NCBI GenBank assembly: GCA_025996865.1
Contig: BNTV01000139.1
Coordinates: 1-11,792 of the forward strand
Length of the DNA: 11,792 bases
From: Bacteroidia bacterium
GTDB taxonomy: Bacteria; Bacteroidota; Bacteroidia; Bacteroidales; Azobacteroidaceae
Direction: 5' to 3'
Position numbers and translations under genes: made by a program. Shown here one piece after another: positions 1 to 11,792 of the stretch. Within the stretch, counting starts at the first letter, position 1, and every line of letters begins with the position of its first letter. The notes under the pieces were generated by a model. That model was not told the DNA's origin and made no database searches. It saw nothing but the letters and a program-made list of their open reading frames with translations.

Positions 1-165
1 AAATCGGACAATGAGCAAATCAACATATCCCGTAAATCAAAAATGTTCAATAGAGAATTAAAACGGTCCATTCCTCGTTCTTTATTTCCGATAGCAAGAA
101 ACGGTTTGTTAAATATAATTGAAAAAAGCGAGAAGAATCTATTCTATTTATTAAACAAGGATTAA
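1..165 (+). CDS. C-terminal end of an unidentified gene (partial)
   Basis: Frame 1 is open from the first base to a TAA at 163-165, giving 54 residues of a C-terminus. The tail is basic and amphipathic (for example FNRELKRSIPRSLFP, then NIIEKSEKNLFYLLNKD), and codon use resembles the genes that follow. I do not recognise the family. The next gene starts only 13 bases downstream on the same strand, so this is probably another member of the same polysaccharide operon, such as a glycosyltransferase or other sugar-processing enzyme; that role rests on context alone. The real start lies outside the window. The reading frame is fairly secure because it is open throughout and ends right before the next start; function is unknown. 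Confidence 0.6.
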   Translation, partial: KSDNEQINISRKSKMFNRELKRSIPRSLFPIARNGLLNIIEKSEKNLFYLLNKD

Positions 166-178
166 GCATAAATGATGT

Positions 179-1138
179 ATGGTAAGTGTAATTATACCAC
201 TCTATAACAAGGAAGAATATATAAGAAACACTTTATTAAGTGTTTTGAATCAATCATATCAGTATTTTGAAGTGATTATTGTAAATGATGGTTCTACCGA
301 TAATAGTATCGAGAATATTCAAGACATCCAAGATAGACGAATAAGAATTATTCATCAACAAAATGGTGGTAGATCATTGGCAAGAAATAATGGGATCAAG
401 GAATCTAAATATAAATTTGTTGCATTTTTAGATGCCGATGACCAATGGAATGAAGATTTTTTATTCAATATGATGGACTTAATAGATCAATATTCGATGT
501 ATGAAGTATTTATATCTAATTACAGTTTTTATTCTCAAGGAAAATATCACATTGCTTTAAAAAACAAATATTTTTCTCAATCCAAAATCATAGATAATTA
601 TTTTTATAGAAGTATTACCACTCCTTTAGTTACTTCCAATACGATTGTGATAAAAAAAGGGGTGTTTAATGATGTTGGCTTTTTCAATGAAACATTGTCA
701 ATGGGCGAAGATTTAGATATGTGGTTTAGAATAATGCTTAAATATCAGCTTGTATATTCTCCATACATAGGAGCTACGTATAATTTGGATGCAGTCAATA
801 GAACAATGACTTATACTCATTATGATGGAAATAAAGAATTTATAAAATCATTACAAAACTACTATTCCATCAAAGGAGTGGATTATTTTATCAAAAAATA
901 TATTGAAGAATTGGCGATACGAGACATAATGCTTTTATCTCAAAATGTGCCTTCGGTAGAAATTCTGAATATAATTACTTTTTATAATCAGAAAAAAATG
1001 TTTTCATTCTTGCCAAGATGTTTTAGACTAATTTATTTTTCCCCTTTTCTTATTCGATTAGCTCATCGAATGAATATTATACTGTATTCTATAGTTACTG
1101 TGGGAATGAAAAAATCATCACATTACAACCTGTTATGA
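179..1138 (+). CDS. Glycosyltransferase family 2 (GT-A fold)
   Basis: A 319-residue enzyme expected to transfer a sugar from a nucleotide-sugar donor to the growing lipid-linked repeat unit at the cytoplasmic face of the inner membrane. The N-terminus is a classic GT2 start (VSVIIPLYNKEEYIRNTL, residues 2-19), followed by the nucleotide-binding strand VNDGSTDNS (D37, D41), an NGGRSLARNNG loop (about residues 62-72) and the metal-binding DxD region FLDADDQW (D85, D87, D88). GEDLDMW (E177, D178) fits the acidic motif that carries the likely catalytic base in this family. The last 70 or so residues are basic and hydrophobic and may touch the membrane. The length is normal for a stand-alone GT2. 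Its stop overlaps the next start as ATGA. The ATGs at 172 and 175 are in another frame, so 179 is the best start. Donor and acceptor cannot be read from sequence. Confidence 0.92.
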   Translation: MVSVIIPLYNKEEYIRNTLLSVLNQSYQYFEVIIVNDGSTDNSIENIQDIQDRRIRIIHQQNGGRSLARNNGIKESKYKFVAFLDADDQWNEDFLFNMMDLIDQYSMYEVFISNYSFYSQGKYHIALKNKYFSQSKIIDNYFYRSITTPLVTSNTIVIKKGVFNDVGFFNETLSMGEDLDMWFRIMLKYQLVYSPYIGATYNLDAVNRTMTYTHYDGNKEFIKSLQNYYSIKGVDYFIKKYIEELAIRDIMLLSQNVPSVEILNIITFYNQKKMFSFLPRCFRLIYFSPFLIRLAHRMNIILYSIVTVGMKKSSHYNLL

Positions 1139-2475
1139 TAAATTTATTTGTCATTATATTAGCTTTCATTGTATTATTAATATTATTTATTCGGCATAGT
1201 AAATATTTTTTACCGATATTTATTACTTTGAATATCCTATTGCCTTCAAGTGTTGGTTTTATGTTGGGAAATATAACTTTGAGTATAACTCGGTTAGATT
1301 CAATAATTTTTCCTTTTTTAGCATTATTAGACCATCGAAAGATAAATATTAAAAATTACCGTATTTATTTTGTATTATATATATTAATGTTTGTTGTGTC
1401 CTTATTTTCAAGTATTGCTTCCGAGTATCATTTTAGTGTATATGGAGGCTATTTATTGGATGATTTTATGCAAACAATCGGATTGCTTTATTTATTTATA
1501 TGGAGTAGTCAACATAAGAATTTTGACATGAAAATTGTTTTTAAATCTATTATTATAGTTTCCTGTATTATTTATATATTTGGAATTATTGAATATGTAA
1601 CTCAACAAAACATATATAAAATATTAGGAATAGACAATCTTCTCAATGATTACTATTTCGGTAATCAATATAGAGATAACATATATAGAATATCCAGCAT
1701 CTTTCCTGACACATTACAATTTGGATATTATTTAGCATTGATGTTTCCAGTTTTTTGGATGGTCATTCAAAGTTTTCATAAGGGAATTTATCGTAATCTT
1801 GCTTTATTTTGTTTCGTTTTATCAATACCGCTAATTTACTTTACTAACTCACGAACCCCTGTTTTTATGCTTATGATTTCAATTGCTCTTTGGGTTGGTT
1901 ATACTAAATTATGGAAGACATTGTTTCGGTCTAAACGAGAACAATATTTCTTTTTTATTTCTATTTGTTGCTTTTCTGCTATCTCTATCTTCTATATAGA
2001 AGATATGATTAATTTCATATCTACTACTATTTTGGGAATAGAAATTCATAATGTGGGAGGCGATGGGAGTTTTAATGTTAGAGCTTCTGAATTAGATATT
2101 ATTTATTCGAATGTGGAGAAGGGTCATATATTTCTGGGGTTGGGGAGAATTAATACATTCGATATAATCAAAACAACTCAATTAGATGCATTAGACTCTA
2201 TGTGGATTCGACTTTTTTTAGAAAGTGGAATTCTTTCGCCAATTTTGTTTCTTATATTATTAATAACTCCTTTAGTAAGATCTATTCGAAGCATTGTGAA
2301 TTCCAAATCAAAAGCACCCGTCAATATCTATTTGTTAATGTCATTTATAACTTTTATAATAATGACAACATTTAGTTCAAATCATGAAATGAGAATTATT
2401 TTTTATACTCTTCTGATAATACAAATGTCACTAATAAAAACCGAATGGCCAATTTGGTCAGGTAACATCAAATAG
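1135..2475 (+). CDS. O-antigen polymerase/ligase-like membrane protein (Wzy type)
   Basis: A 446-residue, very hydrophobic protein with roughly ten or more predicted membrane segments, from residue 1 (MINLFVIILAFIVLLILFI) to the end. It fits the Wzy/WaaL superfamily, which polymerises lipid-linked repeat units in the periplasm or ligates the chain to an acceptor. The SRTP motif at 239-242, next to a membrane segment, fits the S-R-x-P signature of Wzy_C-type proteins. A large soluble loop follows residue 285, containing GHIFLGLGR (about 330-338) and a later DSMWIRLFLESG stretch; the GxG...W/E pattern of this loop is typical of the family. It starts inside the previous stop (ATGA), which implies translational coupling, and ends 2 bases before the next gene. 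As the only such protein in a locus full of glycosyltransferases, it is more likely the polymerase than the ligase. Sequence identity in this family is low, so the exact role is inferred. Confidence 0.85.
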   Translation: MINLFVIILAFIVLLILFIRHSKYFLPIFITLNILLPSSVGFMLGNITLSITRLDSIIFPFLALLDHRKINIKNYRIYFVLYILMFVVSLFSSIASEYHFSVYGGYLLDDFMQTIGLLYLFIWSSQHKNFDMKIVFKSIIIVSCIIYIFGIIEYVTQQNIYKILGIDNLLNDYYFGNQYRDNIYRISSIFPDTLQFGYYLALMFPVFWMVIQSFHKGIYRNLALFCFVLSIPLIYFTNSRTPVFMLMISIALWVGYTKLWKTLFRSKREQYFFFISICCFSAISIFYIEDMINFISTTILGIEIHNVGGDGSFNVRASELDIIYSNVEKGHIFLGLGRINTFDIIKTTQLDALDSMWIRLFLESGILSPILFLILLITPLVRSIRSIVNSKSKAPVNIYLLMSFITFIIMTTFSSNHEMRIIFYTLLIIQMSLIKTEWPIWSGNIK

Positions 2476-2477
2476 TT

Positions 2478-3725
2478 ATGAATATATTAATGGCAAATTG
2501 GGCATGGTACCCAACAGGTGGAGATTGGACTTATATCCATAGTATTATTGACATTTATAAATCACAAGGACATACTATTATCCCATTTAGTATGCACCAC
2601 GATAAGAATCTATACACGATTTATAACCGATATTTTGTTGATAATATCAATTATCGAGATTTGAGTTCAAAAATAAATTTAAAATCAGGATATAAGATAG
2701 CAACAAAAACAATTTATTCGTTTGAAGCAAAAAAGAAAATAGAGCTATTATTAAATGAAAATTCTGTTGATATCGTTCAATTAAACAGTATTACAAACTC
2801 TATTACACCCAGTATTATTCCTGTAATTAAAAAAAGAAAGATTCCTATTGTTTGGCGAATTTTAGATTACAAATTAATTTGCCCTAATGCAACTCTTTAT
2901 CGCTACGATGATGCTCAAACTTGTGAAGTATGTAAAAAGCATAAATATTACAATTGCATTATTCATAAATGTAAAAAACAATCGTTACTTGCAAGCATTG
3001 TTGCCGCAATGGGGGGATATTTTTATGCTATTCATCCCTATTACAAAGATGTCGATATTTTTCTTTTCCAAAGTGAATTTACAAGAGATATGTTTGTGAA
3101 ATTTGGTTATGATGTAAATCGGACAAAAATTATTGAAAATCCATACGATTGCTCGTCCGTCAATAAATCAAACTCTGCAGAGGAAAATTATATACTCTAT
3201 TTTGGTCGGTTAGACAAAGAAAAAGGAGTTATGACTCTCATTGAAGCTATGAAAACGATTCTTGATATAGAGTTAAAAATTATCGGTAATGGCGATGAAT
3301 ATAAAAATTGCATGGATTATATTAAAATCAACCACTTAAAGAATGTTAGTTTGTTAGGTCCAAAATGGGGTAAAGAATTAGAACTGATATTAAAGGATTG
3401 TAGATTCGTTGTAGTGCCATCAGAATGGCACGAGCCAAGCCCATATGTGGTATTGCAAGCATTTTCGCATTGCAAACCGGTTATTGCTTCCAATATGGGA
3501 GGTTTAAATGACTTGATTACTTCAGATGTCAATGGCTTGTTTTTTAATGCAGGTAATTCGATTGATTTAACATCTAAAATTAATGATTTATGGAGACATC
3601 CTGAAAAAATACAAATATTAGGAAATAATGCACGTAAGATGGTAGAAACGATACATAATCCTCAGCGATATTATGATTTTACTATGCAATTGTTTTCCGA
3701 ATTAATCAATAAAAATAGTTTATGA
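2478..3725 (+). CDS. Glycosyltransferase family 4 with a cysteine cluster (GT-B fold)
   Basis: A 415-residue retaining-type GT-B enzyme for repeat-unit assembly in the cytoplasm. The N-terminal acceptor domain begins with MANWAWYPTGGDWTY (glycine-rich loop). The C-terminal donor domain starts near residue 236 with YILYFGRLDKEKGVMTLIEA and includes LLGPKWGKELELIL and PSEWHEPSPYVVLQAFSHC. Between about 135 and 165 it carries five cysteines, C135, C149, C152, C160 and C165. From memory a similar cysteine-rich insertion occurs in a subgroup of bacterial GT4 enzymes; a structural metal is plausible but unproven. The usual donor-site E-x7-E motif here reads E319 to Q327, so the second glutamate is a glutamine. 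The gene begins 2 bases after the polymerase and overlaps the next gene by ATGA. Substrate unknown. Confidence 0.92.
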   Translation: MNILMANWAWYPTGGDWTYIHSIIDIYKSQGHTIIPFSMHHDKNLYTIYNRYFVDNINYRDLSSKINLKSGYKIATKTIYSFEAKKKIELLLNENSVDIVQLNSITNSITPSIIPVIKKRKIPIVWRILDYKLICPNATLYRYDDAQTCEVCKKHKYYNCIIHKCKKQSLLASIVAAMGGYFYAIHPYYKDVDIFLFQSEFTRDMFVKFGYDVNRTKIIENPYDCSSVNKSNSAEENYILYFGRLDKEKGVMTLIEAMKTILDIELKIIGNGDEYKNCMDYIKINHLKNVSLLGPKWGKELELILKDCRFVVVPSEWHEPSPYVVLQAFSHCKPVIASNMGGLNDLITSDVNGLFFNAGNSIDLTSKINDLWRHPEKIQILGNNARKMVETIHNPQRYYDFTMQLFSELINKNSL

Positions 3726-4642
3726 ATATTTTAATTGTAGGCGGGAATGGATTTATCGGTTCTCATTTAATTGACGAACTAATGAACAGAGGACATCAAA
3801 TTCGAGTTTTTGATATGTCTTATGAACGTTTTAGGCAGCCATTCCCTAATGTTGACTACAGAATTACATCATTAGATAATACAAGTGAATTGTATGAAGC
3901 TCTACTCGGTATAGATATTATATTTTATTTAGCCAGTGCGTCGGTTCCGAGTTCTTCTAATATTGATACTGTAACTGATGTAAATAAGAATTTAATACCT
4001 CTATTAAATCTTTTAAATTTATCTATCAAATTAAATATTAGAAGAATTGTATATTTTTCATCAGGAGGAGCTGTTTATGGAAACCCTCATATTATTCCTA
4101 TACCGGAAGAACATGCTACGAATCCAGTATCTTCTTATGGAATACTTAAATTAACAATTGAAAAATATTTAATGCTTTATCAGAGAATATATGGTTTAAA
4201 TCCATTAATTATTAGACCGTCAAATCCATTTGGTCCCCGTCAGGGTCATTATAATGCTCAAGGGGTAATATCTACTTTTCTAGTAAAGATTAAAAACAAT
4301 GAGCCAATTACGATTTTTGGAGATGGAAATTCCCCCAAAGATTATATTTATATAACAGATTTCATACATGATTGTGTTGATTTAGCGGTTAAGAATGAAA
4401 CAGGTATTTTTAATATCGGAAATGGAAATGGAACTACAGTGAATGAGATCGTTTCTATGATAAAAACTATTACCCAAAAAGATCCTGAAATTATTAAAAC
4501 AGAGAAGCAAAAGTATGACGTTGAACAATTTATTTTAGATAACACAAAACAGCAATCTATACTTGGGGAAAAAAAAAGAATGTCCATTTATGATGGAATT
4601 AAAGAAACTTGGCATTGGATTAACAATTATTATAATAATTGA
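3722..4642 (+). CDS. NAD-dependent epimerase/dehydratase, extended SDR (UDP-sugar 4-epimerase-like)
   Basis: A 306-residue cytoplasmic enzyme expected to epimerise or dehydrate a nucleotide-activated sugar for the repeat unit. The Rossmann motif GGNGFIG (G7, G10, G13) follows the first strand, and D32 of VFDM fits the NAD ribose-binding position. The catalytic region shows YFSSGGAVYG (S113/S114) and SSYGILK with the Y139-x3-K143 pair of extended SDRs. Sugar-binding motifs RPSNPFGPRQ and FGDGNSPKDYIYITD match the GalE/WbpP-like branch. The length is typical. It overlaps the GT4 stop by ATGA. Reaction specificity (Glc/Gal, GlcNAc/GalNAc or uronic acid) cannot be decided; GalE itself is usually a little longer. 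The upstream GT4 may use its product, but that is only suggested by adjacency. Confidence 0.9.
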   Translation: MNILIVGGNGFIGSHLIDELMNRGHQIRVFDMSYERFRQPFPNVDYRITSLDNTSELYEALLGIDIIFYLASASVPSSSNIDTVTDVNKNLIPLLNLLNLSIKLNIRRIVYFSSGGAVYGNPHIIPIPEEHATNPVSSYGILKLTIEKYLMLYQRIYGLNPLIIRPSNPFGPRQGHYNAQGVISTFLVKIKNNEPITIFGDGNSPKDYIYITDFIHDCVDLAVKNETGIFNIGNGNGTTVNEIVSMIKTITQKDPEIIKTEKQKYDVEQFILDNTKQQSILGEKKRMSIYDGIKETWHWINNYYNN

Positions 4643-4675
4643 TGAAAGAGAAATTTATAAAAATAATATTGCCTT

Positions 4676-5380
4676 ATGAAATTTTCTTTTTTAGATAAAA
4701 TTATTCAAAAATTGGGGCGCGATAAATATCATATTGATGAAAAAATATCTTTCTATAATATGACTATAATTATTTTTGAAAAACTATTTGAAGTCATTCG
4801 AGGTTGTTTTTTGAAACTATTTATGCAGAAATCCAAAGGAATTATCTTTTTAGGAACAAGAACAAAGATTAAACATACAAACTTAATATCATCAGGCAAG
4901 AGTTTGTATATAGGAGATAATGTGTATATCAATGCATTGTCTAAAAAAGGCGTCCAATTTGGGAACAATGTTTCTATTCATCGTAATTCAATAATTGATT
5001 GCACGGGAGGCATCAGAAATATCGGCGAAGGAATTGTTATTGGCAATAATGTCGGTTTTTCTCCTGATTGTTATATTCAGGTAAGAGGAAATGTAACCAT
5101 AGGAAACAATGTGATTTTTGGTCCCGGCGTCAAAATATTTTCGGAATCTCACAATTTTTTTAATGCCGACAAATTTATCAATGAACAGGGTGAAACTCGA
5201 AAGGGAGTAATAATTGAAAACGGTGTTTGGATAGGAGCCGATGCGACTATACTTGACGGAGTGAGGATAGGAGAGAACTCAATTGTCGCAGCAAAAAGTT
5301 TAGTAAATAAAGATGTTCTTGCCTATTCTATTGTTGCGGGTATTCCGGCAAAAGTTATAAAGAACAGGACAATGAAATGA
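4676..5380 (+). CDS. Left-handed beta-helix (hexapeptide) acyltransferase, WbbJ-like
   Basis: A 234-residue acyltransferase, probably an O-acetyltransferase that decorates a sugar of the polysaccharide. The first 55 or so residues form an amphipathic to hydrophobic N-terminal segment ([14 protein letters not shown]). From about residue 75 there are repeated hexapeptide units such as [41 protein letters not shown] and [14 protein letters not shown], ending in the common tail [12 protein letters not shown]159 in SESHNFFN lies where the catalytic histidine sits in LbH acetyltransferases, followed by the usual extended loop ([11 protein letters not shown]). It is the last intact gene of the left block, 33 bases after the epimerase. 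A small out-of-frame ATG at 4642, overlapping the epimerase stop, could feed ribosomes towards this start. Its stop overlaps another ATG (ATGA) that opens only a 19-codon ORF. The acyl donor and target sugar are inferred. Confidence 0.9.
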
Positions 5381-5436
5381 ATTTAATATCAAAACGGTAC
5401 GCGAAATTCGTAGATTTGGATTCTCCAAATCAATAA
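5377..5436 (+). pseudogene. Possible truncated start of a lost operon gene (19 codons)
   Basis: An ATG overlaps the acyltransferase stop as ATGA, the same coupling used between three other gene pairs here, and opens a 19-codon ORF ([19 protein letters not shown]) ending in TAA at 5434-5436. The codons look natural, but the product matches nothing I know and the ORF stops just before a GC-rich patch. One reading is that a further operon gene began here and was cut off when the ATPase island arrived; another is that it is chance. It is too short to judge by composition. Confidence 0.25.
5413..5431 (+). repeat. Short perfect inverted repeat (8-bp arms, 3-base centre)
   Basis: GATTTGGA (5413-5420) and TCCAAATC (5424-5431) are perfect reverse complements around TTC. 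It lies just after the end of the left operon. No T-run follows on the + strand, so it is not a convincing intrinsic terminator; it might weakly stabilise the 3' end of the operon mRNA. It also lies inside the 19-codon ORF. Confidence 0.4.
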
Positions 5437-5506
5437 TTGCCACTACCGTCGCGGCGGCGCCGATGTAGTTAATAAAACAGTCTCAAAATGGAAATTTTCA
5501 GTATTT

Positions 5507-5538
5507 TTTGTTTGCACCAAAAATTTATTATACCTTTG
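5507..5538 (+). promoter_or_regulatory. Bacteroidota-type promoter for the ATPase gene
   Basis: TACCTTTG at 5531-5538 matches the Bacteroidota -7 consensus TAnnTTTG exactly, and a TTTG at 5507-5510 gives the -33 element with a 20-base spacer, within the usual range. Transcription would begin near 5545 and give a leader of about 78 bases before the ATG at 5623. This suggests that the ATPase is transcribed on its own and not only by read-through from the polysaccharide genes. Confidence 0.65.
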
Positions 5539-5548
5539 TGCTAATTAT

Positions 5549-5579
5549 CGTAACCGATATTACGGTAATGGCGGTTACG
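5549..5579 (+). promoter_or_regulatory. Inverted repeat at the predicted transcript start of the ATPase gene
   Basis: CGTAACCG (5549-5556) pairs perfectly with CGGTTACG (5572-5579). The 15-base interior holds a second palindrome, ATTACGGTAAT (5559-5569). The structure starts about 10 bases after the predicted -7 box, so it could be an operator for a dimeric regulator or a leader hairpin protecting or attenuating the mRNA. No T-run follows, which argues against a terminator. A three-codon ATG-AAA-TTA-TAA sits just after it at 5582-5593. Function is inferred; the symmetry is directly visible. Confidence 0.5.
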
Positions 5580-5622
5580 TTATGAAATTATAAAACAGCA
5601 ATTAGCTGATATTTTTTAAGTT

Positions 5623-6933
5623 ATGAAGTTTTATGACAGAGAAATAGAAGTCGCAAGCCTGCAAAAAATTGAACAAAAATCGAACAATTTTGCTCAAATG
5701 ACTATTGTTACAGGCAGGAGGCGAATAGGAAAAACGGCATTGTTGAAGCGTGCTTTTTCCGTTTCGCCGGTGTTGTATTTCTTTGTTGAAAAAAAAACCG
5801 AATTACTGCTTTGTGAAGAATTTACGCAACAAATAAAATCAACGCTGAAAGCGGAAATTTTCGGCGAAATTAAAACATTCAAAGCGCTTTTTGCTTTTTT
5901 AATGAATTTGTCTGAAACACTGCATTTTACTTTGATTATTGATGAATTTCAGGAATTTAGAAAAATCAATCCCGCTGTTTTCAGTGAAATGCAAAATGTG
6001 TGGGATGCAGGCAAAGACCAATCAAAAATGAATCTTGTGATATGCGGGTCAATCTATTCGATGATGAAGCACATTTTTGAAAACTCAAAAGAACCTTTGT
6101 TTGGCAGGGCGACTGCAAAAATCAATATACAGCCATTTTCCACATCGACTCTGAAAAATATTCTTGCCGACAACAACCCAAAATTCACAAATGAAGATTT
6201 GCTGGCGTTTTATATGATAACAGGCGGAGTTGCAAAATATGTAGAACAACTGATTGATAATAAATTATTTACAAAGAAAAATATTTTCACTCATATTTTT
6301 TCGACAGATTCGTTTTTTCTTACTGAAGGCAAAGATGTGCTGATTGACGAATTTGGTAAAGATTACGGAATATATTTTTCTATACTTTCGCTGATTGCAT
6401 CTTCAAAAACCGGACGGGGAGACATTGAAAGTACGCTCGGATTTGATGTTGGCGGCTATCTCGACAAGCTGGAAAATGAATACAATATCATTAAACGCCA
6501 CCGCCCTTTCGGAGCAAAAGAAGGTAGCCGAAATAACAAATATTTTATCAACGATAACTTTTTAAGTTTCTGGTTTCGGTTTATTTACAAATATCGCAGC
6601 GCGGTGGAGATCGGTAATTTAGACTATGTGCGCAATATCGTTGAGCGCGATTACGAAACATACAGCGGATTGATTTTAGAAAAATACTTTCGTACGCAAT
6701 TAATTGAAACAAAGCAATTTTCGGCTATCGGCAGTTATTGGAATCGTAAAGGCGAAAATGAAATAGATATTATTGCCGAAAATGAAATGGAAAAACGCCT
6801 TGTTTTTTATGAAGTAAAACGAAACGAAAATCGTATAAACCTTTCTGTTTTAGAGCAAAAAGCAAGTGAAATGGTTAAGAAATACCCGGATTATCAAGTA
6901 GAGTACAAAAAATTGTCGTTGGAAAAAATGTAA
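5623..6933 (+). CDS. AAA+ ATPase with C-terminal DUF234/PD-(D/E)XK-like domain
   Basis: A 436-residue member of the archaeal-type ATPase family (COG1672). The N-terminal P-loop domain has Walker A GRRRIGKT (31-38, K37), Walker B LIIDEFQ (104-110, D107/E108) and a sensor-like strand LVICGSIYSMM near residue 145. A winged-helix-like middle follows (LDKLENEYNIIKRHRPF, about 285-301). The C-terminal DUF234 region has GENEIDII (E380, D382) and FYEVKR (E397, K399), the spacing of a PD-(D/E)XK nuclease-like core. The ending LSLEKM resembles the normal end of the family, so the gene is full length. The family is widespread, multicopy and poorly understood; nuclease activity is unproven. No signal peptide or membrane segment is seen. 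It has its own promoter, stands apart from both polysaccharide blocks and differs in codon use from the left block, so it looks like an inserted passenger rather than a sugar-pathway gene. Confidence 0.9.
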   Translation: MKFYDREIEVASLQKIEQKSNNFAQMTIVTGRRRIGKTALLKRAFSVSPVLYFFVEKKTELLLCEEFTQQIKSTLKAEIFGEIKTFKALFAFLMNLSETLHFTLIIDEFQEFRKINPAVFSEMQNVWDAGKDQSKMNLVICGSIYSMMKHIFENSKEPLFGRATAKINIQPFSTSTLKNILADNNPKFTNEDLLAFYMITGGVAKYVEQLIDNKLFTKKNIFTHIFSTDSFFLTEGKDVLIDEFGKDYGIYFSILSLIASSKTGRGDIESTLGFDVGGYLDKLENEYNIIKRHRPFGAKEGSRNNKYFINDNFLSFWFRFIYKYRSAVEIGNLDYVRNIVERDYETYSGLILEKYFRTQLIETKQFSAIGSYWNRKGENEIDIIAENEMEKRLVFYEVKRNENRINLSVLEQKASEMVKKYPDYQVEYKKLSLEKM

Positions 6934-7143
6934 TTACTCCCACGCTACTCCCAATCAACCGATACAAGCCTTGTAATCATGTGTGTACACAATATTCGTA
7001 ATATTTTTATTATCTTTACAAATTGCAAAAAACTTGAGATTGTTGAAATAAAGCATTTTTTTTCTTCAAAAATCAACAAAATTTAAAACGACCGTGTGCA
7101 ATAATCCATTTTGCACCTCTTGTGTATTATCCTCAAAATATTT
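6934..7143. other. Intergenic region after the ATPase gene
   Basis: These 210 bases hold no credible gene. They contain the 8-base direct repeat TACTCCCA at 6935-6942 and 6946-6953, the inverted repeat TACAAG-C-CTTGTA at 6963-6975, the perfect palindrome TGTGTACACA at 6982-6991, a T8 run at 7056-7063 within a loose TTGTTGA/TCAACAA inverted repeat (7040-7046 and 7073-7079), and GTGCAA/TTGCAC arms at 7096-7101 and 7111-7116. None is a clear terminator. Three dyads in so short a gap suggest regulation or remnants of an insertion boundary, but an AT-rich spacer yields such repeats fairly often by chance. Confidence 0.5.
7011..7018 (+). promoter_or_regulatory. Weak candidate -7 promoter box for the right block
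   Basis: TATCTTTA fits TAnnTTTG except for the last base and lies in a TTATTAT context resembling the promoter before the ATPase. No good TTTG is found at the expected -33 distance. If real, it would drive the right block with a leader of about 120 bases. The right block must be transcribed either from here or by read-through from the ATPase. Confidence 0.25.
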
Positions 7144-7617
7144 ATGAATCAAAAAACATTGGCTATTAAATTCGCCATTATTAGTTTTTTAGCCAAAATT
7201 ATCCAAAAAACCAGAATTATATTCTATCGGCTAAAAGGTTATGATTTTGCATATTCGGTTATCGTAGAGCGAGGACTGAATTTAGACCGCCTTTATTCAC
7301 AGGGTATTCATATTAAGGAAAATAGCCTGATTGCTTCGCGTGTTACCATCATGAGCCACGACCATTGCAAACGGGTAAATAATCAACCGCTTTTGGCAGA
7401 TGTGTATATCGGTAAAAACTGTTTTATCGCAGTAGGTGCAACAATTATGCCGGGCATTACAATTGGCGATGAGGTTATAGTTGGCGCAGGGAGTGTTGTA
7501 ACAAAAGACGTGCCTTCTAATACAATAGTAGCCGGAAATCCGGCAAAAATTATCCGAACAGGAATTACTATGAATGAACGTGCCGAATGGAGTAATTGGA
7601 CAGAACTAAATAAATAA
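7144..7617 (+). CDS. Hexapeptide acetyltransferase, WcaF/maltose-acetyltransferase-like
   Basis: A 157-residue left-handed beta-helix acyltransferase, probably using acetyl-CoA to O-acetylate a sugar of the polysaccharide. An N-terminal helical stretch (residues 1-35) leads into a parallel beta-helix with GIHIKENSLIASRVTI, DVYIGKNCFIAVGATI, MPGITIGDEVIVGAGSVV and the tail IVAGNPAKIIRTG. SHDHCKR (H72, H74) marks the usual active-site loop with the catalytic histidine. A TTG-initiated frame could begin at 7111, but that adds an unlikely MHLLCIILKIF extension, and ATG at 7144 gives the more natural N-terminus. The protein is short for the family but complete. It opens the right block, 18 bases before the RmlD-like gene. 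It differs clearly from the acyltransferase at 4676, so the polymer may carry two modifications. Confidence 0.88.
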   Translation: MNQKTLAIKFAIISFLAKIIQKTRIIFYRLKGYDFAYSVIVERGLNLDRLYSQGIHIKENSLIASRVTIMSHDHCKRVNNQPLLADVYIGKNCFIAVGATIMPGITIGDEVIVGAGSVVTKDVPSNTIVAGNPAKIIRTGITMNERAEWSNWTELNK

Positions 7618-7635
7618 AAATCAACGATAAATGTA

Positions 7636-8538
7636 ATGAAGAAAAAAATCTACATCGCCGGCTGCGGAGGCATGCTGGGCGAAGCGTTTTATACGCAATT
7701 CAAAGATGAATATGAAATTAAATGTACCGATAAGGACGTGAATGTCAATTGGTTGTCATTCCTTGATTTCAGAAATTTTGAAGCATACAAAAAAGAGGTG
7801 TTGGAATTTCAACCCGACTATTTGTTCCATCTGGGAGCTTATACCGATTTGGAATGGTGTGAGCAAAATGCAGATGAAACTTATCTGACAAACACGCTGT
7901 GTGTGGAAAATGCGGTTTATATTGCCAATGCCTTGGACATTCCTTTGTTGTATATCAGTACGGCAGGTATTTTCGACGGTAAAAAAGACTTGTACGATGA
8001 TTGGGACATTCCGAATCCGCTGGGTGTATATGCCCGTTCCAAATATATGGGTGAGCGGTTTGTAGTGGAAAATGCCAAACGGTATCTGGTTTGCCGTGCC
8101 GGTTGGATGATGGGTTCGGGACCTTCAAAAGATAAAAAGTTCATTCAAAAAATAATGAAACAACTCAGAGACGGCAAGAAAGAACTTTTCATTGTAAATG
8201 ATAAAGATGGTACGCCCACTTATACACAGGATTTTGCCAAAACGGTAAAAGAATTGATTCAACACGAATACTGGGGACTGTATAACTGTGTTTGTGGCGG
8301 ACAAACCGGCCGATTGGAAGTTGCACAAGACTTGATAAAAGTTTTAGGAAAAGAAAATGAAATCAAAATCACACCGGTTGATTCGGGTTATTTCAAGGAT
8401 ATTTATTTTGCCGAACGTCCCGCTTCGGAACGCTTGCTGACACGCAAACTGAATATTAGAGGTGTCAATCAAATGAAAGATTGGAAAATGGCATTGAAAG
8501 AATATATAGAAAATTATTATCAAGGTTATTTGGACTAA
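7636..8538 (+). CDS. RmlD-like NAD(P)-dependent sugar reductase (SDR)
   Basis: A 300-residue SDR of the dTDP-4-dehydrorhamnose reductase (RmlD) superfamily, which reduces a 4-keto nucleotide sugar in the cytoplasm. It shows the Rossmann motif GCGGMLG (G9, G12, G15), the HLGAYTDLEWCEQN segment equivalent to the RmlD AYTxVDxAExE region, the serine strand YISTAGIFDG (S108), and the Y132-x3-K136 pair in YARSKYMGE. GTPTYTQDFAKTV matches the RmlD xPTYxxDLA motif. True RmlD has a more invariant G-x-x-GQLG and VDKAE; here these are MLG and LEWCE, and no rmlA, rmlB or rmlC is present, so the symbol rmlD is withheld. The DUF1972 glycosyltransferase right after it is of a rhamnosyltransferase type, which makes a deoxyhexose pathway reasonable. 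The stop directly abuts the next ATG. Confidence 0.85.
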   Translation: MKKKIYIAGCGGMLGEAFYTQFKDEYEIKCTDKDVNVNWLSFLDFRNFEAYKKEVLEFQPDYLFHLGAYTDLEWCEQNADETYLTNTLCVENAVYIANALDIPLLYISTAGIFDGKKDLYDDWDIPNPLGVYARSKYMGERFVVENAKRYLVCRAGWMMGSGPSKDKKFIQKIMKQLRDGKKELFIVNDKDGTPTYTQDFAKTVKELIQHEYWGLYNCVCGGQTGRLEVAQDLIKVLGKENEIKITPVDSGYFKDIYFAERPASERLLTRKLNIRGVNQMKDWKMALKEYIENYYQGYLD

Positions 8539-9639
8539 ATGATGAAGAAAAAGAAAGTGGCCATTATCGGCACGAATGGTATCCCATCTCATTACGGAGG
8601 TTTCGAAACTTTGGCAGAATATCTATCTCAAAATCTTAATCAGGATTACGATTTGTATTGCTATTGTGCCAAAACGCCCAAACACAAGCAGTTAAAAGAA
8701 TATCAAAACACTAAATTAATATATCTTCCTTTCAAAGCCAACGGATGGCAATCGATGCTATATGATGCGGTTTCAATAATAGATTCATTATTTAAGCATG
8801 ATGTATTGGTAATATTGGGATTTTCCGGAGTTTTTGCATTTCCATTTCAATTTATTTTCAGAAAGAAAATCGTTTTTAATATAGGTGGTATTGAATGGCA
8901 AAAAGTACGTGGGAAAAAATTTTCCGCAAAATTGGAAGTTTGGGCAAAAAAATGGTTTGAATACATCTGCGTAAAGTCGTCTGATGTGGTTATTGCCGAC
9001 AATCAGGTTATCTACGATTATGTTGTCAAGCGGTTTCATATTCAACCTGTATTGGCGGAATATGGCGGCGACCATGCGGTTTTTGAGCCGATTGAACCGA
9101 ATATGACTGCTCAATATCCGTTTTTAAACTCCGATTATGACTTGACGGTTTCGCGGGCGCAGGAAGATATGAATATTCATTTGGTTATCGAAGCGTATAA
9201 GCGGATTCCTCATCGAACAGCAGTCATTATTTCCAATTGGCAAATTTCCGAATATGGCAAAGCATTAAAAGCGGAAAATAAAGATAAATACAAGAATATT
9301 ATATTGTTAGATGCAATTTATGATTTGAAGGTATTGAATACCATTCGCAGTAATTGTAAAATTTATCTGCATACCCATTCGCTTTGCGGCACCGCGCCCT
9401 CATTAACCGAAGCAATGTCGCTGAAACTTCCCGTTATCTGTTTTGATGTGCCGACAAACAGAGCAACAACCGAGGAAAAATCGTTGTATTTCGGCGATAT
9501 TCAATCTTTGATTGCTGTTTTAAAAGAATTGAGCGAACCACAAATCAAGCAATTATCAAACGATATGTATGAAATAGCTGCCCGTAGATATACATGGGAG
9601 CGTATTGTTGAATTATATAAACAATGTATTGAAATATGA
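8539..9639 (+). CDS. DUF1972-type GT4 glycosyltransferase (rhamnosyltransferase-like)
   Basis: A 366-residue GT-B enzyme whose N-terminal domain is the DUF1972 type: AIIGTNGIPSHYGGFETLAE (residues 8-27) is the hallmark P-x-x-YGGFE loop. The C-terminal domain has LTVSRAQEDMNIHLVIEAY (donor-domain start), LLDAIYDLKVL, and HTHSLCGTAPSLTEAM with E291 as the conserved donor-site acid, followed by LPVICFDVPTNR. Characterised DUF1972 enzymes in streptococci and enterics include beta-1,4-rhamnosyltransferases, so transfer of rhamnose or another deoxyhexose is the best guess. Start is ATG at 8539 or the next ATG at 8542; both are plausible, and 8539 touches the preceding stop. Its own stop overlaps the next gene by ATGA. 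The enzyme would act on the lipid-linked unit in the cytoplasm. Confidence 0.9.
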   Translation: MMKKKKVAIIGTNGIPSHYGGFETLAEYLSQNLNQDYDLYCYCAKTPKHKQLKEYQNTKLIYLPFKANGWQSMLYDAVSIIDSLFKHDVLVILGFSGVFAFPFQFIFRKKIVFNIGGIEWQKVRGKKFSAKLEVWAKKWFEYICVKSSDVVIADNQVIYDYVVKRFHIQPVLAEYGGDHAVFEPIEPNMTAQYPFLNSDYDLTVSRAQEDMNIHLVIEAYKRIPHRTAVIISNWQISEYGKALKAENKDKYKNIILLDAIYDLKVLNTIRSNCKIYLHTHSLCGTAPSLTEAMSLKLPVICFDVPTNRATTEEKSLYFGDIQSLIAVLKELSEPQIKQLSNDMYEIAARRYTWERIVELYKQCIEI

Positions 9640-10673
9640 ACAAAATTAAACTCGGCATTATCGGTATGGGACGCATGGGCATTACCCATTATTCCATCAT
9701 CAATTCACATCCGGACGTAGAGATTGTTTCGGTAGCAGATACGTCCAAAATGATATTGGATATTTTGAAAAAATATGTACCTGACTTGCAGGTTTTTAAA
9801 GATTACAAAGAATTGATAGACGCTTCAAAACCGGATGCAATTATTGTATGTACCCCGCCCAATCTTCATTACGAAGTTTGTAATTACGCCTGCGAACACG
9901 ATATACACGTGTTTTGTGAAAAACCCTTTACAGCCAATATAGAGCAGGCTAAAGAATTGAAAGAAAAATTTGCCGCTAAATCGTTGATTAATCAGGTGGG
10001 TTATGTCAACCGTTTCAATGATATTTTTATGACCGTAAAAAAATATATTAATGAAGGATTAATCGGCAATATTGTGCGTTTCCGTTCAGAGATGTTTACT
10101 TGTACGGTAACAAAAAAAGAAGAAACGGAGAGTTGGCGTTCGTTCCGTGAAAACGGAGGCGGCGCAGTGTATGAAATAGCCGCTCACGCGATTGATTTGG
10201 TGGACTATTTGATAGGCAAGCCCGATAAAATAGTCGGTACAAGCATGAATCAAATTTATTCCAAACATGTGGAAGATATTGTTTCCTCTACTTTTGTTTA
10301 CAATAATGGAACCTCAGGCACATTGTACGTTAATTGGTGCGATACAAGTTACCGCAAACCTGCCAACAAATTGGAACTTTTTGGTATAAAAGGCAAGATA
10401 CTCGCCGACCAACACGGTTTGAAAATTTTCCTCAATGCAGACGACCTGCAAACCGGATACAAAAAAGGGTGGAATACAGTGTATATCACCGATGTATTTA
10501 CGTCGGTCGATTTTTATGTAAGAGGAAATGAATTTACAAGGCAACTCTATTATTTTGCAGATTCTATTCTGAAAAAAGAATCGGGAAATAAATGTGATTT
10601 TTCTGCTGGATACGACGCTCAATATGTTATGAATCAATTATTTGTTGATTCCGAATCGAATAAACTAAATTAA
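9636..10673 (+). CDS. Gfo/Idh/MocA family NAD(P)-dependent oxidoreductase
   Basis: A 345-residue two-domain oxidoreductase. The Rossmann domain starts with KLGIIGMGRMG (G10, G12, G15), VADTS fits the cofactor ribose site, and VCTPPNLHYE and VFCEKPFT (E95, K96, P97) are family signatures, with K96 the likely catalytic lysine. The C-terminal alpha/beta domain has GGGAVYEIAAHAIDL, where H184 is the expected catalytic histidine. The acid four residues earlier is E180 rather than the common aspartate. In polysaccharide loci such enzymes oxidise or reduce nucleotide sugars (for example WlbA-type 3-oxidation) or keto-sugar intermediates; which applies here is not readable. It overlaps the upstream glycosyltransferase by ATGA and is followed after 4 bases by an uncharacterised protein, suggesting the two work on one substrate. 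Confidence 0.9.
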   Translation: MNKIKLGIIGMGRMGITHYSIINSHPDVEIVSVADTSKMILDILKKYVPDLQVFKDYKELIDASKPDAIIVCTPPNLHYEVCNYACEHDIHVFCEKPFTANIEQAKELKEKFAAKSLINQVGYVNRFNDIFMTVKKYINEGLIGNIVRFRSEMFTCTVTKKEETESWRSFRENGGGAVYEIAAHAIDLVDYLIGKPDKIVGTSMNQIYSKHVEDIVSSTFVYNNGTSGTLYVNWCDTSYRKPANKLELFGIKGKILADQHGLKIFLNADDLQTGYKKGWNTVYITDVFTSVDFYVRGNEFTRQLYYFADSILKKESGNKCDFSAGYDAQYVMNQLFVDSESNKLN

Positions 10674-10677
10674 AAAA

Positions 10678-11565
10678 ATGATTATGGAAAAAATAGATAA
10701 AATTATATTTGGTGATAATCAATTTTTCGGGATTAATCACATGTCGCAGGAAAAAGCGCAACAGTTGTCTGAAAAATTTTTCAATATTGAAAATATCTAC
10801 AAAGTGTATGATATTGCTTTTGCCAATGGAATACAAGCTGTGATGCTCAACAGTAACGACAGAGCAAGGGAAATCTGCGATTATTTTCGCAATCATAAAT
10901 CTCAATATGGCCATTTATCGTGGTATCCTTCCATTCCCTACCCGCATAAATATGCCAATATGGTGAATGAAAAAGGGATTTTCCCCGCCATCAATGATGT
11001 TTTATTCAAAAATAATACGGCCTTGGGTGTTCTGGGAATGGTAGCCAAAGGCGGTATGGCTGTTCTGAATAAAGATGCTATCGAACTAATGAAAATGTTG
11101 GTGGATGTGGAAGCGAAAATCTATAAAGGGCTGAATGTCAAAGTTATTTTCTTGCAAAATATTATTGTTGATTTGTTGTTGGGCTATGATTTTAAAGATG
11201 TGTTTTATGAATATTGCGAATATATACGAAAAAAATATCATGCTATACCGGGTTTGATTACTCAAAATTTACCTTTCTTAAAGAAAAAATTAGAAGAATG
11301 GCAGATTGAAGAAGTTGTTATTTGCAGTTCCATCAATAAAATAGGTTATTTGATGTCGCCGGATGTACCAACGTATGTTGAAACGATAAACAACAACCAT
11401 TCGGATAAATATCAATTAATGGCGATGTCCACATTGGCCTCGGGCGCCATTCGTGCCAAAGATGCTTACGAATTTATTAATTCCCTGAATTTGCAATCGG
11501 TGGTATTCGGAGCGTCTTCGGAAAAGAATATTCAAGAAACAGTTAGTTTGATAAATATAAAATGA
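10678..11565 (+). CDS. Uncharacterised protein, possibly TIM-barrel/aldo-keto-reductase-like
   Basis: A 295-residue soluble protein I cannot assign firmly. It opens with a strand and glycine loop, IIFGDNQFFGINH (about 8-20), then YKVYDIAFANGIQAVMLNSND, HLSWYPSIPYP, TALGVLGMVAKGGMAV, VKVIFLQNIIVDLLLGYDF, VVICSSINKIGYLMSP and a C-terminal MSTLASGAIRAKDAYEFIN followed by VVFGASSEKNIQET. The alternating strand-helix layout and the C-terminal GASSxxNIxET phrase recall aldo-keto-reductase-type TIM barrels, where a similar ending binds the cofactor phosphate. I do not see a standard D-Y-K-H catalytic tetrad, so it may be a non-oxidative barrel enzyme or a divergent aldo-keto reductase. Start is ATG 10678 or 10684. 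It sits 4 bases after the Gfo/Idh gene and overlaps the next epimerase by ATGA, so it is embedded in the sugar-modification operon. Confidence refers to the gene being real; its function is open. Confidence 0.75.
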   Translation: MIMEKIDKIIFGDNQFFGINHMSQEKAQQLSEKFFNIENIYKVYDIAFANGIQAVMLNSNDRAREICDYFRNHKSQYGHLSWYPSIPYPHKYANMVNEKGIFPAINDVLFKNNTALGVLGMVAKGGMAVLNKDAIELMKMLVDVEAKIYKGLNVKVIFLQNIIVDLLLGYDFKDVFYEYCEYIRKKYHAIPGLITQNLPFLKKKLEEWQIEEVVICSSINKIGYLMSPDVPTYVETINNNHSDKYQLMAMSTLASGAIRAKDAYEFINSLNLQSVVFGASSEKNIQETVSLINIK

Positions 11566-11792
11566 CAATTCTCATCACCGGCATCCACGGCTTCGTCGGT
11601 TCTAATCTTGTGTCGGCGCTCAAAGCCGGGCATTCCATCTATGGTTTGGACATCATTTCTCCCGAAAAAGAAGGAGTTATCAAAACATTTTCGTGGGATG
11701 ATGTAGGGGCGTTGCGCGCAACGCCCCTACCGGACATCGACACCATTATCCATCTGGCAGGCAAAGCGCACGATACAAAAAACAAGAGCCAA
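11562..11792 (+). CDS. NAD-dependent epimerase/dehydratase (SDR), N-terminal part only
   Basis: The start overlaps the previous stop by ATGA, and 77 codons run open to the window end. MTILITGIHGFVGSNLV gives the extended-SDR Rossmann motif GIHGFVG (G7, G10, G13); GLDI supplies the acidic residue after strand two (D32), and IIHLAGKAHDTKN is the strand-four motif with H-L-A-G. In Bacteroidales, proteins with this IHLAGKAHD phrase often sit near the end of capsule or O-antigen loci next to an initiating sugar-phosphate transferase; I recall this from general knowledge and could not check it. The likely substrate is a UDP-sugar. A perfect 28-base palindrome lies in frame at codons 48-57 and adds about 9-10 residues before strand four. 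The C-terminal half and catalytic YxxxK lie outside the window. Confidence 0.85.
   Translation, partial: MTILITGIHGFVGSNLVSALKAGHSIYGLDIISPEKEGVIKTFSWDDVGALRATPLPDIDTIIHLAGKAHDTKNKSQ
11703..11730 (+). repeat. Perfect 28-base palindrome inside the epimerase coding sequence
   Basis: The half-site GTAGGGGCGTTGCG (11703-11716) is followed directly by its exact reverse complement (11717-11730), with no mismatch. It is far richer in G+C than its surroundings. It is translated in frame as V-G-A-L-R-A-T-P-L plus one shared codon, between SWDD and DIDTIIHLAG. Its form (short, GC-rich, fully symmetric, GTAGGGGC ends) resembles dispersed palindromic repeats seen in several bacterial phyla; whether it is repeated elsewhere in this genome cannot be told from one copy. 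Confidence 0.85.

What the first reader, a model, noticed from the sequence alone, without database searches (positions are those of the whole stretch)
11703..11730. A palindromic repeat element apparently captured in frame within an epimerase gene
A mismatch-free 28-base palindrome (half-site GTAGGGGCGTTGCG) lies inside the open reading frame and keeps it open. It encodes roughly V-G-A-L-R-A-T-P-L-P, placed exactly between the third part of the Rossmann domain (SWDD) and strand four (IDTIIHLAGKAHD). The other complete epimerase in this window (3722-4642) has only a short link there (LLGIDIIFYLAS). The likely explanation is insertion of a mobile palindromic repeat into a surface loop, tolerated because about 30 bases were added in frame, much like the Rickettsia palindromic elements that insert into genes. 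The mRNA would also carry a very stable hairpin in its coding region.
Basis: partly seen in the sequence, partly recalled or inferred. Interest (0 to 1): 0.75.

Follow-up and report, generated by a model that had tools for sequence, protein, structure and literature searches.

The report
Mobile palindrome inside many bacterial proteins
A 28-letter DNA palindrome in this sugar-epimerase gene is one copy of a repeat scattered through the genome and through distantly related bacteria, and in many genes, essential ones included, it sits in frame, so the predicted protein carries it as a short extra loop.

Summary
The 28-bp perfect palindrome at 11703-11730 is real and not chance. The source genome has 68 copies of the type GTARRRRCG-N10-CGYYYYTAC. 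With variable spacing allowed, 60 of 64 are exactly 28 bp. The arms are fixed; the inner 10 bp vary but stay nearly symmetric. 38 of the 54 copies I could read lie in ORFs of at least 120 aa, a little below the share of random positions. Hosts include LeuS, ValS (twice), AroB and beta-galactosidase.

Eight of 119 parsed epimerase homologues carry a tag (VGALRATPL or a variant) at this place. The net gain is 5 residues over the common linker, not about 10. LeuS, ValS and AroB have similar favoured loops, where other species carry other repeats or a DUF559 endonuclease domain.

The exact 28-mer also occurs in genomes labelled as five other lineages; the four of these that are held carry 7-36 copies of the type.

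No mobilising enzyme was found: Y1 and DUF559 genes examined are not flanked by it. New variant of a known kind.

The parts
11703..11730 (.). 28-bp perfect palindrome, a copy of the dispersed repeat (core TTGCGCGCAA)
11703..11732 (+). codons 48-57 of the epimerase, V-G-A-L-R-A-T-P-L from the palindrome and P from its last base plus CG
   Evidence: and the homologue comparison
11562..11792 (+). 5' part (77 codons) of an NAD-dependent epimerase gene, cut by the contig end
   Evidence: PF01370, E 3.1e-8

Best explanation
The palindrome is a copy of a non-autonomous mobile DNA repeat: 28 bp, arms GTA-RRRR-CG paired with CG-YYYY-TAC, and a free but nearly always symmetric 10-bp core. It lands in genes almost as often as elsewhere. 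A landing in a gene survives if it falls in one of the two stop-free frames, keeps the frame, and lies in a loop that tolerates it; the predicted protein then carries a 9-10 residue tag. Shown: copy number, symmetry, open frames, tagged and untagged homologues. Inferred: it moves as a single-stranded hairpin handled in trans by an enzyme not yet identified, with loss or trimming of target bases (about 0.4 likely); and hairpin-templated repair copies changes from one arm to the other, which keeps copies symmetric while the core drifts (about 0.5 likely, core replacement being the alternative). The confidence below is for the first part: a mobile repeat captured in frame.
For: 37 half-sites against 0 in the reversed control; 14 places with the exact 28-mer; 60 of 64 arm pairs spaced to exactly 28 bp; inner five pairs symmetric in 44 of 54, one mismatch in 9; 32 of 58 relatives including own have the type; copies in 38 of 54 cases in ORFs >=120 aa, nine of ten scanned hosts with a Pfam family; tagged and untagged homologues of the epimerase, LeuS, ValS and AroB, with at least 8 and 10 state changes on the epimerase tree; orthologous copies differ by 23 symmetric against 17 one-sided pair changes.
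Against: No clean empty site at high identity was found, so no insertion event is seen directly. Net gain is +5 residues at both epimerase sites, +4 in LeuS, +6 to +7 in ValS site 1, about 0 to +3 in ValS site 2 and +9 in AroB, so there is no single insertion size. No mobilising enzyme was linked. 18 of 119 epimerase homologues have a longer native linker than the tagged ones. The open frame of genic copies is partly by construction, because I searched for ORFs. No transcript or protein data.
Confidence: 0.85

Rival explanations
1. It is an ordinary GTAG-type REP mobilised by a RAYT (REP-associated tyrosine transposase, Y1/HUH), as described in Proteobacteria and Cyanobacteria.
For: GTAG at the end, short palindrome, many copies; the genome has 12 Y1_Tnp matches; within the genus palindrome and Y1 counts correlate (Spearman 0.41, p 0.016).
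Against: Corrected for genome size the genus correlation is 0.24, p 0.17, and over all 58 genomes 0.06, p 0.67; 12 of 32 palindrome-bearing genomes have no Y1 match (many are incomplete); of 41 Y1 loci examined, 39 hold no such palindrome and 2 hold one about 1.1 kb away. GTAG is paired here, unpaired in GTAG REPs (PMC3733652, abstract and part of section 4).
Confidence: 0.15
2. The DUF559 endonuclease elements found in the same LeuS and ValS loops mobilise it: the short palindrome is their satellite.
For: In-frame DUF559 domains sit in the same LeuS and ValS loops, bounded by other palindromic repeats.
Against: None of 30 DUF559 loci holds a 28-type palindrome; the boundary repeats are of other sequence; 21 of 58 genomes have DUF559 while 32 have the palindrome. 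Permissive loops explain the shared sites more simply.
Confidence: 0.05
3. The repeated appearance at one codon comes from one old insertion followed by losses, core conversion and recombination between species, not from repeated new insertions.
For: Boundaries and net length are constant within a loop; parsimony cannot tell gain from loss; same-site copies with different cores exist.
Against: Tagged proteins are scattered among untagged ones with different flanking residues, which would need many losses.
Confidence: 0.3
4. Ordinary coding sequence that happens to be palindromic.
For: None beyond the open frame.
Against: Identical 28-mers in unrelated genes and outside ORFs; most homologues lack the residues.
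Confidence: 0.01

Closest known systems
Rickettsia palindromic elements (RPE)
   Same: Dispersed palindromic repeats, intergenic and also in frame inside conserved protein genes; the protein keeps a tag (PMC2229807, passages seen).
   Different: RPE are given as 105-146 bp and Rickettsia-specific there; here 28 bp, in Bacteroidota and other lineages, of unrelated sequence.
GTAG REP superfamily (Di Nocera et al. 2013, PMC3733652)
   Same: GTAG end, short stem-loop, complementary variation in the stem, intragenic copies; one pair of recB genes with REPs about at the same site.
   Different: There GTAG is unpaired, copies are mostly intergenic, RAYT genes are often close, and GTAG repeats were reported from Proteobacteria, Cyanobacteria, Chloroflexi and the PVC group, not Bacteroidetes (abstract, passages, section 4 part 1, sections 15-16).
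MITEs
   Same: Non-autonomous repeat with inverted symmetry.
   Different: MITEs are 70-300 bp with 15-30 bp terminal inverted repeats in PMC3733652; no cognate IS was found here.
Very small mobile repeats of cyanobacteria (Elhai et al. 2008)
   Same: Recalled: repeats of about 21-27 bp dispersed in Nostoc, some in genes.
   Different: Paper not seen; not compared letter by letter.

Membership tests
Rickettsia palindromic element (RPE) | Dispersed palindromic repeat | tested here: met
Rickettsia palindromic element (RPE) | In-frame copies inside conserved protein genes | tested here: met
   homologues
Rickettsia palindromic element (RPE) | 105-146 bp and Rickettsia-specific | tested here: not met
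   28 bp; hosts are Bacteroidota and other lineages
GTAG REP | GTAG at one end | tested here: met
   both ends, since the palindrome is perfect
GTAG REP | GTAG motif unpaired | tested here: not met
   GTAG pairs with CTAC (12 pairs in the RNA fold; in the DNA 14 of 14 complementary)
GTAG REP | Mostly intergenic | tested here: not met
   38 of 54 in ORFs >=120 aa, against 875 of 1060 random windows and 38 of 53 copies; some ORFs may be spurious
GTAG REP | Close to RAYT genes | tested here: not met
   39 of 41 Y1 loci without a copy, 2 with one about 1.1 kb away; RAYTs not separated from other Y1 proteins
MITE | Ends match a cognate IS; target duplication | tested here: inconclusive
   No recurrent transposase-like neighbour seen by eye; no clean empty site
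Cyanobacterial very small mobile repeats | Sequence identity with described families | not testable with these tools
   paper not held; recalled only

The most novel reading that the evidence does not exclude
In this group of bacteria a few surface loops of essential enzymes act as shared landing pads. Unrelated palindromic repeats and an in-frame DUF559 endonuclease keep arriving in the same loop, and the 28-bp palindrome at the same codon with a fixed net length, so insertion is site-directed (homing-like) rather than random landing filtered by selection; and the 28-bp palindrome, multi-copy in genomes labelled as several phyla, is the smallest form of such an element and spreads between phyla.
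Probability: 0.12. Interest if true: 0.88.

Novelty: new variant of a known kind. Interest (0 to 1): 0.63.

Why it matters
It shows protein-coding palindromes well outside Rickettsia, at almost random density in coding DNA, and in essential enzymes. Because tagged and untagged relatives of one gene exist side by side, the cost of an inserted tag, the way palindromes move, and how they stay symmetric become testable. The identical 28-mer in genomes labelled as several phyla suggests that very small elements can cross phyla.

Tried and rejected
RAYT link: 41 Y1 loci examined of the 12 (own) and the longer list; 2 hold a copy about 1.1 kb away, 39 none; raw genus correlation 0.41 (p 0.016) falls to 0.24 (p 0.17) given genome size. 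DUF559 link: no 28-type copy in 30 loci. Recurrent neighbour gene in 324 loci: the 25 largest ORF clusters were judged by eye from their sequence starts and looked like phage structural genes; no Pfam run. A constant 28-in/13-out rule: holds at both epimerase sites, not at LeuS, ValS or AroB. Isolate plasmids and phages: no match for a 30-mer holding the palindrome (no positive control). Rfam: no match in the window at gathering scores. A recalled core variant: 3 viral stretches. Literature: 134 and 143 papers hold the arm 9-mers; the 20 listed of each were unrelated by title. Searches on termite/Bacteroidetes palindromes, DUF559 and RAYT listed nothing that by title describes this; listings only.

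Rows dropped before counts: 14 of 68 own copies were not held; epimerase site 2, 105 of 120 parsed; site 1, 110 parsed with 12 over-long reads, redone with 119; LeuS 113, ValS site 1 118, ValS site 2 102 of 120; AroB 23 of 30 loci; 7 and 13 of 100 proteins had no state in the tree counts; pairs with identical flanks and strongly asymmetric partners were left out, and its nine differing pairs are not all independent (L370 appears twice, L263 three times).

Full report
What is there. At 11703-11730 lies GTAGGGGCGTTGCGCGCAACGCCCCTAC, a perfect 28-bp palindrome, starting at codon 48 of an epimerase gene that begins at 11562 and is cut by the contig end (PF01370). As RNA it forms a 12-pair hairpin with a 4-base loop.

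It is a repeat. The half-site occurs 37 times in the source genome (5.42 Mb, 421 contigs), with 0 in the reversed control. Fourteen places hold the exact 28-mer, counted from the list. Letting the arms vary, GTAGRGRCG-N(0-26)-CGYCYCTAC gives 64 places, and fixing N at 10 gives 60, so 60 of 64 are exactly 28 bp. GTARRRRCG-N10-CGYYYYTAC gives 68, of which I could read 54. The inner five pairs, left free by the pattern, are fully symmetric in 44, with one mismatch in 9 and two in 1. Viral contigs show the same trend: zero and one mismatch in 60 and 31 of 98 for GGGG arms, 44 and 50 of 102 for AGAC arms. So the ends are fixed, and the core is free but close to symmetric. The window's core was not among the 98 and once among the 102.

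Where copies lie. 38 of the 54 are inside ORFs of at least 120 aa, 25 in the frame starting V-(E/G/K) and 13 in the next; the third frame holds TAG and cannot occur. The window's own copy counts among the other 16 because its ORF is cut. Random 28-bp windows in the same loci fall in such ORFs 875 of 1060 times, against 38 of 53 copies; at 200 aa it is 749 of 1060 against 36 of 53. So copies are only a little rarer in ORFs than chance. Of ten hosts scanned, nine have a Pfam family at E<=1e-10: LeuS, ValS (two inserts), AroB, a nitrogenase component 1-type protein, beta-galactosidase, an M24 peptidase, a glycosyltransferase 4 protein, an FGGY kinase and an FtsX protein; one (L040) has none. The insert lies inside a domain match in LeuS, ValS site 1, AroB, the nitrogenase-type protein, beta-galactosidase and the FGGY kinase. 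Three paralogous epimerases (C26, C90 and the window) carry the tag at the same place; C26 has a second tag 70 residues on, and the next gene one more.

Tagged and untagged homologues. Of 120 epimerase homologues, 119 could be parsed at site 1: 83 have the common linker, and the eight that are 5 residues longer all carry the tag or a variant (VGALRATPL, VETGRATSL, VGAKKKSPL and others); 18 have a native linker longer still, and looser tags occur at other lengths (P0049, P0050). At site 2, 92 of 105 parsed have 6 residues, eleven tagged ones 11 and one 12. On a tree of 100 proteins with the tags masked, the tag needs at least 8 changes at site 1 and 10 at site 2 (quick tree, 22 of 97 inner branches strongly supported; gain and loss cannot be told apart). 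LeuS: 14 residues in 63 of 113 parsed, 18 in the seven tagged. ValS site 1: 13 in 76 of 118; 19-20 in five tagged, 24 and 25 in two more; by eye also P0264 (17) and P0271 (25). ValS site 2: 13-14 in 87 of 102, tags 14-16. AroB: of 23 loci parsed, own and two relatives carry the 28-bp type with different cores (one shifted), two appear to hold other repeats, and most others a short loop. The net gain is nearly constant within the epimerase and LeuS loops but differs between loops.

The loops are shared. The same LeuS, ValS, AroB and epimerase loops hold other repeats in other species, judged by eye. In 3 of 120 LeuS and 4 of 120 ValS homologues a domain precomputed as PF04480 (DUF559) sits in the same loop, bounded in most by translated repeats. 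In the genome set, ORFs with DUF559 inside read as LeuS (G024, G035, G052), ValS (G022), IleS (G029), a restriction subunit-like protein (G009) and a methylase-like protein (G033); the last three names come from reading the sequences, not from a call.

Other lineages. The exact 28-mer was found in 57 stretches of named genomes. Nine are in records labelled Planctomycetaceae (1), Spirochaetaceae (3), Chitinispirillia (3), Synergistales (1) and Melainabacteria (1); the other 48 bear Bacteroidota names. Whole-genome counts of the type are 7, 28, 14 and 36 for the Planctomycetaceae, Spirochaetaceae, Chitinispirillia and Melainabacteria genomes; the Synergistales genome is not held. Several copies per genome argue against a stray contig, but bin purity was not tested. 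In these loci 30 of 50 Bacteroidota copies and 9 of 10 others lie in ORFs >=120 aa, against 852 of 1000 and 184 of 200 random windows (6 copies near locus ends dropped), so the Bacteroidota copies are depleted in ORFs. That many of these are termite-gut bacteria is recalled; the calls name a termite gut source and Candidatus Symbiothrix only among protein hits.

How it may work. Orthologous or paralogous same-site copies were identical in 28 cases and different in 9; the different ones show 23 symmetric and 17 one-sided pair changes (the nine are not all independent). AroB of G000 and G005, with flanks 87% identical, differ by two symmetric changes only. This fits hairpin-templated correction, or replacement of one core by another. 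The base just outside avoids T (0.07-0.16 of sites) in the five sets. The carrier enzyme is unknown: the Y1 and DUF559 loci examined are not flanked by copies. No clean empty site was found, so the insertion step itself is inferred.

Structure. The model of P0001 (95% identical to the C26 paralogue over 94%) has mean pLDDT 80.8. The site 1 tag (residues 48-56) is coil between a short helix and the strand at 61-64 (block pLDDT 78-80); residues 118-122 of the site 2 tag are under 50. I did not compute surface exposure. In LeuS the tag falls at the start of the editing domain, in a stretch four residues shorter in the solved homologues 1h3n and 2v0c.

Placement. It behaves like the Rickettsia palindromic elements (PMC2229807, passages) and shares the GTAG end of the REP superfamily (PMC3733652: abstract, passages, section 4 part 1, sections 15-16), but fails tested features of both. 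I file it as a new variant of a known kind.

Noticed in passing
L732, L734, L735, L738, L739, L742, L747; P0182, P0206, P0218, P0262, P0265, P0314, P0358: In-frame DUF559 endonuclease domains inside housekeeping genes (LeuS, ValS, IleS and others), bounded by translated palindromic repeats such as SPPEGG...PPSGGLGG.
   Followed up: partly
G004:C22:6393-9746 (ValS): ValS in one open frame of 1319 aa with about 1.2 kb between residues 424 and 431, similar splits in G007 and G008; perhaps an intein or other insert.
   Followed up: no
L363, L365, L370, L660, L678: Other palindromic or repeat-like sequences (for example AACCTGTTAAGTTTTTAAAACTTAACAGGTT) in the same epimerase, neighbouring-gene and AroB loops of other species.
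   Followed up: partly
L618 (C86:12560-16484): Six 28-bp palindromes within 4 kb outside long ORFs, with recurring flanks such as GTCGGGGTAATT and CGTGCGATGCAATTA.
   Followed up: no
C42:20949, C67:19097, C88:1107: Nested copies that grow by a 15-bp step (28 to 43 bp), which would keep a reading frame.
   Followed up: no
Viral-contig loci L157-L360: 96 and 109 stretches of predicted viral contigs hold 28-bp palindromes of the GGGG and AGAC arm types with many other cores; phages may carry them.
   Followed up: partly
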